This document shows, piece by piece, positions 1 through 64,000 of a stretch of DNA of 64,000 nucleotides (within the stretch, counting starts at the first letter, position 1; each line of letters opens with the position of its first letter). The notes beneath the pieces are model-generated. The model worked only from the letters and a program-made list of their open reading frames with translations. It was not told the DNA's origin and did not search any database. The translations under genes and the position numbers were made by a program. Source of the stretch: Desulfohalobiaceae bacterium S24 (GTDB taxonomy: Bacteria > Desulfobacterota > Desulfovibrionia > Desulfovibrionales > Desulfothermaceae); contig JAABTT010000002.1 in the NCBI GenBank assembly GCA_011389765.1, forward strand, positions 1 to 64,000, written 5' to 3'.

Positions 1-1
1 C

Positions 2-397
2 TTTAAGGGAAATGATTTTGATGCGTTGCGTCAGTCGTTGCAGGCTTTTTTTGCTTCCATCCCCCATGACTGGTACCGTAAGAATCAGCTGGCCGGCTAC
101 GAGGGCTATTATGCCTCTATCGTCTACTGCTATTTCACGGCCCTTGGGCTGGATGTCCGGCCTGAGGAAAGCACCAGCCGGGGGCGGATCAATCTGGTGA
201 TCCGCTTTGCCGGCCGGATCTATGTCCTGGAATTCAAGGTGAATGAACTGGCTGATTCAGGACAATCCTTGGAGCAAATTAAAACGCGTGGTTATGCCGA
301 GAAGTTTGCGGGACAGGAAGTCTATCTGGTCGGAGCGGAGTTTTCCAGCGAGAAGCGAAATATTGAGAGGTTTGAGTGGGAGCGGTGGAAGGGATGA
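2..397 (+). CDS. AAA-ATPase/PD-(D/E)XK nuclease family protein, C-terminal part
   Basis: The reading frame is open from the first bases of the window (F-K-G-N-D-F-D-A-L-R-Q), so only the C-terminal ~131 residues are seen. The text matches the C-terminal nuclease-like domain (PF08011 type) of AAA-ATPase-like proteins: a short helical segment ending in ASIPHDWY, the GYEGYYASIVYCYF helix, GLDVRPEESTSRGRINLVI, then the core VLEFKV and a QIKTRGYAEKF tail. The D of the usual D-x(n)-ExK core is replaced by N in RINLVI, while E-F-K is present, so nuclease activity is doubtful. These proteins are abundant in anaerobes and have no settled function; a mobile or defence-related role is a guess. Confidence 0.8.
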   Translation, partial: FKGNDFDALRQSLQAFFASIPHDWYRKNQLAGYEGYYASIVYCYFTALGLDVRPEESTSRGRINLVIRFAGRIYVLEFKVNELADSGQSLEQIKTRGYAEKFAGQEVYLVGAEFSSEKRNIERFEWERWKG

Positions 398-477
398 TTT
401 CAGGAAGGGGTTGGCTTGTTCAAGATATACTTTGATTATCATTGGGTTGCGAATCAAGCACATGAAAAGAAGAATTG

Positions 478-690
478 TGTCCACGAATGCTCACGAATAG
501 GCACGAATGAAGAATGTAATTTTCCAGCCTGCTGATCGCAGGCAGGAAAGTTTCATCCCGCTGTCGCGGGATAAGAGCTTCATTGTCTTTCTGCCATGCC
601 GCAAGGCGATGGCATTTGCCTGCCAGGCTCTTATTGCCGGCAGGCAAAAAGAAAACCAATTCGTGACCATTCGTGAGCATTCGTGGACAA
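478..690. repeat. composite palindromic element with nested hairpins
   Basis: This fills the 392-base gap between the nuclease-like gene and wecB. The outer arms, 479-508 and 658-687, are inverted copies of about 30 bases differing in a three-base block, built from the repeated word ATTCGTG. Inside lie four further perfect or near-perfect hairpins: 527-543 (GCCTGC/GCAGGC), 555-572 (ATCCCGC/GCGGGAT), 592-614 (TGCCAT/ATGGCA) and 615-648 (TTTGCCTGCC/GGCAGGCAAA). A competing pairing ATAAGAGC (571-578)/GCTCTTAT (627-634) also exists. No coding signal is seen. It looks like a non-autonomous palindromic repeat rather than a terminator. Confidence 0.75.
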
Positions 691-789
691 CCATCTGCTT
701 TCTTTTTTTCAAAGTATCAGTGGAAGACGACTCACAAATCAGGCAATGCGCTGGATGGGTAAGTTCGTGCGGGGTGGGGGTGGAGCAGA

Positions 790-1941
790 ATGAAGATTAT
801 CAGTGTGGTGGGGGCGCGGCCGAATTTTATGAAGATCGCCCCGTTTATCCGGGCGATTGAGAGGCATAATCAGAGTGCGCTGCCAAAGATCGAGCATGTG
901 CTTGTGCATACCGGGCAGCACTATGATGACACTATGTCCAAACGTTTTTTTCAGGCCCTGGACATCCCTGAGGCGGATATCAATCTTGGCGTTGGGTCAG
1001 GGACCCATTCCGAACAGGTCGGGCAGACCATGATCGCCTTTGAGACGGTGCTCAGAGGGGAAAAGCCGGATTGGGTGGTTGTGGTCGGGGATGTGAACGC
1101 AACCCTGGCCTGTTCAGTGACAGCCAAAAAGGAGCTGGTCAAGCTTGCGCATATCGAGGCGGGACTGCGTTCCCGGGATATGAGCATGCCAGAGGAGATC
1201 AACCGCTTGGTCACTGATCGCCTGTCTGATCTGTTGCTGACTCCGGATCGCTTGTCAGGGGAAAATCTACGACGGGAGGGGGTGCCTGAGGAGCGGATCA
1301 AATTTGTGGGCAACATCATGATCGACACCCTGGAGGCCCAGCGGTATAAGGCGGAGCGATTGAGTATCAAGGCGATCATCCGGGACAATGCCTCTCTTGG
1401 CCAGACCCTTGATCCCGCTTCCTTGAACTCTGATTCTCTCGCTTATGGACTGGTTACCATGCATCGACCGTCGAACGTCGATGTGAAAGATGTTTTGCAG
1501 CCTATTCTCGATTTTTTTCTCCACGAGGTCTCCAAGGAGATATTGCTTTTCTGGCCGGTCCATCCCAGGGCGGTGCGGATGCTGCAGAGGTTCGATCTTT
1601 GGCAGAGAGCACTGGAATGTCCGAATCTCCTTCTCCTGCATCCCATCGGTTATCAGGAACTCTTGCGCTTGAATATGGATGCCAGGTTGATGTTTACAGA
1701 CAGCGGCGGGTGTCAGGAGGAGTGCTGCGTATTGGGGACGCCGTGTTTGACCCTGCGCTGGAACACCGAGCGGCCGGTGACGCTTCAAGAACACGGCGGG
1801 GTCAGCGTCCTGGTCGGCAATGATGTGGGGCAGATTCGAAAGGCCTATCATGCCGTTTTGGAAGCAGAGCGCCACCCGGTTCGACCGGAATTGTGGGACG
1901 GGAAGACTGCGATACGATGCGTCCAAAGCATTCTGTCTTGA
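790..1941 (+). CDS. wecB: UDP-N-acetylglucosamine 2-epimerase (non-hydrolysing)
   Basis: The 383-residue product has the family's usual length and opens with the typical VVGARPNFMKIAP. It interconverts UDP-GlcNAc and UDP-ManNAc in the cytoplasm, feeding enterobacterial-common-antigen-like, O-antigen or capsule sugars. Expected active-site residues are visible: D101 in GDVNATLA, E123 in HIEAGLRS, E136 in MPEEINR, and H225 in MHRPSN; TDSGGCQEE and GTPCLTLR supply the UDP-binding C-terminal half. GGAG lies five bases before the ATG. No other polysaccharide gene is adjacent, so this copy stands alone; which polymer it serves cannot be told. Confidence 0.95.
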   Translation: MKIISVVGARPNFMKIAPFIRAIERHNQSALPKIEHVLVHTGQHYDDTMSKRFFQALDIPEADINLGVGSGTHSEQVGQTMIAFETVLRGEKPDWVVVVGDVNATLACSVTAKKELVKLAHIEAGLRSRDMSMPEEINRLVTDRLSDLLLTPDRLSGENLRREGVPEERIKFVGNIMIDTLEAQRYKAERLSIKAIIRDNASLGQTLDPASLNSDSLAYGLVTMHRPSNVDVKDVLQPILDFFLHEVSKEILLFWPVHPRAVRMLQRFDLWQRALECPNLLLLHPIGYQELLRLNMDARLMFTDSGGCQEECCVLGTPCLTLRWNTERPVTLQEHGGVSVLVGNDVGQIRKAYHAVLEAERHPVRPELWDGKTAIRCVQSILS

Positions 1942-2011
1942 TGGGTAAAATCAGCTTAAAATACTCATACGGGTATTGCCCGGAGTGGATAAATATTGAT
2001 ATAACGACAGG

Positions 2012-2513
2012 TTGTACGCCTCCATTATCCCACTTTTCATGACACAGCGTAAGAATTACTGGAGTTGTAGCAAGCTTGCAGACTGGATTCGTGGTACTGT
2101 TAAAGGTGGTGCGAAGACCGGCTCTGGTTGGCGTGAATGGGAAGCGAATGCGAAACAAAAGCACCCCATTCGTTACCGGATCGCTGAAGAAGCCCTGGAT
2201 GTCATTCAAGACGTCATTTGGTGGCCTCTGGATAAAATCTATGATGCAAAATATTACATTAAGATTCGCGAATCAATATGGACTTAAACGGACCACTACT
2301 ACGATAATTTTGCACGTACGGATCTGTACGGGTTTCCGGACAACGGTATTTCTAACGAGCCCCATAAGAAAGATTCGCCGAATGACAAAGACAAACATCA
2401 AATGAAAACGTTGGCTTATGGCATATACAGCCTGTACAAGACAGCATGCCATGGTCGTATATTCTTGAAAAATAGACTCAAATCTTATTTAACCGGGCAA
2501 GGAGATAGCTGAC
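2012..2513 (+). pseudogene. decayed phage-like hypothetical protein
   Basis: The frame from 2012 encodes MTQRKNYWSCSKLADWIRG, then a GSGWREWEANAKQKHPIRY segment and WWPLDKIYDAKYYIK, a pattern I associate from memory with a hypothetical protein of tailed phages. It meets TAA at 2285-2287. The same frame continues open to 2513 with a second recognisable-looking stretch (YGFPDNGISNEPHKKDSPND). The text just before the stop (RFANQYGLK) reads better in another frame, so at least one frameshift is likely. I regard this as a remnant; family identity is from memory only. Confidence 0.4.
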
Positions 2514-2564
2514 TTGATATTTGAGTAGAATTGATTGAGAAAGGAATTGCCTGCCCGGTTAAAT
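2487..2564. repeat. 13-base perfect inverted repeat
   Basis: ATTTAACCGGGCA at 2487-2499 is exactly inverted at 2552-2564 with 52 bases between. A related word, AATTTAACTGGG, follows at about 2595, and a small perfect hairpin CGCTGT-TT-ACAGCG lies at 2580-2593. The stretch to 2720 holds no gene. It could be the end region of a lost mobile element. Confidence 0.5.
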
Positions 2565-2723
2565 TCTGTATAGCAGGTTCGCTGTTTACAGCGGAATTTA
2601 ACTGGGTGAAGATGGTTCTCCTTGGTTGAGATTAAGTTCTTGCAACCACATCTCACCCCCGCTTGCCAAAGCTATTTGTCTATTTATTGCTGCAGCATAT
2701 GATCAAGGCAACCCGGTTGTTTG

Positions 2724-3093
2724 AGCTTCGATACTATAGGAGCATGTCATTGCGGGCAGGTAGAGAGGTCTGGATGTCCCACAAGGGGACTGTGCCGATC
2801 TACCCCGATAAAACCGCCTTCGAAAGCTACCTGCTCGCGGTTGAGCGTTGCGACCTGTTTCTGGCCATTATCACGTCGCAGTACGGCAGTGGCGTGTGGA
2901 TGGTGAGCTTGGCATCACACACCAGGAACTGTTGAAAGCAATCGAGAAGAACCGGCCGCGTTGGGTATTGGCGCATGCGTTTATCCCCTTTGCGCGTTCA
3001 CTGTTCATGAAGCTGGGATGCAAAAAAGCTGAGGACCGAGAGGCATTATTCAAGAAGCTTGGATATGTGACAAGGGACAGGCTCCTGTTATGA
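2724..3093 (+). pseudogene. DUF4062-type protein remnant
   Basis: One frame gives REVWMSHKGTVPIYPDKTAF and VERCDLFLAIITSQYGSG, the core of a DUF4062 domain (a signalling or STAND-like N-terminal domain). The sense then jumps frame near 2898 to DGELGITHQELLKAIEKN and RPRWVLAH, also typical of the family. The domain's N-terminal YISST-like start is missing, and the ATP-binding region that usually follows is absent, as the frame ends at 3093. So the gene is frameshifted and truncated at both ends. It runs four bases into the start of the macro-domain gene. Confidence 0.65.
3072..3089. repeat. short dispersed repeat (copy 1)
   Basis: AAGGGACAGGCTCCTGTT here recurs at 3673-3690, and its second half plus GACACT recurs at 11791-11806. 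The core ACAGG-CT-CCTGT can fold on itself. The copy lies over the end of the DUF4062 remnant and ends one base before the macro-domain start. Confidence 0.55.
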
Positions 3094-3623
3094 AACGAAA
3101 TCTTCAGGGAATAACGCTTGAGTGTGTACAGGGTGATATTGCGCATCAGCCTGATATGGAAGCCGTCGTTAACGCAGCGAACGCGCAGTTGCGGATTGGT
3201 GGCGGGGTGGCCGGCGCGATTCATCGGGCGGCGGGTCCGGAACTGGAAAGGGAGTGTCGCCCGCTCGCCCCCATCCGTCCAGGGCAAGCGGTGATCACCG
3301 GTGCGCACAATCTGCCCAATCGCCATGTGATTCACTGTCTCGGGCCGATTTACGGAGTAGATCAGCCTGCTGAGGAATTGCTGGCTTCGTGCTACCGGAA
3401 TGCCCTCCAGCTGGCAGAGGAGAACGGCATCCGCTCCATTGCCTTCCCGGCCATCTCGGCAGGAGCCTTTGGCTACCCGATGGAACCTGCGGCGAGGGGG
3501 GCATTCAAGACGGTGATCGATGTCTTACCTCGGTTGTCATCGGTAAAACATATTCGCTTCGTACTGTTCCAGACAGCGGATGTACGCGTTCACGAAAGAG
3601 TTCTCAAAATATTAATATTTTGA
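3090..3623 (+). CDS. macro-domain protein, probable O-acetyl-ADP-ribose deacetylase
   Basis: The 177-residue protein is a single macro domain. It shows the ADP-ribose-binding motifs in order: QGDIAHQPDMEAVVNAANAQ, the glycine-rich IGGGVAGAIHRAAG, the HVIHCLGPIYG strand, and FPAISAGAFGYP, followed by the helix bearing PAARGAF. The N-A-A-N and GGGVAGAI segments match the YmdB/MacroD class, which removes the acetyl group from O-acetyl-ADP-ribose and can reverse ADP-ribosylation. The ATG at 3090 has no good ribosome site because a dispersed repeat lies just before it. It stands alone behind a broken DUF4062 gene. Confidence 0.9.
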   Translation: MKRNLQGITLECVQGDIAHQPDMEAVVNAANAQLRIGGGVAGAIHRAAGPELERECRPLAPIRPGQAVITGAHNLPNRHVIHCLGPIYGVDQPAEELLASCYRNALQLAEENGIRSIAFPAISAGAFGYPMEPAARGAFKTVIDVLPRLSSVKHIRFVLFQTADVRVHERVLKILIF

Positions 3624-3671
3624 TTATAGAAGGAAACGCCCGGATCGCGCTCAGATTAAAGGCGATAGCAG

Positions 3672-3696
3672 AAAGGGACAGGCTCCTGTTGACACT
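3672..3696. repeat. short dispersed repeat (copy 2)
   Basis: Second copy of the AAAGGGACAGGCTCCTGTT word, continued by GACACT as in the copy at 11791. It lies in the 190-base gap between the macro-domain gene and ilvN, in which I see no gene. Confidence 0.55.
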
Positions 3697-3813
3697 GTTG
3701 ACATTCGAAGTGACCCCGGGAACGTTTTCACAATAGACAAGGATGGTGTATTCTTCTGCAGTTTCCTGGAGATCATCGATATAATACATATACATTTTTC
3801 CTGAGCCCATGTT

Positions 3814-4302
3814 TTACTTAATAGTTTTTTTTCCCCGAAACATGGCCACTTTTCCGGTACGAACCAGTTCCAGTATCTGATAATGGCTCAGCCTTTCGAT
3901 GAGTTTGTCTATACGGCCCTCTTCTTCTGTGATTTCAATAATCGCTGCGCCATCTAAGATATCGATGATTTTGGCCTTATAAAAATCGACAAGATGGTAG
4001 ACTTCTGTCTTGTTCTCTTCAGTGAAACCCACTTTGATCAGGGCATATTCTCGAATTTCCGAATTTTTAACGGTATGCTCAGATATTTTAATAACATTGA
4101 TCAATTTTTGGGCTTGTTTTCGTATCTGCTCAGCGATTGCCTCGTCTCCTTCAAAGGTGACGGTGAATCTGCTCTTCCCTGGAATTTCCGTCTGACCGAC
4201 CGTCAAAGAGGTGATGTTGTATCCCCGGCGATAGAAAAGACCTCCGATCCGGGATAAAACCCCTGGCTTGTCATCTACGAGGACCGAAAGCATTCGTTGC
4301 AT
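3814..4302 (-). CDS. ilvN: acetolactate synthase small (regulatory) subunit
   Basis: The 162-residue product starts with the ACT-domain signature LSVLVDDKPGVLSRIGGLFY and RRGYNITSL, and continues into the second ACT-like half (IREYALIKVGF, YHLVDFYKAKIIDI). It stabilises IlvB and mediates valine feedback. It is last in a minus-strand run, 21 bases downstream of ilvB. Full length for the family (about 160-165 residues), no break. Confidence 0.94.
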   Translation of the reverse strand: MQRMLSVLVDDKPGVLSRIGGLFYRRGYNITSLTVGQTEIPGKSRFTVTFEGDEAIAEQIRKQAQKLINVIKISEHTVKNSEIREYALIKVGFTEENKTEVYHLVDFYKAKIIDILDGAAIIEITEEEGRIDKLIERLSHYQILELVRTGKVAMFRGKKTIK

Positions 4303-4323
4303 ACTGTTCTCTCATTATCTCTG

Positions 4324-5961
4324 CTAGGGTTGATGGGAAATATTGATTTGTTGGTCGATGAGGCAATCAATGACATAGGTCCGGTCCGAAGCGACGCCTT
4401 CCTCCAGGGCTGCCCGGAGTTCCTCGAAGTTTCCAACCGTTCGTCCCCGGAGCCCAAAGCCTTTTACGATGGATACAAAGTCGACCCGGTGCGGGAATCT
4501 GCATTCTCGATACCGTTTCCCGTAATGGTCGTGCTGCAGCTGATGGATCATGCCCAGACACTGATCATTGAGGATCACGACAAGAATAGGCAGATGGTGC
4601 TGCAGGGATGTATCCAATTCTTGTATCTTCATTAAGATGCTGCCGTCACCGCTAAACAGCAACACGTTCCTATCCGGATAGGCTGCTTTGGCCCCGAGAG
4701 CTGCAGGCAGACCGAACCCCATCGTTCCCAGCCCCCCGGAAGTGAGAAAACACCCTGGAGCCAGTCCGCTGCTTCTATAGTATTTGGCGGCCCACATCTG
4801 ATGCCGGCCCACATCAGTCGCCACGATAAAATCCCTGTTCAAATCCGAGATCGTACCGACTATATTGGGCATGTTGAACAGGTCCCGTTCACACTCCTCG
4901 ATTTCGACCGCTTGATTTGAGACATGCTTCATCGAAACCGGCTGCAGGGCATGTTCGGTCTGAAGACGCTTGTTGATACCCTGGAGGATGTTTCTGGCGT
5001 CGCCGACAATGGGGATGTTGACCTTGACATTTTTGTCGACCTCTGCAGGATCCACATCGATCTGAATCAAGTCGGCGGCTTGGCCAAAAGCCTTGTAGGA
5101 TTGCACGGCCCGGTCACCGAAACGGACCCCGGCGGCCAGGATCAAATCAGCCTGGGCCAGGGCTTCGACGGCCTGGGAAGAGCCATGCATGCCGATCATG
5201 CCGTAATTCAGGGCATACCTTTCCGGAACCGCGGATTTGCCCATCAGGGTATAGCCCAGAGGTGCCTGGAGAAGACGGGAAAGCAGGAGCAACTCATCGG
5301 AGGCTCCTGATCGGTTGACGCCTCCCCCGGCAATGAGGAACGGCTTCTTTTTCCGGACCAGGAGATTCGCCGCCTTTTTGATCTGCCCCTGGTGCCCTCT
5401 GGTAACCGGCTGATACCCCTCGATATGCAGGGGCGTACTCGGCCTGCAGGCACATCTTTCCTGCAGGACATCTTTGGGAATATCCACCAACACCGGTCCG
5501 GGCCGGCCGCTTGTGGCGATCTGAATCGCTTCCTGCATGCCGGAGGCGATGTCTGCTGGGGAGAGAATGGCCATATTGTGCTTTGTGACCGGGAGGGTGA
5601 TGCCCAGAATATCCACTTCCTGAAAGGCATCGGAACCGATCCAGTGCCGCTCCACTTGAGCGGTGATCGCCAGAAGCGGCGAAGAATCGAGGTAAGCCGT
5701 TGCAATGCCTGTTACCAGGTTGGTAGCGCCTGGTCCGCTTGTGGCCAGACACACGCCTAACTTTCCCGTGATCCTGGAATAGGCATCGGCCATGTGCGCC
5801 GCCCCCTGCTCGTGACGCACCAGAATATGCCGCAGCCTGTCGTAGGACCCGAGACTGTCATAGATGGGAAGATTTGCCCCTCCGGGATAGCCGAAGATGA
5901 CCTCAACCCCGTGCTCAATCAAGCTCTGGATGAGGATGTCGGCGCCTTGCATCTGTTTCAT
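4324..5961 (-). CDS. ilvB: acetolactate synthase large (catalytic) subunit
   Basis: A 545-residue ThDP enzyme that condenses two pyruvates to 2-acetolactate (or pyruvate plus 2-oxobutyrate) for branched-chain amino acids. N-terminal GVEVIFGYPGGANLPIYDSL, the catalytic-glutamate motif LVRHEQGAAHMADAYSR, the FAD-domain region, and the C-terminal ThDP motif GDGSILMKIQEL followed by LNDQCLG are all present. With IlvN next to it, acetolactate synthase is the best call rather than another ThDP decarboxylase. Its start overlaps the stop of the oxidoreductase beta gene by four bases (ATGA), implying translational coupling. The union with pyruvate:ferredoxin-type genes in one run is unusual. Confidence 0.92.
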   Translation of the reverse strand: MKQMQGADILIQSLIEHGVEVIFGYPGGANLPIYDSLGSYDRLRHILVRHEQGAAHMADAYSRITGKLGVCLATSGPGATNLVTGIATAYLDSSPLLAITAQVERHWIGSDAFQEVDILGITLPVTKHNMAILSPADIASGMQEAIQIATSGRPGPVLVDIPKDVLQERCACRPSTPLHIEGYQPVTRGHQGQIKKAANLLVRKKKPFLIAGGGVNRSGASDELLLLSRLLQAPLGYTLMGKSAVPERYALNYGMIGMHGSSQAVEALAQADLILAAGVRFGDRAVQSYKAFGQAADLIQIDVDPAEVDKNVKVNIPIVGDARNILQGINKRLQTEHALQPVSMKHVSNQAVEIEECERDLFNMPNIVGTISDLNRDFIVATDVGRHQMWAAKYYRSSGLAPGCFLTSGGLGTMGFGLPAALGAKAAYPDRNVLLFSGDGSILMKIQELDTSLQHHLPILVVILNDQCLGMIHQLQHDHYGKRYRECRFPHRVDFVSIVKGFGLRGRTVGNFEELRAALEEGVASDRTYVIDCLIDQQINISHQP

Positions 5962-6920
5962 GGTCTTCCCTTTGTGTCATCTGAGAGTCTTGCGTAGCTG
6001 AGCAGTCTATCCATTGTTGCATCAACCCTGTCCTGTATGGTCCTCACGTCCTGAGCCGTCAAATGCTTGAAGCGGCCCTGCAGCTTGAAATACTCGGAAA
6101 CCGGCAGGGGATTTTTGGAATTCCTTTTCACCACATACTCACCGTGAATGACTTCGTAGAGCGGATAGATATTGCTCTTCACAGCCACCTTGGCAATTTC
6201 GATGGATCTCTCGGCAGGCATTCGCCAACCAGTGGGACAAGGGGAGAAAATATGGATGAAGGCCGGCCCTTTCACGGCAGCCCCTTTGCGAACCTTGTTC
6301 ATCAGGTCGAGGGGGTGAGCCGGGGTTGCCGTGGCCACGTAAGGGATGTCGTGGGCAGCCATGATCCGGGGAAGATCCTTTTTTTTATGCGTCTTGCCCG
6401 AGGATGCGCTCCCCAGGGGACAGGTCGTGGTCCAGGCAAATTCAGGGGTCGCAGATGAACGCTGGACGCCTGTGTTCATGTACGCTTCATTGTCGAAGCA
6501 GAGATAGATGAAATTGTGCCCTCGCTCCAGGGCGCCTGACAAGGATTGAAACCCGATGTCCGAGGTTCCGCCGTCCCCGCCGACCACCACGATTGTGGTG
6601 TCGGCATCAGTGAGCCGGCCCTTGCGCAGGAGGGCCCGTCGGGCCGCTTCAACACCTGAGCCGACAGCGCTTGCGTTTTCAAAGGCGACATGCATCCAGG
6701 GAATGTTCCAGGCTGTTTGCGGAAATGGAGTGCTCACCACTTCGATGCAGCCGGTCGCATTGACAACAATGGTATTGGGGCCAAGCCCTTTGAGGGCCTG
6801 GCGCAGGGCGAGCATCTCTCCGCAGCCGGGACAGGCGCGATGTCCAGGGGAAAGGGCTTCAAACTCCGGCAAGGCCTTGGCCGTGATTTTCTCGAATTCT
6901 AAGTGCTTATCTGCTTTCAT
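5958..6920 (-). CDS. 2-oxoacid:ferredoxin oxidoreductase, beta subunit
   Basis: The 320-residue protein is the ThDP and [4Fe-4S]-binding subunit. It shows GHRACPGCGEMLALRQAL, NATGCIEVVST, the ThDP motif GGDGGTSDIGFQSLSGALER and FDNEAYMNTGVQRS, and a late cysteine in FSPCPTGW. Partner genes for alpha and a fused gamma-delta lie directly upstream with overlapping ends. The complex oxidatively decarboxylates a 2-oxoacid (pyruvate or a branched 2-oxoacid) to an acyl-CoA and reduces ferredoxin. The substrate cannot be settled from the text, so no specific symbol is given. Confidence 0.92.
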   Translation of the reverse strand: MKADKHLEFEKITAKALPEFEALSPGHRACPGCGEMLALRQALKGLGPNTIVVNATGCIEVVSTPFPQTAWNIPWMHVAFENASAVGSGVEAARRALLRKGRLTDADTTIVVVGGDGGTSDIGFQSLSGALERGHNFIYLCFDNEAYMNTGVQRSSATPEFAWTTTCPLGSASSGKTHKKKDLPRIMAAHDIPYVATATPAHPLDLMNKVRKGAAVKGPAFIHIFSPCPTGWRMPAERSIEIAKVAVKSNIYPLYEVIHGEYVVKRNSKNPLPVSEYFKLQGRFKHLTAQDVRTIQDRVDATMDRLLSYARLSDDTKGRP

Positions 6921-8089
6921 GCATGCCTCACGTCTAAATGGATGGATGGTGTATCATGGCTTTCTCCGGCAAGGGAGCGGTTGACCATTTCGATAAAGGT
7001 CCGGCGGCTGAGCTCCCGGCCGCCAAGGCCGGCCACAAAACAGTTGATCCTTGGTTGTCTGGAGTGTTGATAAAAAGCCGATTTCACCTCCAGAGCGACC
7101 GGACCGTTGACTGAACCAGGCGAGAGCATGCGGTCCAGAACCGCAATGCAGGGAATGGGATCGAGACTGCTCAGCAGCTCCCGGACTGGAAACGGCCGCC
7201 AGAGCCGTATGCGGACCAGTCCTGCCCGAATCCCTCTTTCCCGGAGCTGATCCACCGAACTTCGGGCTGTTTCCGATACAGCCCCCATCGTGATCAAAGC
7301 AATCTCGGCATTATCCAGACGATAGGTCTCTAAGGACCGGTAGCTGCGGCCGAATTGACCGGAAAACTCGTTCCATATCTTTTCAAGCACAGGCACGGCC
7401 CCGCACAGGGCCTCATTTTGCTGCTGTTTCACTTCAGTATAAACCTCCGGTCCTCCAAGGGCCCCGAGCGTGCGTGGCTCAGCCGGGTCGAGACGCGGTT
7501 TGAGCGTGCAGGGACTTAAAAATGCGTCCGCCTCCTCCTGGGAAATAAGGGTCACAGGCTCTATCATATGCGAAAGAAAGAATCCATCAAGACTGATCAA
7601 AACCGGGAGCAGAACCTGCGAATCTTCTGCCAGCTTAAAGGCCTGAAGCGTCAGATCATGGGCTTCCTGGCCGTTTTCAGCAAAAAGCTGGACCCAGCCG
7701 ATGTCACGTTCCGGCATGATATCTGAATGATCGGCCAAAATATTGATCGGCGAGGATAGGGTCCTGTTGGCCACGGCCATGACCAGAGGCAAGCGCATGC
7801 TCGAAGCGATAAACAGGATTTCGTGCATAAACGCCAGGCCCTGTGAAGCGGTTGCCGTGAAGGTCCTTGCCCCGGCCGCTGCCGAACCTAAGCAGGCGCT
7901 GATGGCCGAATGCTCCGATTCCACAGCCACATATTCGGCATCCAGCCTGCCCTCGGCCACCATCTCCGCCAGATGCTCCACAATGTGCGTCTGAGGGGTG
8001 ATGGGATAAGCTGCGATGACATCTGCCCGGCTGAGGCCGACGGCTTCGGCCAGGGCGAGCGAGACTTCTATTCCGGTTCTCAAACCCAT
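6917..8089 (-). CDS. 2-oxoacid:ferredoxin oxidoreductase, alpha subunit
   Basis: The 390-residue subunit contains AAYPITPQTHIVEHLAEM, the VESEHSAISACLGSAAAGAR motif and TFTATASQGLAFMHE, all hallmarks of domain I of the alpha chain. The frame is open 19 codons further upstream, but the ATG at 8089 is preceded by GGAGG at eight bases and its product begins MGLRTGIEVSLALAEA, the normal N terminus. That start overlaps the end of the gamma-delta gene by ten bases. It ends with a four-base overlap on beta. Confidence 0.92.
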   Translation of the reverse strand: MGLRTGIEVSLALAEAVGLSRADVIAAYPITPQTHIVEHLAEMVAEGRLDAEYVAVESEHSAISACLGSAAAGARTFTATASQGLAFMHEILFIASSMRLPLVMAVANRTLSSPINILADHSDIMPERDIGWVQLFAENGQEAHDLTLQAFKLAEDSQVLLPVLISLDGFFLSHMIEPVTLISQEEADAFLSPCTLKPRLDPAEPRTLGALGGPEVYTEVKQQQNEALCGAVPVLEKIWNEFSGQFGRSYRSLETYRLDNAEIALITMGAVSETARSSVDQLRERGIRAGLVRIRLWRPFPVRELLSSLDPIPCIAVLDRMLSPGSVNGPVALEVKSAFYQHSRQPRINCFVAGLGGRELSRRTFIEMVNRSLAGESHDTPSIHLDVRHA

Positions 8090-8979
8090 GCTTCTTCCTC
8101 CATGGTGATAGCTCCCTTTGGACATTCCCGGGCGCACTGCCCACATCCCTTACAATAATCTTCATTATAAATAAACTGTTCGTCTGCATCCCGAAAAATT
8201 GCATCTTCCGGACAAAACAGGCGGCACAGACCGCATTTCGTGCACGCATCGGAATGAAAAACCGGCTTTCCGGTCATCCTCCAAGTCCCGGTCAAAAAGC
8301 GAGCACTGTTGCCGGGCTCAAGGATATCGCCGCCAAGGGCCAGGGACTTCCAGGCCATAAGAGCTTCTTTTTCAATGATTCCGGAAAAATCCAATTCCTG
8401 TGCAGGAGAGGATAGAGGAGCCTCTCCGCTAGGTTCAGCTATCTGGGCATCATGAAACGCCTGGGTCATGGATTGGAAGTTTTTTTCCGCAAGCCTGCCG
8501 AATCTGGTCTGCAGGGGCATCTGGAAAGAATCGAGCTTGATAAGTCCCATACCTTTGAGGAGTGCCCCAATCATCGCGGTGTTTGCAATTGGGAGCCCGA
8601 TGTTGTTCATGGCCGCCTGAGTGGCGTCAACAGTGACCAGACGATAGCTTTCATTCCATGGCATCAAGCTCTTTCTTTTGTGTGGCGGGCAATTCATGAC
8701 TGCTGATCCGCCTGCCTTCAACCCGGAAAAGACATCTACAAGTTCAATCAGCGAGGCATCAAGCACGACGATCACATCTGGCGCTTCAATTTTTTCCCGG
8801 AGAAAGATTTGAGAATCTGAGACCCGGAGAAAAGCACTCACAGGAGCGCCGCGTCGTTCAGGCCCAAAACTCGGGAAGGCCTGAGCATATTTTCCTTCGT
8901 TAATGGCTGCTTGCGCCACCAGCTCGGCTGCTGTCACAGAGCCTTGACCACCACGGCCGTGAAATCTGATTTCGATCAT
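8080..8979 (-). CDS. 2-oxoacid:ferredoxin oxidoreductase, fused gamma-delta subunit
   Basis: 299 residues. Residues 1 to about 185 form the gamma domain (MIEIRFHGRGGQGSVTAAEL, FPSFGPERRGAPVSAFLR). After a linker, the last ~70 residues form a two-cluster ferredoxin: CTKCGLCRLFCPEDAI and CKGCGQCARECPKGAI. These would pass electrons to ferredoxin. I chose the ATG at 8979 (AAGGGGAG just upstream); the open frame reaches 9261 but the extra sequence is not family-like. Gamma and delta are separate genes in many archaea, so this is a natural fusion. Confidence 0.92.
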   Translation of the reverse strand: MIEIRFHGRGGQGSVTAAELVAQAAINEGKYAQAFPSFGPERRGAPVSAFLRVSDSQIFLREKIEAPDVIVVLDASLIELVDVFSGLKAGGSAVMNCPPHKRKSLMPWNESYRLVTVDATQAAMNNIGLPIANTAMIGALLKGMGLIKLDSFQMPLQTRFGRLAEKNFQSMTQAFHDAQIAEPSGEAPLSSPAQELDFSGIIEKEALMAWKSLALGGDILEPGNSARFLTGTWRMTGKPVFHSDACTKCGLCRLFCPEDAIFRDADEQFIYNEDYCKGCGQCARECPKGAITMEEEAWV

Positions 8980-9199
8980 GTACTCCCCTTGTTGTTTTAA
9001 CCCTGATTCCGCCCGCAACCCAGAGGATTGAATTCTGGAGACCGCGTTCGGCTGTCTAACGAAACGTGAAAATTCCCTATTAACTCGACCAACTACTTGG
9101 TTTTTCGGGAAAAAATTTCGGTGCAGTACATCGAGTCGTATGTGCGACCTGGCTGGAATACCGTACACGATACCAAACATGATATTGAATGTATCGGTA

Positions 9200-10729
9200 T
9201 CACATGACAGCTCCGATGTGCCAGGGGACAAACTCTGTCTCCCCGAAATTCTGGGCCTCACTCCTGGTCTGCCGACCTGAAGCGATCTCCAAAAGATCTT
9301 CGAAGATACGTTGCCCCATGCTCTGGATGGTCTCGGACCCTGTCAGAATCCGACCGCAGTCGATATCCATGTCTTCTTGCATGTGGGTGAACATATCTGA
9401 GTTTGTGGCGAGCTTGAGGGTGGGAACCGGCTTAAAACCGCAAACCGTTCCTCTACCGGTGGTAAAACACACCAGATTGGCACCGCCGGCGATCATGCCC
9501 GTGATGGAAACGAGGTCATAGCCCGGGGTGTTCATGAACACGAGTCCAGATTCCTTGACCTTGTCAGCATAGCCCAAGACAGCCCGCAAATTGGTCGTCC
9601 CGGACTTGGAGACAGCCCCGAGGGACTTCTCCACAATGCTGGTGATCCCTCCGGCTTTGTTCCCGGGTGTGGGGTTGTTGTCGATGACGGCCTTATTTTT
9701 CTCGGTGTACGCCTGCCACCAGGTGAAGCAGTCCAGGAGCCGCCGTCCGACCCCCTCGCTTTCAGCCCGCCGGACAAGAAGATGCTCGGCACCGAAAATC
9801 TCCGGCGTTTCACTGAGAATCGCGGTTCCCCCGTGCCTGATGAGGATGTCCACGGCTGCGCCAAGGGCCGGATTGGCCGTTATTCCGGAGTAGGCGTCAG
9901 ATCCCCCGCATTCCAGGCCAAGGGTCAAATGACGGGCTGACATCGGCTGCCTGTGGTCCATATTCACGAGAGGCAGCAAGGTACGCAGGATTTCCAGCCC
10001 GGCCTCGACTGTTTTTCTGGTCCCTCCCGAGTCTTGGATTTCCAAGGTTTTCAGGCGGGGACCGGGAAATAAATTCATGGCGGTGCACAGATCCTCCACC
10101 AGATTGAGTTCACAGCCGAGTCCAATCACCAGGACGGCACCAATATTGGGATTGTCGGCGTACCCGGCCAGAGTTTTCTGCAAAAACTGCAATCCTTCGC
10201 CGTCCGGAGTCATGCAGCAGCCGAGGCTGTGCACGAGAGGCAGCACACCGTCGACATTCGGATAGAGGGCCTGCTCCTCGGGTCTGAGAGCGTCAGCCAC
10301 GAACCTGGTCACACTGGCGGAGCAGCTGACGCTGGAGATGATGCCGATGTAGTTCCTGGTCCCAACACTCCCGTTTTGTCTGAGAAATCCGTTAAAGGCG
10401 GCCTGTTGTTCCTCGGGGACAAACTGGGTGGTCTGGGCCTCAACACCGATTGCATAATCCCTGGCAAAGGATTTGAGGTAGAGATTGTGGCTGTGGACAT
10501 GAGCCCCGGGCAGTATTTTTTCTCGGGCAAAGCCGATGACCTGGCCGTACTTTCTGACCGGGCCATCCGCCGGTATATCGCACAGGGCAATTTTGTGGGC
10601 AGGGGGGATATCGCGGTCGGCATGGACCTTGTAGGGTTGTACCCGCTCACCGGCTTTTACCTCCTGCAGCAGGATAGCGACATCATCGGCTTCATGAATT
10701 TGTACTGCTTTGGTCTTCGCACTGCTCAT
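9200..10729 (-). CDS. UxaA/GarD-family hydro-lyase (altronate or galactarate dehydratase type)
   Basis: A 509-residue protein with an N-terminal SAF-like domain (about residues 1-90) fused to a long dehydratase domain. Marker text includes GFLRQNGSVGTRNYIGIISSVSCSASV (split here as two known patches), LVHSLGCCM, GLGCELN, LGLECGGSDAYSGITANPALG, and the late VCFTTGRGTVCGFKPVPTLKLATNS in the same order as UxaA/GarD. These enzymes dehydrate sugar acids to 2-keto-3-deoxy products. The C-terminal half is also related to sulfolactate sulfo-lyase SuyB, an alternative that would release sulfite. A GTG four codons earlier (10741) is a possible start, but AGAGGGG sits better for the ATG at 10729. A GntR operator lies upstream. 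Confidence 0.82.
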   Translation of the reverse strand: MSSAKTKAVQIHEADDVAILLQEVKAGERVQPYKVHADRDIPPAHKIALCDIPADGPVRKYGQVIGFAREKILPGAHVHSHNLYLKSFARDYAIGVEAQTTQFVPEEQQAAFNGFLRQNGSVGTRNYIGIISSVSCSASVTRFVADALRPEEQALYPNVDGVLPLVHSLGCCMTPDGEGLQFLQKTLAGYADNPNIGAVLVIGLGCELNLVEDLCTAMNLFPGPRLKTLEIQDSGGTRKTVEAGLEILRTLLPLVNMDHRQPMSARHLTLGLECGGSDAYSGITANPALGAAVDILIRHGGTAILSETPEIFGAEHLLVRRAESEGVGRRLLDCFTWWQAYTEKNKAVIDNNPTPGNKAGGITSIVEKSLGAVSKSGTTNLRAVLGYADKVKESGLVFMNTPGYDLVSITGMIAGGANLVCFTTGRGTVCGFKPVPTLKLATNSDMFTHMQEDMDIDCGRILTGSETIQSMGQRIFEDLLEIASGRQTRSEAQNFGETEFVPWHIGAVM

Positions 10730-10858
10730 CGTACAGGGCACCCCTCTGTTTACAGCCGTTTCAAAGAAAACTGAGAATGGATGTGCAATCTAGCTGAAGC
10801 GACACACACGATACGTACCTGCCGGAGAGAAAAGAAAATGTATTTTCTAGTATATTGT

Positions 10859-10880
10859 ATTTTGTATACGTATACAAAAT
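10859..10880. promoter_or_regulatory. perfect palindromic operator, probable GntR site
   Basis: A 22-base perfect palindrome centred between 10869 and 10870; its inner 16 bases, TTGTATACGTATACAA, recur at 11691-11706 before the adjacent GntR gene. It lies about 130 bases upstream of the UxaA-family start. FadR-subfamily GntR proteins bind such sites. Confidence 0.75.
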
Positions 10881-10984
10881 AATGACTGCAGCTCACCACG
10901 CTCCCTTGAAGGCATGTTTCCAGGCAGACTCAAGCAGGACTCTTCCCGGAGCAGGGATCATCTTGTAAAGACGGCCTCATCCTG

Positions 10985-11668
10985 TCACCTCGAGGTCAAG
11001 GCTGTGCGCATATTTCTGATATGCTGCTGCATCGCGGTTCTGGCTTTTTCATACTCCTTCTCCAGCAGTGCGGTGCAGATCGCCTTGTGATCTTCCTGGG
11101 CCACCTTGAACCAGTCGGCGTTATAACTGATCTTGTGGCCATAGATTTGAATCCGATCCCTGATGTTGCAATACAGCTTGATCCAGTACTCGTTGCCGGA
11201 GGCTTCAATGACCCGGTCATGGAAGGAGCGGTCGATTTCGAGGTACTCTCGGCGCTTGTTCTCTTTGACTCTGGGATCGTTCTCAACAGCCAGAATCTGA
11301 TGTTCCGCTTCTTTGAATTGGTTATAAAGCCTTGAAAAATATGACTTGGGAAGGTATTCCACCGAACGGACAAAGAAGGTCGTCTCGATAACCTCCCGGG
11401 CCTCAAAAAGGTCTTCGAGCTCTTTGGTGCTGAGCTCTATGATATAGGCCCCTTTCCGGGGAACGATCGCAATCAGATCTTCGCTCTTGAGGCGATTAAA
11501 GGCTTCGCGCAAGGGCGTCCGACTGATGCCGAGCGTCTGGGTCAGTTGATCTTCCTGCAGCCAGGTCCCCGGGGCGAGCTCCCCTTGAATAATGGCTTCT
11601 TTTATACTGGTGTAGACTTCATCAGAAAGTGGATTCCGGTAGTCAATCTTTTTGAGGGGAAAATCCAT
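10985..11668 (-). CDS. GntR-family (FadR/FCD) transcriptional regulator
   Basis: 227 residues. The winged helix-turn-helix occupies about residues 12-75 (IIQGELAPGTWLQEDQL, LGISRTPLREAFNRL, RKGAYI), and the all-helical FCD ligand domain follows (FEAREVIETTFFVR, RSFHDRVIEASGN, DHKAICTALLEKEYEKA). FCD members sense small carboxylic acids. It lies upstream of the dehydratase/oxidoreductase/ilv run on the same strand, with a palindromic operator at 11691-11706 immediately before its own start, so autoregulation plus control of the run is likely. Confidence 0.92.
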   Translation of the reverse strand: MDFPLKKIDYRNPLSDEVYTSIKEAIIQGELAPGTWLQEDQLTQTLGISRTPLREAFNRLKSEDLIAIVPRKGAYIIELSTKELEDLFEAREVIETTFFVRSVEYLPKSYFSRLYNQFKEAEHQILAVENDPRVKENKRREYLEIDRSFHDRVIEASGNEYWIKLYCNIRDRIQIYGHKISYNADWFKVAQEDHKAICTALLEKEYEKARTAMQQHIRNMRTALTSR

Positions 11669-11690
11669 ACACGCCCTGTTTGTTTGTATT

Positions 11691-11706
11691 TTGTATACGT
11701 ATACAA
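11691..11706. promoter_or_regulatory. palindromic operator before the GntR gene
   Basis: TTGTATACGTATACAA, a perfect 16-base palindrome identical to the core of the site at 10859-10880. It lies 23 bases upstream of the GntR start, consistent with autorepression. Confidence 0.75.
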
Positions 11707-11790
11707 GACTTGCAATAATTTGTCAATACCCAAATGTATAAAAAAATTTATAATATATTAGGTGGTTGCATGATAGTAGGAAAAGTAGAA

Positions 11791-11806
11791 GGCTCCTGTT
11801 GACACT
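11791..11806. repeat. short dispersed repeat (copy 3, partial)
   Basis: GGCTCCTGTTGACACT matches 3681-3696 exactly and abuts the fragment of a membrane-protein gene that follows, so it may mark a rearrangement point. Confidence 0.5.
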
Positions 11807-11810
11807 CGTT

Positions 11811-12008
11811 CGGCGGCAGAAGCTGCACCTGCCCACCATCCTGTCCATGGCCGGCACCCTGATCGGCTTCTTCTTCATGGTCGGGGCCTACAAGATGCAG
11901 ATATAGGCCTTGAACTGGACAAGGATCATCACCGGACTGCTGTTCATCGCCTCCATCGTCTGTCTGCAGTTCCATCCCGCTTCCACCAGGCTGATTCCCA
12001 TCGGCTGA
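11811..12008 (+). pseudogene. C-terminal fragment of a membrane protein
   Basis: The plus frame reads LHLPTILSMAGTLIGFFFMV, GAYKMQI, then TAG at 11904-11906, then ALNWTRIITGLLFIASIVC and a polar tail ending at TGA 12006. Two hydrophobic segments are plain but there is no start, and the frame begins abruptly next to a dispersed repeat. I cannot name the family. The rest of the gap, 12009-12283, shows no gene. Confidence 0.5.
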
Positions 12009-12283
12009 AGCATCCCGGGGACAGCCCCTGCAACCGTCCGGCAGGACCGGACTCTCCGCCAGCAGGGATTCCTTTTATCAAAACAATGCTCGGATAAGCC
12101 TCGACAAGCCTGAATTCAATCCGGCATTACTAATGCGCAATTTTTTTAATTTTCGGTATTTTTGCTGCGGAATTTTTTAAAACTGAGTATGCCATTTGCA
12201 TGATATTTTACGAGCGGATATTGGATCTGAGACTCTGGAGTAAAACCTATCAGTAGGAGCTTAAAGGGACATAGGTGATGGTT

Positions 12284-13042
12284 TCAGGTCCGCAGGTAAC
12301 TGGCGCCGTTCACGTCTAAGACGGTGCCGGTGGTGAACTCGGATCCGTCGGCGGCCAGAAACAGAACCGCGAAGGCCACCTCTTCGGGGCGGGCCACCCG
12401 TTCAAGGGGACTTTGTTGCCGAATCTGGTCGCCTGCCGGTCCCGAAAGCCTGTCCGTGGTCATATCCGTTTCCACAAAGCCCGGAGCGACCACCCCGACA
12501 AAGATATTGTCTTTGGCCAGTTTAAGGGCCAGGGACTGGCTCAGGGCGTTGAGCCCGGCCTTGCTGGCGCCGTAGGCCGGCTGGTCCGGTTCGCCCCGGA
12601 AAGCGCCCCGGGAGGACACATTGACGATACGCCCACCGCCGTTGTTTTTCATAAAGCGAGCCGCACAGTAGATGACATTGGCCGGTCCCTGCAGGTTCAC
12701 CCGCAGGGTGTGCTCCCAGGCCTGTCTCCATTGCTCGTAGTCGACGCGGTCAATAGGATGCTGCTTGGAGATGCCGGCGTTGTTGACCACAATGTCCAGC
12801 CCGCCGAGTTGGTCCACCGCCTGGTCGATCAGGTACTTGGCAGTTTCAGGCTCGGCAACATCGGCCTGAATCAGGGAGTGCGGTCCCCCGGGCAGTTCTT
12901 CCAGTGTCCTGCGGGCCATTTCCCTGTCCTGCCTGTAGCCGACGGCAACCCTGGCCCCACGCTCGGCAAAGGCCAGAGCACAAGCTCTGCCGATGCCGCG
13001 GGTTCCTCCGGTTATACATACCCGTTTGTTTGAAAAATTCAT
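12284..13042 (-). CDS. SDR-family oxidoreductase (FabG-like)
   Basis: A 252-residue classical short-chain dehydrogenase. TGGTRGIGRACALAFAERGA binds NAD(P), NNAG is present (VVNNAGISKQ), the catalytic Ser lies in VNVSSRG, and YGASK supplies the catalytic Tyr and Lys. It probably reduces a 3-oxoacyl group or oxidises a small alcohol; the substrate is open. The ATG at 13042 is chosen because AGGAGA lies six bases upstream, although the frame is open to 13159. It follows the putative selenoprotein gene by 73 bases on the same strand and is likely co-transcribed. Confidence 0.9.
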   Translation of the reverse strand: MNFSNKRVCITGGTRGIGRACALAFAERGARVAVGYRQDREMARRTLEELPGGPHSLIQADVAEPETAKYLIDQAVDQLGGLDIVVNNAGISKQHPIDRVDYEQWRQAWEHTLRVNLQGPANVIYCAARFMKNNGGGRIVNVSSRGAFRGEPDQPAYGASKAGLNALSQSLALKLAKDNIFVGVVAPGFVETDMTTDRLSGPAGDQIRQQSPLERVARPEEVAFAVLFLAADGSEFTTGTVLDVNGASYLRT

Positions 13043-13115
13043 AGAGTTCTCCTGGCCTTTGTCAAAAGATTGATGTGAGCTCGATTCTCGAATAAGCTGC
13101 GGACCGGCGCCATCT

Positions 13116-13925
13116 TCATTCGTCCGGGTCCGGTTTCTTCCAGCGGTAGGGCAGATCAAGCACGCTGCCGGGCTCGCTCATGCTCTGAAACGCTTTCAGC
13201 CCGTCCCTGATTATCCGGCGCTGCCGCGCCGTGTTTCCGGGCTCGCCGAACATGCAGCCCCGGGGGAACTTCACAAGCAGGGCCCGCGTCGGCCTGGCGT
13301 AGACCATTCGATCCGGCATGTTGCCCATGGATATGCTCGGAATGCCCGCCGACTCCACCACCCGTTGGATCAGACCGACCGTCTGATGACATTTCGGTCA
13401 GACGGGCACCGCAAACAGGGCGGTGACCTCCTCCTGCCTGAGCTTTTCCACGAGCAGGGGCAGGCTTTCTTCCACCAGGGGCACCACGTCGTTCACATAG
13501 CTGAAGCTGTAATGAGTATCGGCCAGCGCCCCGATGGCCCCTTCCCCTTCCAGTTCGACAAAGCGGTGGATCGGAAAGATGGTGTTGATGTCCTCTTCGG
13601 CCAGGCTGTGATCGTAGTGGGCATGGGCGATCCCCACATCTTCCTGCCGGACGGTTTTGGGAAGTTCCCTGAAGCTCGCATCCCCGTGAATGGATTCCGT
13701 ATCAAAAGCCGACTGACTGTCTTTCAGATACAGACCTCCGGAGCTCACCAGCGCGAATTTGTGGTCCTTTGCCTCTCCCAGGTAGGGGGTCCAGGGAACG
13801 TCCGGGTAGCTGACAAACGGGTAGTTGCGCACGATGCGATCCATCTTATGCGCCTTGAACTCTTCCAGACTGTCCTCGACCCAGGCCTGATATTTCTGTT
13901 GAAACTCCTGTAAAATGGGATCCAC
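13116..13925 (-). CDS. GrdB/PrdB-like selenoprotein (in-frame UGA, Sec176)
   Basis: The frame is interrupted only by TGA at 13398-13400. Reading it as selenocysteine gives a continuous 269-residue protein of the glycine/sarcosine/betaine/D-proline reductase selenoprotein B family. The first part has FALVSSGGLYLKDSQSAFD and AHAHYDHS; across the stop it reads VPV-U-PKCHQTVGLIQRV, then VESAGIPSISMGN, RPTRALLVKFP and FGEPGN. U-P-K-C makes a UxxC redox pair where relatives have Cys. Ten bases after the UGA, the mRNA folds into a perfect 7-bp hairpin (plus-strand 13369-13387) with loop GGUCG, close to the GGUC loop of E. coli fdhF. The GTG start at 13925 has AAGGAG at six bases. Nonsense mutation is the alternative, but sequence remains family-like beyond it. 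Confidence 0.85.
13369..13387 (-). promoter_or_regulatory. SECIS-like hairpin
   Basis: In the mRNA sense, AUCAGAC pairs with GUCUGAU around the five-base loop GGUCG; a short CCG/CGG pairing can extend the stem below. The loop begins 17 bases after the UGA, within the spacing usual for bacterial SECIS elements, and carries the G-G-U-C that SelB reads in E. coli fdhF. Confidence 0.75.
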
Positions 13926-14028
13926 AGCAGACTCCTTTCGTTTTTGTTCTATTATCCGATCGTCGCTTTCCTTCAAAAAGGATAGCATAGCCTCCCTCGG
14001 GATACTCGTCAAACCAGCAACATAAGGG
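13918..14028. repeat. duplicated 5' region (copy A)
   Basis: This segment covers the start codon, ribosome site and upstream DNA of the putative selenoprotein gene. It is repeated at 18635-18742 with roughly 80 percent identity by eye, including TTTCGTTTTT, TCTATTATCCGAT and GGATAGCATA, and ending in GCAACATAAG. Confidence 0.75.
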
Positions 14029-14153
14029 CCATTATGTCCTTAGAGCTCCCTCAAAGTACGAAAGTTGAGTTCTTGACTCTTGGTCAAGAATATTTTAAGG
14101 ACTCTTTCTTAATTCTGGTGCGGTGGGCATGTAAAAAAAACCGGAGACACCCT

Positions 14154-15761
14154 GTGAAAATCGATCTGCTCATACAAAATGGAATGATTATCGACGGGAC
14201 CGGCAACCCGGAATACAAGGCCGATGTGGCCTTGGCTGATGACCGGATTGTGGAAGTCGCCCCTAAAATTACAGCCGAAGCACAAACGGTGATCAACGCT
14301 GAAGGCCTTGCAATTAGCCCCGGTTTTATTGATGTCCACAGCCACGATGACGGCTATGTCTTGAACAAACCGAGTTGCGATCCCAAGCTCTTACAAGGCG
14401 TAACTACCCAAGTCATCGGCAATTGCGGATTCAGCCTCGGGCCGCTGCCGGCCGATTCCCAGACCTATCTGGACAAGGTCAAGATGATGATGGGCGGCGG
14501 CGATATGCCGGCCGAACTGCAGAAGGCGAGCAGCTTTGGCGATTATTTGGACGTCCTGGAAAGCAGGCCCTTAGGGGTCAATCTGGTGCCGCTTGTGGGG
14601 CATGCCACAATCCGCATCGCGGCCATGGGCTGGGACAACCGGGCTCCAACCCTCGATGAGCTGGAAGCCATGCAAGGTTTGACCGAGGAGGCGATGAGCG
14701 TCGGAGCAGCAGGCATGTCCTCAGGCCTGATCTATGTCCCGGCTGCTTTCGCTGCGTCTGCGGAGCTGTCAGCTCTGGCTGAAGTTGTCGGCCGCTACCA
14801 AGGACTCTATGCTACCCACATGCGCAGTGAAGGAAACCGGCAGATGGAGGCTATTGAAGAGGCGCTCAATATCGCCAAAGCCGGGAGAACGCCGTTGCAT
14901 ATCGCCCATCACAAGATTGCTGGAAGAGCCAACTGGGGCATGAGTGAGCAGACCCTGGCCAGGTTCGAGCGGGCCCGGGCCGAAGAAGGCCAGGAAGTGA
15001 CCTGTGATCAATACCCTTACCTGGCCGGCAGTTCCTATCTGGCCGCCTGTCTGCCGCCGGCCTTTGCCTCAGGGGGACCGGATGTTTGGGGACCTAAGCT
15101 GCAGGATTCAGACGTACGCCGGCAGGTTCAGAACGACATTGAAAACGATGTCGGATTTCCCGGCGACAATCTGATCCGGTCAGGAGGTTTCGAAAATATT
15201 TTTATAAGCTTCACCTCCAAATTCCCGAAATTTTCCGGGCGTTCAATCGCCGATATTGCCGCGGCATCCAGAAAAAGCGCCTACCAGGTTTTTTTTGAAC
15301 TGCTCAGCGCAGAAAAAATGGATATTGGGATGGTGGTCTTCATGATGCAGGATGAGGATGTCCAGAGGATCATGCAACACCGGCTGACCATGATCGGATC
15401 CGACGGTATTCCTTCCCTGACGGGGGGACGATTCCATCCACGCTTTACCGGGACTTTCCCTAGAGTCCTCGGTCGATTTGCCAGGGACAATGGGGTGCTA
15501 TCCCTGCCTGAGGCGGTCCGGAAGATGACATCACTTCCGGCAAACACCTTCCGGCTTACGAGTCGGGGACTGCTCAAGGAGGGTTTTTTTGCGGATCTGG
15601 TGATATTCGATCCCGCGACGGTCATCGACCAGGGGAATTATCAGCATCCTGACCTCCCTCCTTTAGGTATTATCCATGTTATTTGCAACGGCAAACCAGC
15701 GGTGACCTCCGGCGAAATCACGGGCCGGATGTCCGGCAGGCTGCTTCGACGAAACGCATGA
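14154..15761 (+). CDS. N-acyl-D-amino-acid deacylase (D-aminoacylase)
   Basis: 535 residues of the amidohydrolase superfamily. The metal-binding start GFIDVHSHDDGYVL, the TTQVIGNCGFSLGPL patch, TAHIRS-type helix YATHMRSEGN, HIAHHKIAG, and the late IGSDGIPS aspartate are in D-aminoacylase order. The enzyme hydrolyses N-acyl-D-amino acids (or related D-glutamate/aspartate derivatives). The open frame starts at 14034, but the GTG at 14154 has GGAG at eight bases and gives the typical N terminus MKIDLLIQNGMIIDGTG. It is divergent from the selenoprotein gene and is followed by TRAP genes on the same strand. Confidence 0.92.
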   Translation: MKIDLLIQNGMIIDGTGNPEYKADVALADDRIVEVAPKITAEAQTVINAEGLAISPGFIDVHSHDDGYVLNKPSCDPKLLQGVTTQVIGNCGFSLGPLPADSQTYLDKVKMMMGGGDMPAELQKASSFGDYLDVLESRPLGVNLVPLVGHATIRIAAMGWDNRAPTLDELEAMQGLTEEAMSVGAAGMSSGLIYVPAAFAASAELSALAEVVGRYQGLYATHMRSEGNRQMEAIEEALNIAKAGRTPLHIAHHKIAGRANWGMSEQTLARFERARAEEGQEVTCDQYPYLAGSSYLAACLPPAFASGGPDVWGPKLQDSDVRRQVQNDIENDVGFPGDNLIRSGGFENIFISFTSKFPKFSGRSIADIAAASRKSAYQVFFELLSAEKMDIGMVVFMMQDEDVQRIMQHRLTMIGSDGIPSLTGGRFHPRFTGTFPRVLGRFARDNGVLSLPEAVRKMTSLPANTFRLTSRGLLKEGFFADLVIFDPATVIDQGNYQHPDLPPLGIIHVICNGKPAVTSGEITGRMSGRLLRRNA

Positions 15762-15785
15762 TCTAATCGGAACGAGGAGGGGTGT

Positions 15786-17066
15786 TTGGGCTGGTTGATA
15801 TTGATGGCCGCGGGAGTCTTGCTGGCAGCGGGATCGGCCATGGCCTACGTGTTCGGCGCGGCTGCGGTGCTGACTTTTCTGGCGGTGGACAAAGCTCGCT
15901 ATCTGGCGGTTCTGCCCCAGCGGATCTTCTCTCAGATCGATGTCTTCGTCTTGATGGCCATGGCCTTGTTCATCATGGTCGGTGAGATCATGAACCGAAC
16001 CGGGGTAACCAGAAATCTGGTGACCTTCTCCATGAGTCTGGTGGGGCGATTCAAAGGCGGACTGGGTCACGTCAACATCCTGACTTCGGTGTTTTTTGCC
16101 GGGGTCTCCGGCTCTGCTGTGGCTGATTCCGCGGCCCTGTCCAACACCATGGTTCCGGCCATGATCCAGCAGGGTTACTCGCGGGTGTACGCCAGCGCGA
16201 TTACGGCGGCTTCGGCGGTGATCGGGCCGATCATCCCGCCTTCGATCATTCTCATTTTCTATGGGGCCCTGATGCAGGCCTCGATCGGCGGGTTGTTCGC
16301 CGGCGGCATCCTGCCCGGCTTACTGCTGGCCCTATTCCTGCTGCTCACTAACGGTTTCATCGCACACAGACAGGACCACCCCGGGGGGAAAGCCGAAGAC
16401 ATTCCGCCTTTCTGGTCCTCCCTGGGCCGGGCTTTGCCGGCCCTGATGCTCCCGGTGGTCATCCTGGGCGGCATTGTCTTCGGAATCGTTACCCCAACCG
16501 AAGCGGCCGCCGTCGCTGTGGCCGCGGCCCTCATTGCCGGTCTCTTCTACGGGGGAATCAGCCCGGCCTCCCTTTTCCAGGGAATCGAGCGGACCGCCAT
16601 TCTGACCGGCTCCATCTTCATGATAATGGCCGCAGCGGCCTGTGCCGGATGGATCAGTTCGCTACAGCAGTGGCCCCAACAGATCGCCAGGATAGTAACC
16701 GATTCCGGCTTGGAGGGGATACAATTCCTGCTCCTGGTCAATTTATTTTTTTTGGCGGCAGGGATGATCATGGACGCTCCACTGGCCCTGGCTCTGCTGA
16801 TCCCTTTGTTCGGGCCAGCCTGCTTGGCCCAGGGGATCCACCCCATCCATCTCGGAGTCGTGCTCTGCCTGAATTTGACCATCGGCATGATCACCCCGCC
16901 CCTGGGTGCCTGCATGATCGTGGTTTCAGCGGTAACCCATGAGAATTACTGGCGGTTGGTATGGGCGGCCTTGCCCTTTATCTTCGTTGAAATTATCTTG
17001 TTGGTCCTGATCACCCTGGTGCCGGAGATCACTCTCTTTCTGCCCGGGGTCTTGGGTTATCTTTAA
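15786..17066 (+). CDS. dctM: TRAP transporter large permease (DctM type)
   Basis: A 426-residue, very hydrophobic protein with about twelve membrane segments and family text such as FAGVSGSAVADSAALSNTMV, ASAVIGPIIPPSIILIFYG and MITPPLGACM. It is the ion-coupled channel of a TRAP uptake system. TTG at 15786 is used because AGGAGG lies just upstream. Gene order here is M-P-Q, unlike the usual P-Q-M. It follows the D-aminoacylase by 24 bases, so the cargo may be an N-acyl-D-amino acid or its organic-acid product. Confidence 0.93.
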   Translation: MGWLILMAAGVLLAAGSAMAYVFGAAAVLTFLAVDKARYLAVLPQRIFSQIDVFVLMAMALFIMVGEIMNRTGVTRNLVTFSMSLVGRFKGGLGHVNILTSVFFAGVSGSAVADSAALSNTMVPAMIQQGYSRVYASAITAASAVIGPIIPPSIILIFYGALMQASIGGLFAGGILPGLLLALFLLLTNGFIAHRQDHPGGKAEDIPPFWSSLGRALPALMLPVVILGGIVFGIVTPTEAAAVAVAAALIAGLFYGGISPASLFQGIERTAILTGSIFMIMAAAACAGWISSLQQWPQQIARIVTDSGLEGIQFLLLVNLFFLAAGMIMDAPLALALLIPLFGPACLAQGIHPIHLGVVLCLNLTIGMITPPLGACMIVVSAVTHENYWRLVWAALPFIFVEIILLVLITLVPEITLFLPGVLGYL

Positions 17067-17087
17067 ACTATTTCTTGGAGGGATGCG

Positions 17088-18083
17088 ATGGTAACTTACA
17101 GCAGATTTACAACGTTATGTGCGGCTATTGGAGTTTTCTTTGTCCTGGTTGTTTCGGCCCAGGCGGGGGAAATCAAGATTGCGCTGGATACTCCGCCTGA
17201 TGAGGAAAAAAGTGGGACTTACCTCTGGTCGAAAACTTTTTCCGAATATGTAACTGAAAAGGGCTTGGAGACCACATTGTATCCTAAAGATGCCCTGGGC
17301 GCTGAGGAGGAAAAATTGGACCAGGTGGCCCAGGGATTGCTGGAGATCTCCAACTCCGACCTATCCAAGGCGGGTCAGCTTGATCCCACAATTTTCGGAT
17401 TCTATTTGCCTTTTTTGCTGGAGGACATCCCCCATTTCTACAGAATCCTTGAAAATTCCGAGGTGCTGCCCACCATCAATAAGGGCACCACGTCAAAGGG
17501 GATCCGGGTTTTGTCCATCATCCCCCTTGGGGGCATGATAGGCATCGCCACCACCAAAAAGTTCGTGAAGACTCCATCGGATTTCGACGGACTCCGGATG
17601 CGGGCTATGGATAAGAAGCAGGCAGAGTGGCTCAAAATTTGGGGGGCCAATTCAGTGATCATTCCCTGGGCCGAGATCTACAACTCTCTGCAGACCGGGG
17701 TGGCAGACGGCTATTTGAATCCTGCTTTTGTTCCGGTCATGTTCAAGCATACCGAGGTTCTTAAGTATTTCTCCGTAGCCAATCTGAATCCATCTCTGCG
17801 GGTCAGCCTGTGTTCCGATGAGTGGTATGAAGGATTGTCGGACTCTGAGCGAGCCATCGTGGACGAAGGAGTCCAAGCGGCAGATGAAGCGGTTAAGCAG
17901 TGGGCCGTCCAGGCGGGAAAAGCGGCCATTGAAGGTTTGAAAGAGGCCGGCATGCAGGTCTATCACAACACCGCAGAAGAAAAGGCACAATTCGCTGAGT
18001 TGATCAGGCCCCATTATGCTGAGATTGTGGAATCAGAGGATATTGCTGATTTTTTTGTCAAAGCCGCCAGTGAATATCGATAA
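17088..18083 (+). CDS. dctP: TRAP transporter substrate-binding protein (DctP type)
   Basis: 331 residues. A Sec signal peptide (VYSRF..., hydrophobic core FFVLVVSAQA, cut near residue 27) leads into a mature DctP fold: PDALGAEEEKLDQ-like segment (KDALGAEEEKLDQVAQG), then DGLRMRAMDKKQAEWLKIWG with the substrate-carboxylate-binding arginine, and EIYNSLQTGVADGYLNP. It captures the substrate in the periplasm for DctQM. Two ATGs are close together; the one at 17088 is in frame with GGAGG nearby. Confidence 0.93.
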   Translation: MVTYSRFTTLCAAIGVFFVLVVSAQAGEIKIALDTPPDEEKSGTYLWSKTFSEYVTEKGLETTLYPKDALGAEEEKLDQVAQGLLEISNSDLSKAGQLDPTIFGFYLPFLLEDIPHFYRILENSEVLPTINKGTTSKGIRVLSIIPLGGMIGIATTKKFVKTPSDFDGLRMRAMDKKQAEWLKIWGANSVIIPWAEIYNSLQTGVADGYLNPAFVPVMFKHTEVLKYFSVANLNPSLRVSLCSDEWYEGLSDSERAIVDEGVQAADEAVKQWAVQAGKAAIEGLKEAGMQVYHNTAEEKAQFAELIRPHYAEIVESEDIADFFVKAASEYR

Positions 18084-18092
18084 GTTATTGTC

Positions 18093-18593
18093 ATGCTGCA
18101 ATTTCTAAATAGCGCCAGCCACGCCGTCGACCGCTTCTGTCGTTCGGCGGCCGTTGGCTTTTTTTCCGCCATGCTGGTCATCGTCCTCTTTCAGGTCGTT
18201 GCCCGCTACCTCTTTCAAAGCGTACCCGTCTGGACAGAGGAATTGGCCCGCTATTGCATGGTCTGGGGAGGGTTTCTCGGTGCCGCGGCGGCCTTCAAGG
18301 GAGATCTGGACCCTCGTCTGATCCAGCCGCCGAGCAGCGGTAATCGGTTCTGGATACTCGGCGCCTTTTTTATCAGGGCGGCCGGGACCGTCATTTTCTT
18401 GGGACCGGTCCTGTATTTTTCCGATCGCTTTCTGGCCCGGACTTGGGTCAGGAGTACCGAGGCCCTGGAAATTCCCACCGCCTTGGTTACTTGCTCGGTC
18501 CCATTGATGGTCTGTATCATTTTTTTTCATCTTTTGGTTCGGGCTCTCAATCTTGGAAAAGAGCGAGATTCCGGCGGGGAATTTTCGAATTGA
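18093..18593 (+). CDS. dctQ: TRAP transporter small permease (DctQ type)
   Basis: 166 residues with four membrane segments and the DctQ marks VVARYLFQSVPVWTEELARY and WGGFLGAAAAFK. It is the small membrane subunit that pairs with DctM. It follows dctP by nine bases and ends the transporter set. Confidence 0.9.
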   Translation: MLQFLNSASHAVDRFCRSAAVGFFSAMLVIVLFQVVARYLFQSVPVWTEELARYCMVWGGFLGAAAAFKGDLDPRLIQPPSSGNRFWILGAFFIRAAGTVIFLGPVLYFSDRFLARTWVRSTEALEIPTALVTCSVPLMVCIIFFHLLVRALNLGKERDSGGEFSN

Positions 18594-18634
18594 CGAGCAA
18601 AGGAGCTTTTCATCAGTTACAGCTGCTTATCATC

Positions 18635-18742
18635 TGGATCCACAGCAGCCTCCTTTCGTTTTTATTCTATTATCCGATTGTCGCATTCCTGAAAAACGGA
18701 TAGCATAACCTCGGGGTAGTGGCCAAACTCGCAACATAAGTG
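18635..18742. repeat. duplicated 5' region (copy B), without its gene
   Basis: Matches 13918-14028. On the minus strand it keeps AAAGGAGG and the GTG start, but the frame then reads only V-D-P-D-D-K-Q-L before TAA. So the promoter and start of a selenoprotein paralogue survive while the gene body is gone. Confidence 0.7.
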
Positions 18743-19028
18743 ACAGGAAAAAATTTGGAAGTGTTGATCCAGCACATGGGAGGTCAGGTGAAGAACACAG
18801 CCGAACGGCAAGCCATTCGAAAACTGGTCGGGGCGCCGGAATGTGTTGAACCCTGGCTCGAACGATTTTACGAGCCAAAAGAGGTACAGCTGCTGCATCT
18901 CCAAAACGGACCGGCCGCAAACACAGAGGTGTTCTCCGCTCTCCCTGTTTTTTAATCCCGACCTCTGCCGGGGCTGCAGTGTGTGCGCAACAGGCTGCCC
19001 GGAGCAGGCCATGGAGATGGTATACTGA
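18740..19028 (+). pseudogene. ferredoxin-like protein, frameshifted
   Basis: From GTG 18740 the frame reads MTGKNLEVLIQHMGGQV, then ERQAIRKLVGAPECVEPWLE and ALPVF before TAA at 18953. Dropping one T from the six-T run at 18948-18953 joins it to NPDLCRGCSVCATGCPEQAM, a [4Fe-4S] motif, in the other frame. The final codons (MVY and stop) come from the end of a MITE-like element starting at 19021, so the C terminus may be truncated. It may be a pseudogene, a sequencing slip, or a +1 frameshift site (UUU before UAA can re-pair). Confidence 0.6.
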
Positions 19029-19113
19029 TCCAAATTAGCTTCTATCGAAATAGAGACCAGGAACCTTTGAATCAGCAGTCCTTGTCGGGAAAAACCAAAA
19101 TTGGATCAGTATA
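19021..19113. mobile_element. MITE-like element, copy 1 (complete)
   Basis: A 93-base element with terminal inverted repeats TATACTGATCCAA (19021-19033) and TTGGATCAGTATA (19101-19113). Its reverse complement shares its first 24 bases with copy 2 at 44551. It provides the stop codon of the ferredoxin-like remnant. It encodes nothing. Confidence 0.75.
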
Positions 19114-19195
19114 AGTATATAAGCCGTCACTGAAGCAACCGCTTTCATGAATTCTTTACTCGTATAAATGCTTCCAACTGGTATGGGAGGCGGTC

Positions 19196-20221
19196 ATGAC
19201 CGAGAGAAACGAGTCATATCTTCCTGCATCCATCAGCCGCAGAGAACTGTTCAAATATTCCTGCATCGCCGGTGGTGGTCTCATCTATGGTTTATTTGGA
19301 GGAGGTAGAGCTATGAGCAGCAGACAGGCAAGCCGGGTTGCTCTGGTCCGGACCACGGACCGGGCCTTGGGGGTTGATCGCTCCATCGAGGCCCTCAAGA
19401 CGAATCCGGTCAGGGGAAAGAACGTCCTGGTCAAGCCGAACTTCAACACGGCCGACCGCTTCCCGGCCTCGACCCACAACGACACCCTGACGGCTTTGGT
19501 CCAGAAGCTATGGGACATGGGGGCCGCTTCAATCCGCCTGGGGGAACGCAGCTATCCCCCGACGCAACAGGTCATGCAGGACAAGAATATTTTTGCCTTG
19601 ATGGAGGACCTCGAGGTTCAAGTTGTCAATTTTGACAATCTTCCGGAAAAGGGCTGGGTCAAGGTCGACGCCCCTGATTCTCACTGGCGGGATGGATTCC
19701 GGGTGGCCCGGCCGGTCCTGGAAGCCGAATGCCTGGTCTCCACCTGCTGTTTGAAGACGCATCAATACGGCGGGGTCTTCACCATGTCCCTGAAGCTCCA
19801 TGTCGGGGTGGTGCCCACCAGCCGGCACGGCTTTTCCTACATGGACGAACTGCATTCCTCACCAAACCAGCGCAGGATGATTGCCGAAATCAACGCCCCC
19901 TTCAGCCCCGACCTGGTGGTCCTGGACGGCCTGGAGGCCTTTGTGGACGGAGGCCCCATGACCGGACAACAGGCCCGAGGGGAGGTTTTCCTGGCCTCCA
20001 CCGACCGCGTGGCTCTGGATGCGGCGGGTGTGGCTGTCTTGAAGCACCTGGGCAGCAATACACAGATCATGCAGCCGGAGATCTTTGAGCAGGAGCAGAT
20101 CGCCAGGGCGGCGGAACTCGGTCTGGGAGCGGCCTCTGCCTCAGACATCGAAATCGTTCCAGGGAATCGGGAGAGCCGGGAATACTGCGGCAAGATTGTA
20201 AATATCCTGGACAAGGGCTAG
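19196..20221 (+). CDS. DUF362-domain protein with Tat signal
   Basis: 341 residues. The N terminus SRRELFKYSCIAGGGLIYGLF is a twin-arginine-type signal. The rest is DUF362: VLVKPNFNTADRFPASTHND, RLGERSYPP, CLVSTCCLKTHQYGGVFTMS, and a DGLEAFVDGGPMTGQ segment. Family members are linked with iron-sulfur or redox chemistry but have no settled reaction. An upstream ferredoxin-like remnant suggests it once worked with a ferredoxin. The function is not known. Confidence 0.85.
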   Translation: MTERNESYLPASISRRELFKYSCIAGGGLIYGLFGGGRAMSSRQASRVALVRTTDRALGVDRSIEALKTNPVRGKNVLVKPNFNTADRFPASTHNDTLTALVQKLWDMGAASIRLGERSYPPTQQVMQDKNIFALMEDLEVQVVNFDNLPEKGWVKVDAPDSHWRDGFRVARPVLEAECLVSTCCLKTHQYGGVFTMSLKLHVGVVPTSRHGFSYMDELHSSPNQRRMIAEINAPFSPDLVVLDGLEAFVDGGPMTGQQARGEVFLASTDRVALDAAGVAVLKHLGSNTQIMQPEIFEQEQIARAAELGLGAASASDIEIVPGNRESREYCGKIVNILDKG

Positions 20222-20223
20222 TC

Positions 20224-20327
20224 TCAGCCGGATCTTTCTTCACTTCTTTTCAACCGGGCATACAGGGTCTTCCGGCTGATTCCCAGCAGCTTCACAGCCC
20301 GAGACGTGTTGCCCCGCATTTTCGAAA
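20224..20327 (-). pseudogene. Fis-type HTH tail of a sigma-54 activator
   Basis: The minus strand reads MRGNTSRAVKLLGISRKTLY followed by ARLKRSEERSG and TGA at 20224. This is the C-terminal helix-turn-helix of an NtrC-like regulator. No receiver or AAA+ domain precedes it. The rest of the gap to 20626 shows only two TTGACCATCC words (about 20342 and 20367). Confidence 0.65.
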
Positions 20328-20626
20328 TGACAACCGGAATTTGACCATCCGTGATAACGCAAAATTGACCATCCCCTGCTTGCGGGAGACCGGCGTTCTC
20401 CGGACGTCAGACCGTCGAAGCAGTAGTCAGAGGGTTTCCGATTTTCAGGTCGGGATTTCCGGCTACGTTATTTTCGTCCAGATCTCTGGCTGAATTCCTG
20501 CTTAAAGGCTCCATCCCGCCATCAGTTGTTATCCACCGTAAGGCCCATACCGGTCCAGGCCTCATCCGTGATGCATCATGCCCGGACTTCTTCCGCAGGC
20601 CTGTCTGAGCCCTGAGCGGATATGGG

Positions 20627-20656
20627 TTGACAAACAGGAAGCAAATGCGCTAGATT
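20627..20656 (+). promoter_or_regulatory. sigma-70-type promoter of the ABC transporter
   Basis: TTGACA, 18 bases, TAGATT. A TGTATACA operator lies 28 bases downstream at 20685-20692, a place where a repressor would block the start. Confidence 0.55.
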
Positions 20657-20682
20657 CTTTAGTACAAAATTTAAACACAAAA

Positions 20683-20696
20683 AATGTATACAAAAT
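20683..20696. promoter_or_regulatory. TGTATACA operator upstream of the ABC transporter
   Basis: AATGTATACAAAAT carries the palindromic core TGTATACA (20685-20692). The same core occurs before both mttB-type genes (25672-25683 and 26794-26806), pointing to one regulator, probably the GntR at 25935. Confidence 0.6.
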
Positions 20697-20732
20697 TATC
20701 AGGAGGACAGCCTCCAACACAAGAGACGCTGT

Positions 20733-21521
20733 ATGGCACCTGCTAACCGGGAGGATTCGGTCAAGGCCATCGAAGTTATCGATCTCCACAAATCCTTTGA
20801 TTCAGATGAAGTGCTCAAAGGGGTCTCCCTGGAGGCCCGTCAGGGTGAAGTCATCGCCATCATCGGGGGAAGCGGATCCGGGAAATCAACCTTACTGCGC
20901 TGCATCAATATGCTGGAGACGCCCAGCAGCGGAACGATCAAGGTGAACGGTGAAGCGATCGAGATGAAAAGCGACGGCAGGGGGGGACAAAAGCCGGCCA
21001 ACCGGCAGCAGGTCAGACGCATACGAACCCGCCTGGCCATGGTCTTCCAGAACTTTAATCTCTGGCAGCACATGAACCTTCTGGATAATGTCATTGAAGT
21101 CCCTATCCACGTCCTGGGCCGGAGTAGGGCGGAAGCCCTGGAATATGCAGACACCCTGCTCAAGCGTGTCGGGCTGTCCGAAAAGCGGGCGGCCTATCCT
21201 GCCTTTCTTTCGGGCGGCCAGCAGCAGCGGGCCGCCATCGCCCGGGCCCTGGCGATCCAGCCGGAGGTTCTGCTTTTTGACGAACCCACGTCTGCACTTG
21301 ATCCGGAACTGATCGGCGAAGTCCTCTCGGTCATCGGCGATTTAGCCCGGGAAGGACGAACCATGATCCTGGTCACCCATGAGATGAAATTTGCCCGGGA
21401 TGTGGCTGATACGATTATTTTTCTGAACGAGGGCATTATCGAAGAGGAGGGGGACCCCAAGGCATTGTTCGATGCACCGAAATCGGAGAATTTAAAACGG
21501 TTTATCAGTTCGGTTACCTGA
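20733..21521 (+). CDS. polar amino acid-type ABC transporter, ATP-binding protein
   Basis: 262 residues with Walker A GGSGSGKST, the Q-loop region, signature LSGGQQQRAAIARAL, Walker B VLLFDEPTSALDP and the switch histidine in LVTHEMKFARDVAD. The closest family is HisP/GlnQ/OccP. It energises uptake with the binding protein and two permeases that follow on the same strand. The neighbouring methyltransferase genes suggest a methylated amine or betaine-like amino acid as cargo; this is inferred. The ribosome site is weak; an AGGAGG 26 bases earlier lies in a short hairpin. Confidence 0.93.
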   Translation: MAPANREDSVKAIEVIDLHKSFDSDEVLKGVSLEARQGEVIAIIGGSGSGKSTLLRCINMLETPSSGTIKVNGEAIEMKSDGRGGQKPANRQQVRRIRTRLAMVFQNFNLWQHMNLLDNVIEVPIHVLGRSRAEALEYADTLLKRVGLSEKRAAYPAFLSGGQQQRAAIARALAIQPEVLLFDEPTSALDPELIGEVLSVIGDLAREGRTMILVTHEMKFARDVADTIIFLNEGIIEEEGDPKALFDAPKSENLKRFISSVT

Positions 21522-21562
21522 ACAGGCATATTTTCCGCAAACCCTTAAAAAAGGAGATGAAC

Positions 21563-22339
21563 ATGGCTAAGGTATTGAAGAAACTGTTCCTGGTTCTCGC
21601 AGTAACGGCCTTGTGCACGACCCTGGCCCATGCCGAGAAGGTGCGCGTGGGTATTGCCGCAGAGCCCTATCCCCCTTTTTACACCCCTGATGCCTCCGGG
21701 GATTGGAGCGGCTGGGAAATCGACATCATCAGGGCTGTCTGCGATGCGGCCGACCTGGACTGCGAACTGGCTCCCACCGCCTGGGACGGCATCATTCCTT
21801 CCCTGAAATCGAAAAAGATCGACATGATCATGGGGTCCATGTCCATTACCAAAGAGCGTCAGAAGCAAATCGATTTTTCCAACAAGTATTACAAGACCCC
21901 GACGATCATTGTCGGCACCAAGCGGCTTGATTTCAAGCCCACACCCGAGGGCCTGGAAGGCAAAATTCTCGGAGTGCAGCGGGCCACCGTCCATGCCGCC
22001 TATGCGCATAAGCATTTTCAAGGGGCCACGATCAAGGAATATCAGACCCAGGACGAGATCAACCAGGATCTGATTTCCGGTCGTATCGACGCCACCCAGG
22101 CCGACGCCCTCGCCCTTGAGAGATTTCTAAAGACAGAGGCGGGGCAGTCCTGCTGCGAACTCAAGGGCAAGGTGGCCGATGATCCGGCAGTGCTGGGCAA
22201 AGGTATCGGCGTGGGCCTGCGCAAGGAGGATGATGAGCTGAAAGCCAGAATCAACAAGGCCATCAAGACCATCCGCGACAACGGTACATACGATGCCATT
22301 ACCCAAAAGTACTTTGACTTTGACATTTACGGCGAATAA
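21563..22339 (+). CDS. ABC transporter substrate-binding protein (SBP family 3)
   Basis: 258 residues. A signal peptide (KKLFLVLAVTALCTTLAHA) precedes the mature start EKVRVGIAAEPYPPFYTPD, then GWEIDIIRAVCDAADLDCE and PSLKSKKIDMIMGSMSITKE, the family 3 fingerprint; RTATVHA-like text appears as QRATVHAAYA. It binds the ligand in the periplasm. AAGGAG stands six bases before the ATG at 21563; an earlier ATG at 21557 is too close to it. Confidence 0.93.
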   Translation: MAKVLKKLFLVLAVTALCTTLAHAEKVRVGIAAEPYPPFYTPDASGDWSGWEIDIIRAVCDAADLDCELAPTAWDGIIPSLKSKKIDMIMGSMSITKERQKQIDFSNKYYKTPTIIVGTKRLDFKPTPEGLEGKILGVQRATVHAAYAHKHFQGATIKEYQTQDEINQDLISGRIDATQADALALERFLKTEAGQSCCELKGKVADDPAVLGKGIGVGLRKEDDELKARINKAIKTIRDNGTYDAITQKYFDFDIYGE

Positions 22340-22425
22340 CGCGCAGTTGAAGAGGGGGCCCCAGTACGGCCCCCTATTTCTTTTTCCCAGGCCGGTCTCT
22401 GGGAAAGCCCGGTTTGGAGCAGCCT

Positions 22426-23142
22426 GTGTTTATCGATAAACTGGAACTTCTTGCCTTGACCCCCCCGGGGTGGGGGAGCGTCCTGCTGCACGGCCTGGCC
22501 AATTCTCTGGCCGTGGCCGGGGGCGGCTATTGCCTGGGTCTGCTTATCGGCATATTCGGCGCCTTTGGCAAGCTCTACGGCGGACCGGTCATCCGCGATC
22601 TCCTGGCCTGCTATACGACCATTATCCGGGCCGTGCCCGAGCTGGTGCTGATTGTCCTTTTGTTCTATGCAGGTTCGGATATCGTGAACCATGTTCTGCA
22701 GGCCTTTGGAGCCTCTCCAGTGGACATCAACGGCATGGCGGCCGGTATCGGGGTGATCGGCATCGTCCAGGGCGCCTATTCCACTGAAGTCCTGCGGGGC
22801 GCCATCAAGGCCATTCCCCCCGGACAGATCGAGGCTGGACGGTCCTATGGAATGGATCCCCTTCTGCTGCTGCGCCATATCACCCTGCCGGCAATGCTGC
22901 CCTATGCCATCCCCGGGCTGTCCAATCTCTGGTTGATCGCGACCAAAGACACCGCCTTGCTGGCAGTGGTCGGGTTTACGGAACTGACCATGGCCACCCG
23001 CCAGGCAGGCGCGGCTACCAGGGAATACTTCCTGTTCTTTATTGCGGGGGGGCTGCTCTATCTGGCGGTGACTCTGCTGTCCAATGCAGGGATTCGAATT
23101 CTTGAGCGAAAGGCCTCTGTCGGCCTGCCGGATGTGGGGTAG
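22426..23142 (+). CDS. ABC transporter permease (HisQ type)
   Basis: About 238 residues, five membrane segments. The EAA-type loop is YSTEVLRGAIKAIPPGQIEA followed by GRSYGMDPLLLLRHITLPA. GTG at 22426 has GGAG at six bases; a TTG at 22414 is the alternative. It forms the membrane channel with the next gene. Confidence 0.9.
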   Translation: MFIDKLELLALTPPGWGSVLLHGLANSLAVAGGGYCLGLLIGIFGAFGKLYGGPVIRDLLACYTTIIRAVPELVLIVLLFYAGSDIVNHVLQAFGASPVDINGMAAGIGVIGIVQGAYSTEVLRGAIKAIPPGQIEAGRSYGMDPLLLLRHITLPAMLPYAIPGLSNLWLIATKDTALLAVVGFTELTMATRQAGAATREYFLFFIAGGLLYLAVTLLSNAGIRILERKASVGLPDVG

Positions 23143-23145
23143 CGC

Positions 23146-23916
23146 ATGAACATTTGGCTGAAACCGCACCGTATCGTACTGCTGCTCATGGCCCTGGCTC
23201 TGGTGGTCTATGCCGGCCTCAGCATGCAATGGGACTGGGTTCCCAGGTATTCCGGCCTCCTGCTGCACGGCATATGGATGACCATTGCCCTGCTGATTAC
23301 CACCTGTGCTTTGGGATTTCTGCTTGCCGTCCCCTTAGGCCTTTTTCAGGTGACCGGGCCCAAACCTCTGGCCTTTGCCTGCAGAGGCTTTTGTACGGCC
23401 ATTCGGGGAACGCCGCTGCTGCTGCAGCTCTGGTTGATTTACTTCGGTCTCGGATCCCTTTTTCCGCAATTTCCTGAAATCATGGATTCGTTTCTTTGGC
23501 CCTACCTGCGCCAGGCCTGGCCCTATGCCCTGCTGTCCCTCACCCTGTCCTTTGCCGGGTATGAAGGCGAGGTCATGCGGGGCGCTTTTGCCGGAGTCCC
23601 CGCCGGGGAACTCGAGGCGGCACATGCCTACGGAATGAAGCGTATGACCGTGCTGCGCCGTATCTGGCTGCCCCGGGCCATCCTGCGCGCTCTACCCACG
23701 CTCAACGGGGAAGTTGTCCTGCAGTTGAAGTCGACGCCGCTTGTGGCCACCATTACAGTGGTTGAATCCTATGCCGTGACCTCAACGATCCGGCAGGAAA
23801 CCTTCATCATCTATGAGCCACTCTTGTTGATTTCCCTGATCTATATGGTCTTGACCGCCATCTCTGTGGTTATTTTTTCCTATTTTGAAAAGAAGGTGCC
23901 TGTCCACGACGTATAG
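23146..23916 (+). CDS. ABC transporter permease (HisM type)
   Basis: 256 residues, about five membrane segments, EAA-type loop YEGEVMRGAFAGVPAGELEA followed by AHAYGMKRMTVLRRIWLPRA. It starts three bases after the HisQ-type gene ends. It completes the transporter. Downstream, 23917-24066 has a CACTCACTCACTTACTCA run and no gene. Confidence 0.92.
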   Translation: MNIWLKPHRIVLLLMALALVVYAGLSMQWDWVPRYSGLLLHGIWMTIALLITTCALGFLLAVPLGLFQVTGPKPLAFACRGFCTAIRGTPLLLQLWLIYFGLGSLFPQFPEIMDSFLWPYLRQAWPYALLSLTLSFAGYEGEVMRGAFAGVPAGELEAAHAYGMKRMTVLRRIWLPRAILRALPTLNGEVVLQLKSTPLVATITVVESYAVTSTIRQETFIIYEPLLLISLIYMVLTAISVVIFSYFEKKVPVHDV

Positions 23917-24066
23917 GTATGCTACCTGTTCCAGGCTCCTCCCACTCACTCACTTACTCATTCAGCCTGGCTACAGGGCTAAATGCTTTTCATGCAGGTC
24001 CACAGAAAGGATTGCTATGTCCACGCGGACCGAGGTCTGAGGGGCGAGAGCCGCCCGGCATCATGG

Positions 24067-25554
24067 TCAGACCTTGAGTTCCTTTTCCGTTTCCAAAATG
24101 ATGCGCTGAATATCCTTTTGGGCCTGTTCGCTTAAGGGCTCGGGTAGATGCTTTTCCAGCACTGTTTTCGCCTGTTTCAGGGCCCGTTCATGAAGGGTGG
24201 CTGCTCCTTTGGCTTCCCAGCTTGCGTGGCTTTCGCGGTTCATCAGTGCGGGGACCATGGCGTCGGCACAATGCTCAAGCGTACTGGAATGGGTGAGATA
24301 CTCCCCGGTTTGGCCCACCTCCTTGATAAGATCCACCGAGAGGGTCTCCGGATTGACCTGCATCCCCTGAAGCACGTGTTTGATGCTCCGGTTGATTTCG
24401 TTGTCCATGACCAGCTTGCCGTAATCCAGGGCCATCCCGCTGTCCACCATGCCTGTTCCGTAAATCAGATCGGCGCCTGCCAATGCTGCCGGAAGGGCGG
24501 TGAGCAGTGATTCGTAGCCGGCCTGGGCGTCGCAGAGTTTGGAGTCAACCTAGCCGCCGGAGACCCTTACCGGGATATTATAGTATTTGCCCATTTGGGC
24601 CAGGGCGGCGTTGAGCAGCGCTCCCTCGGGAGAGCCCACTGCGGCCGTGCCGAAGCGCATGTCCATGGTGGTGGTTGAACTGGAATAAAACATGGGCGCA
24701 CCGGGCTTCACCAGCTGGCCCAGGGTCAGTCCGCTGAGAACCTCGGCATTGTGCTGGACCACTGTTCCGGCCAGGTGGACCGGTGCGGTGCCTCCGGCCA
24801 GGCACATGGACAGGACGCTGGTGGTGAACCCCTGCTCCACCGCTGCCATGAGAACCTCGCTGCAGTCATCAACCATCTTCAGGGGGCTGACCAGACAGAC
24901 CCCGGTAAAAAAGAAGGGACGTTCCCGAAAGGCCTCCCTTCCCACGGCTGCTTCACCCATCAAGGCCATTTTCGGAATCAGATCGGCTGTGGGCGGGATG
25001 GCTTCCACGGGTTTTGTGGTATTGGCCATCATGGCCGCCAGGGTGTGCAGGGTCTCGGTGACTGGCGATTTGTCCGTGGCATTGAGCATGGAAATCAAAA
25101 TGCTGAGACTGTCCAGGGTGTCCATGATCCGGGTGACCTGAACAACATCGTCCAGAAGCGCCTTTCTCCGTTCACCGCTGGAGAGGTCGTTGACATAGAC
25201 CGTGCTCCCGAAGTTGACAAAACCGAGGTTGTCACCCCCCATCAGGTAATCCCGATCCGGGGTTCGCCCGGGAATGATCAGGTTGGAGGGGATGGAGGAC
25301 AGGCCCTTTTCGATGAGTGACTGGGGAAGATAGACCCGGCTGGAGGCTTTGTCTACCGTGGCTCCGTGGTCGGAAAATACCGTCTTGGCCTTGTCGCTGG
25401 TAACCAGGATGCCGGTTTCCTGCAGAATCTCCAGACTGGCCTGATGAATTTTTTCGCAATCTTCCCGGGAAAGACCTGCCAAGCCCAAAGTGCCCGGCGG
25501 TCCGAGATGGATCGGCCCTCTGTCGGCAGCGCGGGCTGCCTGTTCGTTCAGCAT
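24067..25554 (-). CDS. mttB: MttB-type trimethylamine methyltransferase, in-frame UAG (Pyl335)
   Basis: The frame is continuous apart from one TAG at 24550-24552. Read as pyrrolysine it gives 495 residues, the length of methanogen MttB, with the amber at codon 335 (334 in Methanosarcina barkeri). Just before it stands PVRVSGG, just after it VDSKLCDAQAGYESLL, and the C-terminal half (LIYGTGMVDSGMALDYGKLV, NPETLSVDLIKEVG, GEYLTHSSTLEH) is typical MttB. The enzyme transfers a methyl group from trimethylamine or a related amine to a corrinoid protein. AAGGAGG lies before the ATG, and a leader hairpin and a TGTATACA operator lie upstream. No pyl genes or corrinoid protein are in the window. Confidence 0.9.
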
Positions 25555-25569
25555 GTTGGCCTCCTTGTC

Positions 25570-25590
25570 AGCTTTGCCTCTGGCAAACTT
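25570..25590 (-). repeat. leader hairpin (copy a), before the UAG-containing mttB
   Basis: In gene sense, TTTGCC-AGA-GGCAAA followed by GCTGACAAGGAGG and the start codon. Same design and orientation as the hairpins before the second MttB gene, the SLAC1-type gene, the RACo-type gene and the ChaN-like gene. Confidence 0.6.
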
Positions 25591-25671
25591 GACATATCAT
25601 TATGGAAATTAAGGAAATACTTATTCGGTCAAATGACCGGTACTCAAAGTTTTATTTGCACGTTGAAAATT

Positions 25672-25683
25672 ATTGTATACAAT
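25672..25683. promoter_or_regulatory. ATTGTATACAAT operator for the UAG-containing mttB
   Basis: A perfect 12-base palindrome about 120 bases upstream of the gene. In gene sense a TTGCAT lies 17 bases before TAATTT with the palindrome between them, as for a repressor site inside a promoter. A second small palindrome, CGGTCA-AA-TGACCG, lies at 25626-25639. Confidence 0.6.
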
Positions 25684-25778
25684 TAATGCATGCAAAAAGA
25701 AAGTAGGATACTCTTCAGGGCTTGTCAATGAAATTCAGGCCCGGCATTGGTCGCCCCGGCGGTGATATCGTATGTATA

Positions 25779-25848
25779 ATTGAAGATTGAAGATGGAAGA
25801 TGGAATATTGCTGAATATAAGAAAATGAAGAAGTTGCCATGGCTATAG
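25779..25848. repeat. GAAGATTG-type dispersed repeat, without insertion
   Basis: ATTGAAGATTGAAGATGG and the following ATTGCTGAATATAAG to GGCTATAG resemble 44511-44550 joined to 44643-44680. There the same kind of sequence is split by MITE-like copy 2. The rest of the gap 25555-25934 holds no gene. Confidence 0.5.
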
Positions 25849-25934
25849 CCGAGATCATTTTCTTGAAGCCTGTACAAAGAGGAAGTGATGTGCGGAGAGG
25901 CGAGCCTTTGAGCAGAGGGGAGAGCCGGTAGGCC

Positions 25935-26594
25935 TCACAGGGATATGTAGTCTTCGGGAAGCACGGGGATTTCCATGCTCTCATAGCTGCTCAGCATGTG
26001 GAGTTCCATGGCTTTTTCCGCAGCATCCGGATCTTTGGCCTGCAGGGCCTCAATCACCTTCTGGTGCTCTTTGATGGATGGGTTCAGGGGCGTGGTCTGA
26101 AAGGGATCGTACAGGATGAGATAGATTTTGGTTCGATTGAGCAGTTCTTCGATGTAGCGGCGCAGGACCGTGTTGCCCGAGACTTGTGCGATGAGCAGGT
26201 GAATGGCATCATTGATGCGGTGGAATTCTTCTATGTCCCGGTTTTCAAAGGTCTGGATCTCTTCATGGCAGTAGTGCTGCAGCTCCTGTATCTGTTCGGG
26301 GGAGATGGTCTCCGTGGCCAGGCGGGCGGCTGTCTTTTCCAGCTGCTGCCGCACAAAAAAGGTTTCCTTGATTTCCTGCAGGGTCGGCTTGATAACACAG
26401 GTCCCTTTATTGGCTTCATAAACGGCAAATCCATCATAGGTCAAACGCCGGATCGCTCCGCGTATGGGAGTCCGGCTGACTTGCATCTGCTTGGCCAGGG
26501 TTGTTTCCACAAGCTTGGTTCCCTGTTTGATATATCCTTTGATAATGGCGTTTTTCAGTCTTTGATAAATATAACTTTCGCTGCTTTGTTCCAT
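25935..26594 (-). CDS. GntR-family (FCD) regulator of the methylamine block
   Basis: 219 residues: winged HTH at about residues 10-70 (IIKGYIKQGTKLVETTLAKQ, VSRTPIRGAIRRL, ANKGTCVI) and an FCD domain (FFVRQQLEKTAARLA, FHRINDAIHLLIAQVSGN, EHQKVIEAL). It lies between the two mttB-type genes, divergent from the second. Three TGTATACA-cored palindromes before the ABC and mttB-type genes are its likely operators; binding is inferred from position and pattern. Confidence 0.9.
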   Translation of the reverse strand: MEQSSESYIYQRLKNAIIKGYIKQGTKLVETTLAKQMQVSRTPIRGAIRRLTYDGFAVYEANKGTCVIKPTLQEIKETFFVRQQLEKTAARLATETISPEQIQELQHYCHEEIQTFENRDIEEFHRINDAIHLLIAQVSGNTVLRRYIEELLNRTKIYLILYDPFQTTPLNPSIKEHQKVIEALQAKDPDAAEKAMELHMLSSYESMEIPVLPEDYISL

Positions 26595-26793
26595 GGACTC
26601 ATCCTTTCCGAAAACCTTAAAGGTAAATCAGGGCAGTGTCATGAGTCCTTTGTGTAGCACAAAAGGCTGGACTTTGTCATGTCTGAACTGGGCATCAAGA
26701 ACAGCCGAAGGCGGGTTTTCAAATGCCGGCCTGTTTATTGACAGACCGGTTCTCTCTGAAGTAAAAATTTGTACACTTTTTTTGCAAGCTAGA

Positions 26794-26806
26794 AATGTAT
26801 ACAATT
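26794..26806. promoter_or_regulatory. TGTATACA operator for the second MttB-family gene
   Basis: AATGTATACAATT, core TGTATACA at 26796-26803. It ends at the first base of the leader hairpin, leaving about 33 bases to the start codon. Confidence 0.6.
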
Positions 26807-26823
26807 TTGCCAGAGGCAAAGCT
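26806..26823 (+). repeat. leader hairpin (copy b), before the second MttB-family gene
   Basis: TTTGCC-AGA-GGCAAA then GCTGACAGGAGG. The distance from GGCAAAGCT to the ATG is 15 bases, exactly as in copy a. Confidence 0.6.
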
Positions 26824-26838
26824 GACAGGAGGAAGACC

Positions 26839-28278
26839 ATGATCGTGCCAAGCTACCAGGTGCTCAGTTCTGAGCAGGTTCGGGCCGTCCATGCAAAAAG
26901 CCTGGAACTTCTCGAAAACACGGGTTTTTCTGTGCCCCATGAGCGGGCTCTGAACCTTCTGGCCCAAAAAGGGGCCAAGGTGGATTTCAGTTCCCGGCGG
27001 GTGTGTTTTCCACCGGATCTGGTGGAAAAAGTCCTTGAAGATGTCCCCAGAGAATTCACATGCGCCGGCAGAGATCCGGCCTTTGATTTGACAGTGGGCT
27101 TTGATGCCCCGCCTGTGTGCCGCAGTACAGGAGGAGCGGTCAACCTGTTCGATTTCATCAGCCAGGAGAGCCGGCCGGTCACCCTCCAGGACTGCCGGGA
27201 GCTCGCGCAACTCATCGACGGTTTGGAGAATACGGCTGTTGCCGCAGTGCAGACCCCCTGCGACGCCCCGCTGCCGGTTTACGATATCCACGCGCTCAAG
27301 GCCATGCTCGAATCCGGACGGAAACATATCTGGGCCCTGGTCACGAGTTCTGCAAATCTTGCCTACCAGATTGAAATGATGCTCGCTGTGGCCGGATCTG
27401 CCGAAGCCTTGCGGCAGCGTCCCGTCTGTCACGGCATTGTCACCGTGCTGGAGCAGTTCAGGTTCCCCATGGACGAGATCGAACGTCTGCTGCTTTACGG
27501 GCGCTATTCAATCCCGGTCAAGGTACCCATTGTGCCGATGATGGGCACTGTGGCGCCCATAACCATCTTGGGCACTCTGGTCCAGGCCAATGCCGAGGCC
27601 ATCGGCAGTGCCGTTTTGATCCAGCTTTTATGCCCGGGCACCCCCACCTGGTATTATTTTTTCATCCAGGCTATGGATAAAAAGACCGGGGGGACGATCT
27701 TCATGAACCCGGAGATCATGCTCTGTTCCCTGGGCCTCATCCAGATGGCGCGTCATTACAGGCTGCCGGCGGCCCCGTCCTCCTTCGAGACCAATGGATC
27801 CAGGCTCACGGATATCCTGTACAACAACGGTTCGGCGGTCACCCTCTTTGCCTTGGCCGGGGCCTTTGAACATGCGTCCACCGGGTGTGTGGACATGTCC
27901 ATGGGAATCAGCAAACAGGGGCTGGTCATCGGCGATGATATCTGGGGCCAGACCAAACGACTGCTGGCCGGCTTTCAGACTGAAGAGGAGGCCTTTGCCT
28001 CGGAGGCCATCAAGCGGGTGGCCCTGGGCAGCGGACAGTTCTTGACCGATGAGCACACAGGGCAGTTTGTCCGCAAAGAGGCCCAGTACGTTCCCCGGAT
28101 TTTGTCCTATCAAACCCATACCGAGTGGGCGCAGAATCCCAGACATCTGGCTGAAGAAGCCCAGGAGCGGGTCAAAGACCTGCTTGAGAGGCATGAGGTG
28201 CCCCCGCTTGATCCGGCATTGCAGCTGGAGTTGAATCGGATTGCCGCTGCCGCGGAAAAGAAGGCGGGCTGCAGGTAG
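26839..28278 (+). CDS. MttB-family methyltransferase without pyrrolysine
   Basis: 479 residues with no in-frame stop, from the ATG at 26839 (AGGAGG at seven bases). MttB-superfamily text includes LELLENTGFSVPHERALNLL, GGAVNLFDF, PIVPMMGTVAPITILGTLVQ and ALGSGQFL. At the place where MttB carries pyrrolysine it has an ordinary stretch (SSFETNGSRLTD). Such members (for example MtgB) demethylate quaternary amines such as glycine betaine. It shares its leader hairpin and operator with the UAG-containing paralogue and is divergent from the GntR gene. The substrate is not known. Confidence 0.88.
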   Translation: MIVPSYQVLSSEQVRAVHAKSLELLENTGFSVPHERALNLLAQKGAKVDFSSRRVCFPPDLVEKVLEDVPREFTCAGRDPAFDLTVGFDAPPVCRSTGGAVNLFDFISQESRPVTLQDCRELAQLIDGLENTAVAAVQTPCDAPLPVYDIHALKAMLESGRKHIWALVTSSANLAYQIEMMLAVAGSAEALRQRPVCHGIVTVLEQFRFPMDEIERLLLYGRYSIPVKVPIVPMMGTVAPITILGTLVQANAEAIGSAVLIQLLCPGTPTWYYFFIQAMDKKTGGTIFMNPEIMLCSLGLIQMARHYRLPAAPSSFETNGSRLTDILYNNGSAVTLFALAGAFEHASTGCVDMSMGISKQGLVIGDDIWGQTKRLLAGFQTEEEAFASEAIKRVALGSGQFLTDEHTGQFVRKEAQYVPRILSYQTHTEWAQNPRHLAEEAQERVKDLLERHEVPPLDPALQLELNRIAAAAEKKAGCR

Positions 28279-28293
28279 GTCCTGTCCGCATCT

Positions 28294-28315
28294 CAGCTTT
28301 GCCTCCGGCAAAACC
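28294..28315 (-). repeat. leader-type hairpin without a gene (copy c)
   Basis: CAGCTTTGCC-TCC-GGCAAAA, 15 bases beyond the second MttB-family gene. Its orientation would suit a minus-strand gene, but none follows. A copy of the AGATTGCTTCG word lies at 28382. Confidence 0.5.
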
Positions 28316-28497
28316 GGAATATGGCCAGAATCAGTCGAGGCATCTTCATCGCAACAATCCCGGACGAGAGGACTTTTCTAAGAGATTGCTTCGCTTGACG
28401 AGTCCGATGGTATGATGTATCGCAATACTCGAGATGAAAGTATGGTTTGACCTCAGGAAGGAACGAACAAACAGCCCTTTGTGAAGGGGATATGAAC

Positions 28498-28882
28498 ATG
28501 GATTGGGCTTTATCTCCTTGGCTTATCTGGTTTATTCTCGGCGTTATCATGGCTTTCCTGGAACTTAGCAGACAGAAACAGATTATGACGATTTTTCCCG
28601 GGGCGAAAAGGCCAGGCCCAGGAAATTTTGGCTGTTGCCCAGGCAAAAGCAGAAGGGCTGAAACTCATCGCCGAACAGCTCCAAACCAATGGCGGGCAGG
28701 GGGCAGCGAATCTGCCTGTGGCCGAACAATACATGACAGAGTTTGGCAAACTTGCCAAGACCTCCAATACCCTGGTCATTCCAAGCAATGCCAGTGATCT
28801 GGCAGGCATGGTGACAACGGCGATGAGCGCCTTCGAGAAGATGGGGGAGTCGTCAAAAGAGTCGGGACAGCAGATACTTTAA
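28498..28882 (+). pseudogene. nfeD-qmcA deletion scar
   Basis: ATG 28498 begins MDWALSPWLIWFILGVIMAF, the usual N terminus of an NfeD-type membrane protein, but the frame soon loses sense. From about 28601 another frame reads GRKGQAQEILAVAQAKAEGL and then the tail of a QmcA/SPFH (band 7) protein: PVAEQYMTEFGKLAKTSNTL and SAFEKMGE, ending at 28882. nfeD and qmcA are commonly neighbours, so one deletion has joined the start of the first to the end of the second. It is not expected to be functional. Confidence 0.65.
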
Positions 28883-28973
28883 AAAAAGCTGAAGGGAATC
28901 CTGAATTTTTAATCCAGAGCCCATTTGAAACAATTAGAGAATGATTTTTTCAGGCTGTAAAGGAGCTTGGCAC

Positions 28974-29402
28974 ATGAGGAAGCTGTTTTTTGGGATCTGT
29001 CTGCTGGTCCTGTTTTGCAATCCGGTTTGGGCCCATGCTGGACAGAGCGTCAAGGTTGAGGTTCTGGCCAAGACGAGTCAAAGCTGGGATGGAGCGGATC
29101 TTCCGGGATATGCTGAGTGCAAGCCCGAGCTGACGATCCTGAAAATCACTATTCCGCCTCAAACCGAGTTGGCCTTGCACAAACATCCGGTCATCAATGC
29201 CGGCGTCTTGCTGAAGGGCGAGTTGACAGTAATCACGGAAGACAGGAAGCGATTGCATCTCAAAGCCGGAGAGGCGATCGTGGAGGTCGTGGAAACCTGG
29301 CACTACGGGAAAAACGAAGGGAATGAACCCGCGGAAATCATCGTTTTTTACGCCGGCAGGCAGGGCAGGCCCATTAGCGTCAAAAAGGCTGAAAAAGAGT
29401 GA
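28974..29402 (+). CDS. secreted cupin-domain protein
   Basis: 142 residues. A signal peptide (RKLFFGICLLVLFCNPVWAHA) precedes a small beta-barrel: ILKITIPPQTELALHKHPVI with cupin motif 1 histidines, GVLLKGELTV, and motif 2 ETWHYGKNEGNEPAEIIVFY. It is a single-domain periplasmic cupin of unknown ligand. AAGGAG lies eight bases before the ATG at 28974; the frame is open to 28941. Confidence 0.8.
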   Translation: MRKLFFGICLLVLFCNPVWAHAGQSVKVEVLAKTSQSWDGADLPGYAECKPELTILKITIPPQTELALHKHPVINAGVLLKGELTVITEDRKRLHLKAGEAIVEVVETWHYGKNEGNEPAEIIVFYAGRQGRPISVKKAEKE

Positions 29403-29564
29403 GATATTGATAGAGGGTTCGCAACGCTCCTGTTCGGAGCTTCCATGCTAAAGGAACGGACAGCCGAGGCTTGCCTGAGATATCCTTACATTCAACAGCC
29501 TGAAATATAACGTTTTGTGTCGGAGCTTGTCAATTGTTGCGAAGCGTAAGGGGAGGCAGTTAAA

Positions 29565-30488
29565 ATGCCACGCATCGGGATTGCCCTGGGTTCCGGAGCT
29601 GCACGGGGCTGGGCCCATATCGGGGTTCTTCAGGAATTGGCAAAAATGCAGATAGAGCCGGATGTGGTCTGCGGCAGCTCCATCGGCGCTCTTGTAGGCG
29701 GTTCCTCTGTCGCCGGCCAGCTGGAGCAGCTTGAAGAATGGCTCCTGACTCTGGACAGGCTCCAAGTGGCCAAGTTTTTCGACGTGAGCCTGATCAAGGG
29801 CGGACTGATTGCGGGAAAACGCATCATCGATTTTTTTCGGGAGCGCTTCGGCGATTTTGAAATCAGCGCTTTGGCCAAACCTTACGGAGCGGTGGCGACT
29901 GATTTGTACACGGGGCAGGAAACCTGGTTCCGATCCGGATATCTGCTGGATGCCGTCCGGGCCTCAATATCCATCCCGGGCTTTTTTGCCCCCTTTTTCC
30001 TGAACGGCAGATGGTATATCGACGGCGGGATCGTCAATCCTGTGCCTGTCTCGCTCTGCCGAGCCTTGGGAGCAGACACAGTCATCGCTGTCGATGTCAA
30101 CGGATGCATCGCGGATGACGGTCGGTCTTGCGCCGCAGATACTGCCTTGCAAAGCAGTGAAAATCAGGAGAAGATATTGCAAAATGACATACTTCTCGCT
30201 GTTGCAGAGGCTGACGCGGACGGTAGTGCCGAGGCAGAGATTGGTGCCTGGCAGGAGGACACGAAAACGCCGGGATTTTTTCAAGTGATTTATAATTCCA
30301 TTCATTTTATGCAGCAAACCATCACCCGAGCCCGGTTGGCCTATGACCCCCCGGATGTAGCACTGTGTCCCGATATCTATGATATTGGATTCATGGATTT
30401 TCATGAAGCTGAAAAGGCGATTGCAGACGGGAGGCGCTGTGTACAGGAGCACGAATCCCAAATTGTTCATTCGTCTTTTTTGTCATAA
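29565..30488 (+). CDS. patatin-like phospholipase (RssA type)
   Basis: 307 residues. The oxyanion loop is GSGAARGWAHIGVL, the nucleophile serine is in GSSIG (about residue 41), and the catalytic aspartate is in YIDGGIVNPVPV. The family hydrolyses lipid ester bonds; bacterial RssA-like members are poorly characterised. GGGGAGG precedes the ATG. It is followed by a strong terminator and seems to be a single-gene unit. Confidence 0.9.
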   Translation: MPRIGIALGSGAARGWAHIGVLQELAKMQIEPDVVCGSSIGALVGGSSVAGQLEQLEEWLLTLDRLQVAKFFDVSLIKGGLIAGKRIIDFFRERFGDFEISALAKPYGAVATDLYTGQETWFRSGYLLDAVRASISIPGFFAPFFLNGRWYIDGGIVNPVPVSLCRALGADTVIAVDVNGCIADDGRSCAADTALQSSENQEKILQNDILLAVAEADADGSAEAEIGAWQEDTKTPGFFQVIYNSIHFMQQTITRARLAYDPPDVALCPDIYDIGFMDFHEAEKAIADGRRCVQEHESQIVHSSFLS

Positions 30489-30532
30489 TAATCGCAAATC
30501 CAAAATCCATAATTCTCTATTGTGAGGCCTTC

Positions 30533-30576
30533 AAAATGGGCATATTTGACCAATGGTCGAATATGCCCATTTTTTT
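30533..30576 (+). terminator. intrinsic terminator after the patatin gene
   Basis: GGGCATATTTGACC pairs with GGTCGAATATGCCC around a tiny loop (one A bulge position differs), followed by seven or more T. The rest of the gap to 30759 shows no gene. Confidence 0.85.
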
Positions 30577-30759
30577 CTTTTCAAAGCACCCTGACCTGAT
30601 ATGTTTTGTACAGTTAAATTCGGTTCTTAAATAAAATGACCAACTTTGGGATTTCTGGCATGATAATTGAATGTATATTTCCAGTTCACGGGGCGCACCT
30701 TTTTGGATGCGAGGCTCAATTGTCGGCAGACACATGACGAACATACAAAAAAAAACGGT

Positions 30760-31098
30760 ATGATTATTGTCAGGATAAGCATGAACGTCCTCCCGGAAAA
30801 GCAGCTGGAGCTCAGACAGACGCTTCATTCCATGCTCGGGGTGGAGAAAAGAGAAGCCGGTTGCCTGAGTTATGCCGTGTTCTGCGATATCCAGAACGAA
30901 AATTTTTTCAGTCTGCTGGAGGAATGGGAAACCCGCGAACAATTGGAGCAGCATATACGCTCTTCTCTCTTCGGGGTCCTGCTGGGAACAAAGAGTTTGT
31001 TGTCCGAACCCCCGGAAATCCGGATTTACACGGTGGCCCGGTCCGAGGGGATGGAAGCGGTTCGTGCCGCACGTGAGACAATCAAATCTTCACTTTGA
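30760..31098 (+). CDS. antibiotic-biosynthesis-monooxygenase (ABM) domain protein
   Basis: 112 residues, one ferredoxin-like alpha/beta domain: IIVRISMNVLPEKQLELRQT, EKREAGCLSYAVFCD, FFSLLEEWETREQLEQHI. ABM domains serve as small monooxygenases or haem- or quinol-binding proteins; the role is open. I use the ATG at 30760 because the text before it is not family-like. Ribosome site is weak. Confidence 0.75.
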   Translation: MIIVRISMNVLPEKQLELRQTLHSMLGVEKREAGCLSYAVFCDIQNENFFSLLEEWETREQLEQHIRSSLFGVLLGTKSLLSEPPEIRIYTVARSEGMEAVRAARETIKSSL

Positions 31099-31137
31099 GA
31101 AACCATATAACCAGGATATTTCAAGGAGGTATTTGAA

Positions 31138-31491
31138 ATGAAACCAGAAACACAGGGAAAAATCAAGTATGGCATCTGGGGGCTTATTTGTGGAGCGGTC
31201 TTAACCATGATTATTGGTTTTGCCTGGGGCGGCTGGTCCACCCTGGGAACGAGCAATGAAATGGCAGATGAAGCGGTTGTGGCCTCCCAGGCCGCGATCT
31301 GCGTGGCTCGGTTCATGAAAGAACCGGATCATGAATCCCTGCTCAAGGAATTAGGCGAGACCAGTACCTGGAAGCGGGATGATTTCATCAAAAAAGGAGG
31401 CTGGGACAAGATGCCGGGTCAGGAAAAGGCGAATTACGGCGTGGCTGATGCCTGCGCCAGCGGACTGATGGAGTTGCTTTCGGATAAGTAA
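31138..31491 (+). CDS. small membrane-anchored protein of unknown function
   Basis: 117 residues. One membrane helix near the N terminus (YGIWGLICGAVLTMIIGFAW) is followed by a GGWSTLG turn, then a soluble helical domain with two cysteines (QAAICVARFMK, ADACASGLMELL). AAGGAGG stands before the ATG. Similar small proteins occur in other Desulfobacterota as far as I recall, with no function assigned. Confidence 0.7.
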   Translation: MKPETQGKIKYGIWGLICGAVLTMIIGFAWGGWSTLGTSNEMADEAVVASQAAICVARFMKEPDHESLLKELGETSTWKRDDFIKKGGWDKMPGQEKANYGVADACASGLMELLSDK

Positions 31492-31505
31492 GTGATCAGT
31501 TCTAC

Positions 31506-31718
31506 TTGACCTGCCTGAGCAGTCCCGAACGCCAAAGCCGGGCAAAGGTGCTCAAGCGGCTCAATCAAGACATCGCCAGGTGCAGACTTGCCCAGACCAG
31601 AACCAAGGCCGTGCCTGGCGAAGGGCCGCTTTATCCTCGGATCATAATGGTGAGTGAGGCGCCTGGGGAGCAGGAGGATCTGCAGGGGGCGGCCTTTCAT
31701 TCATTCGCCGGCAGCTGA
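31506..31718 (+). pseudogene. family 4-type uracil-DNA glycosylase, N-terminal fragment
   Basis: The frame reads LNQDIARCRLAQTRTKAVPG, EGPLYPRIIMVSEAPGEQED and LQG, the start of a uracil-DNA glycosylase with the catalytic GEAPG-type loop. After 31697 it stops matching (a neighbouring frame carries GRPFI, the expected continuation), and the rest of the enzyme is absent. It abuts the end of the M16 protease gene, whose last 18 bases it overlaps. Confidence 0.6.
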
Positions 31719-33179
31719 TCCGCCGCTGTTCGATGTTTTTGCAGAACTCGGCTCAAGCTCCATGACGACAACCGGTCCAAGTTCCTGGAACTGCTTTTTC
31801 AGTTCATCTTTTTGGCCAACGCCCAGTGTGGTCAGCCGTTTCGGCTGCAGGTATTTCCGGGACGCCCGGAGTACGTCCTCGGTGCTCACCTGCCGGATGG
31901 CCTCGGTGAGCTTATGAAAGCTGTCCGGAGCCATGTCCCGATAGGCATAGTGCATGCGGCGTTCGAGGATCTCTTCCGGGCGATCGTATCGAAAGACCAG
32001 GGAGTTGAAGAACTGGTCCTTGGCCTGGTCAAGCTCCTCCCGGGTCACGCCCTCCTGAAGTCGTTCCAGCTCATGCCTGACGGCGGCAACGGCCTCGGCC
32101 GAGGTCGAGGTGCCGGTCTGCAGCCCCACGAAGAACATGCCGGGATAGAAGTAATGGCAGTCGTAACGGCCGAATACGGAATAGGCCAGCCCCATTTCCG
32201 TACGCACCCGTTGGAACATTCGTCCGGAGAATCCCCCGCTCAGAATGGTGTTCATGACCTGGAGGGCCGCGTAATCCGGATTCTGGCGACGACCGCCCAA
32301 ATGCCCCATGAGGATGAAGCTCTGATTGACATCTGATTTGGGGGCCACGTGAAACGATCGTTCCGGTTCGACCTCCACCGGGGGCAGACTGATCCGGCGG
32401 TCGGATGCGCGGGGGAAGACAGCAAATTCCGATTCCAGCAGGGAGCGGATGGCCGAGGGATTTACGTCGCCTACGATCCCCACCAGGAGGTTGCCCCCCT
32501 GAAAGGCCTGCTCGTGAAAATCCAAAAGATCAGACCGGTTCACGGCAGCCACTGTTTCGTACTCGGGTACCCGGGCGTAAACGGCATCGCCACCGTAGAT
32601 CAGTTTTCGAAAAACCCGGAAGGCGATTTCCTTCTGAGAATCGTTGCGTCTTGATATTTCCGTGTTGAGCTGTTGTTTGGCCAGGGTGATCTTGTCTTCA
32701 GGAAAGGCGGGCTGGTATAAAAGCTCGACAAAGACCGGCAGGAGCTTTTGAAAGTCCTCACTCAGGACATTCATGGAGGCCGATCCCGAGATGAATCCGA
32801 AATCGGTTTCCATGACCGCCGCCTTGTCGGCCAGGAGACGGTTGAGGATGTCTGGAGGATGCTTTTCGGTGCCTCCGCTCCGCATGGTTTCGGCGCAGAT
32901 TCTGGCCAGTCCTTCCTTGCCCTCGGGCACGAGCCATTCCCCGGCCCTGATCGAAACAGAAACCTCGACCAGAGGGAGTTCGTGATCTTCCACCAGGAAA
33001 AAGCGGACCCCGTTGTCCAGGCGGAAGGTCAAAACATCGGGTTCAGGCCAGGTGACCTGGCGGTCAAATTGCAGTTCGCTGTAGTGCTTCGGGCCGGCCG
33101 GACTCGGAGCGGCGGAGACCAGGCCGAGCAGGAGCGCGATCAGCAGAATAAACGCCGACAGGTTGTTGCGTGCAGTCAT
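31701..33179 (-). CDS. M16-family peptidase-like protein, probably non-catalytic subunit
   Basis: 492 residues with a signal peptide (LSAFILLIALLLGLVSAAP). The N-terminal domain has LDNGVRFFLVEDHELPLVEV and RAGEWLVPEGKEGLARICAE, where the zinc motif HxxEH would sit: histidines and the glutamate-histidine pair are absent. The C-terminal domain (MGHLGGRRQNPDYAALQVMN, GGFSGRMFQRVRTEMGLAYS) is well kept. It should form a heterodimer with the catalytic subunit encoded just upstream, whose stop it overlaps by four bases. Confidence 0.85.
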   Translation of the reverse strand: MTARNNLSAFILLIALLLGLVSAAPSPAGPKHYSELQFDRQVTWPEPDVLTFRLDNGVRFFLVEDHELPLVEVSVSIRAGEWLVPEGKEGLARICAETMRSGGTEKHPPDILNRLLADKAAVMETDFGFISGSASMNVLSEDFQKLLPVFVELLYQPAFPEDKITLAKQQLNTEISRRNDSQKEIAFRVFRKLIYGGDAVYARVPEYETVAAVNRSDLLDFHEQAFQGGNLLVGIVGDVNPSAIRSLLESEFAVFPRASDRRISLPPVEVEPERSFHVAPKSDVNQSFILMGHLGGRRQNPDYAALQVMNTILSGGFSGRMFQRVRTEMGLAYSVFGRYDCHYFYPGMFFVGLQTGTSTSAEAVAAVRHELERLQEGVTREELDQAKDQFFNSLVFRYDRPEEILERRMHYAYRDMAPDSFHKLTEAIRQVSTEDVLRASRKYLQPKRLTTLGVGQKDELKKQFQELGPVVVMELEPSSAKTSNSGGSAAGE

Positions 33180-34690
33180 GACGAATTTCCTCCCTGTTGG
33201 GTCTGATGGAGCATTCGGCCGACGGTTCGGTTCTCCGGCAGGAGATATTCGGTCGCCACCAGCTGGATTGTTTCCGGATCGATGCCGTCCAGTCGGTCCA
33301 GATAGTCGAAGACCCGGCGCCAGCCACCTTCCTGGGCTTCGGCTCGGGCCAGACGTCTGGCCAGTCCGAGGTTGGATTTCAAGCCCCGGACCAGATCGGC
33401 CCGCAACCGGTTTTTGGCTCGATCCAGTTCCTCCAGGGTCACACCCTGGGATTTGATCTGTTCGAGCTCCTGATGCAGGGCCGCACTGAGTTCGTCAAGG
33501 TCTACCCCTTTTCGGGGGATGGCGTAGACGAGAAACAGGGCGGGGTACTGATCACCAGGGAAGCCATTGAAGGCCTGAACCTGTTGGGCCAGGCCCTGTT
33601 CCTCTACCAGTGAGCGGTAGAGTCGGGAGACGCGGCCTCGGGAGAGGATGTCGCTCAAGAGATCCAGAGCGGGGGTATGGGGGTGGGCCTGGTCCACTGT
33701 ATGGTAGGCCTCGAGATACATGGGTTGGTTGGGACCGAGGTGTGCGAACTCACGCTCCCCGCGCTGGGGTGGTTCCCGGGTTATGATTTTGGGGACGAGC
33801 TCGTCCGATTTCATGGGACCGAAATAGGTCCGGGCCAGTTCCTTGATACGTTCCGGGTCCACATCTCCGGCCACAGCCACGGTCAGGTTTTCGGGCCGGT
33901 AATGCTGTTGATAGAAGCGACGGAGGTCCTCCCGGGTGGTGGAGATGATGTCTGTGCTCCAGCCGATGGTTGGAGCCCGGTAAGGGTGGGCGAGATAGGC
34001 CAGGGCCAGGAGTTCTTCGATCATGCGGCCGGTGGGGTTGGAGTCGACACGCATCCGCCGTTCCTCAAGGACCACCTGCTTTTCGGTGTAAAATTCTCTG
34101 AAAACAGGACGCAGGAGCCGGTCCGACTCCAGGCTGAACCACAGCTCGACCCGATTGGCAGGCAGGCTGCAGAAATACATGGTGTAGTCTTTGGCCGTGG
34201 CGGCATTGAGATCGGTACCGCCATGCCGTTCGATGACCTTGGGGAAGGCGTTTGGAACAACGTATTGCTGGGCCTCGTCCCGGAGCTTTTCGAAGCGCTC
34301 CTTGAACTTGCTCAGCTGTGCCTCTTCCGCTCCCCCGAGGTACTTGGCTTCCAGCCAGCGGATGTAGGCGGCGTCCACACGCTCGAGAATTTTTTGCTCC
34401 TGTTCCCAATTGCTGGTTCCGATACCCGGGGTCCCTTTGAAGGCCAGGTGCTCGAAGAGGTGGGCGATGCCGGTATGACCGCGTGGTTCGTCCACACTGC
34501 CGACGTCGACAAAGGTCACGAAGCTGGCGACCGGGGCCTGGTGTCGTTCGATCACCAGAAAACGCAGGCCGTTTTTTAGGGTGAAGGCGCTCACTTTGTC
34601 TTCGAAGATTTCCAGATAGCTGCGGGCCTGGGCGAGATGCCCGGAACCCAGCAGGAACGCCAGTCCGATACAGAACAGGTATTTTCGCAT
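33176..34690 (-). CDS. M16-family zinc peptidase, catalytic subunit
   Basis: 504 residues with a signal peptide (RKYLFCIGLAFLLGSGHLAQA). The zinc motif HxxEH is intact in HTGIAHLFEHLAFKGTPG. Text of the second domain (EFAHLGPNQPMYLEAYH, ILSRGRVSRLYRSLVEEQGL) follows. It is exported and probably degrades peptides in the envelope together with the downstream HxxEH-less partner. The ATG at 34690 gives the signal peptide; the frame is open to 34735. Confidence 0.9.
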   Translation of the reverse strand: MRKYLFCIGLAFLLGSGHLAQARSYLEIFEDKVSAFTLKNGLRFLVIERHQAPVASFVTFVDVGSVDEPRGHTGIAHLFEHLAFKGTPGIGTSNWEQEQKILERVDAAYIRWLEAKYLGGAEEAQLSKFKERFEKLRDEAQQYVVPNAFPKVIERHGGTDLNAATAKDYTMYFCSLPANRVELWFSLESDRLLRPVFREFYTEKQVVLEERRMRVDSNPTGRMIEELLALAYLAHPYRAPTIGWSTDIISTTREDLRRFYQQHYRPENLTVAVAGDVDPERIKELARTYFGPMKSDELVPKIITREPPQRGEREFAHLGPNQPMYLEAYHTVDQAHPHTPALDLLSDILSRGRVSRLYRSLVEEQGLAQQVQAFNGFPGDQYPALFLVYAIPRKGVDLDELSAALHQELEQIKSQGVTLEELDRAKNRLRADLVRGLKSNLGLARRLARAEAQEGGWRRVFDYLDRLDGIDPETIQLVATEYLLPENRTVGRMLHQTQQGGNSS

Positions 34691-35021
34691 GGCATCCTCA
34701 CAGGTATTGGGTGTTTCCTGAAAAAATGCATCCATTAGCTTTATTCCCGGCTTCTGAATGCATCCCGATGTTTTGAAAGGCCTGCGCTTTCAGCATTCGC
34801 GAAAAGTATCCATCAGAAAAAGATCCCTGACAAGGGGGAAAAATGGGGGAGGGCTTACAGGCTTTTCGAAAATCGGGGGCTGATCTTCTGCTTGCGTGGC
34901 TGCCTGTACGCCGCGCACAAGGTGTCCGAGTTGACCTTTGCCCCATATTGGCCCTATATTGGAAAGACGTTGTGGGCATACATCCACGACCGACCGAATG
35001 TTTCTTGCTCGAGGAGGTGCT
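34691..35021. other. 331-base intergenic region, nothing recognised
   Basis: This separates the divergent M16 and HD-GYP genes. I see no palindrome, RNA gene or convincing small gene in it; it presumably holds both promoters. Confidence 0.5.
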
Positions 35022-36029
35022 ATGAGCATTGCTTCGGCCGCTTCAGGCGTATCTGGTTCCGAAAAACCAAACTCATCCGATCACAATTATTTCCCCATCT
35101 CTCCAGACACGCTCAACCCGAGCGTTCTGACCGATTTCCGGGTCTATCTCAAACGCGGCAAACACTACGTGCTGTATACCAAAGAACGGGAGCATTTTTC
35201 AGAAGGTTTGAAGAAGCGCTTGATGGATAATGGCATCCAGACCGTCTATATCCCGTTTGACCAGCAGGCTCTGTATGAAGATTATGTTGTTGAGAATTTT
35301 GAATGGATACTCAATGACCCCTCGATCCCCCTGGATGTCCGCTCCAAGGTTTTTCTGGACACCACCAGCAAGCAGGTCTATTCCATCTTTGCCAAAAAAC
35401 TGCCTGCGCTGGATGATTCGACTTTGGAGGGCGTCCAGCACGTGGTGGGCTCCAGCCTTTCCTTTCTATCCACGCCCGGGGCCATGAAGAGTATCGGACA
35501 GTTTGTCTCCCATGACTATGAGACCTTTACCCACAGTGTCCACGTCTTCACCTACACCATGATGCTCATGCAGATGCTGGCCGAAGACTGGGAAGAGGCG
35601 GCGCTCATAGATGTCGGGGTCGGGGCCTTGCTCCATGATATCGGGAAGCTTCGTATCGCTGCTTCCATTTTGAACAAGCCCGGGAAATTGAATCCTGAGG
35701 AATGGGAAAAGGTCAAACTGCACCCGGTGCACGGCATGCGTATGTGCACCAAGGTTACCATGCCCCAAATGAGTTTGAACTGCATCCTTTTTCATCATGA
35801 AAAATTCGATGGCAGCGGCTATCCCACAGGAATGAAAGACGAGGAGATCCCCCTGCCGGTTCGGATCATCACCTGCTGCGACGTGTATGACGCTATTACC
35901 TCAAAGCGGGCCTATGCCGAGGCTGAAGATCCCTTCAGTGCGTTGAAGATCATGAGCAACCAGATGAAAGGGGCTTTTGATCTCGATGTGTTCAAGGCTT
36001 TTATTGAGGTCCTTGGCAAAAACAAGTAG
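35022..36029 (+). CDS. HD-GYP domain protein, probable c-di-GMP phosphodiesterase
   Basis: 335 residues. An N-terminal ~115-residue region without a named domain precedes the HD-GYP domain: FTHSVHVFTYTMML, LLHDIGKLRI (HD pair near residue 204), HPVHGMRMC, and FHHEKFDGSGYPTGM (GYP near residue 263), then CDVYDAITSKRAY. It should hydrolyse c-di-GMP to GMP. No receiver or sensor domain is attached. GAGGAGG stands before the ATG at 35022. Confidence 0.92.
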   Translation: MSIASAASGVSGSEKPNSSDHNYFPISPDTLNPSVLTDFRVYLKRGKHYVLYTKEREHFSEGLKKRLMDNGIQTVYIPFDQQALYEDYVVENFEWILNDPSIPLDVRSKVFLDTTSKQVYSIFAKKLPALDDSTLEGVQHVVGSSLSFLSTPGAMKSIGQFVSHDYETFTHSVHVFTYTMMLMQMLAEDWEEAALIDVGVGALLHDIGKLRIAASILNKPGKLNPEEWEKVKLHPVHGMRMCTKVTMPQMSLNCILFHHEKFDGSGYPTGMKDEEIPLPVRIITCCDVYDAITSKRAYAEAEDPFSALKIMSNQMKGAFDLDVFKAFIEVLGKNK

Positions 36030-36154
36030 TGTTTGGACGGAACCGCACCCATCTGCTTCGTCACGGCAAAATTTTGAATTCCTCATGTATGCAAATACAC
36101 TGCGGCTTCAAAATTTTTTGTTCCTCGCATCCGGGCACGCTTTCGTCCAAACAC
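36029..36154. repeat. large imperfect palindrome between convergent genes
   Basis: Arms GTGTTTGGACG (36029-36039) and CGTCCAAACAC (36144-36154), with inner arms AAAATTTTGAA (36068-36078) and TTCAAAATTTT (36107-36117). It begins on the last base of the HD-GYP stop codon and separates it from ccdA, so it may end both transcripts. Confidence 0.6.
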
Positions 36155-36177
36155 GGGAGACGGAAACGCACCCATCT

Positions 36178-36885
36178 TCAGAACATGAGCTGTCCCGCCT
36201 GAATCAGAAAATACTCCCCGAGTCCGATCATGGCAAGCCCCAGGCCTTTCTTGACCCAGTTCATCCACTTGCCGGGTTTCGGCAGGGTGAGGAGAAGGCC
36301 GGAAAAGGTCCCCGCCACAATGAGCAGCAGGCCAAGTCCCATGGAGAAGACAAAGAGCAGGACCCCTCCGGTGACCACGTTCTGCTGGGTGGCCACATAG
36401 GTCAGCACCACTCCCAGGACCGGAGCGGTGCAGGGCGAGGCCACCAGACCCGAGGCTGCACCCAGGAGAACCGCTCCCAAGAGGCCTTTCTTGGATTCCC
36501 CGCTGCCGCTTTGCATGGAAAGCATGGGTAGGGGGATGACCTCTAAAATATTCAGACCGAAAAGGATCATGATATTGGCCACGATGAACAAGGCCCAGGG
36601 ATTGGTGCTGATCTGGCCGAAAAAAGCGCCGGTGAGGGCCGCGAGCATGCCCAGGCCGGAGTAGACCAGGGCCATGCCCAGGACATAGGCCAGTGAGAGA
36701 CTGAAGGCCTTGAACCGCGTCTTTTCGCCGACCGTTCTGGAACCTACAAAGGAGGCCACCACCGGCAGGAGGGGATAGATACAGGGTGACAGACTGGCCA
36801 GGATGCCGCCTAAAAAGCAGAGTCCCATGGAAACGATGATTGAGGAATCCAAAGCGGCCTGCAGGCTCGTGCTCAGATCAAGCAT
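36178..36885 (-). CDS. ccdA: cytochrome c biogenesis protein CcdA
   Basis: 235 residues, about six membrane segments. The two conserved cysteines lie in LASLSPCIYPLLPVVASFVG and LVASPCTAPVLGVVL. CcdA passes reducing equivalents from cytoplasmic thioredoxin across the membrane for haem attachment and periplasmic disulfide reduction. Thioredoxin, thioredoxin reductase and a multihaem cytochrome are encoded elsewhere in this window. Confidence 0.92.
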   Translation of the reverse strand: MLDLSTSLQAALDSSIIVSMGLCFLGGILASLSPCIYPLLPVVASFVGSRTVGEKTRFKAFSLSLAYVLGMALVYSGLGMLAALTGAFFGQISTNPWALFIVANIMILFGLNILEVIPLPMLSMQSGSGESKKGLLGAVLLGAASGLVASPCTAPVLGVVLTYVATQQNVVTGGVLLFVFSMGLGLLLIVAGTFSGLLLTLPKPGKWMNWVKKGLGLAMIGLGEYFLIQAGQLMF

Positions 36886-36909
36886 GGTGTCTTCCTTGTT
36901 CTCGTGATT

Positions 36910-37875
36910 TTATTCTTCTTCGATACAGATTTCAATATGTTTGATGGCCTTCAAGGTTCGATAGGTGACATAGATCATGATCAGGGTGAGCAGGGTGATC
37001 AGGCAGTAGGATGCCATCCTGAAAAACAGGAAGCCGGTTTTGTGAAGCATAAGCATGGTGGCAACGGTAAAGGCGACAGTGGGAAAGGTATAGGCCCACC
37101 AGGAAATATAGAATTGAATTTTTGAATAGAGGCCGGCCTGGGAGAAGACGATGATGAACAGGAAAAAAGCAGTATAATACAAGACCCTGGCAAAGGGATC
37201 AATGGCCCCGGTTAAATTGACATAGGCGATAAAGGCGATGGCCGGTGGGGCAAAGAGAATAAAAAACGTCGGGAGGAGCTTGTTCGGGAGGGGATTGTGA
37301 AAAATAATCCGGTTGAAAACAATGGTGAACAGGGTGATCCACATCACAATTCCGATACTGAAAAAGAACCAGGATATTTCGATGAAGCCGTGCTGTGATC
37401 CGGCAATCGGCACCAGGACATTGCCGACAATGGGGATGAACCAGGCCGGATTGAGATGATGGATCTCAAATTTGGTGTGCCGGATCCAGATATACATGAT
37501 GACCACGGAAAAGAAGAGCTGAAGCAGAGCGCCGGTTATCCAGAAATATTTTGAGAGCTGCATGTTTAAGGGAAGGTAGATGATGCCCAGAATAAGAAAC
37601 AGTTTGGCCAGGATGGGATAGAAATTGATCTTGATGGGATGGTTGAATTCATTCCGGACTTCTTGCGGATACTTGATGCATTTTAGCAGGTAGATCAGGA
37701 TGAAAACCGCAAAGAGGAACAAGGTGAAATATAAAAAGGGGCTATAGATGGAAACAGGGAAATGCAGGGCATGCTCTGCTTTCTGCAGGGCCAGGCTGTA
37801 GCCCATGAGGCCAAGCAGGACGGCCAGAAAATTGACCGGAAAATTTTTGAGTCTGTTCTGTTCTGGGCTGGGCAT
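36910..37875 (-). CDS. SLAC1/TehA-family (TDT) membrane transporter
   Basis: 321 residues with ten predicted membrane segments, in the pattern of the TDT family: FPVNFLAVLLGLMGYSLALQ, NPAWFIPIVGNVLVPIAG, SWFFFSIGIVMWITLFTIVF, and YISWWAYTFPTVAFTVATML. Members carry anions or small organic acids, or tellurite resistance in TehA. The start has GGAGG nine bases upstream and a leader-type hairpin about 30 bases before it. Confidence 0.88.
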   Translation of the reverse strand: MPSPEQNRLKNFPVNFLAVLLGLMGYSLALQKAEHALHFPVSIYSPFLYFTLFLFAVFILIYLLKCIKYPQEVRNEFNHPIKINFYPILAKLFLILGIIYLPLNMQLSKYFWITGALLQLFFSVVIMYIWIRHTKFEIHHLNPAWFIPIVGNVLVPIAGSQHGFIEISWFFFSIGIVMWITLFTIVFNRIIFHNPLPNKLLPTFFILFAPPAIAFIAYVNLTGAIDPFARVLYYTAFFLFIIVFSQAGLYSKIQFYISWWAYTFPTVAFTVATMLMLHKTGFLFFRMASYCLITLLTLIMIYVTYRTLKAIKHIEICIEEE

Positions 37876-37902
37876 GGTTCAACCTCCGGGCTCGGCTTCA
37901 CG

Positions 37903-37931
37903 TATCAGCTTTGCCTCCGGCAACGTTGATA
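37903..37931 (-). repeat. leader hairpin (copy d), before the SLAC1-type gene
   Basis: TATCAGCTTTGCC and GGCAACGTTGATA pair at 12 of 13 positions around a three-base loop (GGA in gene sense). Same orientation to its gene as copies a, b, e and f. Confidence 0.6.
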
Positions 37932-38120
37932 ATTTTATTCCGTTTGTGGAGTCAAGGTAACGTTACACCGTTCATCACTGTAATATTTGCACTGCAGTAT
38001 TCTTGCAAGCGCTGAAGGCCTTTGATATCATAAAACCAGAATGAGGTCCAAGTTTTTTGCATTCAGCCGGATTTCCAGGCCTGCGGCCGTAAGTATGAAT
38101 CAACATGCAAGGAGATGAAC

Positions 38121-38444
38121 ATGGCTATTCAGATCTTGATCAAAAGGAAATTTGTTCCGGAAAAGGCTCAGGCCATTGCCCCCCTCATGATTCGTTTGCG
38201 CTCAATGGCGTCGACACGGACGGGGTATCTGTCCAGCCGTTCTTTGAGATGTCTGGAACCGTGTGAAGACAATGAATATCTGATCATCAGCACCTGGCAG
38301 TCTGTTGATTCCTGGAAAAACTGGCTGCAGAGTCCGGAGCGGAAAGCCGTCCAGGAGGAAATCGACAAGGTGTCGGGTGAAAAAACCGAGTACTGGATTT
38401 ATGAGGAGTTGGTGGGGGGGATTGATTCCTTGATCTCCGGATGA
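38121..38444 (+). CDS. ABM-like small dimeric alpha/beta-barrel protein
   Basis: 107 residues: IQILIKRKFVPEKAQAIAPL, RTGYLSSRSLRCLEP, EYLIISTWQSVDSWKNWLQS. This is an antibiotic-biosynthesis-monooxygenase fold of the haem- or quinone-handling kind; no reaction can be assigned. GGAG lies six bases before the ATG at 38121; the ATG at 38115 is too near it. Confidence 0.75.
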   Translation: MAIQILIKRKFVPEKAQAIAPLMIRLRSMASTRTGYLSSRSLRCLEPCEDNEYLIISTWQSVDSWKNWLQSPERKAVQEEIDKVSGEKTEYWIYEELVGGIDSLISG

Positions 38445-38900
38445 AAATAAAATCCTCCTTGGAGTTTTGCTCTGGGCAGGGTCTCGCCTCTTTACAGACC
38501 GTTTTCAGGTATTATTATCCAGGAAATACATGAGTCATTCCCGAGGCGAAGGCGGCCGATAACGGCTTGTTAGCAGTTGCAGACTGCTGTAAAGTTTGTG
38601 CCCTTTGACTGCCTGAACTGGAAAGAGCGGCTGGAGGAGCGCAGCAAGAGTAACGGTAACGTTTAAAGAAGTGTTCAGTCGGGGCCGGGGTTTTTCCAGT
38701 CGAAGGCGGGTGATAGGGGCCGGTGAGCGAAAACAGCGGCTTTTTCTGGATTGGCATGATTCCTGCTAGAAGTCTTCAGCTTTTTTTCAAGCGATCATGC
38801 AAGCCGGCTGAGAATCACATGTGTCCATACATCCCCAATCGGATCAGGTGAAGGCAAACTTCGCCGGATGCGCCTATACGAACCCGAAAGGAGAGAATCT
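38445..38900. other. 456-base gap, no gene recognised
   Basis: Short open frames on both strands lack ribosome sites and family-like text. No strong hairpin is evident. It may contain decayed coding DNA, but I cannot identify it. Confidence 0.4.
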
Positions 38901-39104
38901 ATGATAATGTATGAATTTATTTGCAAAAAATGCCGGGAAGTGTTTGAGGAACTGCTCCGGGATGATTCGGATGCTATCAGCTGTCCGCAGTGCGGCAGTC
39001 CTGATGTGGAGCGAGTGCTCTCCGCGGTCAAGAGTAAATCCGATGGCCAGGGCGGTGGACTGGGGGCCGGTTCAAACTGTGCGCCCTCCTCTGGTTTTTC
39101 CTGA
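38901..39104 (+). CDS. FmdB-type zinc-ribbon protein
   Basis: 67 residues. YEFICKKCREVFEELLRDDS and ISCPQCGSPDVERVLSAV give the two CxxC pairs of the FmdB/CxxC regulatory family, followed by a glycine-rich tail. AAGGAG lies eight bases upstream. Function uncertain; members are small and common in anaerobes. Confidence 0.88.
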   Translation: MIMYEFICKKCREVFEELLRDDSDAISCPQCGSPDVERVLSAVKSKSDGQGGGLGAGSNCAPSSGFS

Positions 39105-39205
39105 GCGGCCTGAGGCGTTCCAGGTCTTGGAACAGAGCAGGCTCGAGCAGCACTAGAAATTTTTTCAAGTGTCTTCCCTGTGAACAGAAAAACTGGAGTG
39201 ATGTC

Positions 39206-40132
39206 ATGAAAGACTCGTACGATCTCGTGATCATCGGTGGCGGTCCGGCCGGCCTCACCGCTGCCATATATGCAGGCCGGGCACGGATGGATGCCCTGCT
39301 CATCGAAATGATTTCCCCGGGCGGACAGATGCTCACCACGGACTGGATCGAGAATTATCCAGGGTTTCCCGAGGGCATCAGCGGCGGGGAACTGGTCATG
39401 AAGATGAACGAGCAGATGGAACGCTTCGGCGTTGATGTGGAATCAGCCGAAGTGACGACCGTGGATTTTTCTGAAACCTCGCACCGGATCACCCTTGAGG
39501 ACCGGAGCATCTCCTGTCGAACCATGATCATCGCCACAGGCGCCTCGCCGAATAAGCTCAAGGTGCCCGGCGAGGACACTTTTTATGGAAAAGGCGTGTC
39601 AACCTGTGCTACCTGTGATGCCGCCTTTTACCGGGATAAAGTAGTGGCGGCCGTCGGGGGCGGGGATACTGCTGTGCAGGAAGCCCTTTTCCTGACGAAA
39701 TTTGTGGAAAAGGTCTATCTCATCCACAGGAGAGACGAGCTTCGGGCCACCAAGATCCTGCAGGAACGGGCCCTGGCCAACGACAAGATCGAGCTTGTCT
39801 GGGACAGTGTGCTTACGGAGATCGGAGGGAGCGGCATGACCGTGGAGCAGGTGACGGTCAAGAACGTCAAAACCGGAGCGACCCGGAGTCTGGCTGTGGA
39901 CGGCTGCTTTGTCTGGGTGGGGACCAAACCGAATGCCCGATTCCTCAATAACAGCCTGAAGACGGATGACTGGGGATTTATCTGGACGGATCAGCACATG
40001 CAGACCTCGGTCCCCGGGGTGTATGCCGTGGGAGATGTGCGAACCACGCCGTTGCGCCAGGTTGTGACGGCTGTCGGAGACGCGGCCATCGCCGTGCACG
40101 CGGCTGAGGAGTATCTCCAGTCCGAAACCTGA
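39206..40132 (+). CDS. trxB: thioredoxin reductase
   Basis: 308 residues. FAD motif IIGGGPAGLTAAIYAGRARM, the redox pair CATC (about residues 134-137) in STCATCDAAFY, the NADP motif VGGGDTAVQEALFLTKF, and the C-terminal GVYAVGDVRTTPLRQV. It reduces thioredoxin with NADPH. The nearest thioredoxin gene lies 2.6 kb downstream past a corrinoid activase. Confidence 0.94.
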   Translation: MKDSYDLVIIGGGPAGLTAAIYAGRARMDALLIEMISPGGQMLTTDWIENYPGFPEGISGGELVMKMNEQMERFGVDVESAEVTTVDFSETSHRITLEDRSISCRTMIIATGASPNKLKVPGEDTFYGKGVSTCATCDAAFYRDKVVAAVGGGDTAVQEALFLTKFVEKVYLIHRRDELRATKILQERALANDKIELVWDSVLTEIGGSGMTVEQVTVKNVKTGATRSLAVDGCFVWVGTKPNARFLNNSLKTDDWGFIWTDQHMQTSVPGVYAVGDVRTTPLRQVVTAVGDAAIAVHAAEEYLQSET

Positions 40133-40233
40133 AGCAGGTTTCGGTCATTGGGCTTTTGGACGTCAGTCTGCCTGATTCAAAAGTACACAGGGAAATACAG
40201 CATCATTTTTACATGAAGCTCGTTGAAAATAGA

Positions 40234-40266
40234 CCTCAATGAACCGGCTTGGCCGGTTCATTGAGG
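40234..40266 (-). terminator. 15-bp perfect hairpin over the RACo stop codon
   Basis: CCTCAATGAACCGGC pairs perfectly with GCCGGTTCATTGAGG around TTG. The stop codon of the RACo-type gene (40258-40260) lies in one arm. In that sense the hairpin is followed by TCTATTTTC, a weak T tract. Confidence 0.65.
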
Positions 40267-41955
40267 TGGGAAATGCATGCGCTGGACAAAGAGATCCATG
40301 AAATCGGCACGCTCGGCTATGGATACATGGGTCACAGCCTGCATCTTTTCTTCCAAAAACCGCCGGTAGGACGTGTCCACCAGCAGCCAGGCACATCCGC
40401 TTCGGCTCGTATTGCCGGCAAAAATAACTTTTCCTTTGCTGCCCTGGGGGAGCATCCCAATGGCTTCCAGGTTTTCCGGATTGAGTGAAAACCCAAAGCC
40501 CCCGGCAATGACGATGCGATCCAGTTCACTCGATTCGCTTCCGGCTTCCTGCAGAATGCCTTCCATGGCTGCCCTGACAGCGGCTTTGGCCAGCTGCACC
40601 TGCCTGACATCCCGCTGGGTTAGATAGACCCCTTCCTCCAGTCGGAAAGCCGCTTGATCGTAGAGAAATGCAACGCGCTCCCGGATGGCTTCCGGAAGTT
40701 GGTCCGTTTCTTCCGGATGGAGCATGCGGCCGCTCACATCAAGCACCCCCAGCCGGAGGAGAACTGCAATCAAATCCATGAGACCGCTGCCGCAAATGCC
40801 TTTGATGGGAGCGTTCCCGACGGTTTCCAGCCTGATATTCCTGCCGTCGGTGCTCACGGTTTCAACAGCCCCGAAGGAAGCCCGCATGCCGCTGGAGAGC
40901 CCGGCCCCTTCAAAGGCCGGTCCTGCAGCTGTGGAGGTCATGAGCCGCCTGCCCCTCAGGTTCAAGCCCATCTCGCCGTTGGTGCCGATGTCCATGAAGA
41001 GCAGGGCCTGCTGATCATCGAAAAAACCTTCGCTCATCAAGAGACCGGCGCTGATATCCGTGCCCACAAAGGCATGGACAATGGGCGGCACATAGACCCG
41101 GGCCACCGGGTTGATCCTCAGGCCGAAACGGGAGGCCGGATAACTCGAGGCGCCTTGAATTCCCACGGTGAAGGGCACCCGGCCCAGGGGGGCCGGATCG
41201 ATTTCCGCAGCGATCTGAAGCATGGTGGTGTTGCCTCCCACCACGACATCCAGAATTTCCATGGCATCAGATTGGGAATCTATGCAGACCTGATCGATCA
41301 GTTCATTCAACCCGCTTCTGACAATACCGGCCAGGGCGGCCAGACCCTCGTGCGTGGAGGCGTGCTGGATGCGGGTCATGATGTCGTGTCCGAATTTGAC
41401 CTGCGGGTTCAAACTGGACGAGGTGGCCAGCTCTTCTCCTGACTGCAGGGAAAGGAGGGAGACCACCATGCTTGTGGTGCCCAGGTCGATGGCCAGGCCT
41501 TTGGGCGTAAAGCCTTCTTTCCACGCGTCAATGGGCAGGATTGTGTCCTGGTCCTGATAGGAAAACCAGTATTTCCCCTTGGCTTTCCGCAGACTAACCG
41601 CCGGGACCACCCGGGACCAGGACAGACGCTCTCCTTCCAGAATGCGCTGGGCCTGCCGGAGGCGCTTGGCATCCAGGCTGAAGTCCACGGGCAGCTCGAT
41701 GCGCAGATCGTGCTCCGGAGTAAGCAGGCAGGCTAGGCGAAGCCCATTGGCTGCTTGTTCCGGCGTGATATTCTGGTGCTCGGTTTCCGGCACATCCTGT
41801 CCATTTTTGACCCAGACCCCGCATTTCCCGCAGATCCCCTTTCCGTTGCAGGGACTTTCGATAAAAATGCCTTCCCGCTGCAGAATGTCCCGGACTGTCT
41901 CAGCTTTTTCGAATGGGATGGTTATATCCAGAGGATCGACAAAGAGTTTCGGCAT
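40258..41955 (-). CDS. RACo/RamA-type ATP-dependent reductive activator of corrinoid proteins
   Basis: 565 residues. An N-terminal [2Fe-2S] domain carries C36, C42, C45 and C76 (ESPCNGKGICGKCGVWV and LRLACLLTP). A linker and the large ASKHA-type domain follow: KGLAIDLGTTSMVVSLLSL, GGNTTMLQIAAEIDP, LFMDIGTNGEMGLNLRG, GICGSGLMDLIAVLLRLG, IAGGFGFSLNPENLEAIGML. Such proteins use ATP hydrolysis to reduce inactive Co(II) corrinoids back to Co(I). It is the likely repair partner of the mttB-type system 12 kb upstream, but no corrinoid protein adjoins it. Confidence 0.92.
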   Translation of the reverse strand: MPKLFVDPLDITIPFEKAETVRDILQREGIFIESPCNGKGICGKCGVWVKNGQDVPETEHQNITPEQAANGLRLACLLTPEHDLRIELPVDFSLDAKRLRQAQRILEGERLSWSRVVPAVSLRKAKGKYWFSYQDQDTILPIDAWKEGFTPKGLAIDLGTTSMVVSLLSLQSGEELATSSSLNPQVKFGHDIMTRIQHASTHEGLAALAGIVRSGLNELIDQVCIDSQSDAMEILDVVVGGNTTMLQIAAEIDPAPLGRVPFTVGIQGASSYPASRFGLRINPVARVYVPPIVHAFVGTDISAGLLMSEGFFDDQQALLFMDIGTNGEMGLNLRGRRLMTSTAAGPAFEGAGLSSGMRASFGAVETVSTDGRNIRLETVGNAPIKGICGSGLMDLIAVLLRLGVLDVSGRMLHPEETDQLPEAIRERVAFLYDQAAFRLEEGVYLTQRDVRQVQLAKAAVRAAMEGILQEAGSESSELDRIVIAGGFGFSLNPENLEAIGMLPQGSKGKVIFAGNTSRSGCAWLLVDTSYRRFLEEKMQAVTHVSIAERADFMDLFVQRMHFPPQ

Positions 41956-41967
41956 ATGACCTCTCTC

Positions 41968-41998
41968 GATTCAGCTTTGCCTCTGGCAAAGCTGAATC
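41968..41998 (-). repeat. leader hairpin (copy e), before the RACo-type gene
   Basis: Perfect 14-bp arms, GATTCAGCTTTGCC and GGCAAAGCTGAATC, around three bases (AGA in gene sense), ending 12 bases before the ATG. Confidence 0.65.
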
Positions 41999-42137
41999 AT
42001 ATATACTTGTTTATGCAAAATTTGGACCTCTGCGCTGGGCGGTCTGCCCAGAGGGCAGCGGACAGTATGGAATCATTTCTCCCGTGTCTCCGGGCATCTT
42101 TCCATGCAGGCATGTGAGTGTGTTCAAGGGCTAAAAG

Positions 42138-42472
42138 CTTTTCACACGTCTTGTTCCGGGGACCACCCCGAAAAGCAGACTCGATTGCGACCGGTTTGTT
42201 CGGCCCGGTAGAGGGCTGTATCGGCAGCCTTGATCAGAGTTTCCATTGTATGGGAGGCTTCAAGTACAGCGAGCCCCATAGAGAGTTTGAAGGATATACG
42301 CGCAGGTGCTCGGCTCTCCAGCGGCGATCAGGGTTTCCCATTCTGCGAGGGACTGCACGGGACAGGACTTGATCAAGCCGTAGACGTGTTCAACGTCAAC
42401 GCCCTGGAGCACATCAATCTTGCGCAGGTCCTCGAGATCGAGGCCATGCTGTGCATAACAGTCTTCGCTCAT
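42138..42472 (-). pseudogene. cNMP-binding/GGDEF protein deletion scar
   Basis: The minus strand begins MSEDCYAQHGLDLEDLRKID and continues VEHVYGLIKSCPVQSLAEWE, the start of a cyclic-nucleotide-binding domain. Near 42300 another frame takes over with FKLSMGLAVLEAS, KAADTALYRAEQTGRNRVCF, the last turn of a GGDEF domain. Everything between is gone, including the GGDEF active site. An internal deletion plus frameshift explains it. Confidence 0.65.
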
Positions 42473-42703
42473 AGCCTTTTCCCTCTTTTCCTCCGAGTTG
42501 GGCGTTACGCAAAATGCGAACCTGAACAGTGGTAACGTTCCGACAACGCGTTCTCAAACAGTCATTCGGATCCTCCCAAAAGCGCTGCTCAAGGTTTAGC
42601 CGGGGTTCGCGGCCATCGTCAATATCTTTTTTTCAATGGCACGGAAAATGCTACAAAGTCTCCAGCAAATAGTAGGACATGATTTATACAAGGAGGATCT
42701 GCT

Positions 42704-43054
42704 ATGGAAAATGTAAGCGCCGGCAAGACACTGGATGAAATCGCAGGTCAAGGGGTGAGTCTCGTTGATTTCGGCGCCCCCTGGTGCGGTCCGTGCAAGG
42801 TTCAGGGACCGGTGATACACAAGCTTGCTGAAAAATTTCAGGGCCTGGCGTCGGTCAAAGAGGTGGATATTGATCAAAACCGCGATTTGGCCATGAGTCT
42901 CGGCATTCAAAGTGTTCCGACCCTGATACTTTTTAAGGACGGTCAAGAGGTGCAGCGGCTCATTGGACTGCATAATGAAGCAAAATTGACTCAAGTTATC
43001 AATGGGGCTTTGCCGGAAGAAAACACAGGAGGAGCAGAAAATGGGCGAACATGA
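42704..43054 (+). CDS. thioredoxin-family protein
   Basis: 116 residues. VDFGAPWCGPCKVQGPVIHK carries the C28-G-P-C31 redox pair, and SLGIQSVPTLILFKDGQEVQ the cis-proline. It is a cytoplasmic disulfide reductase, likely fed by the TrxB 2.6 kb upstream. AAGGAGG precedes the ATG. Confidence 0.92.
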   Translation: MENVSAGKTLDEIAGQGVSLVDFGAPWCGPCKVQGPVIHKLAEKFQGLASVKEVDIDQNRDLAMSLGIQSVPTLILFKDGQEVQRLIGLHNEAKLTQVINGALPEENTGGAENGRT

Positions 43055-43271
43055 CTTTTCAGATCTGGCCAACGAGAATTTCCCCAGACATACCGGCGGG
43101 TCCATTGTCCTGGACGGGATCGGCTATGTGGAGCAATACATGGCGGAGCAGCCGGAGACGTTCCTTACGGCGTTTAACCTGTTGAGGCCTGTTTTTCAGC
43201 GTATAGATGACGATAGTGGTGTCGAGCAGATATTTCAGCCGAATTGGGATATGTCAAGTGGATATACGTAA
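43041..43271 (+). CDS. small unknown protein overlapping the thioredoxin gene
   Basis: 76 residues starting MGEHDFSDLANENFPRHTGG, with a 14-base overlap on the thioredoxin gene and AGGAGGAG upstream of its ATG. I do not recognise it. The ending (NWDMSSGYT) is followed by repeat-rich DNA, so it may be the surviving start of a longer gene. Confidence 0.35.
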   Translation: MGEHDFSDLANENFPRHTGGSIVLDGIGYVEQYMAEQPETFLTAFNLLRPVFQRIDDDSGVEQIFQPNWDMSSGYT

Positions 43272-43577
43272 GCTGTTCAAAATATCCAATGCAATCCTCA
43301 AAGGGTACAGCGAAAGTCCTCATATGAAACTTCAGGGGAAACTCAATGAGATTGCTTCGGCGAAGACGCCTCGCAATGACGGGTGAAGTCGACAGTCTGG
43401 TGGGGAAGTACGGTTTTTTTTTCATCAAACCAGCAATTAAAAGTTTGAAAACGTGTGTAAAAGCAAGGTTTTGTGTTTTTTTTGATTTTAAATAGTTATG
43501 TACCAGCTTTGCCAGAGGCAAAGCTGGTACACGGATCCTTGTCTTTTGGTTCGATTCACGATAGAAATCAGGTGACC
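43272..43577. repeat. repeat-bearing gap before the ChaN-like gene
   Basis: GAGATTGCTTCGGCGAAG with CGCAATGACG (43348-43381) is a copy of a dispersed repeat also found inverted at 47861-47890. The leader hairpin at 43500-43530 lies further on. No gene is seen. Confidence 0.6.
43500..43530 (+). repeat. leader hairpin (copy f), before the ChaN-like gene
   Basis: Perfect 14-bp arms GTACCAGCTTTGCC and GGCAAAGCTGGTAC around AGA. The outer five bases differ from copy e but still pair, so pairing rather than sequence is kept. Confidence 0.65.
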
Positions 43578-44498
43578 ATGTGCCGAAATCCTTTTTTTTA
43601 TGCCATTTTTTTGCCTTTTTTTGGGGTTCTCCTGAGCAGCTGCGCCCCCAAGCCCCCGCATCCGATGCAGGCGCCGGAAGCGGCAACAGCCGTGATCGAA
43701 GAGAGCGGGGCCACCTTCCGGGCCGGGGAAATCGTTGACACCCAGGCCGGGGAGAGCATTGCCTTTGCTGAGCTTATCCAACGGCTCCGGGATCAAAATC
43801 TGGTTTTTGTGGGTGAGATTCACAATAATGCCGAGCACCACCTCCTGCAGGTCCAGATTCTGCAGCGTCTTCTGGAGGATCGCCCGGAGACCGCCGTGGG
43901 CATCGAGTATTTGCCCCAGACGGTTCAGCCGGTTGTTGACCATTTCATGAGTGAAACAATCGATGAAATACAATTTTTCTACCAGGCTGACTGGTCGAAA
44001 AATTGGGGGTTTGACTTCCACCTCTACCGTCCCCTTTTCCATGTGATCAGACGGCAGGCGGCAGGGCTGCCGGCCCTGAACGCCCCCAATGCCGTGATCA
44101 AGACCGTAGCCCGAAAGGGTCTCCAGGGATTGACTCCAGAGCAGCGGAATCAGATAGCCGACGCCATTTCTTTGGACAACGCCGAGCATCGGGCGGTCCT
44201 GCAGGAGGTTTTCAAGACCCACGCGCATTCACGGCTGCCGGATTTTGAGTTTTTCTATCAGGCGCAGTGCGCACGGGACGCAACCATGGCCGAGAACATC
44301 GCGGCTGACCGGAAGGCACACGGCAGGAGGATGGTGGTCTTCTGCGGAAACGGGCATCTCGACAAGCGATTCGCCGTACCTGCCCGGGTTCAGAGCCGGA
44401 TCCCGATCGATTCGGCTGTCCTGCTACTCAAGCCGTTGCAGGGCTCCTTACGCCTGGACCCGGACGAGGCGGATTTTGTCTGGCTGACCGGGGGCTGA
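43578..44498 (+). CDS. ChaN-family lipoprotein
   Basis: 306 residues. A lipoprotein signal ends in LLSSC, so the mature protein is lipid-anchored. The body has NLVFVGEIHNNAEHHLLQVQ, VGIEYLPQTVQPVVDHFM, the ADWSKNWGFDFHLYRPLF segment, and VVFCGNGHLDKRFAVP, as in ChaN-like iron- or haem-binding lipoproteins (DUF399). The ATG at 43578 yields the signal peptide. A role in haem or iron handling is inferred from the family. Confidence 0.85.
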   Translation: MCRNPFFYAIFLPFFGVLLSSCAPKPPHPMQAPEAATAVIEESGATFRAGEIVDTQAGESIAFAELIQRLRDQNLVFVGEIHNNAEHHLLQVQILQRLLEDRPETAVGIEYLPQTVQPVVDHFMSETIDEIQFFYQADWSKNWGFDFHLYRPLFHVIRRQAAGLPALNAPNAVIKTVARKGLQGLTPEQRNQIADAISLDNAEHRAVLQEVFKTHAHSRLPDFEFFYQAQCARDATMAENIAADRKAHGRRMVVFCGNGHLDKRFAVPARVQSRIPIDSAVLLLKPLQGSLRLDPDEADFVWLTGG

Positions 44499-44550
44499 TA
44501 TGGGATTTACGATTTAGGATTGAAGATTGCAGATTGAAGATTGAAGATTG

Positions 44551-44642
44551 TATACTGATCCAATTTTGGTTTTTGAAACAAAGACTGATTGTCCTTTGAT
44601 TTCAACGATAGAATCCTGAAAAGGGTAACTTGGAGCAGTATA
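44551..44642. mobile_element. MITE-like element, copy 2 (complete)
   Basis: 92 bases from TATACTGATCCAA to TTGGAGCAGTATA. It is bounded by the same five bases, GATTG, at 44546-44550 and 44643-44647, as for a target-site duplication, although GATTG is also a local repeat word. Its interior matches copy 3 at about 62800-62890. Confidence 0.75.
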
Positions 44643-44719
44643 GATTGCTTAATATAAAAAAATCAAGAAATTCCCAAGGCTCTATACTTTTGGACTTTGG
44701 CGAGCGATTCAAAGCATTC

Positions 44720-47674
44720 ATGATGGTGAAGATCGTTCAACACATACTGGCTTCTCTGCTGCTTTTTTTGCTGCTTCCGGGACCTCAAGCCTCCGGCGCT
44801 GCAGATAGTGCTGCCGGCAGTGAGGCGGACAGCCAGGTCGAGGTTTTGAATCTGACGGCGGAAGAGCGGGCTTTTTTGAAAAAGCACCCGGTGTTCCGGG
44901 TGGGCAATGAGGACGACTGGCCTCCTTTTGATTTCAGCGAGCACGGCAAACCCAAAGGCTACGCTATAGAGCATCTCGAACTCCTGGGGCAGCATCTGGG
45001 GATTTCCTTTGAATATGTCAACGGCTATACCTGGTCGGAGTTGCTCGAACTCTTCAAGGAAAAGAGGATCGATATCCTGCCCTCGCTGTGGATCTCTGAG
45101 GCCCGCAAGCAGTATATGCTCTTTACAGAGCCCTTTCTCGAACTGCCCTATGTCCTGGTCACTCGGAAGACCAACACCGCAGTGCACTCCTTCCAGGACC
45201 TCCAGGACAAGATCATTGCCGTACCCAAAGGCTATAAGCAGGAGGAAGTGCTTCGGGAGCACTACCCGGAGATCCAGCTCCATGTAGTGCAAAATCCACT
45301 GGAAGGCTTGAAGGCGGTCAGTTTTGGGCGGGCGGACGCCTTGATCGGCTATCGGGGGGTGGTGAACCATGTGATTGCCTCCAATTTTTTGAGCGATCTG
45401 AAGGTCCTGGGTGAAGCAGGCGTTCCGGAGCTCGGTCCCCAGGGCCTGTACATCGCCGTGCGCCCGGAACTGCCTCTCCTGCGCAGCATTTTGCAAAAGG
45501 CGATGCAGCATATTGAAGAGCGTAAAAAGGTTCAATTGGCCCAAAAATGGATCAACCTGGACCAGTCCGGATACCCGGCTTTGAACAGGCAGGAGCGACT
45601 GTTTCTGGAGCAGAACCCTGTACTTCGGGTGGACAATCTTCAGGATTGGCCGCCCTTTAATTTTCATGAAAACGGCCGGGCCAAAGGATTCTGCATCGAT
45701 TATACTGAATTGCTTGCCGAAAAGCTCAATCTGGAGATTGAGTATGTTTCCGGACCTGCCTGGTCGGATTTTTTGCAGATGATCCAGACAGGAGAAATTG
45801 ATCTGCTCAGCGATGTGGTTAAAACCAAGCAGCGGGATGCCTTTATTGATTTTACCAGACCCTATCTCACTATTTTTTCGGGTATTGTGATCAAGCGGGG
45901 CAGTGAGCGCTATGCTTCCCTTGAAGACCTGGCCGGCAAGACTGTGGCGGTCCCGGAGAAGTTCTATTATCAGGAAATCCTTGACGAATATTATCCCGAG
46001 ATCACTGTTGCGCTTCAAGGCTCGATACTGGACTGTTTACAAGCGGTTTCTTCTGGAAAAGTCGATGCCGCGCTCTCTGAAAAACCGGTCTTTGATTATC
46101 TGATCAGAAAGCATTTTCTCACGGATCTCTCCAGCATTCCCATTATGGACAATATCCATTTTGGGAGCACCCCGGTTGCCCTGGGCGTGAGCAAAGAAAA
46201 AACAATTCTGCGGGATATCCTGCAAAAGACCATGGATGTAGTCTCTGAGGAAGAAGTGGACCGCTTGCGTCAGCGCTGGCTCAATCCAGAGGATGTCCAA
46301 AGGCAGCGGGACCGGGTGAATCTTTCCCCGGCTCAGCGGGAATTCTTCGCCGGGCGCCGGCAGATCACAATGTGTGTCAAACCCGACCGGATGCCTTTGG
46401 AAGGCATCACGAAAGGGGGACGGTATGAAGGAATCGCCGCAGACATGATGCAAATTCTTGAAGCAAAGATCGGCGTTCCTTTTCAATGGGTCGAAAGTAA
46501 AGGCTGGGAAGAGGACAGGCAATTACTGGAGCAGGGAAAGTGCGACATCGTCTCCTGCGTTCAAAAAACGCCGGAAAAAAGTCGATATCTCACCTTTTCA
46601 AAGTCTTATATCGATGCGGTGAACGTGATGGTCACCAGGAGCGAGGAGCCCTATATCTCCAGCCTGGACGCCCTGGCCGGCAAGAAAGTGGGCATTGAGG
46701 GGAGCAACTCTCTCAGAGAATATATCGAAAAGAGTTACCCTAATTTAACTATTGCAGCTGTTGACGATTTGAGCGCAGGCCTCAATTCAGTCTCTGAGGG
46801 GAAACTTGACGCGTTTCTGGGCGGCCTCCAGGCCGTGAGCTACAAAATACATGAACTTGGACTGTATGAGCTGAAGATCGCCGGACAAACGCCGTACAAG
46901 GGTTTTTTTCGGGTTGGCGTCGTCAAAAATGAACCGGAACTGGCCGGGGCCATCAACACGGCCCTGGACTCCATCTCTGCTGAAAAACGCAGCAGCATCA
47001 CCCAAAAATGGCTGTCCATCAAATATGAACACGGCTTCAATTACGATCTCTTCTGGAAGATCCTGGCCGGTGGTCTGATGATTCTTCTGGGGGTGCTGTA
47101 CTGGAACCGAAAGCTCTCCATGCTGAACCGGGAAATCGTGGATGCCCATGCCGAACTCGAAGCCAAGAGCAAGGAGCTGGAACGCCTGTCCATTACCGAT
47201 CCGCTCACCGGGATTTACAATCGCTTGAAGCTGGAGGATGTGCTCAGTCACGAATGCCGCCGGGCCTCTCGGTATAAGCACCATGTCTGCGTGATCATGC
47301 TGGATGTGGACCATTTTAAATCCATCAACGACAATCACGGACATCAGGCCGGGGATTGGGTTCTGTCGGAACTCGCAGGGCTCATCGCTGACAATACGCG
47401 GGAAATCGACACTGTGGGCAGGTGGGGCGGGGAGGAGTTTCTGATCATTTGTCCGGAAACCGAGCGGGACGGAGCTGTTTTGCTCGCGGAAAAGCTTCGC
47501 AAAGAGCTGGCCGGGCATAATTTTGAGGGGATTGGCCAATGCACGGCCAGTTTCGGCGTGGCCCAGTATCAACAAGGACAGCGCTCCGTGGATGTGACCG
47601 GCCGGGCTGATCAGGCCCTGTACGCGGCCAAGGCCAAAGGCCGGAATCGGGTGGAAACAGAGATAGAGAATTAG
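44720..47674 (+). CDS. membrane-bound diguanylate cyclase with three SBP family 3 sensor domains
   Basis: 984 residues. A signal sequence (VKIVQHILASLLLFLLLPG) is followed by three periplasmic binding-protein domains in tandem: about residues 50-285 (RVGNEDDWPPFDF), 290-530 (RVDNLQDWPPFNF) and 540-760 (MCVKPDRMPLEGI). A membrane helix near 782-800 (ILAGGLMILLGVLYW) and a short coiled coil lead to a GGDEF domain with GGEEF intact near residue 902. It should sense small polar solutes outside and make c-di-GMP inside. The open frame reaches 44630, inside the MITE-like element, so the ATG at 44720 is preferred. Confidence 0.9.
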   Translation: MMVKIVQHILASLLLFLLLPGPQASGAADSAAGSEADSQVEVLNLTAEERAFLKKHPVFRVGNEDDWPPFDFSEHGKPKGYAIEHLELLGQHLGISFEYVNGYTWSELLELFKEKRIDILPSLWISEARKQYMLFTEPFLELPYVLVTRKTNTAVHSFQDLQDKIIAVPKGYKQEEVLREHYPEIQLHVVQNPLEGLKAVSFGRADALIGYRGVVNHVIASNFLSDLKVLGEAGVPELGPQGLYIAVRPELPLLRSILQKAMQHIEERKKVQLAQKWINLDQSGYPALNRQERLFLEQNPVLRVDNLQDWPPFNFHENGRAKGFCIDYTELLAEKLNLEIEYVSGPAWSDFLQMIQTGEIDLLSDVVKTKQRDAFIDFTRPYLTIFSGIVIKRGSERYASLEDLAGKTVAVPEKFYYQEILDEYYPEITVALQGSILDCLQAVSSGKVDAALSEKPVFDYLIRKHFLTDLSSIPIMDNIHFGSTPVALGVSKEKTILRDILQKTMDVVSEEEVDRLRQRWLNPEDVQRQRDRVNLSPAQREFFAGRRQITMCVKPDRMPLEGITKGGRYEGIAADMMQILEAKIGVPFQWVESKGWEEDRQLLEQGKCDIVSCVQKTPEKSRYLTFSKSYIDAVNVMVTRSEEPYISSLDALAGKKVGIEGSNSLREYIEKSYPNLTIAAVDDLSAGLNSVSEGKLDAFLGGLQAVSYKIHELGLYELKIAGQTPYKGFFRVGVVKNEPELAGAINTALDSISAEKRSSITQKWLSIKYEHGFNYDLFWKILAGGLMILLGVLYWNRKLSMLNREIVDAHAELEAKSKELERLSITDPLTGIYNRLKLEDVLSHECRRASRYKHHVCVIMLDVDHFKSINDNHGHQAGDWVLSELAGLIADNTREIDTVGRWGGEEFLIICPETERDGAVLLAEKLRKELAGHNFEGIGQCTASFGVAQYQQGQRSVDVTGRADQALYAAKAKGRNRVETEIEN

Positions 47675-47860
47675 GTTCAGAAAGCAGAATGAACATCGAA
47701 CATCGAACGTCCAATGATGAATGATGAATCAAAGAAAAGACATGTTCATATTCCCGAATCGGCCTCTTCTCGCAACCGCTTGGTATTACATTTATTTTTC
47801 TTTTTTTCTTCATTCAAAGTCAGGACGAATGGAGTCATAGTTCCAAACATTGAACAACGC

Positions 47861-47890
47861 TCGTCATTGCGAGCGAAGCGAAGCAATCTT
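47861..47890. repeat. dispersed CGTCATTGCGAGCGAAGCGA repeat
   Basis: CGTCATTGCGAGCGAAGCGA followed by AGCAATCTT, the inverse of the copy at 43348-43381; a shorter relative is at 28382-28392. A degenerate leader-type hairpin (CAGCCCTGCCGCTGGCCGAA) follows at about 47909. Confidence 0.6.
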
Positions 47891-47964
47891 TCAGAAAAGC
47901 CTCTTGTCAGCCCTGCCGCTGGCCGAAGACGTCCAGTTTGATAAAAAAAGAAACGAGTCACCTC

Positions 47965-48036
47965 CTCCGTCATTCCGGCGCAGGCCGGAATCCAGACTGA
48001 AAAAGCTGGACCCCGGCCTACGCCGGGGTGACGGAG
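47965..48036. repeat. paired CCGTCATTCCGGCG inverted repeat
   Basis: CTCCGTCATTCCGGCG near 47965 and CGCCGGGGTGACGGAG ending at 48036 face each other, each with its own inner pairing (CCGGC..GCCGG; CCCCGGC..GCCGGGG). This repeat style is common between genes in environmental bacteria. The rest of 47675-48151 has no gene. Confidence 0.65.
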
Positions 48037-48151
48037 AAAGAAAAAAGAAGTTTCATACGAGCCCTGCCGTGCTTTCTTTTTGGGTTGACTTCCTGAGGCT
48101 CGAATTTATAATAAAATACTATGCATTAATCCAGACCAGGAGGAAAGAAAC

Positions 48152-48361
48152 ATGGAAGAACAGACTTTGAGCATTCCGAATATATCCTGCGGCCATTGCG
48201 TCCAGGCCATCAAGAACGAACTCTTGGAACTGCCGGGCGTCCAGTCAGCTGAGGGAGATCCGGAAACCAAAACCATAACGGTGGAGTGGGAAGCTCCGGC
48301 CGGCCTGGAGCAGATCCGCTCCAAGCTGCAGGAAATCAATTATCCGGCCGAATCGTCCTGA
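48152..48361 (+). CDS. copZ: heavy-metal-associated domain protein, copper chaperone
   Basis: 69 residues, one HMA domain: LSIPNISCGHCVQAIKNELL with the CxxC metal site and the EVEW-type beta strand (TITVEWEAPAG). It carries Cu(I) to the CopA-type ATPase that begins 121 bases downstream. AGGAGG lies before the ATG. Confidence 0.88.
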   Translation: MEEQTLSIPNISCGHCVQAIKNELLELPGVQSAEGDPETKTITVEWEAPAGLEQIRSKLQEINYPAESS

Positions 48362-48481
48362 TTTCGTATTGCAGTCGGAGTTGGGTGCTCATCCGCGTCC
48401 GATTAAACTTTGCTTATCTTTAATTTCAAAGTATTGACGGGAGACTCCCCGGGGCTGAACGTGCCTTAAAAAGTGTTCACT

Positions 48482-50959
48482 ATGAAAGACAACAAGCAGC
48501 AAACTCAAACGATTCAAGGACAAAGGGCAATCCTGCCGGTTACCGGCATGACCTGCGCCAACTGTGCAGCAACCATTGAAAGAGTCCTCAAGAAAGTGGA
48601 AGGCATTCTGGAGGTTCAGGTGAATTTTGCCTCGGAACAGGCTTCCGTGGTTTTTGATCCGAAGAAGCTCTCCATTCGGGATATCGTCAACGCGATCCGC
48701 AAGAGCGGGTACAATGTCGCCACGGCCAGAATCGAGCTGCCCATCACCGGCATGACCTGCGCCAACTGTGCAGCAACCATTGAAAGAAATCTGAATACCA
48801 AGACTCCCGGGGTCATTCAGGCCGGGGTGAATTTCGCCACGGAACACCTGTCCGCAGAATACATCCCTGGAGTGATTTCCCCGGAGGACATCGCTGCGGC
48901 GGTGGAAAAAGCCGGATTCAAGGCTGTCCTGCCCCAGACCGGCGGGGATCAGGACAGGGATGTTGAACAGGAGGCCAGGGACGCCGAGATCCGCGATCAG
49001 ACCAGGAAATTTATTTCCGGTCTTTTTTTTGCCCTGCCCTTGTTTGTGCTGAGCATGTCCCGGGATTTTGCTCTTTTGGGGAGCTGGGCCCAGGCTCCCT
49101 GGGTCAACTGGCTTTTTTTCGGACTGGCCACCCCGGTTCAGTTTTATACGGGCTGGGATTTCTATACCGGGGGCTGGAACAGCCTGCGCAACAAGAGCGC
49201 CAATATGGACGTCCTGGTGGCCATGGGCTCCTCCGTGGCCTATTTTTATTCCCTGGGTGTGCTGCTTGTTCCCGCCCTGGGCGGTCATGTCTATTTTGAA
49301 ACTTCGGCCGTAATCATCACTCTGATCAAGCTGGGCAAAATGCTGGAGGCCAGAACCAAAGGCCGGACCGGTGGAGCGATTCGCAGGCTCATCGGCCTGC
49401 AGCCCAAGACCGCCACCGTGGTCCGGGATGGCCGTGAACAAGAGATACCCGTGGCCCGGGTTCAGGAAAAGGACGTCCTTCGGGTCAGACCGGGAGAGCG
49501 TATCCCGGTGGACGGCCAGGTCCTGGATGGGGCATCGGCCGTGGATGAATCCATGCTCACCGGCGAGCCCTTTCCGGTGGACAAGCAGGTCGGGGACAAG
49601 GTGGTGGGGGGAACCATCAACGGTCAGGGCCTGCTCACTTTTGAAGCCGAAGCCGTGGGGCGGGACACTGTGCTCAGTCAGATCATCCGCCTCGTCCAGG
49701 AAGCCCAGGGCAGCAAACCCCCGATTCAGGCCATTGCCGACCGGGTGGCCGCCTATTTTGTCCCCGGGGTCATTGGGATCGCCTTCATCGCTTTTAGCAT
49801 CTGGTGGGCCCTGAGCGGCGATTTTGTCCCATCCATGATTCGTTTGGTAGCCGTTCTGGTCATAGCCTGTCCCTGCGCTCTGGGTCTGGCTACGCCCACA
49901 GCCATCATGGCCGGCATCGGCAAGGCTGCAGAAAGAGGGATCCTCTTTAAAAAAAGCGAACCATTCGAGTATGTCGGCACAATCGACACCGTGGTTCTGG
50001 ACAAGACCGGCACCATCACCAAAGGCAAACCAGGGGTGAAAGACGTGATTCCGTTTCCATCCCCTGGGGAGTCGGAGGAAAGCCTGCTCACTTTGGCCGC
50101 GTCCGTGGAAAAAGGCTCGGAGCATCCCGTGGGCCGGGCGCTGGTCACCGAAGCCGAGAATCGAAATCTGGAGCTGTTCTCCCCCTCAGAATTCAAGGCC
50201 TCCAGCGGGTTGGGAGTCGAGGGTCAGGTGGAAAACACCCTGATCAAGGTGGGGAAGCCGGAGTGGTTTCAGGAGGAGAACCTTCTGGGAAATGAAGCCC
50301 TGGCTCGGATTCGTGAGCTTCAGCAACAGGGAAAAACCGTGATGCTGGTCGTCCGGGAGCAAGAGCCTCTGGGCCTGATCACTGTGGCCGATGCCCTCAA
50401 GCCCGAATCCGGCCAAGCCGTTCAAAGCCTGCTGGCCAGAGGGCTGCAGGTGATCATGCTCACCGGGGACAATGCAGAGACGGCCCGGGCCATCGCCGGG
50501 GAAGTCGGCATTCAGGAGGTTGCCGCGGAGATCATGCCTCAGGAAAAATCCGAAAAGATCAAAGCGCTTCAGGCACAAGGCCGTAGAGTGGCTATGGTCG
50601 GTGACGGCATCAACGATGCCCCGGCCCTGGCCCAGGCAGACCTGGGAATCGCTATGGGCACGGGCACGGATATCGCTATGGAGGCCGGGGAGGTGGTCCT
50701 GGCCCGGGGCGACTTGGGAGGCGTGGACCTGGCCATGCGCATCAGCCTGGCCACCATGCGGACCATCAAGCAGAATCTGGGCTGGGCCTTTGGCTACAAT
50801 GTCCTGCTGATTCCCATCGCCGCAGGTGTTTTGCAGCCCTTTTCGACATTCCCCCTGTTCCTGCGCCAGCTGCATCCCATCCTGGCGGCCCTGGCCATGG
50901 CCCTGAGCAGTATCTCCGTGGTCAGCAATTCCCTGCGCCTGTATAAAAAAAATCTGTAA
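48482..50959 (+). CDS. copA: Cu(+)-exporting P1B-type ATPase
   Basis: 825 residues from the ATG at 48482 (a GTG at 48473 is possible). Two HMA domains each contain [13 protein letters not shown]. Eight membrane helices follow, with CPC in [15 protein letters not shown], the phosphorylated aspartate in [14 protein letters not shown] in EHPVGRAL, and [20 protein letters not shown]. It pumps Cu(I) out of the cytoplasm. A stretch of about 40 bases is identical in the two HMA copies (48543-48583 and 48749-48789). A strong terminator follows at once. Confidence 0.95.
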
Positions 50960-51009
50960 AATACTGTTGCCTGGGCTTGCTTCCAAGCCCAGGCAACAGT
51001 ATTTTCTTA
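50958..51009 (+). terminator. 22-bp terminator hairpin after copA
   Basis: ATACTGTTGCCTGGGCTTG and its exact complement form a 22-bp stem with flanking A/T pairs and a CTTC-type loop, followed by ATTTTCTT. It is symmetrical enough to act in both directions. Confidence 0.85.
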
Positions 51010-51037
51010 TGGGTAATCAAGATGTTGGACGCTCAAA

Positions 51038-51845
51038 ATGAGAATCTCATCTGTATCGGGGTTTATCCCCCTGCGCCGGCTGTTCATCGGATGCCTGCTG
51101 GTCCTGGGGCTGCTTGCTGTGGAGCATTTCCGGGTCAAACCCGGGGAAGACAAACCGGACCAGTGTCTGGTCTGCCATAGTGCGGTGGAAAACCCTGATC
51201 CGTCCCATCCGGTCGCAGTCCTGGGCTGCAGCGTCTGTCATCTCGGCAATGTCTTTGCCCTGGTAAAGGATCGGGCTCACTCCGGGATGGTGACCAACCC
51301 CGGTGACCTGCGGGTCGCTGAACAGACTTGCGGCCGGATCGACGACTGCCATGCCGAGATCATCCCCCGGGTCAAGTCCTCCATCATGGCCACCAACAAG
51401 GGAATAGTGAACACCCTGTATCAGCACTGGGAAATCAAAGGGGTCCGGGCTGCGGCACCTCGGGGCGTGCCCGGACTCCTGGCCGATCCGGAACGCTACA
51501 CCCTGTCGGAAGATCATTTTGCCAAGATGTGCGCCACCTGCCACCTCTGGAGGGAGCGGAAGAGGACAGGCAGGGAAATGGACAGACGGGGCGGGGGCTG
51601 CTCCGCCTGTCATGTGGTCCAGGCCCAGGGTCCGGCGGACCGGAAGCTTCGATTGTGAAATGTGCCATATCCCGGAGTTTGAAGCAGTCCGGCCTGATGA
51701 TGAGGACCTGGCAAAGCGGCTGGTGCAGCTGAATCGGGCGGTTCCGGATCTGTCCGGTGCAAAGAGGGTCTATGCCCCGAAAGGGTCGCCCCTGTATAAT
51801 ATCCGGCGGCAGTACCCGGTTTTTCCGGATTCCTGCCTTGAATAA
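51038..51845 (+). pseudogene. membrane-anchored multihaem cytochrome c, frameshifted
   Basis: The first frame (51038-51658, 206 residues) has an N-terminal membrane anchor (LRRLFIGCLLVLGLLAVEH) and haem motifs CLVCH, CSVCH, CATCH and CSACH, plus an odd CGRIDDCH. It ends at TGA after CSACHVVQAQ. Another frame then gives CEMCHIPEFEAVRPDDEDLA and YAPKGSPLYNIRRQYPVF to 51845. One frameshift near 51640 would join them; an internal deletion is also possible. The protein resembles electron-transfer cytochromes of sulfur- or metal-reducing bacteria. Whether the break is real needs the reads. Confidence 0.65.
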
Positions 51846-51997
51846 GGTACAAATTTGTTCCGCCAGATTCTGATAATAGCCCCGGAGATTTTCTCTGAAT
51901 TCAGCCCGGACCGAACAGCCGAGTCCCCGGGTGACTTCCAGATAGAGCTTGATGAATTCGGTGTAGTGATAAAAAAGTGCAGGTCTCTGAAGGTCTA

Positions 51998-52675
51998 TCA
52001 GGCGGAGTTGGATTCCAGCATGTTCCGCATGAGGCGCAAGCAATCCTGCAGGGTCCGGCGCAGTTCTTCATGGTCTTCCCGGGATTTTGCCTCCAGGGCG
52101 TCCAGCCGCTGCCGGATTTCGACGAGTTCGTGCTGCAGGGCCTCGCTCCTGTCTTCCAGTTCGGCGCAACGCTCCGGCAGGGACAGGGTGGTATTCTGGA
52201 GCGATTTGAGCTTTTGGACATCCCGGTGCAGCAGGACCACCCCTTTTTTCAGCTTTTGCTGATTGGAGTTCAGTATGCGGGTGTTTTCCTGGGAGGGGCC
52301 GCGGCTGAAAAGAAAGCGGGAAAAACGTTCCAGGGTTCTGGCCTGGGATTGCAAGAGCTGAAAAACGGAATTGGATGAGGACTGATCCTCCACTCTGGGC
52401 AGGGGATTCTGTGAAGGGGGCGCTTCCTGCTCGGTAAAATCCAGTTTCCGAGGGAAATGCCTGGGCAGTTCTTCGGCGATCTGCTCCGTTGTCTTATCGT
52501 TTTGAAAGCCTTGAACAATGAAGCGGAAAACCTCCAGGGCTTCTTTTTTGTAGCGTCGCTTTCGCCCCTGGCCGACACTGGGCAAGTAATCTTCAAAACG
52601 ATCCCGATAATAGCGCAGATTGCTTTCAGGCACCTCCAGTTCTCTGGAAATGTCTTTGATGGTCAAAAGGTCCAT
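51998..52675 (-). CDS. MerR-type HTH protein with long coiled coil
   Basis: 225 residues. Residues 1-75 form a MerR-like winged helix (LLTIKDISRELEVPESNLRY, GQGRKRRYKKEALEVFRFIV). A polar linker follows, and residues 140-225 form a coiled coil (LEDRSEALQHELVEIRQRLD, ALEAKSREDHEELRRTLQDC). No cysteines for metal binding are seen. It probably dimerises on DNA through the coil; targets are unknown. Confidence 0.8.
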   Translation of the reverse strand: MDLLTIKDISRELEVPESNLRYYRDRFEDYLPSVGQGRKRRYKKEALEVFRFIVQGFQNDKTTEQIAEELPRHFPRKLDFTEQEAPPSQNPLPRVEDQSSSNSVFQLLQSQARTLERFSRFLFSRGPSQENTRILNSNQQKLKKGVVLLHRDVQKLKSLQNTTLSLPERCAELEDRSEALQHELVEIRQRLDALEAKSREDHEELRRTLQDCLRLMRNMLESNSA

Positions 52676-52684
52676 GGCAGACAG

Positions 52685-52719
52685 GGTTCACGGTTAAAAG
52701 GTTCACGGTTCACGGCTTA
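52685..52719. repeat. GGTTCACGG tandem words
   Basis: GGTTCACGGTTAAAAGG then GGTTCACGGTTCACGG. Simple short repeats in the gap between the MerR-type gene and the zinc-finger gene. Confidence 0.6.
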
Positions 52720-52787
52720 GACAAGAGAAAGCCGGAGCCTTCGCAGGGACAATTTTTGGTGTTTTCAACCGTTCAACCTTCAGCGTG

Positions 52788-53027
52788 TCATCCCGCGTAA
52801 AGGGCCAACAGGCTGAATGACTGGTAATTGTTGGCCGGGTCCACGGCATATCTGCAGCCAAGGGACCGCTGGTCTTCCCCTTTGTTGAGGATGTTGTCGG
52901 GAGACCCAACATAAAAGGGGCATTCATTGTTCAAACAGACAAGAATCTCCCCCCAGCCGGAATCAGGCGGGGCAAGCCAAGGGCTCAGTTCGGTTTGGCA
53001 GTGAGGGCAGGCGTGTTTTTCAGACAT
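52788..53027 (-). CDS. small zinc-finger-like protein
   Basis: 79 residues. KHACPHCQTELSPWLAPPDS and EILVCLNNECPFYVGS give two C-pairs (CxxC and CxxxxC) like ogr/Delta-type zinc fingers. I recall similar small proteins in Desulfobacterota. The ATG at 53027 has AAGGA upstream; the frame is open to 53078. Function unknown. Confidence 0.7.
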   Translation of the reverse strand: MSEKHACPHCQTELSPWLAPPDSGWGEILVCLNNECPFYVGSPDNILNKGEDQRSLGCRYAVDPANNYQSFSLLALYAG

Positions 53028-53341
53028 AAGCAATCCTTTTTTTGGGTCATTGGTGTCACCAAGTCTACGCCCGAACACAGTTTTCGGTCAATACCACAAT
53101 ACAGGGTCTTCCGGTATCATGCAACAAAAATGTAGCATGAATTTTTCGAGCCGGGTTTTCTAATAAGCCTTATGAAATCAAATGAAAAAAGACCGGGGCC
53201 GGCAGGGCGACAGGCGAAGCGGACCAGACGGGAATATTTTTTGGAACAAAAATGTAGTGTTTTGTTGAAAAATATAAAGTGGTCTATGTAAATAAATTGT
53301 ATTTTCGGCTTATTAACTCAAATTCGTCTCTATCGTCTACT
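53028..53341. other. upstream region of glnA
   Basis: No gene is seen in this stretch. Two copies of AACAAAAATGTAG (about 53124 and 53244) are spaced by roughly 120 bases and could be activator sites for the sigma-54 promoter that follows. Confidence 0.4.
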
Positions 53342-53358
53342 TTGGCATGCTGTTTGCA
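53342..53358 (+). promoter_or_regulatory. sigma-54-type promoter of glnA
   Basis: TTGGCATGCTGTTTGCA: GG and GC separated by ten bases, as in the -24/-12 consensus TGGCAC-N5-TTGC. It lies 57 bases before the ATG. Confidence 0.75.
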
Positions 53359-53414
53359 AAACAATGCCAAGGTGTATTCCAAGTATTTTTTCAAAAGCAA
53401 ACATGGAGGACGCA

Positions 53415-54827
53415 ATGACCCCGAAGGAAGTGCTGGCCTACGTCAATGAACAGGGCGTACAGATGATTGATTTCCGTTTTTCCGATTTTCCCGGGCTCTG
53501 GCATCATCTTTCGATTCCGGTGACTGAATTTGATGAAAGCACCTTTGAAGACGGGGTGGGGTTTGACGGGTCCAGCCTGCGGGGCTGGCTTCCGATCAAT
53601 GCCAGCGACATGCTGGTGATACCCGATCCGGAGTCCTTCATGCTGGACCCTTTTGCCAAATCCCCGACCTTGAATCTGATCTGCAATGTGGTGGATCCGG
53701 TGACCAAGGAAAAATATCCCCGGGATCCGCGATATATCGCCCAGAAGGCCGAGGATTATCTGCGTTTTACCGGCATCGGGGACACCGCTTTTTTTGGACC
53801 CGAGCCCGAGTTTTTTATTTTTGACGATGTCCGTTTTGATTTTGGGGCCAATTTTGGGTTTTACGACATTGATTCCAACGAGGGGATCTGGAATTCAGGC
53901 CGGAATGATATCCAGAATCTTGGCTACAGACCCCGGCACAAGGAAGGCTATTTTCCGGTCCCGCCTACGGATTCGCAGAACGATCTGCGGACCGATATGG
54001 TCCTGGCCATGCAGCGGGTGGGGATTCAGGTGGAATGCCAGCATCACGAAGTGGCTACCGCCGGCCAGGCTGAAATCGATATACGCTTTGCCCCCCTGGC
54101 CAGCATGGGGGATCAGCTCATGTGGTTTAAATACATCATCAAGAATGTGGCCTGGAAAAACGGGAAAACAGCGACCTTCATGCCCAAGCCCATTTTTGGG
54201 GACAACGGCTCGGGCATGCACACCCATTTGAGCATCTGGAAGGACAATGAACCCCTGTTTGCCGGGGACCGCTATGCCGGGCTGAGCGATATGGCCATGA
54301 ACGCCCTGGGCGGCATCATGAAGCATGCCGCAGCCCTGTGCGCCATCACCAATCCCACGACGAACTCCTACAAGCGATTGGTCCCCGGGTATGAGGCCCC
54401 GGTGAATCTGGCCTATTCCAGCCGCAACAGGAGCGCGGCCCTGCGGATCCCCATGTTTTCCTCCTCCCCGAAAGCCAAGCGGATCGAGATCCGCTTTCCC
54501 GATCCGTCCTGTAACGGGTACATGGCTTTCAGCGCCATGCTCATGGCGGCCCTGGACGGCATTGAGAACAAGATTGATCCGGGGGAGCCTTTGGATAAAG
54601 ATATTTACTCCTTGAGTCCGGAAGAACTCAAAGGCGTGCCCTCGACCCCGGCTTCTCTGGAAGAGGCCCTGGACGCCCTGGAAAAGGACCATGAATTTCT
54701 GCTCAAGGGCGATGTGTTCACCGAGGATGTGTTAGAGGCCTGGATGGAGTACAAACGAGTCCATGAGGCGGATGAGGTCCGGCTGCGGCCCCATCCCTAT
54801 GAATTCATGCTGTACTATGATATCTAA
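53415..54827 (+). CDS. glnA: glutamine synthetase, type I
   Basis: 470 residues, the usual length. Markers are [83 protein letters not shown] and [13 protein letters not shown]. It makes glutamine from glutamate, ammonia and ATP. Tyr398 in [10 protein letters not shown] is at the adenylylation site, and glnE follows, so covalent control is likely. The ATG at 53415 with GGAGGA upstream fits the family N terminus ([20 protein letters not shown]). A sigma-54 promoter precedes it. Confidence 0.96.
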
Positions 54828-54854
54828 TTTTTTGCAGACAAAAAAATTAGATAT
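54819..54854 (+). other. A/T-rich hairpin across the glnA stop
   Basis: ATATCTAATTTTTT pairs with AAAAAATTAGATAT around about seven bases and includes the TAA. It may weakly attenuate before the true terminator. Confidence 0.5.
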
Positions 54855-54907
54855 TCACGAAGTCTGAAAAGAGCAGCAGATTTATTTTAAAGGAGTGGGT
54901 AATGCGT

Positions 54908-54954
54908 GAACCCATGGGCAGGATCTCTTAAGAGAACCTGTCCATGGGTTTTTC
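54908..54954 (+). terminator. intrinsic terminator between glnA and glnE
   Basis: AACCCATGGGCAGGATCTC and GAGAACCTGTCCATGGGTT pair across TTAA with few mismatches, then TTTC. glnE begins about 70 bases on, so the two genes are probably separate units or linked by read-through. Confidence 0.75.
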
Positions 54955-55022
54955 AGCCTGATCACAGAAAGCGACATTTATCCAGCATCCAGCAACCAGC
55001 AACCGATTCTTGAGGATAGTTC

Positions 55023-57725
55023 ATGGGGCAACCCGAGCAAGCGGCTCAACACAGGCAGATTCAAGAAACCTTTCAGTATCTGGGCATGCTGCTCAGACGG
55101 GAGTCCTATGGGCACTGGCTGTGGGATAAAAATCAGCTCCAGCGAAAGTATCCCTTGACAGAGCTCTACAAGGATCTGCAGCAGGCGGCGGCTGCATGCA
55201 CCTCTTTGTCTGCACTGTATACAACGTTTCGGGAGTTCAAACAGAAACATTTTTTACGCATTGGCGGCCGGGATTGTCTCGGCCTGGCCGGGCTGGCGGA
55301 AACCATGTCCCAGATCGCCGATCTCGCTGCTGTCTGCCTGCAGGTCGGTTTAGAGGCGTTGGCTTCCCAGCCTGACTGGTGGACAGCCAAAGAGGAGGAT
55401 TTCGATCTGAAAACCTGTCCGGTGGCGATTCTCGGTCTGGGAAAGCTGGGCGGCGGGGAGTTGAACTATGTCTCTGATATTGATCTCATCTACTTGAGCG
55501 AAGGGGGAGAGAACTGCGCCGGACAGCGCAAACTGCTGCAGACCCTGACCGGTCTGCTCAGCGATCAGGTCAACGGAGACCACGTCTTCAAGGTGGACCT
55601 GCGGCTCCGGCCTCAAGGCAAAGACGGTGATCTGGTCCCATCGCTGGAGGCGGCAGTCAATCATTATCTGGTCAAAGGCAGGGCCTGGGAGCGGCAGGCC
55701 CTGCTCAAGGCCAGGACGGCGGCAGGGAATCGCGGTCTGGGAGCCACCTTCTTGAAGGAGATCAGGCCGTTTGTGTTTCGCCGGTTCCTTGACTTTCAAT
55801 CCCTGGATGAACTCAGGGAAATGCGGGACCGCCTCCTGAACCAGGCCAAACAGGAAAGCGGGCAGAAGCGCTTTGATGTCAAACTCGGGTTGGGGGGCAT
55901 CCGGGAAATAGAATTCATTGTTCAATCCTTTCAGCTGATCTATGGCGGCCGCTACCGGGAGCTGGACGAAGCGAACACCTTGCGCTGTCTGAACAAGCTG
56001 GAGAAATTAGGCCTGATGCCCGAGGACGTCAGACAGGACCTTGAACAGGGCTATTGTTTTCTGCGGCGGGTGGAGCATTGGATTCAACTGGACGCCAACC
56101 GCCAGTCCCACCGAATCCCGGCTTCTGAAGGAGGCCTGCAGCGGCTGATCCGATACCTGGGGTTTGGACAGGGGATCCAGGCCTTTGAGGCTACCTTGTC
56201 CCATCATTGTGCGCAGGTCTCGTCCCATTTCGAGGCCCTTTTCAGCAGGACCAAACCATCCCGTTTCAAAAGGGAGCGGGCGGCCGTAACTTCAGGAAAG
56301 CCTTCTCAGGGGGAAAAGTCTGCTCAAGAGAAAGGCATCTTTGATCAGGAAGCCTTTCAAGGCCTCCCGAAAAATGTTGTTGACCTGTTTGCTCAGGAAC
56401 TGCAAAACCTGGCGGCCGTGGACACCGGCCGGCTCTATCGTCAAGCCTGGTCCCGCTTGGAGCGCTTCGCGGCCCGGATCAGAACGCGGCCCGGATTGTG
56501 CCGGCAGCTGGAGTCTCTGCCTCCCTGGCTGCCTGACCTGTGCCGCGGTGTTTTGCGCAGTCAGTTGATTGCCGATCTCATCAATCATCAGCCCGGGCTT
56601 ATGGAAGGGCTTCCCGAAAAGGTGGAGGATGGTGCCTTTTCGTCCTGGCGGAAACGAGCGGAGAGTATTCTGGCCGGGAGTTCGGATTTCGAGCAGAGCC
56701 TGGAGTGGATCCGGCGTTTGAAAAACGAGCGCCTCCTGGCGGTGGCCCTGGCCGAGATGAACCAAGCCTTAGGGGTGGATCAGGCCGCAGCTGAATTGAG
56801 CAGTCTGGCGGATTTTATCCTCCGGCAGACCTTTGAGCAGGTCTGTCTGGAGGTCCTGGGCAGAAGAGAGGCCCCCATTGCCGTCCTGGCTCTTGGGAAA
56901 CTGGGAAGCTCCGAGCTGACCTATCTCTCGGATCTGGACCTGATGTATGTCTTTGAACCGGCTTCCGGAGAAGATCAGGACAGAATCCCGGCCTCGGTGA
57001 TCAAATGCATTCAACGCTTCATGCGGCTGCTGAGCACGCCACTCCAGGAGGGTCCGGGGTATGAGGTGGACTCCAGGCTCAGACCCACCGGGAATTATGG
57101 CCCTCTGGCCGTCAGCAGAAAACGCTGGGAAAGTTATTATGCCGGGGAGGCCGATATCTGGGAAGTGCAGTCCCTGTTGCGGGTTCGCCATGTGGCCGGG
57201 AACAGGGCACTCGGTGCAGGCTTGGTCGTTTATGCCCAAGAACTGTGCGCCGCACCGCGGGCATCCGAGGTCGTCTGGCAAAGGCTCTGCGGCTTGCGGT
57301 CCCGCATGGAACAGGAACGGGGCCGTGAGAGCGGACAGATCATCAATCTGAAATTGGGATACGGCGGATTGGCCGATCTTGAATTTTTGGTCCAGGGAGA
57401 TCGTTTGATTGCGGATTTGACCGGAGAAGAGACCGGACAGGTCCGGCTTCTGGAGTCACTGGATATCCCCTTGCAGGCCCTTGGATTTTCTCGGGAGCGG
57501 AAAAATCGAATCAAAAAAATCGGTGCCGTGTACCAGGCCCTTGAGCACAGCTGCCAGATCTTTCATAAGCAAGGCACCGGCAATCTGCATTCCGATCTTT
57601 TTCAAGAACTGCAGTGCCTCAGGACCCGGTGCGAACAGGGAGACGATCTTCTGAATACGTCCTGGGAAGACATCCTGGGTATGCGCCGTGAGGTCCGCTC
57701 GGTCTGGAACACGGTCTGTTGCTGA
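55023..57725 (+). CDS. glnE: glutamine synthetase adenylyltransferase/adenylyl-removing enzyme
   Basis: 900 residues, with the two nucleotidyltransferase halves of GlnE. The first has AILGLGKLGGGELNYVSDID and GLGGIREIEFIVQSFQLIYG, the second LALGKLGSSELTYLSDLDLM and KLGYGGLADLEFLVQ. The two sites remove and add AMP on glutamine synthetase in response to PII proteins, matching Tyr398 of the GlnA just upstream. The ATG at 55023 has GAGGA upstream. Slightly shorter than the E. coli enzyme (946). Confidence 0.94.
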   Translation: MGQPEQAAQHRQIQETFQYLGMLLRRESYGHWLWDKNQLQRKYPLTELYKDLQQAAAACTSLSALYTTFREFKQKHFLRIGGRDCLGLAGLAETMSQIADLAAVCLQVGLEALASQPDWWTAKEEDFDLKTCPVAILGLGKLGGGELNYVSDIDLIYLSEGGENCAGQRKLLQTLTGLLSDQVNGDHVFKVDLRLRPQGKDGDLVPSLEAAVNHYLVKGRAWERQALLKARTAAGNRGLGATFLKEIRPFVFRRFLDFQSLDELREMRDRLLNQAKQESGQKRFDVKLGLGGIREIEFIVQSFQLIYGGRYRELDEANTLRCLNKLEKLGLMPEDVRQDLEQGYCFLRRVEHWIQLDANRQSHRIPASEGGLQRLIRYLGFGQGIQAFEATLSHHCAQVSSHFEALFSRTKPSRFKRERAAVTSGKPSQGEKSAQEKGIFDQEAFQGLPKNVVDLFAQELQNLAAVDTGRLYRQAWSRLERFAARIRTRPGLCRQLESLPPWLPDLCRGVLRSQLIADLINHQPGLMEGLPEKVEDGAFSSWRKRAESILAGSSDFEQSLEWIRRLKNERLLAVALAEMNQALGVDQAAAELSSLADFILRQTFEQVCLEVLGRREAPIAVLALGKLGSSELTYLSDLDLMYVFEPASGEDQDRIPASVIKCIQRFMRLLSTPLQEGPGYEVDSRLRPTGNYGPLAVSRKRWESYYAGEADIWEVQSLLRVRHVAGNRALGAGLVVYAQELCAAPRASEVVWQRLCGLRSRMEQERGRESGQIINLKLGYGGLADLEFLVQGDRLIADLTGEETGQVRLLESLDIPLQALGFSRERKNRIKKIGAVYQALEHSCQIFHKQGTGNLHSDLFQELQCLRTRCEQGDDLLNTSWEDILGMRREVRSVWNTVCC

Positions 57726-57992
57726 CGGATTTGGGCGGTCCTTTTGAATATTTCAAGGACGCGCCTATCCTCTCCGGTATTTTTACCAGATACGGCCTGC
57801 GGCTACCTCTGTCCCAATGTCTGCATGGAGCATTGTACCAGGCACAGCCGGGCCTTGGAGGCTGAATTGGAGCGCATTGACCGTGTTCTGCCCCGGGTGC
57901 ATCAGGCTGGAATACTTCGATCCCCTATGAAGCGCGGTTTGCAAACGGAACAGATTGTCCCGGCGGGGGGGCGGGCAGGAAACAGGCGGATG
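57726..57992 (+). pseudogene. possible oxidoreductase fragment
   Basis: One frame reads ACGYLCPNVCMEHCTRHS followed by helical text ALEAELERIDRVLP. The cysteine spacing recalls the N-terminal iron-sulfur segment of GltD-like oxidoreductases, but nothing else of such a protein is present. I call it a weak remnant. Confidence 0.25.
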
Positions 57993-58919
57993 TTAGGTTT
58001 TGCTCAAAGGCACGCTGTCGGCATAGGAATAGATCTCGATGCCTAAGTCCTGCGCAACACGCTTGCCAAGATCATCGATCATGGGTGAGATGACCATGGT
58101 CCGGCTTGCCTCTATCCCATGTTTCTGCTCATAGAACTGTTTCTTGCGCCAGAAAACATACATTCCTGCTTTATCCATGGAGGATTTGATCTCACAGAGA
58201 ATCAAGGTCCCATTATGGATAATGAGATCCATTTCTATTTGATCCGGACGGCCGAATACCTGTCCTTCATGGTCGTAATCCTCATACCGCTTGACGGTCA
58301 CGCCAAAAGAGTCTTCCAGGATGGCCTTCAGGCCGTTGCGGAAAGCCGCTTCAGAATGGATCCCCCATCGCGCCCCCAAGGCCCCGATGGTAGAATCATA
58401 TCTCTTCTCCTGTGACTGGATGGACTTGAGAATACTGTTTATCGTCTTTTGATTTTCCTCCCATTTTTTATCCTGTGCTTTCAATTTTTTCTGATTTTCC
58501 TCCCATTTTTTCTGGTTTTCTTCCCATCGTTTTTGATTTTTTTCCCATTTTTTGTCTTGAGCTTTCAATTGTTTCCAGTTTTCCTGCCATTGTTTTTGAT
58601 TCTCTTCCCATTTTTTATCCTGGGCTCTCAATTGCTTCTGGTTGTCCTCCCACTTTTTATCCTGGGCTTCCCATCTTTTTTGATCTTCCTCCAATTTCTT
58701 TTCCTGAACCTGTTGGTATTCAATCCATTTTTGGCTCCAATACTCACGGTCCCTTTTCAATTCATCCATCATCCGGTCAAACCGGCTTTCTGTTTCCTGT
58801 TTGCCGGCATACATCTCTTGGGTGATTCGCAGGATAAAGTCTCGAATTTCCGGTTCAGTTCTCATCATCTGTGGAAGATCCGAGAAAATAGCTTTTTTAA
58901 GTTCTTGAAGTGTCGGCAT
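57993..58919 (-). CDS. coiled-coil protein with PD-(D/E)XK nuclease-like domain (DUF3782 type)
   Basis: 308 residues. Residues 1-45 are helical (LQELKKAIFSDLPQMMRTEP), 45-165 form a charged coiled coil built from repeats like KKWEENQKQLRAQDKKWE, and 175-305 the C-terminal domain: LGARWGIHSEAAFRNGLKAI, GRPDQIEMDLIIHNGTLILC and EIKSSMDKAG, a D-x(n)-ExK nuclease core. Such proteins are common in cyanobacteria and archaea with no known role. The repeats are visible in the DNA at about 58440-58720. Defence or DNA repair are guesses. Confidence 0.8.
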   Translation of the reverse strand: MPTLQELKKAIFSDLPQMMRTEPEIRDFILRITQEMYAGKQETESRFDRMMDELKRDREYWSQKWIEYQQVQEKKLEEDQKRWEAQDKKWEDNQKQLRAQDKKWEENQKQWQENWKQLKAQDKKWEKNQKRWEENQKKWEENQKKLKAQDKKWEENQKTINSILKSIQSQEKRYDSTIGALGARWGIHSEAAFRNGLKAILEDSFGVTVKRYEDYDHEGQVFGRPDQIEMDLIIHNGTLILCEIKSSMDKAGMYVFWRKKQFYEQKHGIEASRTMVISPMIDDLGKRVAQDLGIEIYSYADSVPLSKT

Positions 58920-59011
58920 GGGGCCTCCAGCTGATAAAAACGATTTGCAAGGCTATGAGTCGTAGTTTAAGTCTAACCACATCAAGCCTACCTGTCAAAA
59001 GGAATTTCAAA

Positions 59012-59042
59012 TAGACTGATCCAAGCTTCTATTGAAATAGAG
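59012..59042. mobile_element. MITE-like element fragment, copy 4
   Basis: ACTGATCCAAGCTTCTATTG and AAATAGAG match the left part of copy 1 (19024 onward: ACTGATCCAAATTAGCTTCT). No right end is present, so this is half an element. The surrounding gap 58920-59128 has no gene. Confidence 0.6.
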
Positions 59043-59128
59043 TCTAACCCAGTTTTTCGAGATAGAGTAAATCGGCATGCCGCCGAGAATGCTGCTGCGG
59101 AATTGAAAATTAAGCTTGAAGACGCCTT

Positions 59129-60154
59129 TCATGCATAAGTTTTCGATGCATTCAGGAGGCGGCCGGCAAGGTGCAGGGCCTGTTCCAGGCTGGTGACATC
59201 GGCCCGGCCGGTGCCGACCAGGTCGTAGCCCGTGCCGTGGTCTACCGAGGTCCTGACACAGGGCAGGCCTAAGGTGATGTTCACGGCCTGGTGAAAGTGG
59301 AGGAGCTTAAGCGGAGCCAGTCCCTGGTCGTGGTACATGGCCAGGACGGATGAAAATTCCTGCTGCCGGGCCCGGTAAAAAAGCGTGTCGGCCGGAAAGG
59401 GACCTTCTGCCTTGATTCCCTGTTTCCGGACCGACTGGATGGCGGGTGTGATGATGCGTTCTTCTTCCGTTCCTATGGTGCCGTTTTCGCCGGCATGTGG
59501 GTTGAGACCACAGACCCCGATGGGTTTATCCTCACGACTCAGCTTTTGCATGAGGTCCCAGGTGAGCCGGAGACAGCGGATGATCTTTTCGCTAGTGATC
59601 AATCCCGGCACGCGGGAAAGGGGCGGATGGGTGGTCGCCAGGGAGACCCGCAGCTCTGGTCCGGCCAAATGCATGCAGACGTCCTCAGGAGTCAGGTTGA
59701 AACGCCGGGCCAGAAACTCGGTGTGTCCGGGAAAGGCGTAGCCGGCCTCCATGAGCATGGCCTTGTTCAAAGGGCAGGTAACCACACCCCGGGACAGACC
59801 CCGGGCAATGAAGGAACAGGCTGTATCCAGGCTGATGCCCGCGGCGAGGCCGCCCGAGACCCGGGCCGTTCCGGGGGCGCATTCCAGATCATCCAGTTCA
59901 TGGGGGCAGTGCAGGTAGATTTTTGGCGCGAGCTGGTTTTGAGAGTTGAGTTCAGGGAGCGTTTCCCAAAAAGGAGCTTTCTTCAAGCGGGTGCAATGAT
60001 GCTCCAGGGCCCGGTACGGGCCGATGATCACCAGGGGGCGCGCAATGCCCTGCCGGGCTTTGGAAGCAAGCAGGCGGACCGTGATTTCCGGTCCCAGGCC
60101 ATTGGGGTCGCCCAGGGTCAAAAGAAGCGGTTTGTGCCTTTCAGAGTCAGTCAT
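59129..60154 (-). CDS. pdxA: 4-hydroxythreonine-4-phosphate dehydrogenase
   Basis: 341 residues. LLLTLGDPNGLGPEITVRLL opens the protein; GHTEFLARRF, ICGLNPHAGENGTIG-like text (VCGLNPHAGENGTIGTEEE) and YHDQGLAPLKLLHF carry the metal-binding histidines and aspartate. It acts in the DXP-dependent pyridoxal phosphate pathway. It lies 53 bases downstream of aroC on the same strand. Confidence 0.93.
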   Translation of the reverse strand: MTDSERHKPLLLTLGDPNGLGPEITVRLLASKARQGIARPLVIIGPYRALEHHCTRLKKAPFWETLPELNSQNQLAPKIYLHCPHELDDLECAPGTARVSGGLAAGISLDTACSFIARGLSRGVVTCPLNKAMLMEAGYAFPGHTEFLARRFNLTPEDVCMHLAGPELRVSLATTHPPLSRVPGLITSEKIIRCLRLTWDLMQKLSREDKPIGVCGLNPHAGENGTIGTEEERIITPAIQSVRKQGIKAEGPFPADTLFYRARQQEFSSVLAMYHDQGLAPLKLLHFHQAVNITLGLPCVRTSVDHGTGYDLVGTGRADVTSLEQALHLAGRLLNASKTYA

Positions 60155-60207
60155 AGAGAGTTTTAGATCTGCGATTTACGATTGATAAGACAAATAATAA
60201 GAGCGGG

Positions 60208-61281
60208 TTAGGGGTTTTGGACCGAGGGGCATTTTGAACCGAGGTTCAGGAGCAGCATGTCCGCCAGAGTCAAACGGACCATGGACTTGAGCACTGGGAC
60301 GATCCGGGGGATGGCCGAGACATCGTGCCGGCCCTTGATCTGCAGACTGACTTCCTGCCCTTTGGCGTTCAGGGTTTTCTGGGGAAGAAAGATTGAAGGA
60401 ATGGGTTTGATGGTCGCCCTGGCCGTAATGGTCTGTCCGCTGGAGATCCCGCCCAAGATCCCTCCGGCCTTGTTTTGTCTGAAGCCGTCTTTGGACAAAG
60501 GGTCGTTGTTCTGACTCCCGCACAGATCGGCTGTATCCATGCCGGCCCCGATCTCAACAGCCTTGACCGCACCCACCCCCATCAGGGCATAGGCCAGCCT
60601 GGCGTCGAGCTTGTCGAACACCGGTTCGCCCAAGCCCACCGGCACGTTGCAGGCCTGTATTTCCACGATGCCGCCAATGCTGTCGCCCTTTTCCTTGACG
60701 TCTTGAATCCTTTGATTCCAGAGTTCCACCACTGAAACGTCCGGGGTGAAATAAGGATTCTCACAGGCCTTTTCCGGAGCGATCCGTTCAGCTTCAATGC
60801 CCCCCAACTCGAGGGTATAGGCCAGGACATGAATATTATGGGTCCGCAAAAACTGCTCGGCCACGGCTCCGCCTGCAACCCGGGACACTGTTTCCCTGGC
60901 CGAGGCCCTTCCGCCGCCCCGATGATCCCGGGTGCCGTATTTGAATTGATAGGTATAATCTGCGTGCCCGGGCCGGAAGACTTCTCTGAGGGACTCGTAG
61001 TCCTGGGATCGGTGCGCTTTGTTGGCGATTTGAAAGCCGATGGGTGTTCCGGTTGTGCAGCCTTCAAAGACCCCGGAGCAGAGTTTGATTGTGTCCGGCT
61101 CCTGCCGGGTTGTTCCGGCGGGACTTTGTCCGGGTTTGCGCTTGTCCAGTTCCTGCTGAATGATGTCTTCACTGAGCGCAATGCCCGCAGGGCAACCGTC
61201 TATGATCCCGCCGAGAGACGGGCCGTGGGATTCGCCGAAGGTTGTCAGTTTAAAAAGGCGGCCAAATGTGTTCCCTGACAT
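60208..61281 (-). CDS. aroC: chorismate synthase
   Basis: 357 residues. TTFGESHGPSLGGIIDGCPA, RPGHADYTYQFKYGTRDHRG and GGRASARETVSRVAGGAVAE are family signatures, with KDGFRQNKAGGILGGISSGQ later. It makes chorismate from EPSP using reduced FMN. The gene is complete and first of the aroC-pdxA pair. Confidence 0.95.
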   Translation of the reverse strand: MSGNTFGRLFKLTTFGESHGPSLGGIIDGCPAGIALSEDIIQQELDKRKPGQSPAGTTRQEPDTIKLCSGVFEGCTTGTPIGFQIANKAHRSQDYESLREVFRPGHADYTYQFKYGTRDHRGGGRASARETVSRVAGGAVAEQFLRTHNIHVLAYTLELGGIEAERIAPEKACENPYFTPDVSVVELWNQRIQDVKEKGDSIGGIVEIQACNVPVGLGEPVFDKLDARLAYALMGVGAVKAVEIGAGMDTADLCGSQNNDPLSKDGFRQNKAGGILGGISSGQTITARATIKPIPSIFLPQKTLNAKGQEVSLQIKGRHDVSAIPRIVPVLKSMVRLTLADMLLLNLGSKCPSVQNP

Positions 61282-61425
61282 GAGAACCTCTCTTTTTCCA
61301 AACCTTTAGGGTTGGTGCTTTTTGCTGTTTGGGGATCAGCTTTTGGATAAAGTTTCTGACTGGAAATTCAAACGCGGCGGAACTTCATGGGAGATGTATC
61401 AACAGGATTTGGAGAGCTTGTCAAG

Positions 61426-62013
61426 CTATTTCTTTTGCCATTCCAGGAAAGTTCCTTCCAGAATTCGTGGATCAAGCGAAGGGGTGTGGTACATGTTTTT
61501 CTTTTCCCGCTGCCTCCAGGCCTCATACAGGATGACGGAGGCAGCCACGGAGACGTTCAGGCTCTGCACCATCCCCTGCATGGGGATGAAAAGCTCGGTA
61601 TCGACATGTTCCTTGAGTTCCGGACTGATGCCGCTATGTTCATTGCCAAGGATAATCGCGGAAGGTTGACTCAGGTCCCATTGGGTGACGGGGATGGCCT
61701 GAGGGCCGAAACCGGTGCCCGCTATCCGGAAGTTCTGTTGACGAAGGCTTCCGACCAGTGCCCCGGCCTGGGTGTGTTTTTGCCGGTAGACCCATTTTCT
61801 GGTGGAAGCCGAACTTTTCCCGCCGATTGCGGGGAAGGATTCTGTTGTGTAATACAAATGGACCTTGTACACTCCGAAAGCGTCGCAGCTGCGCAGGATG
61901 GCCGAGACATTGTGGGGGTCATGGATATTGTCCATGACCAGGGTCAGGTCGGGCTGGCGTTTTTCCAGGACCGTTCTGATCCGCGTCTGTCGTTTCTTTG
62001 TCGGCTCTCGCAT
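61426..62013 (-). CDS. TrmH/SpoU-family RNA 2'-O-methyltransferase
   Basis: About 195 residues from the ATG at 62013 (MREPTKKRQTRIRTVLEKRQ). SPOUT motifs: VMDNIHDPHNVSAILRSCDA, AIILGNEHSGIS, IPMQGMVQSLNVSVAASVIL. It methylates ribose of a tRNA or rRNA base; by similarity TrmH (Gm18) is likely. No clear ribosome site precedes this ATG, and GTG at 62040 is an alternative. Divergent from dut. Confidence 0.88.
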   Translation of the reverse strand: MREPTKKRQTRIRTVLEKRQPDLTLVMDNIHDPHNVSAILRSCDAFGVYKVHLYYTTESFPAIGGKSSASTRKWVYRQKHTQAGALVGSLRQQNFRIAGTGFGPQAIPVTQWDLSQPSAIILGNEHSGISPELKEHVDTELFIPMQGMVQSLNVSVAASVILYEAWRQREKKNMYHTPSLDPRILEGTFLEWQKK

Positions 62014-62145
62014 AAGGAGGGCGATTCTGTATGAACTCACCGCTGTTGTCAATGTTTGTTGATTGGCGTTTTCCGGTTTCCGGATGAAGAGGCTGCCCGG
62101 GTTTAAAAAACGGCAATCGAAAATCAAAGATAAGGAGAAGCTGTT

Positions 62146-62604
62146 TTGCTGGATCTTGAAGTGAAGGTCAAATATCTGCACCCAATCTGGAACGAGAAGC
62201 CCCTTAACTATGCCACGCAATTTTCAGCCGGGGCCGATTTGCGGGCCTGTCTGGAAAAGACGCGCGAAGTCATAGCTCCGGGAGACAGGCTGGCTGTGCA
62301 CACGGGGCTGGCTATTGAAATCGCCACTCCGGGGTATGCCGGTTTTATCTTCTCCAGAAGCGGTCTGGGGACCAAAACAGGGCTGGTGGTCAGTCAGGGA
62401 GTCGGGGTGATCGATCCGGACTATCGGGGCGAGATTATCGTGTCCCTGTTGAATACTTCCCAATGGCCACAGGGCATCGTGCATGGACAGCGCATTGCAC
62501 AGCTCATCTTCATCCCGGCCCATCAGGCCGAAATCCTTGCGGTCCCGGATCTCGAACCCAGCGGCCGGGGGGACGGCGGTTTTGGCCACACCGGCGAGAC
62601 CTGA
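62146..62604 (+). CDS. dut: dUTP diphosphatase
   Basis: 152 residues with the five dUTPase motifs in order: SAGADLRACL, RSGLGTKTGL, GVIDPDYRGEIIVSL, GQRIAQLIF, and SGRGDGGFGHTGE. It hydrolyses dUTP to dUMP. TTG is the start, with GGAG eight bases upstream. Confidence 0.94.
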   Translation: MLDLEVKVKYLHPIWNEKPLNYATQFSAGADLRACLEKTREVIAPGDRLAVHTGLAIEIATPGYAGFIFSRSGLGTKTGLVVSQGVGVIDPDYRGEIIVSLLNTSQWPQGIVHGQRIAQLIFIPAHQAEILAVPDLEPSGRGDGGFGHTGET

Positions 62605-62799
62605 GGGGGACGGCTAAGTGCGCAGTTTCCTAAGTTCGGTGACGTATTCGCTGTCAGTCCAATCGAACCAAGGAGGTGGTGGGCTCTGATCTGAAAATTC
62701 GAAATCCGAATATCGAAATCCGAAACAAATTTCTAATGACAAAAATTCAAAATTCAAAACATCAGAAAAGTAGAATAATAAGAATTTGCTTTTATTGTG

Positions 62800-62890
62800 T
62801 GTTTTTCTCAATCTTTGTTTTTGAAACAAAGACTGATTGTCCTTTGATTTCAACGACAAAATCCTGAAAAAGGTGAGTTGGAGCAGTATA
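62800..62890. mobile_element. MITE-like element, copy 3 (left end decayed)
   Basis: TTTTTGAAACAAAGACTGAT and the following interior are identical or nearly so to copy 2, ending in TTGGAGCAGTATA at 62890. The left end is altered. The right end abuts the purE stop codon (62891). The gap 62605-62799 holds only simple words such as GAAATCCGAA repeats. Confidence 0.7.
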
Positions 62891-63382
62891 TCAGCCTCCG
62901 TCCAATTCCGCTGCCGCCCGGACCACGTCATCCTTCATGTCCTGCCTGGCTGCTGCGATTTTGGCGGCGAGGACCTCGTCGTTCAAGGCCAGAATCTGTG
63001 CCGCAAACCAGGCCGCGTTTTTGGCCCCGGCCTTATCCAGAGCCAGGGTCCCCACAGGAAATCCGGGGGGCATCTGGACGGTGGACAGCAGGGCATCCAA
63101 GCCGTTCAGGGACGAAGCGTTCAGAGGCACTCCGAGGACGGGTTTGTGCGTTTTGGCGGCCACGGCCCCGGCCAGATGGGCAGCCATGCCGGCCGCGCAG
63201 ATAAAGACCCGGCAGCCGTCATCTTCCAGTTCCTTGACCAGTTTTTCCGTTCTCTCCGGCGTCCTGTGGGCCGAGGTGATGGTAAATGTGCAGGAGATAT
63301 CCAGCTGCTCCAGGACCTGGATGCAGGGCCGCATGTATTCCGTGTCTGATTTGCTTCCCATAAAAACAGCGACTTGTGGCAT
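62891..63382 (-). CDS. purE: 5-(carboxyamino)imidazole ribonucleotide mutase
   Basis: 163 residues, class I PurE: VAVFMGSKSDTEYM, FTITSAHRTPERTEKLV, FICAAGMAAHLAGAVAAKTH, PVLGVPLNASSLNGLDALLS, MPPGFPVGTLALDKAGAKNA. It converts N5-CAIR to CAIR in purine synthesis. No purK is adjacent. Confidence 0.95.
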   Translation of the reverse strand: MPQVAVFMGSKSDTEYMRPCIQVLEQLDISCTFTITSAHRTPERTEKLVKELEDDGCRVFICAAGMAAHLAGAVAAKTHKPVLGVPLNASSLNGLDALLSTVQMPPGFPVGTLALDKAGAKNAAWFAAQILALNDEVLAAKIAAARQDMKDDVVRAAAELDGG

Positions 63383-63648
63383 TGGACACTCCTTTTTTTT
63401 GTTTTATTCCCGATTTGATGGGCCTGGTTCTTGACGAGAATCGGAGAAAACAGATAGTCTTTCCATGCAGAACTGAACTGGAGACAGGGAAAGAAGTCCT
63501 GCTTCTCAAAGTATGACGAGAGTTTTCCGTTCAAGCATTCAGTAAGACATAGGTTAGAGAAGCAGTCTACTGCAAGTGCTGTGTTTTGGCAAGAATCCAG
63601 TTTACGGCATCACTGACTTGAGGGGTTATCAATGATCCTGGGGGAGCG

Positions 63649-64000
63649 ATGATTCTCGGAATTGACGTGGGTGGTACCCATACGGACGCAGTTTTGTTGA
63701 GCAGGGAGGGAATGGTGGCGAGCGCCAAAGTCGCCACCAACCATGAGGACTTGCTTGGATCAATTCGCCTGGCTTTGGGGGAAATCCTCAAACATGACTC
63801 CATGGAGGGCCTCAAACGCTTTAATTTGAGCACGACTCTCTGCACCAACGCCATTGTACAGGATGAACTCGATGCTGTGGGGGTTCTGGTTTCGGCCGGA
63901 CCGGGCATCGACCCGGCGCACTTCAGAATCGGAACAGCGTACTCCTTGATCCGGGGCGGGCTTGATCACCGGGGGACTGAATTGACGCCCCTGGACCTGG
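63649..64000 (+). CDS. hydantoinase/oxoprolinase N-terminal domain protein (partial)
   Basis: ATG 63649 (GGGGGAG just upstream) begins MILGIDVGGTHTDAVLLS and stays open to the window end (117 codons). GIDVGGTHTDAVLL and LKRFNLSTTLCTNAIVQDEL are the nucleotide-binding start of the HyuA/OplA-type N-terminal domain. ATP-dependent hydantoin or oxoproline hydrolysis is likely; substrate is unknown as the gene continues outside. Confidence 0.88.
   Translation, partial: MILGIDVGGTHTDAVLLSREGMVASAKVATNHEDLLGSIRLALGEILKHDSMEGLKRFNLSTTLCTNAIVQDELDAVGVLVSAGPGIDPAHFRIGTAYSLIRGGLDHRGTELTPLDL

Follow-up and report, generated by a model that had tools for sequence, protein, structure and literature searches.

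The palindromic element and its setting

The window, by which is meant the whole 64,000-nucleotide stretch of DNA that was analysed, contains an intergenic palindrome (positions 478–690) flanked by two genes on the same strand. The upstream gene (2–397) terminates in a PDDEXK_9 nuclease domain (PF08011), a Pfam family different from the GxxExxY family (TIGR04256/PF13366) considered below, and the downstream gene, from position 790, encodes a UDP-GlcNAc 2-epimerase (PF02350). The preliminary description of a multi-hairpin palindrome of about 210 bases is borne out, the predicted MFE being −122.9 kcal/mol for the forward and −123.4 kcal/mol for the reverse strand, compared with shuffle means of −66.1 and −66.7 (z −12.5 and −13.2); none of 200 dinucleotide shuffles reached this stability on either strand. 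The outer arms had been described as built from ATTCGTG words, and this also proved correct. An inverted repeat (466–508 versus 659–701) is 84% complementary, and within it each core arm consists of three CACGAAT words at 10-bp steps that conform to the arm template defined below (Table 1). When the 64 kb were scanned with this template at up to one mismatch the two core arms were the sole matches, and a double-word pattern occurred four times against 0.43 expected.

The core arms enclose four hairpins, as had been noted from the sequence, and these were read by eye from the computed fold. A module similar to hairpin 1 occurs in one related locus (L099) and a partial one in another (L390), and hairpin 3 is the first part of a module common to other copies. 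The 150 bases of hairpins between the arms include no GxxExxY (TIGR04256) gene, nor is any other recognisable gene enclosed. The element is longer than the palindrome, as homology to fuller copies spans 426–731, and it is taken here to extend from about 426 to 732.

Table 1. Features of the palindromic element in the window
Feature	Positions	Strand	Basis
Left-end remnant of outer MITE, TATACTTTG	426–434	+	Start of homology to fuller copies
Left arm, C plus three CACGAAT words with 3-base gaps	481–508	+	0 mismatches to arm template
Hairpin 1, TTTCC-A-GCCTGC / GCAGGC-A-GGAAA	521–549	+	Fold
Hairpin 2, ATCCCGC / GCGGGAT	555–572	+	Fold
Hairpin 3, TGCCATGCC / GGC-G-ATGGCA	592–614	+	Fold; copy comparison
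Hairpin 4, TTTGCCTGCC.. / ..GGCAGGCAAA, loop has TCTTATT	615–648	+	Fold; copy comparison
Right arm, three ATTCGTG words, left arm inverted	659–686	−	0 mismatches to arm template
Right end of outer MITE, CAAAGTATCAGTGGAAGACGACT	710–732	−	3 mismatches to end pattern

An outer MITE and a separable inner unit

A single copy would have told against the preliminary description, and a search of the genome disposes of that objection by detecting many. The window element gave 15 match rows in its own genome (itself and its own opposite-strand arms included) and a fuller copy gave 37, where one copy may give several rows; interspersed copies are found in this genome and in both other genomes of the genus. 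The window element was matched in six of the 61 genomes searched. Three belong to the window's genus and contain full copies; the others represent a second genus of the same order, in which the match is via the arms and the interior is different. Among these 61 genomes the outer layer, a miniature inverted-repeat element (MITE), is confined to the window's genus, and no plasmid homologues of the window element were found.

The outer MITE has 23-bp inverted ends of the type GGTGCTCWTCCGCTTATACTTTG. Matches to the end pattern with up to three mismatches number 21, 28, and 64 in the three same-genus genomes, and the reversed pattern gave none. Target duplications of 8 bp are evident from 36 distinct copies (72 rows, both strands), in which the identity of the flanking 8-mers was 0.78 compared with 0.28 for mispaired flanks; the duplication is exact in 14 of the 36, and lengths of 4–7, 9, and 10 bp remained at background level. 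No duplication is detectable at the window copy because of decay at its left end, where the outermost 14 bases of the consensus are degraded and only 9 bp remain. An empty site for this copy was not found, its two flanks matching different contigs in two other genomes (G001 and G002). No transposase was seen in the MITE elements read, and an autonomous partner was not found.

Copies containing only one of the two layers have been detected. The outer layer occurs without the inner unit in L037 (107 bp) and L396 (118 bp), the inner unit occurs without the outer ends in the window's own genome (C2:3479–3707), arms lacking the outer ends of the window family are present in other genera as well, and L098 and L030 have an interior that lies in reverse orientation with respect to the ends or arms. 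Outer-only copies, inner-only copies, and inverted interiors together establish that the layers are separable modules; the window element is nested, with a MITE outside and a separable palindromic unit with modular hairpins inside. The outer-only MITEs could have arisen by deletion and need not be ancestral. Three further elements (L391, L393, and L394; 394–506 bp) carry the same outer ends around quite different palindromic cargo, without CRCNRAN arms on both sides.

The element had been suggested to be either a non-autonomous mobile element or a structured RNA. The former is supported by the interspersed copies, the 8-bp duplications in the family, the lack of a gene, and the existence of copies with and without the inner layer; the latter is neither shown nor excluded. 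Conserved pairing, the absence of which from relatives would have counted against the preliminary description, is supported in part. When 13 copies were aligned, double changes that preserve pairing were seen, once or more, in 12 of the 67 consensus pairs, and derive largely from the most diverged copies, but the covariation term itself is 0, and the support from compensated pairs is therefore modest.

In one other genus (g16; L060, L065, L073, and L078) a like layout of arms and hairpins is combined with a different outer sequence, and AATAAGA (or its complement) persists as a hairpin loop on an unrelated stem. This hints at recognition of the loop. A genome of the window's order (G028) contains 79 exact matches to the arm pattern, the next highest among 247 genomes being the window's own genome with 24.

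Iterated-word arms at GxxExxY genes

The only PF13366 match in the window's own genome (C2:519–866) is located between two instances of the element, one of them partial; directly after the gene comes a hairpin module together with a right arm. The words beside this gene are CACGGAT and those of the window copy CACGAAT. The arms do not simply bracket the gene, the inverted-pair score within 300 bp being only 9.0.

A survey of the class detected the GxxExxY family in 19 of 247 genomes, two of them by weak partial matches, and many of the genes possess inverted iterated-word arms; all 19 proteins of alignment A1 match TIGR04256. At least 574 relatives were identified in a scan of titled contigs, of which the best 80 were kept. 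These are ranked by similarity to one subfamily and are not a random sample, and by contig titles they represent more than 10 phyla, including Planctomycetota, Verrucomicrobia, Acidobacteria, Bacteroidia, Chloroflexi, Armatimonadetes, Calditrichota, Gemmatimonadota, Spirochaetes, and Neomarinimicrobiota.

The arm template, which was fixed after several loci had already been seen, consists of C plus three CRCNRAN words with gaps of 2–4, at most one mismatch, within 350 bp of the gene and in the correct orientation. Both arms were present at 67 of the 79 titled GxxExxY loci scored (from the best 80 of at least 574), compared with 0/79 for shuffled flanks and 0/62 for flanks 1.2 kb away. The template was met on both sides by none of 24 PF05635 genes (1/24 at two mismatches) and, within the class sample, by none of 27 PF01797 (RAYT) genes and only 8 of 29 GxxExxY loci; GxxExxY subfamilies outside the template type use other words. 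In later sets it was met by 1/29 phylum best hits and 7/20 lower-ranked picks, and at three mismatches it no longer discriminates (76/79 observed, 12/79 shuffled).

The later phylum sets, in which the lower-ranked hits were hand-picked, were judged by an untuned inverted-pair score rather than by the template. A score of at least 15 was obtained for 14/27 class, 67/79 titled, 24/29 phylum-best, and 17/20 lower-ranked GxxExxY loci, for 18/24 PF05635 and 0/26 PF01797 loci, and for none in any of the shuffled sets. Loci with flanks shorter than 120 bp were dropped throughout (for example, 1 of the 80 titled). Two weak PF13366 hits (L117 and L118) were left out of the class set for this score, as were L262, L266, and L283 from the PF01797 set; of 30 PF05635 loci, L256–L259 were outside the template scoring and L255 was also outside the inverted-pair score. 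Gene ends of fixed length were used for PF05635 and PF01797, both for this score and for the direction counts given below.

PF05635, the family of four-helix-bundle proteins of 23S rRNA intervening sequences (IVP/S23p; L230–L254), had been adopted as a negative control and failed as such, since inverted arms of other tandem words, often ∼7 bp in length (GTGAACT, GGAAGTC, GAGAGCT, and others), account for its 18/24. The RAYT genes are thus the only clean control for the inverted-pair score. Because the PF05635 arms are analogous, the presence of iterated words does not by itself indicate GxxExxY; that indication comes only from the type of word.

At the level of genomes, the arm pattern (two or more matches) was present in 12 of the 19 with the gene versus 10 of the 228 without it, and outside family f5 in 12/15 versus 7/25 (p 0.002). 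These associations were counted by eye from tables and ignore relatedness.

The words are a property of the individual unit. For 97 loci with both arms at up to two mismatches, the agreement of free word positions is 0.851 within the left arm and 0.936 between a unit's left and right arms, compared with 0.545 after permutation of arms across units (highest value in 5,000 permutations, 0.631). Letter 7 of the word requires 10 changes on the protein tree versus at least 24 in 200 shuffles, and in 13 of 14 rows words ending in G are associated with proteins of the LLE type and not of the FLE type. Such agreement is compatible both with joint inheritance of arms and gene and with the protein recognising the words, and does not distinguish between the two.

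Two very similar tandem GxxExxY genes, each with arms, are located at G012:C4:248148–248944 (L103/L119) and apparently represent a duplication of the unit. At three other loci (L106, L110, and L112) the units lie beside genes that appear to encode BrxL-like or restriction-modification proteins, presumably parts of defence operons.

Presence, absence, and orientation of GxxExxY units

Comparison of related genomes revealed sites with and without units. A 501-bp unit in G022 is absent from G051, where its flanks run together (74% identity), and in G060 and G045 the upstream gene is followed by a short intergenic sequence that contains no unit. In G033 a 430-bp unit, the gene of which carries a stop, is located after the end of the upstream gene; at the same gene end G057 and G037 possess gene-deleted miniatures with both arms, the one in G037 being followed by a fuller unit, and G054 has no unit there, its downstream side being different.

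Most units lie sense-wise within operons. Of the 45 titled units that could be scored, both neighbours point the same way as the gene in 32 and the opposite way in one, and the distance from the stop codon of a same-direction upstream gene to the arm has a median of 10 bp (n = 37). Counts of sense to antisense GxxExxY genes among same-direction neighbour pairs were 40:3, 10:0, and 16:1; the corresponding counts were 15:0 for PF05635 and 5:6 for RAYT genes.

The GxxExxY protein

In 54 aligned GxxExxY proteins D63 and K75 are invariant and E73 is nearly so; of the 61 listed, L146 (in-frame stop), L169, L310, L326, L340, L354, and L358 were left out. An AlphaFold2 model (pLDDT 95.8, pTM 0.87) has as its best structural match the Cas4-type protein SSO0001 (4ic1; Z 9.0, rmsd 3.7, 96 residues). 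Lambda exonuclease, splicing endonucleases, and a Holliday-junction resolvase were also returned by Foldseek, none at E <0.001, and no sequence relatives were found in the PDB at E up to 0.1. By its modelled fold the protein fits a minimal Cas4-like PD-(D/E)XK nuclease, although the model does not tell the substrate.

A description of a mobile unit of the GxxExxY family was not found in the open-licence PMC literature, nor, among the matches listed, was one of iterated-word arms or of the arm strings. Only open-licence PMC papers were searched, so that prior description elsewhere is possible. The name GxxExxY appears in two of the 5.39 million papers covered (PMC8934634 and PMC12085832), once in each, and accessions of the family in one; in PMC8934634 it labels a gene in the vicinity of a CRISPR-like reverse transcriptase.

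Origin of the window element

It is proposed that the window element is a gene-less derivative of a GxxExxY unit residing within a MITE, the words of the arms being read, by inference, by the nuclease; the probability of this reading is put at roughly 0.6. The element is regarded as a derivative and not as a member of the units because the window copy lacks a GxxExxY gene. The outer layer would be moved in trans by a DDE-type transposase, an inference for which no transposase has been found, and the inner unit is inferred to descend from a GxxExxY unit that lost its gene and acquired hairpin modules. In the absence of a nuclease assay it can only be inferred that the GxxExxY protein reads the iterated words in the arms of its own unit and that it cuts or processes the arm hairpin, either as DNA during spread or as RNA in an operon transcript. 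In such a transcript the ∼28-bp stem could also be excised by RNase III, in the manner of intervening sequences of 23S rRNA. That a gene-less, multi-copy element has arms of the kind found around GxxExxY genes in many phyla suggests a little-noticed type of selfish element.

A wider reading is offered more tentatively, namely that at least two unrelated protein families, the small GxxExxY nucleases and the S23p four-helix bundles, define widespread minimal selfish units, each comprising one small ORF between inverted word arms (∼8–10 bp for GxxExxY and ∼7 bp for S23p) and lying sense-wise between operon genes. The word would be a protein-read address, words and proteins would diversify together, and gene-less offspring, the window element among them, would constitute much of the interspersed palindromic DNA in the genomes concerned. 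These proposals provide testable biology for a protein family with almost no literature, offer an origin for one class of intergenic palindromes of these genomes as gene-less offspring of GxxExxY units, and tie such palindromes to rRNA intervening sequences, for the small protein of which we know of no settled role. Should the word prove to be a protein-read address, the natural word and protein pairs (at least 574) could be used to decode recognition.

Alternative explanations

The strongest rival, or complement, to the derivation from a GxxExxY unit rests on analogy and considers the elements to be RNA elements like intervening sequences, in which the ∼28-bp arm stem would be cut from the transcript by RNase III, insertions in operons would therefore be tolerated, and small ORFs, whether GxxExxY or S23p (PF05635), would be optional cargo. 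The intervening sequence of Coxiella is 428 nt in length, has a terminal stem of 28 bp, contains an S23p ORF, and is excised by RNase III (PMC4990558). The sense-wise location of GxxExxY and PF05635 units in operons, which RAYT genes do not share, and the position of the arm shortly after an upstream stop codon are as this model would have them, but the sense bias is also possible through selection for expression, there are no RNA data, and neither the iteration of words nor their agreement with the protein tree is explained. The model is considered possible but rather unlikely. A reading as structured RNA only is not rejected, the pairing being strong and partly compensated; there are no RNA data, and Rfam gave no match at E up to 1 for window positions 1–2000.

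An ordinary MITE, in which words and hairpins are the element's own parts, bound by its own transposase, and in which the resemblance to GxxExxY arms has arisen by convergence or incidentally through shared hosts, is favoured by the classic ends and the 8-bp duplications. Most copies found by similarity to a full copy have both layers in the same order, although this is a biased draw. Against it stand the arms that occur without these ends, in the window's own genome and in other genera, the ends that occur without arms, and the two inverted interiors, and this explanation is considered improbable.

Very little speaks for a regulatory leader or terminator located between the epimerase gene and its upstream neighbour: the genes on either side are on the same strand, the hairpins are strong, and there is one weak terminator-like site, but copies are interspersed at unrelated places, the terminator-like count is 1 against 0.5 expected, no promoter-like site was detected, and Rfam gave no match. 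A REP/BIME-type element moved by RAYT, for which short hairpins, inverted pairs, and a position between genes could be cited, is rejected as barely conceivable, since neither GTAG/CTAC nor CGTC/GACG tetranucleotides occur anywhere in 478–690, template arms were absent from both sides of all 27 Y1-transposase (PF01797) genes, and REP sequences are not expected to give 8-bp duplications.

Comparison with known systems

Like bacterial MITEs, the window element is short and gene-less, has inverted ends and exists in many copies, and its family generates a target duplication of fixed length; unlike them, the family contains a second palindromic unit, which has arms of iterated words and is separable. 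REP/BIME elements are similar in being interspersed hairpin palindromes that are non-autonomous and linked to a small enzyme gene. Their defining GTAG or CGTC tag adjoining a hairpin, as given in PMC3733652, is missing from the window element, which differs further in having arms unlinked to RAYT genes and an outer layer that produces target duplications.

The GxxExxY family provides genes bracketed by arms like those of the window, although the gene itself is missing from the window copy. Finally, 23S rRNA intervening sequences resemble the GxxExxY units measured (430–501 bp), which have a ∼28-bp arm stem and one small ORF, and the 28-bp arms of the window match the ∼28-bp stem reported for the Coxiella intervening sequence (PMC4990558). 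In contrast to these sequences, the window element lies between protein genes (PF08011 and PF02350) and not in 23S rRNA, the arms consist of iterated words, and the ORF of GxxExxY units, absent from the window copy, belongs to a nuclease family.

Follow-up and report, generated by a model that had tools for sequence, protein, structure and literature searches.

A divergent mttB-type gene with an in-frame UAG codon at the pyrrolysine position in Desulfohalobiaceae bacterium S24, and the pyrrolysine genes of its host

The UAG-containing mttB gene and its surroundings

The window analysed here, i.e. the whole 64,000-nucleotide stretch of contig JAABTT010000002.1 (assembly GCA_011389765.1), carries on its reverse strand an MttB-family gene with one in-frame UAG codon (Table 1). 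An amino-acid-type ABC importer (20733-23916) converges on this gene and a regulator gene lies directly upstream, followed by a divergently oriented gene for a second MttB-superfamily protein, which scored 289.9 bits with TIGR02369 (cut-off 525) and falls outside the pyrrolysine (Pyl) clade. An intact mttC is not adjacent to the UAG-containing gene, and a local search of the window did not reveal one.

Table 1. Features of the window and, where a contig or locus handle is given, of other parts of the source genome
Feature	Location	Strand	Basis or remark
ABC transporter ATPase	20733..21521	+	PF00005
Family-3 extracellular solute-binding protein, polar amino acid type	21557..22339	+	PF00497
ABC permease of the same set	22414..23142	+	Position (between solute-binding protein and second permease) and sequence
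ABC permease, convergent with mttB	23146..23916	+	PF00528
mttB, predicted trimethylamine:corrinoid methyltransferase, UAG putatively read as pyrrolysine	24067..25554	-	495 codons; translation, PF06253 324.5 bits
Rfam PYLIS_3 match	24453..24552	-	63.9 bits
Putative pyrrolysine codon, UAG codon 335	24550..24552	-	Aligns with residue 334 (X = Pyl) of 7xcl
Transcriptional regulator of the GntR/FCD family, immediately 5' of mttB	25935..26594	-	PF00392, PF07729
Second MttB-superfamily protein, Glu in Pyl column, divergent to the regulator	26839..28278	+	PF06253 243 bits
pylSc, pyrrolysyl-tRNA synthetase catalytic part	C23:3028-3870		TIGR02367 323 bits, cut-off 178
pylB	C75:24665-25699		474 bits, cut-off 348
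tRNA-Pyl, anticodon CUA	L025:14025-14099, contig C75		Canonical
His-type MttB beside pylB	L025:10801-12279, contig C75	-	TIGR02369 573 bits, above cut-off
Two tandem mtbB (dimethylamine methyltransferase)	L038:11371-12786 and 13024-14463, contig C80	+	UAG at codons 356 and 365

Translated with TAG as pyrrolysine (O), the frame from 25554 to 24067 gives 495 residues with O335 at its single internal stop; a Shine-Dalgarno-like AAGGAGG lies ahead of the ATG and a TGA at 24069-24067 terminates the gene. A sequence-only reading of this DNA had described a 495-codon frame with UAG at codon 335, and its coordinates agree with our translation, to which we add the strand (reverse) that it left unstated. 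The G+C content at third codon positions is 0.72 before and 0.68 after the UAG. Standard ORF calling breaks the gene in two, an ORF of 334 aa and a fragment of 138 aa. Read through at full length, the product scored 553.4 bits with TIGR02369, for which the curated equivalog cut-off is 525.

The product can be aligned end to end with MttB of Methanosarcina barkeri (7xcm/7xcl), and the UAG falls on residue 334 of that solved enzyme, which bears out the earlier assignment of this codon to the Pyl334 site of Methanosarcina MttB. In M. barkeri MttB, Gly110, Thr111, Met249 and Tyr364 are active-site residues with roles in the enzyme (PMC9842639). Gly110, Met249 and Tyr364 (M. barkeri numbering) are identical in the window protein, and the non-Pyl paralogues do not have the full set; Thr111 is replaced by Ser, in a column that is variable among UAG-type relatives. 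The two enzymes thus belong to the same family and share the position of Pyl (7xcl/7xcm/7xcn; PMC9842639), with a sequence match of 278 bits, but the identity is only about 33% before and about 36% after the Pyl codon. They differ also in their hosts: the gene described here belongs to a bacterium of the sulfate-reducer type, in which tetrahydrofolate probably takes the place of coenzyme M as methyl acceptor. The glycine betaine methyltransferases of the MtgB type (9yce, 2qne) are of the same superfamily (about 465 aligned residues, 235 bits) but are without pyrrolysine, whereas the window gene, which carries the Pyl codon, falls outside the MtgB clade.

We rejected the PYLIS_3 match as proof of recoding because the His-type MttB beside pylB, which is without UAG, also scores 56.9 bits; the match is read here as sequence similarity within the family and not as a proven insertion signal.

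Elsewhere in the window, a GrdB-like ORF (PF07355; 14012..13116, reverse strand) is interrupted by a UGA at 13400-13398 in a UxxC context (LFAVPV-UGA-PKCHQTVGLIQRVVE) with 93 more codons open, and a tRNA-Sec was predicted in the genome (C46, L194:1116-1205; 80 bits). The ORF probably encodes a selenoprotein, and these would be signs of combined Sec and Pyl recoding in the lineage, a combination already known from marine Deltaproteobacteria.

UAG-type paralogues and the MttB family tree

The source genome (G000; a 94% complete draft of 3.5 Mb in 137 contigs) has 22 MttB-family matches. Exactly one in-frame TAG was detected in 6/22, and since the six TAG codons all share the alignment column of codon 335 the UAG in the window is not a matter of chance. 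Two further matches were flagged with TAA; here the codon lies at the extreme start, upstream of the family-like sequence, and we therefore consider both to be ordinary members.

Compared with 43 other UAG-type MttBs, the window protein shows an identity after the UAG that is about equal to or above that before it, e.g. 49% after and 41% before relative to its closest paralogue in the same genome (L013), in line with the earlier description of the downstream half as fully family-like. In a maximum-likelihood tree with 81 rows the UAG type is confined to a single 49-row clade, in which 44 rows have UAG, with 100/100 support, and the window gene is placed inside it; in the alignment TAG occupies the Pyl column in all UAG-type relatives. 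Within the clade the window gene forms a long separate branch with no more than 43% identity to any other full-length row compared, and no orthologue was seen in the genomes of the same genus.

In-frame UAG codons were also found in the tandem mtbB pair on contig C80, where both UAGs occupy the family's pyrrolysine position and the O356 product scores 487 bits with TIGR02368 (cut-off 369). A UAG mttB is located upstream of the pair and an mttC, cut off by the contig end, downstream. MtbB (TIGR02368) is, like MttB, a Pyl-dependent methylamine methyltransferase, represented here by two UAG-containing copies, but it constitutes a separate sequence family.

In addition, the Pyl-MttB clade includes a supported subclade in which His (CAC) or Ala is present at the pyrrolysine column in genes located beside pyl genes; relatives of the His-type member on C75 are found at L100 (13214..11784) and L103 (12330..10927). 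As a fourth case, Sporomusa sp. KB1 (L145) has Trp (TGG, one base off TAG) at this column. To judge from these sequences, Pyl has apparently been given up in the His, Ala and Trp members while the host still encodes it.

Decoding and biosynthesis genes in the genome, the genus and the order

The earlier reading named a lack of pylS and pylT as evidence against recoding, and suggested a search for pylS, pylT and pylBCD. Neither of the two is lacking, so that this condition does not speak against recoding: the genome encodes both PylSc and a tRNA-Pyl with anticodon CUA, together with pylB, while pylC and pylD were not found. The best PDB match of PylSc is the split bacterial PylRS of the D. hafniense type (3dsq/2zni, 312 bits). 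The predicted fold of the tRNA-Pyl is stable and compact (z -3.8), and the differences from the tRNA-Pyl of two genomes of the same genus are limited to the D-arm region.

Profile searches, in which contig-end fragments were checked in selected stretches, gave no match above cut-off for pylC or pylD in the draft genome; pylSn was absent among the matches, and TIGR03912 (PylS N-terminal domain) found nothing. With a joined PylC/PylD/PylSn profile, the source genome and a second genome of the genus (G056, 85% complete) gave short stretches only, which by their position in the profile are of ATP-grasp and Rossmann type; pylC, pylD and pylSn were likewise not found in G056. A third genome of the genus, G057, has pylC and pylD beside pylT/mttC and pylSn after pylD. 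Specifically, its 7.9-kb contig carries pylB-pylSc and then, divergently, ald-pylT-mttC-thioesterase-pylC-pylD, beyond which pylSn is cut off by the contig end.

In the source genome, the 5.6-kb contig with pylSc (C23) stops 73 codons into a copy of ald. Moreover, contig ends break within mttC at residue 57 (C75 and C80) and at residue 171 (C23 and C122) in loci L025, L038, L031 and L040, probably because there are two mttC copies with a near-identical middle part that the assembler failed to resolve. Because G057 has the missing genes and C23 ends inside the neighbouring ald, an assembly gap is the likeliest reason for the missing pylC, pylD and pylSn. Real loss is possible, given that G056 is also without matches, and two of the three genomes of the genus have kept pylT, pylSc, pylB and UAG methyltransferases with no pylC, pylD or pylSn seen. 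We consider it improbable that the lineage has kept the pyrrolysine reading of UAG but lost the ability to make the amino acid by itself; if it has, these genomes would need pyrrolysine or a precursor from outside, and their synthetase would work without the N-terminal subunit.

Two further observations concern the arrangement of these genes. On contig C71 of G056 (L068:9765-10452) the thioesterase-pylC-pylD segment known from G057 is replaced 3' of mttC by other sequence that extends to the contig end, and in another genome (L069, G070:C50:13000-24500) the two halves of PylC are separated by roughly 80-100 residues inserted in frame.

PylS is encoded by 10 of the 348 genomes of the order. For a co-occurrence test we searched for the window MttB in 24 related genomes, 10 with and 14 without PylS. 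TAG-containing matches were all in PylS-positive genomes and none in PylS-negative ones; the 14 PylS-negative genomes gave no match at all or only stop-free matches. In species-representative genomes, a scan with an alignment of six proteins yielded 418 pylS-like stretches (a single PylS protein as query gave no relatives), and among the best 80 of these 418 Desulfobacterota and Bacillota are prominent. Bacterial Pyl use had been called rare; in view of the 418 pylS-like loci and of its documentation in marine Deltaproteobacteria this sounds rarer than warranted, and we soften the wording without dropping it.

Alternative readings and predicted function

Could the UAG be a real stop, leaving a decaying paralogue or a truncated 334-aa protein? 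UAG does serve as an ordinary terminator here, closing roughly 18 of about 119 long ORFs when the recoded genes are left aside, and termination may for this reason compete with read-through; moreover, the branch of the gene is long, and the genomes of its genus yielded no orthologue. Yet the frame has a single stop, of the right kind and at the one functional codon, it is followed by 160 further open codons conserved as well as the upstream part, the decoding tRNA and the synthetase are encoded in the genome, and five paralogues have the same codon in the same column. The conservation after the UAG and these paralogues lead us to reject a pseudogene or truncated product, and a genuine stop is highly improbable. 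Still less credible is suppression of the UAG by another amino acid through a near-cognate or other suppressor tRNA: no supporting evidence was found (the 42 tRNAs from the general model were not individually screened for a CUA anticodon), and the genome has a canonical tRNA-Pyl and PylSc, with the UAG occupying the column of the catalytic Pyl.

A Pyl enzyme acting on a substrate other than trimethylamine, such as another methylamine or a quaternary amine imported by the neighbouring ABC transporter, deserves more weight, even if we regard it as unlikely. The depth and isolation of the lineage (at most 43% identity to other full-length members compared), the change of Thr111 to Ser and a setting consisting of an amino-acid-type importer, a GntR regulator and a non-Pyl MttB with no adjoining mttC would all fit such a role. 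On the other hand, the protein passes the TMA-specific equivalog model and has kept the catalytic set Gly, Met, Pyl and Tyr, and similar neighbours have been reported around a TMA methyltransferase (PMC8318568).

Taken together, the position of the UAG at Pyl334, the tRNA, synthetase and PylB genes, the co-occurrence with PylS, the conservation on both sides of the codon and the active-site residues argue that the window gene almost certainly encodes a genuine pyrrolysine-containing MttB, with TMA:corrinoid methyl transfer as the function predicted from its sequence. The proposal that the amber codon is read as pyrrolysine is supported by pylSc, pylB and tRNA-Pyl(CUA) in the same genome; the incorporation of Pyl itself is inferred, as are the substrate, the methyl acceptor and the existence of pylC, pylD and pylSn outside the draft.

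In M. barkeri MttB trimethylamine is taken up at the pyrroline imine carbon, with Tyr364 assisting via water, and the corrinoid of MttC then receives the methyl group (PMC9842639); for deltaproteobacteria tetrahydrofolate and the Wood-Ljungdahl pathway have been proposed as the onward acceptor (PMC8318568). In the window gene, tRNA-Pyl(CUA), charged by PylSc with PylSn, would read codon 335, and the pyrroline imine carbon would bind trimethylamine or a close methylamine. The bound methyl group would be presented to the Co(I) corrinoid protein MttC and, in the bacterium, probably be transferred onward to tetrahydrofolate.

A 2021 publication on marine Deltaproteobacteria (PMC8318568) has described Sec and Pyl being used together, including a TMA methyltransferase with UAG. 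The bbl-31 enzyme described there shares with the present case the recoding, the broad host group and the joint presence of Pyl and Sec machinery, and its neighbourhood is similar, with a lysine-arginine-ornithine periplasmic binding protein, transporter genes, a regulator and a non-Pyl methyltransferase. Judged by its description it is distinct, with Pyl at 327 of 485 residues compared with 335 of 495 here, and our genome differs in having six UAG-mttB paralogues and two MtbB. The phenomenon is solid but already documented in this bacterial group, and the window gene, otherwise ordinary among bacteria that use Pyl, is new only as a divergent paralogue of this lineage.

Automatic annotation breaks up UAG genes of this kind and labels their products as truncated. 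Finally, our data add to the bacterial pyrrolysine users a Desulfohalobiaceae-like genus in which at least eight genes for methylamine methyltransferases contain UAG, and among these the deep-branching MttB of the window is one whose substrate would be worth testing.
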